DNA of 5,521 nucleotides, taken from the NCBI GenBank assembly GCA_947630515.1, contig CANRHY010000069.1, forward strand, positions 1 to 5,521, written 5' to 3'. Of the stretch, positions 1 to 5,521 are shown piece after piece; positions within the stretch are counted from its first letter, which is position 1; every line of letters starts with the position of its first letter. A program made the translations under genes and the position numbers. Source of the stretch: an uncultured Bacilli bacterium. GTDB taxonomy: Bacteria > Bacillota_I > Bacilli_A > RF39 > UBA660. The notes beneath the pieces were generated by a model. It was given only the letters and a program-made list of their open reading frames with translations. It did not search any database and was not told the origin of the DNA.

Positions 1-1484
1 AAGTAGTAATAGAAACAGAAAGTAATGTAACAGTAGAATTTAATGTAAGTGGAGGATATAAAGGAAAAGAAGAAGTATCAACAACATTAAATTACATAGC
101 AGTAACAACAAAAGGATATGAAGTAACAGTAAATGTAACAGGAGGACATGTAGATAAAAGCCCAAAACAAGTAGAAGAAAATGGAACAGTAACATTTACT
201 GTTACAGCAGAAGATGGATATACAACAGAAGGAATGACAGTAGAAGGGGATAGTTGTACAATAGATGGGGATACAGTAAAAGTGGAAACAGTAAAACAAG
301 ATATTACATGTACAGTAACATTGCAACAAGCAGGAATAAAAGTAGCAGACTTTTATAATAAAATGAAAGAACAATACCCAAAAACTATAGACACCCAAAG
401 AAATAGTTTTAGTAGCACCAATACAACACCAAGTGCATATATGGAAACAGGAAACTTCATAGAAAGTAATATAACAGGTGCAAGCAATTTAAAGAAAAAT
501 GTATATTATTATAGTGGAGCAGTAACAAACAACTGGGTGTCATTTGCAGGATACTACTGGAGAATAATAAGAACAAATGAAGATGGAAGTTTGAGATTAT
601 TGTATGGAGGACCAGAGGCTGATAAAGGTGCTAATGAAAATCAATATATAGGAATCACAAAGCAAACATATAGCACATATACAAATACAATGTATGTAGG
701 ATTCAAATATGGAAGTTCGGGTACATTAAGTAATAATAGGCAAAATACAGAGAACTCACCAATACTTGGATTAGATTCAGATACAAATGATAGTGGAAGC
801 GGTGTAACATTGAATGGCTGGTATAATAAAAATATAAAGAAAGACGATGGAAAAACAAATTACCAATGGGATAAGTATATAAGCAAGACAGCAGTATATT
901 GTAATGATAGGGCTCATTTAGGAAACTATGCAGCAACTAGCACAATGTACTATGCTGGAGCACAAAGATTAACAGATGCCGCATTTGGTTATGGAGGAAT
1001 TGGCGGGACTAATTACATTCATCCGTCATATAAATGTGGAGTAGACTATAAAGGAGATGTAATATCTGGGTCTGGTTCAGCAAGTGACGCCGATAAATTC
1101 AGCGGAGTAAATAGTGAAGCTAAATTAGAAAATTCAATAGGCCTAATGACAGCAGACGAAATCGTGTATGCAGGAGGAAGTACAATACCAAATGATTCGA
1201 AAGTATATTATAATGTAACTACAAACGGAAAGAAAAGTGCAACCGGGAGTGAGGAGTGGTTAACGATGACCCCGTACTCCTTCGTGAGTACGGCGTCGTG
1301 GTTTAGAGTGTTTTCCAATTCGTATTCTGGGGCTATTGCTAGTGGGAATCTCAGCTTCGTCTACGCCGTGCGTCCCGTCCTTTCCCTGAAGTCTTGCGTT
1401 CTGCTTTCTGATTCGACCGGCACTAACACAGACCCATTCGTAGTACAACCTATCTCAGCTGAGTGTGCTCAAGCTAATAACTAA
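1..1484 (+). CDS. Large surface-type protein with beta-repeat and C-type-lectin/FGE-like C-terminal domain; candidate DGR target (5' end outside window)
   Basis: The reading frame is open from base 3 to the TAA at 1482-1484, giving 493 visible residues; the start lies upstream. Residues about 38-108 form a Thr/Val-rich beta repeat with GTVTFTVTAEDGY and two cysteines (85, 103), resembling divergent InlB/Big-type repeats of extracellular proteins. From about residue 150 the sequence resembles the ligand-binding domains of gut Firmicutes surface proteins: YYWRIIRTNEDGSLRLLYGG around residue 186, LMTADEIVYAGG near 381, WLTMTPYSF at 419 and VRPVLSLKSC at 456-465. The last block is the usual end of C-type-lectin/FGE-like folds in DGR target proteins. 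No sortase motif or transmembrane helix is seen at the C-terminus, so any export signal or anchor should be in the missing N-terminus. GC rises from about 27% at the left edge to about 52% in 1261-1440. Surface location and ligand binding are inferred; the domain assignment rests on motif recognition. Confidence 0.8.
   Translation, partial: VVIETESNVTVEFNVSGGYKGKEEVSTTLNYIAVTTKGYEVTVNVTGGHVDKSPKQVEENGTVTFTVTAEDGYTTEGMTVEGDSCTIDGDTVKVETVKQDITCTVTLQQAGIKVADFYNKMKEQYPKTIDTQRNSFSSTNTTPSAYMETGNFIESNITGASNLKKNVYYYSGAVTNNWVSFAGYYWRIIRTNEDGSLRLLYGGPEADKGANENQYIGITKQTYSTYTNTMYVGFKYGSSGTLSNNRQNTENSPILGLDSDTNDSGSGVTLNGWYNKNIKKDDGKTNYQWDKYISKTAVYCNDRAHLGNYAATSTMYYAGAQRLTDAAFGYGGIGGTNYIHPSYKCGVDYKGDVISGSGSASDADKFSGVNSEAKLENSIGLMTADEIVYAGGSTIPNDSKVYYNVTTNGKKSATGSEEWLTMTPYSFVSTASWFRVFSNSYSGAIASGNLSFVYAVRPVLSLKSCVLLSDSTGTNTDPFVVQPISAECAQANN
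1257..1412 (+). other. Candidate DGR variable region (VR) at the 3' end of the surface-protein gene
   Basis: Composition breaks sharply here. Bases 1261-1440 are 94/180 G+C, against 9/60 in 1501-1560 and 16/60 in 1-60. In 1291-1410 only 13 of 120 coding-strand bases are A, in a gene otherwise very rich in A. Codons 1323-1364 are tat, tct, ggg, gct, att, gct, agt, ggg, aat, ctc, agc, ttc, gtc, tac: 12 of 14 end in C or T, as expected if AAC/AAT codons of a template repeat were randomised at the first two positions. The A-poor block from 1365 (A-VRPVLSLKSCVLLS) would be the conserved 3' end, including the initiation-of-mutagenic-homology site. Position near the 3' end of a lectin-like gene also fits. 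Exact borders cannot be set without the template repeat. The alternative is a conserved, GC-richer domain acquired by transfer and not under active mutagenesis. Confidence 0.68.
1272..1293. repeat. Perfect 8-bp inverted repeat with 6-nt loop inside the candidate VR
   Basis: The left arm ccgtactc (1272-1279) is exactly complementary to gagtacgg (1286-1293), with loop cttcgt containing TTCG. It lies within coding codons for P-Y-S-F-V-S-T. Five of the 8 pairs are G-C, making it far more stable than anything else expected in this AT-rich DNA. DGRs are known to use hairpins near the target, but those lie downstream of the VR, so a functional role here is speculative and chance is possible. Confidence 0.5.
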
Positions 1485-1488
1485 GGTG
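1483..1488 (+). promoter_or_regulatory. Ribosome binding site of the XRE regulator, overlapping the upstream stop codon
   Basis: AAGGTG at 1483-1488 uses the last two bases of the surface-protein stop codon (TAA 1482-1484) and sits 6 nt before ATG 1495. It fixes the regulator's start at 1495 rather than the in-frame GTG at 1465, which lies inside the upstream gene and has no such site. The arrangement suggests co-transcription and possible translational coupling. No promoter is evident in the 10-nt gap. Confidence 0.75.
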
Positions 1489-1494
1489 ATAAAT

Positions 1495-1728
1495 ATGACG
1501 GAAAAAATGATAAATAAAAAAGTAGGAAATAATATAAAAAGATATAGACTTCTATATAATATAGATAAAGGTATTATGACACAAAGAGATTTAGCTGAAA
1601 AGGTGGGTGTTAGTACTTCACTTATAGGTGGACTTGAAAGTAACAACTTAAGCCAGGGTATCAGTATATACAACCTATACAAAATAAGTGAAGTGCTAAG
1701 AGTTCCTATTAATAAATTCTTTGAATAA
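1495..1728 (+). CDS. Small XRE/Cro-C1-type helix-turn-helix transcriptional regulator
   Basis: This 77-residue protein is essentially one HTH_3 domain. It would bind DNA, usually as a dimer, to repress or activate nearby promoters. The basic N-terminus (VGNNIKRYRLL, 10-20) is helix 1. TQRDLAEKVG (29-38) is helix 2, and STSLIGGLES (40-49) is the recognition helix. The C-terminal helices (ISIYNLYKISEVLRVPINKFFE) complete the five-helix fold with the typical hydrophobic spacing. Length is normal for single-domain members, with no sensor, peptidase or membrane domain. The gene starts 10 nt after the surface-protein gene and ends 5 nt before the next -35 box, so it is probably the last gene of the surface-protein unit. 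A role in controlling that gene, a DGR or a mobile element is inference only. Codon use is AT-rich like the downstream genes and unlike the GC-rich cassette just upstream. Confidence 0.88.
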   Translation: MTEKMINKKVGNNIKRYRLLYNIDKGIMTQRDLAEKVGVSTSLIGGLESNNLSQGISIYNLYKISEVLRVPINKFFE

Positions 1729-1733
1729 ACGTC

Positions 1734-1776
1734 TTTACTAAGTAGAATATTCCATGTATAATTAAATAGGAAGTGA
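1734..1776 (+). promoter_or_regulatory. Sigma-A-type promoter and Shine-Dalgarno of the 111-residue protein gene
   Basis: TTTACT (1734-1739) and consensus TATAAT (1757-1762) are separated by 17 nt, with TG directly before the -10 box. The Shine-Dalgarno AGGAAGTGA (1768-1776) begins only 5 nt after the -10 box, so transcription would start at or inside it and leave a leader of about 14 nt before ATG 1783. Confidence 0.75.
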
Positions 1777-1782
1777 AGTAAA

Positions 1783-2118
1783 ATGTTTAGTCAAAATGAT
1801 AATGCACAAATAGAAATGTATTTTATAGTAAAAGAAAAAAATGAAGAAAAAAGATTATCAAATCCGGTAATATTAACAAAAGATGCTTTTATAATATATC
1901 CAGAAAATTTAGTAGCAATAGAACTATGGAGAAGAGTATCTTTAGATAATATGTATGGTGGTAAAAAAACTAATAACTTACATATATTATGCACGGTAGA
2001 AATAAAAAATAAAGAAGAATTAAATACTTACTTAGAAAAGTTACAAGAAGAAATTCTTTCTTATGAACAAAGTTTAAGAAATGTAAAAAAATTATTAAAA
2101 ATATCTCATCAAATATAG
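1783..2118 (+). CDS. Hypothetical protein, 111 residues, helical charged C-terminus
   Basis: I do not recognise this protein. It begins at ATG 1783 behind a strong AGGAAGTGA Shine-Dalgarno and ends at TAG 2116-2118. No signal peptide or membrane segment is visible, so it is probably cytoplasmic. The N-terminal two-thirds (10-75) alternates hydrophobic and polar stretches (EMYFIVKEKN, DAFIIYPENLVAIELWRRV, NLHILCTVEI), suggesting a small alpha/beta or beta-sheet domain. Residues 76-106 (KNKEELNTYLEKLQEEILSYEQSLRNVKKLLK) have heptad-like hydrophobic spacing and should form a long amphipathic or coiled-coil helix, possibly for oligomerisation. It has its own promoter and a terminator overlapping its stop, so it looks monocistronic. 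Codon use matches the downstream housekeeping genes. It is not an obvious Avd-type DGR accessory protein, which would be an all-helical bundle. Confidence 0.75.
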   Translation: MFSQNDNAQIEMYFIVKEKNEEKRLSNPVILTKDAFIIYPENLVAIELWRRVSLDNMYGGKKTNNLHILCTVEIKNKEELNTYLEKLQEEILSYEQSLRNVKKLLKISHQI

Positions 2119-2131
2119 ATGGGATTTTTTT
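2103..2131 (+). terminator. Intrinsic terminator overlapping the end of the 111-residue protein gene
   Basis: ATCTCATC (2103-2110) pairs with GATGGGAT (2118-2125) as an 8-bp stem with one G-U pair. The 7-nt loop contains most of the stop codon. A run of seven T (2125-2131) follows. The fit to a rho-independent terminator is good. Confidence 0.8.
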
Positions 2132-2140
2132 AAAAACTAT

Positions 2141-2163
2141 TGTATAATTAATCTAGGAAGTGA
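2141..2163 (+). promoter_or_regulatory. -10 box and Shine-Dalgarno of the DUF2779 nuclease gene
   Basis: TATAAT at 2143-2148, again directly preceded by TG, is followed 6 nt later by AGGAAGTGA (2155-2163) and ATG 2168. The -35 region would fall in the preceding terminator (best 17-nt-spaced hexamer tgggat at 2120-2125) and is poor, so the promoter relies mainly on its -10 element. The predicted leader is about 13 nt. Confidence 0.6.
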
Positions 2164-2167
2164 TACT

Positions 2168-4003
2168 ATGGCAATTTCAAAAACAAGTTTTATAAATTAT
2201 ACTAAATGTAGAAGATATGCAGCACTAGAAGAAATACATAACGATAAATTATCTAGTGACATGTCTTTAGAAGAATACATGAAAGAAGAAAAAGAAGACC
2301 AAAAAAAAGAATTACTTGTAGGAATGTTTGAAGAAACAGATGATGGTGAAATAGATAAAACCATAAAAATAGATAAACAATTAGAAGCCCTTATGGAGTA
2401 CTATAAAGAAGTAGAAATAAATGCAGGACTTGAAGTAGAAAGACTTTTTGGGGGCGAAACAGTTTATAGTTTAGACACATACCACCAAGAAAGTTTTGAT
2501 TTTTCACTAAATGGAATAAAATATTTATGCTTTGTAGATATATATAATGAAAGTAATAACGAAATAAACATAATAGAAGTAAAAGCAACAACATCAAGAA
2601 AATACAAAAAATTAGAGTATCACATAGATAAAGAAAAATATCCACTTTTTATAAAACCAGATAAATTTTACCATTTAGCCCCTGACCCTAAAATATCAAA
2701 AGACTACCCTGATAAAATAAATAAACTACTTAATAGATACTCTGAAGAAGGAAAATACATTTACGACTTATCAGTCCAAAGATATTTTATAGAAGGTTAC
2801 TTAAAAGAAAACAAAATAGATAAAAAAATAAATTATTTTTTAGCTGTACTTAATAACGAATATGAGTATGATGGATATAAAGAAGGAGACAAAAGAGTAT
2901 TTAATACAGACGCTTATGGTAACAGAATAATAGATATCTATGAACTTAATGACATAACAAAAAAATATCAACCACTCATAGACGAAGAAAGAAAAAACTT
3001 AGAGCACTACATATTTGAAAGCGACCCTTCCCCTTGTAAAGTAAGCCCAGCCTGTGCCCTAAAAAAGAACACTGAGTGCAAATACAAATCAATATGCTTT
3101 AATATGTTACCTGAAAAAAATGCAAGCTTTAACTATAAAAGATTCGTATGCTTTAAAGATGGAGATGTAAAATATAATAAGTATGACCTAATAAATGCTG
3201 GATACTATAAATTAGATGACGTACCAATAGAATGGCTAACAAGCGAAAATCATAAAATACAAAGAGACTGCTATGATAATAACAAAATATACATAAACAA
3301 AGAAAAAATAAAAGCAGGCTTAAATAGCTTAACATATCCAATATATCACTTAGACTTTGAAACACTACCTTGCCCAATACCAAGATTTAAAGGTGAGCAT
3401 CCATACTACCAAAGCCCATTTGAATTTTCTCTTCACATAGAAAAGTCTCCTGGAGTATGTGATAAAGAATTAGATAACTATGTCTTCTTAGCAAGAGGGT
3501 GGGAAGATGAAAGATTAGAACTTGTCCGTGCCTTAGTAGAAAAAATCCCAATCCTAGAAACAGGTGGCTGCATGCTAGCCCAAAATGTAACATTTGAAAA
3601 AGGAAGAATAAAAGAATTATCAGAAATATTTCCTGAATACAAAAAAGAACTACTTGCAATAAGAGAGTCTGCTAGAGACTTACTAGAAATAATAGATAAC
3701 AATAAAGAACTATACAAAAGCCTAGGATTTAGTGATTATGACTCAAGTACAATGAATTACTATAATAACTTACAAAGTGGCTCATTTTCAATCAAAAAAA
3801 CACTACCATTATTTACAAATCTAAGTTATAGTGACCTAGAAATTCACAACGGTACAGAAGCCTTAGTAGAATATGCAAACTATAAAAACATGACTGAAAT
3901 CGAAAGAGACAGAAAACAAAATGCCCTAATAGAATACTGTAAACAAGATACATGGGCAATGGTAGAAATATTAAGAGGTTTACGTAAGTGTGTAAAAGAA
4001 TAA
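2168..4003 (+). CDS. DUF2779-family protein: Cas4/RecB-like Fe-S nuclease module fused to a DEDDy exonuclease-like domain
   Basis: This 611-residue protein is probably a cytoplasmic DNA nuclease with two catalytic modules. The N-terminal half has the layout of Cas4/AddB-type PD-(D/E)XK nucleases. The opening ISKTSFINYTKCRR has Cys14, and the core includes Asp124 in CFVDIY and the E-V-K triad in NIIEVKA (Glu137, Lys139). Four cysteines at 290, 296, 304 and 310 could, with Cys14, ligate a 4Fe-4S cluster. The C-terminal half carries all three motifs of a DEDDy-type 3'-5' exonuclease: YHLDFETL (Asp396, Glu398), AQNVTFEKGR (Asn473, with Glu477 where Asp is usual), and YCKQD (Tyr590 to Asp594, the Y-x3-D form). 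SFSIKKTLP at 539-546 is another family hallmark. The start follows a strong Shine-Dalgarno. The gene is transcribed separately and lies beside rpoZ and recX. The DUF2779 label and the fold assignments come from motif recognition; substrate and role are unknown, and DNA repair or defence are both possible. Confidence 0.85.
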   Translation: MAISKTSFINYTKCRRYAALEEIHNDKLSSDMSLEEYMKEEKEDQKKELLVGMFEETDDGEIDKTIKIDKQLEALMEYYKEVEINAGLEVERLFGGETVYSLDTYHQESFDFSLNGIKYLCFVDIYNESNNEINIIEVKATTSRKYKKLEYHIDKEKYPLFIKPDKFYHLAPDPKISKDYPDKINKLLNRYSEEGKYIYDLSVQRYFIEGYLKENKIDKKINYFLAVLNNEYEYDGYKEGDKRVFNTDAYGNRIIDIYELNDITKKYQPLIDEERKNLEHYIFESDPSPCKVSPACALKKNTECKYKSICFNMLPEKNASFNYKRFVCFKDGDVKYNKYDLINAGYYKLDDVPIEWLTSENHKIQRDCYDNNKIYINKEKIKAGLNSLTYPIYHLDFETLPCPIPRFKGEHPYYQSPFEFSLHIEKSPGVCDKELDNYVFLARGWEDERLELVRALVEKIPILETGGCMLAQNVTFEKGRIKELSEIFPEYKKELLAIRESARDLLEIIDNNKELYKSLGFSDYDSSTMNYYNNLQSGSFSIKKTLPLFTNLSYSDLEIHNGTEALVEYANYKNMTEIERDRKQNALIEYCKQDTWAMVEILRGLRKCVKE

Positions 4004-4016
4004 ATTTGTAAAATTT

Positions 4017-4047
4017 TTGTAAAAAATTGTCTAATTACTTGTATAAT
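4017..4047 (+). promoter_or_regulatory. Probable rpoZ promoter
   Basis: TATAAT at 4042-4047 is preceded by TTG, as in the two upstream promoters. The best -35 candidate is TTGTAA (4017-4022), with a long 19-nt spacer. The gene's Shine-Dalgarno GAGGAG (4075-4080) comes later here, giving a leader of about 36 nt, longer than for its neighbours. Confidence 0.55.
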
Positions 4048-4089
4048 CTTATTATTAATAGTAATATTAATATAGAGGAGAGTGATAAA

Positions 4090-4287
4090 ATGATTTACCC
4101 TTCAATTGATACATTACTAACAATAGTTGACTCTAAATACAAATTAGTTCATGTCGCAGCTAAAAGAGCCAAAGAAATGTTAGCAAACAATCATCGTCAA
4201 ATGAAAGAAGAAGATTATAAATCAAAAAAAGAAATAGGAAGAAGTTTAGAAGAACTAGAAAAAGGATTATTAAAAGTAGTAGAATAA
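4090..4287 (+). CDS. rpoZ: DNA-directed RNA polymerase omega subunit
   Basis: Omega is the small RNA polymerase subunit that wraps the beta-prime C-terminus and helps core assembly and stability. The 65-residue protein opens MIYPSIDTLLTIVDSKYKLVHVAAKRAKEM. It matches the hallmark Y-P-S-I-D-x-L-L start and the S-K-Y-x-L-V-x-x-A-A-K-R-A-(R/K) helix of Gram-positive omega. The charged helical tail (KSKKEIGRSLEELEKGLLKVVE) is also usual, and the length is normal. ATG 4090 is chosen because GAGGAG lies 9 nt upstream and the family begins there; the longer frame from TTG 4027 would overlap the -10 box. In many Firmicutes rpoZ follows gmk. Here it stands between a nuclease gene and recX with its own promoter and terminator. 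Confidence 0.93.
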   Translation: MIYPSIDTLLTIVDSKYKLVHVAAKRAKEMLANNHRQMKEEDYKSKKEIGRSLEELEKGLLKVVE

Positions 4288-4296
4288 TCTTTTTTT
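4261..4296 (+). terminator. Intrinsic terminator overlapping the 3' end of rpoZ
   Basis: AAAGGATTATT (4261-4271) pairs with AATAATCTTTT (4283-4293) over 11 bp, including one G-U pair. The 11-nt loop is aaaagtagtag. T runs from 4290 to 4296 form the U tract, partly within the stem. The rpoZ stop codon (4285-4287) lies in the descending arm. The stem is AT-rich, so strength is uncertain. Confidence 0.6.
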
Positions 4297-4312
4297 CTTT
4301 CTAAAATTTATA

Positions 4313-4333
4313 TATAATATAAAGAAAGAGGTG
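4313..4333 (+). promoter_or_regulatory. -10 box and Shine-Dalgarno of recX
   Basis: TATAAT at 4313-4318 precedes AGAGGTG (4327-4333), which lies 6 nt before ATG 4340. The -35 position at 17-nt spacing is T-rich and nonconsensus because it overlaps the rpoZ terminator tail. The Shine-Dalgarno fixes the recX start at ATG 4340; the in-frame GTG at 4331 lies inside it. Confidence 0.6.
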
Positions 4334-4339
4334 TTACAT

Positions 4340-5095
4340 ATGAAAATACTTAAATATAAAAAATTATCTAGTGGAAAATATAAAGTAACTTTTGATAGTA
4401 ATGAATTAATATTATATGAAGATGTAATATTAAATAACAACTTACTTATAGAAAAAAATATAACTCTAGAAACTTTAGATAAAATAATAGAAGAAAACAC
4501 ATTTTATGAAGTATACAACAAAGCCTTAAAACAATTAGAATACAAAATGAGAACAGAAAAAGAACTAAAAAAGAACCTAAGTAGATTTAACTATAGTAGT
4601 TTAGTTATAGATAAGGTTGTAGAAAAACTAAAAAGTTTAGGTTATTTAAATGAAGAAAAATACATAGAGGCATATATAAATGATAAAATAAATCTAACTA
4701 AATCTGGCCCATATAAAATAAAAAGAGACCTACTTAATTTAGAATTAGACGAAACTTTAATAGATAACTACTTAAATACTTTACCAAAAAACACATGGCA
4801 AAAAAAACTAGAAAAAGTAATAGAAAAAAAACTAAATACTATGAAAAACCTATCTTTAAGTACTATTAAAAATAAATTAAACATGGAACTATTTAACTTA
4901 GGATATGATAAAGAAGATATAGAATATTACTTATCTAAAATAAATAAAGACGACTCTTCCTCTTTAAAATTAGAATATGAAAAAGCACTAAATAAATATA
5001 GCAAAAAATATAACGGAACTATACTTAACATGAAAATAAAAGATTACCTATATAGAAAAGGCTTTGATATATCTGAAATAAACAATTTACTATAG
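4340..5095 (+). CDS. recX: Regulatory protein RecX (RecA modulator)
   Basis: RecX binds RecA-ssDNA filaments in the cytoplasm and limits or remodels them, damping recombination and the SOS response. The 251-residue protein has the Firmicutes length and layout. A beta-rich N-terminal extension (1-50; KYKVTFDSNELILYEDVIL) precedes tandem three-helix repeats. The first repeat contains YNKALKQLEYKMRTEKELKKNL (59-80), the family's A-x3-L-x3-(M/R)-R-T-x2-E-L signature. It is followed by LKSLGYLNEEKYIEAYINDKI (97-117) and KSGPYKIKRDLLNL (121-134), the conserved G-(Y/L)-(I/L)-(D/N) and G-P-x-x-(I/L) blocks. Less conserved repeats fill 155-250, including FNLGYDKEDIEYYL and YRKGFDISEINNLL. It has its own -10 box and converges with the prsA-like gene. 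recA is not in the window, as is common in Firmicutes. Recognition is firm. Confidence 0.92.
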   Translation: MKILKYKKLSSGKYKVTFDSNELILYEDVILNNNLLIEKNITLETLDKIIEENTFYEVYNKALKQLEYKMRTEKELKKNLSRFNYSSLVIDKVVEKLKSLGYLNEEKYIEAYINDKINLTKSGPYKIKRDLLNLELDETLIDNYLNTLPKNTWQKKLEKVIEKKLNTMKNLSLSTIKNKLNMELFNLGYDKEDIEYYLSKINKDDSSSLKLEYEKALNKYSKKYNGTILNMKIKDYLYRKGFDISEINNLL

Positions 5096-5134
5096 TTAAA
5101 AAAAATCTACAAAAGTGTAGATTTTTTAACTATA
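5091..5134. terminator. Bidirectional terminator between recX and the prsA-like gene
   Basis: An inverted repeat runs from tatagttaaa to ttaactata. The core stem AAAAAATCTAC (5100-5110) pairs with GTAGATTTTTT (5117-5127) around the 6-nt loop aaaagt. The arms continue outward after a two-base difference in A/T count. T tracts follow the stem on both strands. The recX stop TAG (5093-5095) lies within the left arm, and the opposing gene's stop codon begins just outside the right arm at 5135, so one element serves both convergent genes. Confidence 0.88.
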
Positions 5135-5521
5135 CTAATCTAAATCATAAAGTTCATTATATTTTTTCTCTAAATCACTATCAGTAATCTTAATACCATT
5201 TTCTTCTCTTAAAGCAAGTAATGCTTTAGTATTAAAACCATCTTCTGTTTCTAATTCACTAGCAATCTTACTTATAATAGAATCTTTTACTTTATCTAAC
5301 TCTTCTTTATCATTTTGTTTAGTTTTCAAAATAATATGGTATCCATATTGACTCTTTACTGGTGTTAAAGTATATTTACCTACTTCAAGACTTTTAGCTG
5401 CTTCAAAGAAGTTCTCATCATAATTACTTCTATCGTTAAATGTACCTAAAGACCCACCTTTATCTTTAGTTTGGTCATCATCACTTAATTCTTTAGCTAA
5501 AGCACTGAAATCTTCACCATT
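5135..5521 (-). CDS. prsA: PrsA-like foldase, parvulin-type peptidyl-prolyl isomerase (N-terminal part outside window)
   Basis: The minus-strand frame is open from the right edge to the stop at 5137-5135, giving the C-terminal 128 residues. It contains the second half of a rotamase (parvulin) domain. Visible blocks, numbered from the first visible residue, are GEDFSALAKELSDD (2-15), KGGSLGTF (21-28), FFEAAKSLEVGKYTLTPVKS (38-57) and YGYHIILK (59-66, with the conserved His at 62). A helical tail of about 60 residues follows (KEELDKVKDSIISKIASEL and GIKITDSDLEKKYNELYDLD), as in PrsA, where the N- and C-terminal segments pack into a chaperone domain. PrsA proteins are membrane-anchored lipoproteins that fold exported proteins; signal peptide and lipobox would be beyond the edge. 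A soluble SurA/PpiC-type relative is the main alternative, but the context and tail favour PrsA. Confidence 0.85.
   Translation of the reverse strand, partial: NGEDFSALAKELSDDDQTKDKGGSLGTFNDRSNYDENFFEAAKSLEVGKYTLTPVKSQYGYHIILKTKQNDKEELDKVKDSIISKIASELETEDGFNTKALLALREENGIKITDSDLEKKYNELYDLD

Follow-up and report, generated by a model that had tools for sequence, protein, structure and literature searches.

An A-poor variable-region candidate in a target-type gene of an uncultured Bacilli bacterium and arrays of probable, non-coding DGR templates in its genus

The stretch of DNA analysed here, called the window, is the entire contig C69 (5521 bases) of an assembly that comprises 900,548 bases in 126 contigs and is 74% complete. 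The features of its first gene are collected in Table 1, together with the genes of an operon found in other genomes of the genus. A Pfam scan of the protein encoded by 3-1484 gave no domain over cut-off. The AF2 model of its last 379 residues has a mean pLDDT of 92, and a Foldseek fold search of the PDB returned no significant match. Directly after the target-type gene lies a small gene for a Cro/C1-type HTH protein (PF01381, 1498-1728); a target gene of the related genome G004 is likewise followed by an ORF of similar appearance (L076:1152-1373). The remainder of the window (2168-5521) encodes, according to Pfam, a DUF2779 protein, RNA polymerase Rpb6/omega, RecX and a PPIC-type isomerase, which are ordinary neighbours.

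Table 1. Features of the target-type gene in the window and of the RT operon of the genus.
Feature	Position or length	Strand	Basis
Target-type protein gene, product probably surface-exposed	3..1484	+	open frame; 5' end cut by left contig edge
5' conserved block WLTMTP, directly before the variable core	1257..1274	+	sequence
Variable-region (VR) core, 32 codons, A-poor	1275..1370	+	length equals that of the C37 template core
3' conserved block RPVLSLKSCVLLS, RPVLSLKSC at 1371-1397; position of the VR 3' boundary	1371..1409	+	sequence
Avd-like gene	114-117 aa		phrog_3206 'Avd protein of DGR', 2e-10
RT	373-375 aa		reverse transcriptase family of PHROG (1e-74); 8ub7 as best PDB match (E 1e-25)
MutS-domain-I ORF, downstream of RT	136-137 aa		MutS_I over cut-off

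The first-pass annotation had singled out an A-depleted, GC-rich segment of this gene as a candidate variable region of a DGR. A recount returned exactly the figures that it had given, 13 A in 1291-1410 and 94 G+C in 1261-1440, and the segment does lie at the 3' end of the open frame 3-1484, with the conserved block RPVLSLKSC downstream of the core. The stretch 1291-1410 is the lowest in A of all 120-nt stretches in the gene, and on the + strand a 120-nt stretch holds at least 30 A wherever its start is no later than 1150 or no earlier than 1420. Counted per 150 bases, the GC content is 0.17-0.41 away from the segment, and its maximum of 0.52 falls in 1276-1425. A makes up 43.8% of the gene body but 14 of the 96 bases of the core (binomial P 9e-10), and it occupies a single one of the 32 third codon positions of the core as compared to 52% (P 2e-9).

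The gene has numerous paralogues. With the C-terminal protein of the window as query, 31 matches were found in its own genome, itself included, some of these being fragments at contig ends. The same query gave 34 matches in G004, 33 in G006, 29 in G003, 23 in G005, 13 in G001, 12 in G007, 8 in G002 and 6 in G008, and the nucleotide query 1240-1485 found 19 places in the own genome, counting the window. Of the 23 own-genome variable ends examined, which include that of the window, most have the order WWTMSP, variable stretch, AVRPV[VI]SLKSC. As judged from an N-terminal hydrophobic segment (e.g. in L010:1266-2957) and repeat-like parts in the sequences, the family proteins are probably surface-exposed. 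Three loci of G004 (L187, L189 and L190, on C5, C3 and C35) are single frames of ca. 870-905 codons that contain two target domains, each of which has a variable region of its own. In L014 (G000:C22), near 10714-11170, the frame leading into the variable region is GC-rich and resembles part of an unrelated reductase; it is probably a chimeric contig end. A hairpin follows 7 of 22 own target genes, with differing sequences; no hairpin recurring after these 22 genes was found, and the hairpins, perhaps terminators, were set aside as a shared element. No close strains for the window locus occur among the best 120 of 4208 proteins, the first nine of which, as judged by length and contig, mostly look like own-genome paralogues; the others have ca. 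31-46% identity. Many of the entries P0028-P0059 are relatives of 813/814 amino acids that form lone clusters with ca. 37-40% identity to the window protein; they could represent other species' alleles of a hypervariable target.

The variable stretch of many paralogues follows the pattern ..ttc NNc gtg NNc ggc tct NNc NNc cct ggc NNc ttg.., and a search for this cassette with at most 3 mismatches matched 7 of 60 genomes, all of the same genus. The match in the own genome that has AAC throughout lies on the minus strand of contig C37 (L075), ca. 140 nt from a contig end and in a place with no ORF of at least 60 codons. This template, whose core is 35% A, fits 13 of the 23 own-genome regions, with 0 to 12 non-A changes in 62-66 positions compared; the remaining 10, including the window, do not fit. 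In 11 regions, picked for few non-A changes from 19 compared, 168 of 297 A sites but only 16 of 561 non-A sites were changed. Because such picking is circular by itself, counts were also made on unselected and on boundary-selected regions. All 23 regions without selection gave 397/621 changes at A and 336/1173 at non-A sites (p 2e-47), and 12 regions picked by their 3' boundary, which lies outside the compared segment, gave 190/324 and 45/612, with the third base of the AAC codons changed in 16 of 156 cases. In an IMH / IMH* comparison, the sequence after the shared block reads TTTCTCTTTAAT in the own template and TTTCTCTGAAATC in most of the fitting target genes. Membership of the gene in a DGR target family was supported by an AAC template in the same genome from which 13 of 23 regions differ mainly at template A.

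The window copy itself does not show this relation. Compared with the C37 template, its core is changed at 20 of 27 A sites and also at 24 of 51 non-A sites, so that changes of A alone cannot derive it from that template; the randomisation of A with preservation of non-A positions, predicted for this segment, is largely seen in the 13 fitting regions and is not seen in the window core. Both boundaries deviate as well. The window has WLTMTP as its 5' block where most of the 23 regions have WWTMSP, ACCCCG as its 5' boundary where the templates have AGTCCG, and cgtcccgtcctttccctgaagtcttgc as its 3' boundary where 8 paralogues have cgtccggtagtttctctgaaatcttgc. Nor did the predicted template copy, matching the window with mismatches almost only at A, turn up: nine genomes supplied 121 templates, and not one of them fits. 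Under the refuting condition of the first-pass annotation the window copy would fail if it stood by itself, and it is the paralogues that carry the DGR reading.

The 3' flank of the C37 template recurs in all nine genus genomes and occurs in the own genome once, as itself; the flank search was repeated with a unit of G004 as query. Six template units stand in a row on contig C45 of G004. Such arrays had not been foreseen in the first-pass annotation. In total 121 units were obtained (70 in G007, 26 in G006, 7 in G002, 6 each in G004 and G008, 2 each in G001 and G003, and 1 each in the own genome G000 and in G005) by a regular expression with a core length of 70-170 and 25-nt de-duplication, applied to fetched stretches, so that the number lacks some units and includes doubtful ones (e.g. 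G007:C70). The median spacing of units is 317 nt (90 intervals below 700 nt). The units are non-coding. Their core length is a multiple of 3 in 116 of 121 cases and 118 cores have no in-frame stop, as compared to a mean of 15.2 for shuffled cores. Three units of G007:C46 (L163), which end near 9185, 9858 and 10194, have identical cores, suggestive of either recent amplification or an assembly repeat.

The flanks of the units can form a closing stem. Among the 102 units that contain the anchor GAGAAACAA, pairing of the 5' flank with the arm after the anchor gave 10 out of 10 pairs (G-U allowed) in 48 units, where 1.2 were expected from shuffles, and paired changes on both sides of the stem were seen (e.g. 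GGGTAATGTT/AATATTACCC and GGATAATATT/AATATTATCC). In the own template 9 out of 10 pairs can form. An unanchored version of the test, run first, was weak, with 20% of the shuffles reaching the observed median. Rfam gave no match for L075, L082 or the window.

The template cores are themselves diverse, with a significant excess at A columns in four of five genomes. In the five genomes with at least 6 units, columns in which A is the commonest base were compared with the other columns of the core. The diversity in A and non-A columns was.320/.143 in G008,.571/.391 in G006,.579/.348 in G007 and.538/.316 in G002 (p 0.001 or less), and the excess in G004 had p 0.076; the 3' flanks showed no significant A-column excess in any of the five. 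Two neighbouring units of G006 (C6:53825/54160) have 11 core differences, of which 10 are A in the first unit only, none the reverse and one of another kind, and this is the single cleanly one-way case in 42 close template pairs. Another pair of units combines identical 72-nt flanks with 25 core differences. The plainest reading of these sequences would be A-mutagenic copying into the templates; other routes to such diversity may apply, such as duplication followed by exchange from target to template.

In the relatives, different target regions point to different units. The best of the 121 templates came from the own genome of the target for 24 of 30 regions in G004, 21 of 30 in G006, 1 of 7 in G003, 3 of 5 in G005 and 2 of 3 in G007, and for 29 of the 75 target regions in these five relatives the best template score was below zero, which means no real fit. 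Within G004, the regions on C71 and C65 both correspond to unit C45:8260 (non-A changes 0/75 and 1/75), the region C39:2030 to unit C45:8611 (0/73) and the region C24:13994 to unit 6758 (4/76); in G003 the C69 region corresponds to unit C70:5163 (0/72). The three pairs from relatives with non-A changes of 0/72 to 0/75 have 15-23 A changes. A different relation is seen in G006, where the gene C6:55179 and the non-coding unit C49:916 are identical in 125 of 126 positions, the single change being A-to-T at a template A; the identity stops at the cassette edges, and the core of this unit is poorer in A (29/126) than the own template (35%). It is the sole near-identical template-target pair seen. 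G007 has 70 units yet few target genes (one count gave 14 matches, which include template units), and in the three of its target regions that were read the 3' block starts with agacctgta, as compared to cgtcc in the template.

An operon of genes for an Avd-like protein, an RT and a MutS_I protein is present in four genomes of the genus (Table 1). The best PDB match of the RT, 8ub7, is the BPP-1 complex. RTs of the DGR type are characterised by the motif [ILV]GxxxSQ, which replaces QGxxxSP, and in all seven aligned sequences, six of them from genus genomes, IGNMTSQ and YMDD are invariant. Among the NCBIfam models a group II intron one comes closest to the RT, with 100 bits where the cut-off is 300, and the Avd-like gene matched PF22296 and NF033474, both below cut-off. 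With the RT alignment, matches at E 1e-40 were obtained in 88 of 291 family genomes, which are a sample from a larger group. Public RT loci include six in uncultured Bacilli or Firmicutes MAGs, three of these 'Lapin' isolates; a seventh, partial match (L245), on a Pacearchaeota contig from an archaeal MAG, is a distant relative with 48% identity over part of its length. The arrays are not beside the RT operon in the genomes read. A DGR-type RT, an accessory gene and an A-specific template/variable pair, the marks of a DGR, are all present in the genus. Of the RT and the template that had been proposed to lie elsewhere, a template of the family is present on C37 and a DGR-type RT with Avd in the genus; in the own assembly, at 74% completeness, the DGR RT alignment found nothing at E 1e-40. 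Its sole RVT_1 match (L010:8272-9558) was rejected as a DGR RT since it is a group II intron maturase (TIGR04416).

We consider 1275-1370 to be the VR of one target of a chromosomal DGR that is predicted to rewrite ca. 30 paralogues in trans from non-coding template arrays, with a probability of about 0.72. The template RNA would be reverse transcribed by an Avd-RT complex that places random bases opposite A, and the cDNA would then replace the region between the conserved blocks ATGAGTCCG and CGTCC..TTTCTCT. Templates would also serve as targets, so that their cores lose A over time and turn into 'written' variants. The window region would have been written from an array-type template that is missing in the fragmentary assembly. 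The right place in the gene, the length of 32 codons, the A-poverty and the nearly A-free third positions are what makes it look like a written target region, and the single A in 32 third codon positions in particular suggests a template-made core. Against this reading stand the lack of fit of the window core to any of the 121 templates, its two boundaries that are unlike the shared ones, and, in the own assembly, the single template and the absence of a DGR RT.

Either the template of the window was not assembled or the region is a relic, and the latter is the main rival: an old VR that has lost its boundaries and drifts while other targets of the genome are still being rewritten. The boundaries ACCCCG and CGTCCCGTCCTTTCCCT, unlike those of the fitting paralogues, agree with this, as does the lack of fit to a template for 10 of 23 own-genome regions. 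Drift in an A-rich genome should, however, add A, and the window has one third-position A, where the other nine non-fitting regions have 3-10 in 31 third positions and 12 of the 13 fitting ones have 0-1 (the exception, C20, has 4). Moreover, the five changes of the window 3' block relative to the commonest own-genome form are all to C or G. We therefore think a relic unlikely, though clearly ahead of the alternatives that dispense with a DGR.

The arrays could instead be silent cassettes that feed the genes by ordinary homologous gene conversion, without reverse transcription. Tandem non-coding partial copies with cassette edges inside conserved blocks would suit such a process, and so would the single target gene with a nearly exact copy of a cassette. 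Gene conversion would not change A only, whereas the own genome has 168/297 changes at A against 16/561 at non-A sites and the pairs of the relatives have 15-23 A changes with non-A changes of 0/72 to 0/75; with a DGR-type RT and Avd in the genus as well, we regard it as improbable. Hardly credible, finally, is a family of ordinary lectin-like paralogues in which the patch reflects codon usage or horizontal acquisition. The composition break alone would allow it, as the GC-rich core stands out from the 17-41% GC of most of the window, yet a non-coding AAC template explains the patch nearly base by base in 13 of 23 own-genome regions, and for the family as a whole this explanation is already largely refuted.

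If rewriting in trans by a DGR is accepted for the family, a further step is conceivable, namely that the arrays are a self-evolving library. Arrays of up to ca. 70 small-RNA units with a closing stem would be rewritten at A, fresh AAC-rich units exploring new sequences and A-exhausted units storing written variants, to be passed on again almost unaltered to ca. 30 expressed surface genes. We put this forward tentatively, at somewhat less than an even chance. If true, templates would be evolving alleles, the genome could store binding variants and a single RT would serve ca. 30 genes, so that one reverse-transcriptase system would combine heritable memory with search; the reason for the normal sparing of templates would become testable. 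The more than 100 natural template and flank variants should make the RNA features required by the RT readable, and the closing stem already shows. The hosts are represented by MAGs of uncultured Bacilli or Firmicutes, of which three come from 'Lapin' isolates, so the display would probably face host, phage or neighbour surfaces in the gut.

The usual description of a DGR has one unaltered template and one or few targets. Similar to the BPP-1 type DGR with Avd, the system of this genus has the DGR-type RT motif, an Avd-like gene, a template with AAC codons, a variable region at the 3' end of the target gene and A-specific changes. Unlike the BPP-1 type, with its one template adjoining the RT, the genus has arrays of template units, located away from the RT operon in the genomes read, and template cores that are diversified at A. 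In silent-cassette antigenic variation, as in pilin and VlsE, a non-expressed store of variants feeds expressed surface genes. The arrays resemble this in being a store of non-expressed variants and are unlike it in the A-specific mark of copying and in the DGR-type RT of the genus.

As a kind, a DGR with Avd and MSL is already known, and DGRs with multiple targets or a few templates have been published (PMC6642488, PMC3521204, PMC10907252). PMC10053308 lists MSL (PF01624) among the known accessory proteins of DGRs, and the RT of the genus is similarly followed by a MutS-domain-I ORF, which here shares one operon with the Avd-like gene. According to PMC6642488, multiple VRs occur in 271 of 948 DGRs, of which 216 have a single TR, and for some single TRs the number of VR copies ranges from a dozen to hundreds; PMC3521204 describes up to four VRs, and in PMC10907252 one genome has nine loci with 21 VRs. 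As in the genus, one machinery serves several paralogous targets there, also in trans. No template arrays of the present size and no A-directed diversity inside templates were found in the accessible literature, with subscription journals mostly outside the search. The largest TR number in the available text of the three papers (PMC6642488, PMC3521204, PMC10907252) is 6, with 91 TR-VR pairs, in Pseudomonas costantinii, described as an atypical case with few A-to-N changes, whereas the genus has up to ca. 70 units together with A-specific pairs.
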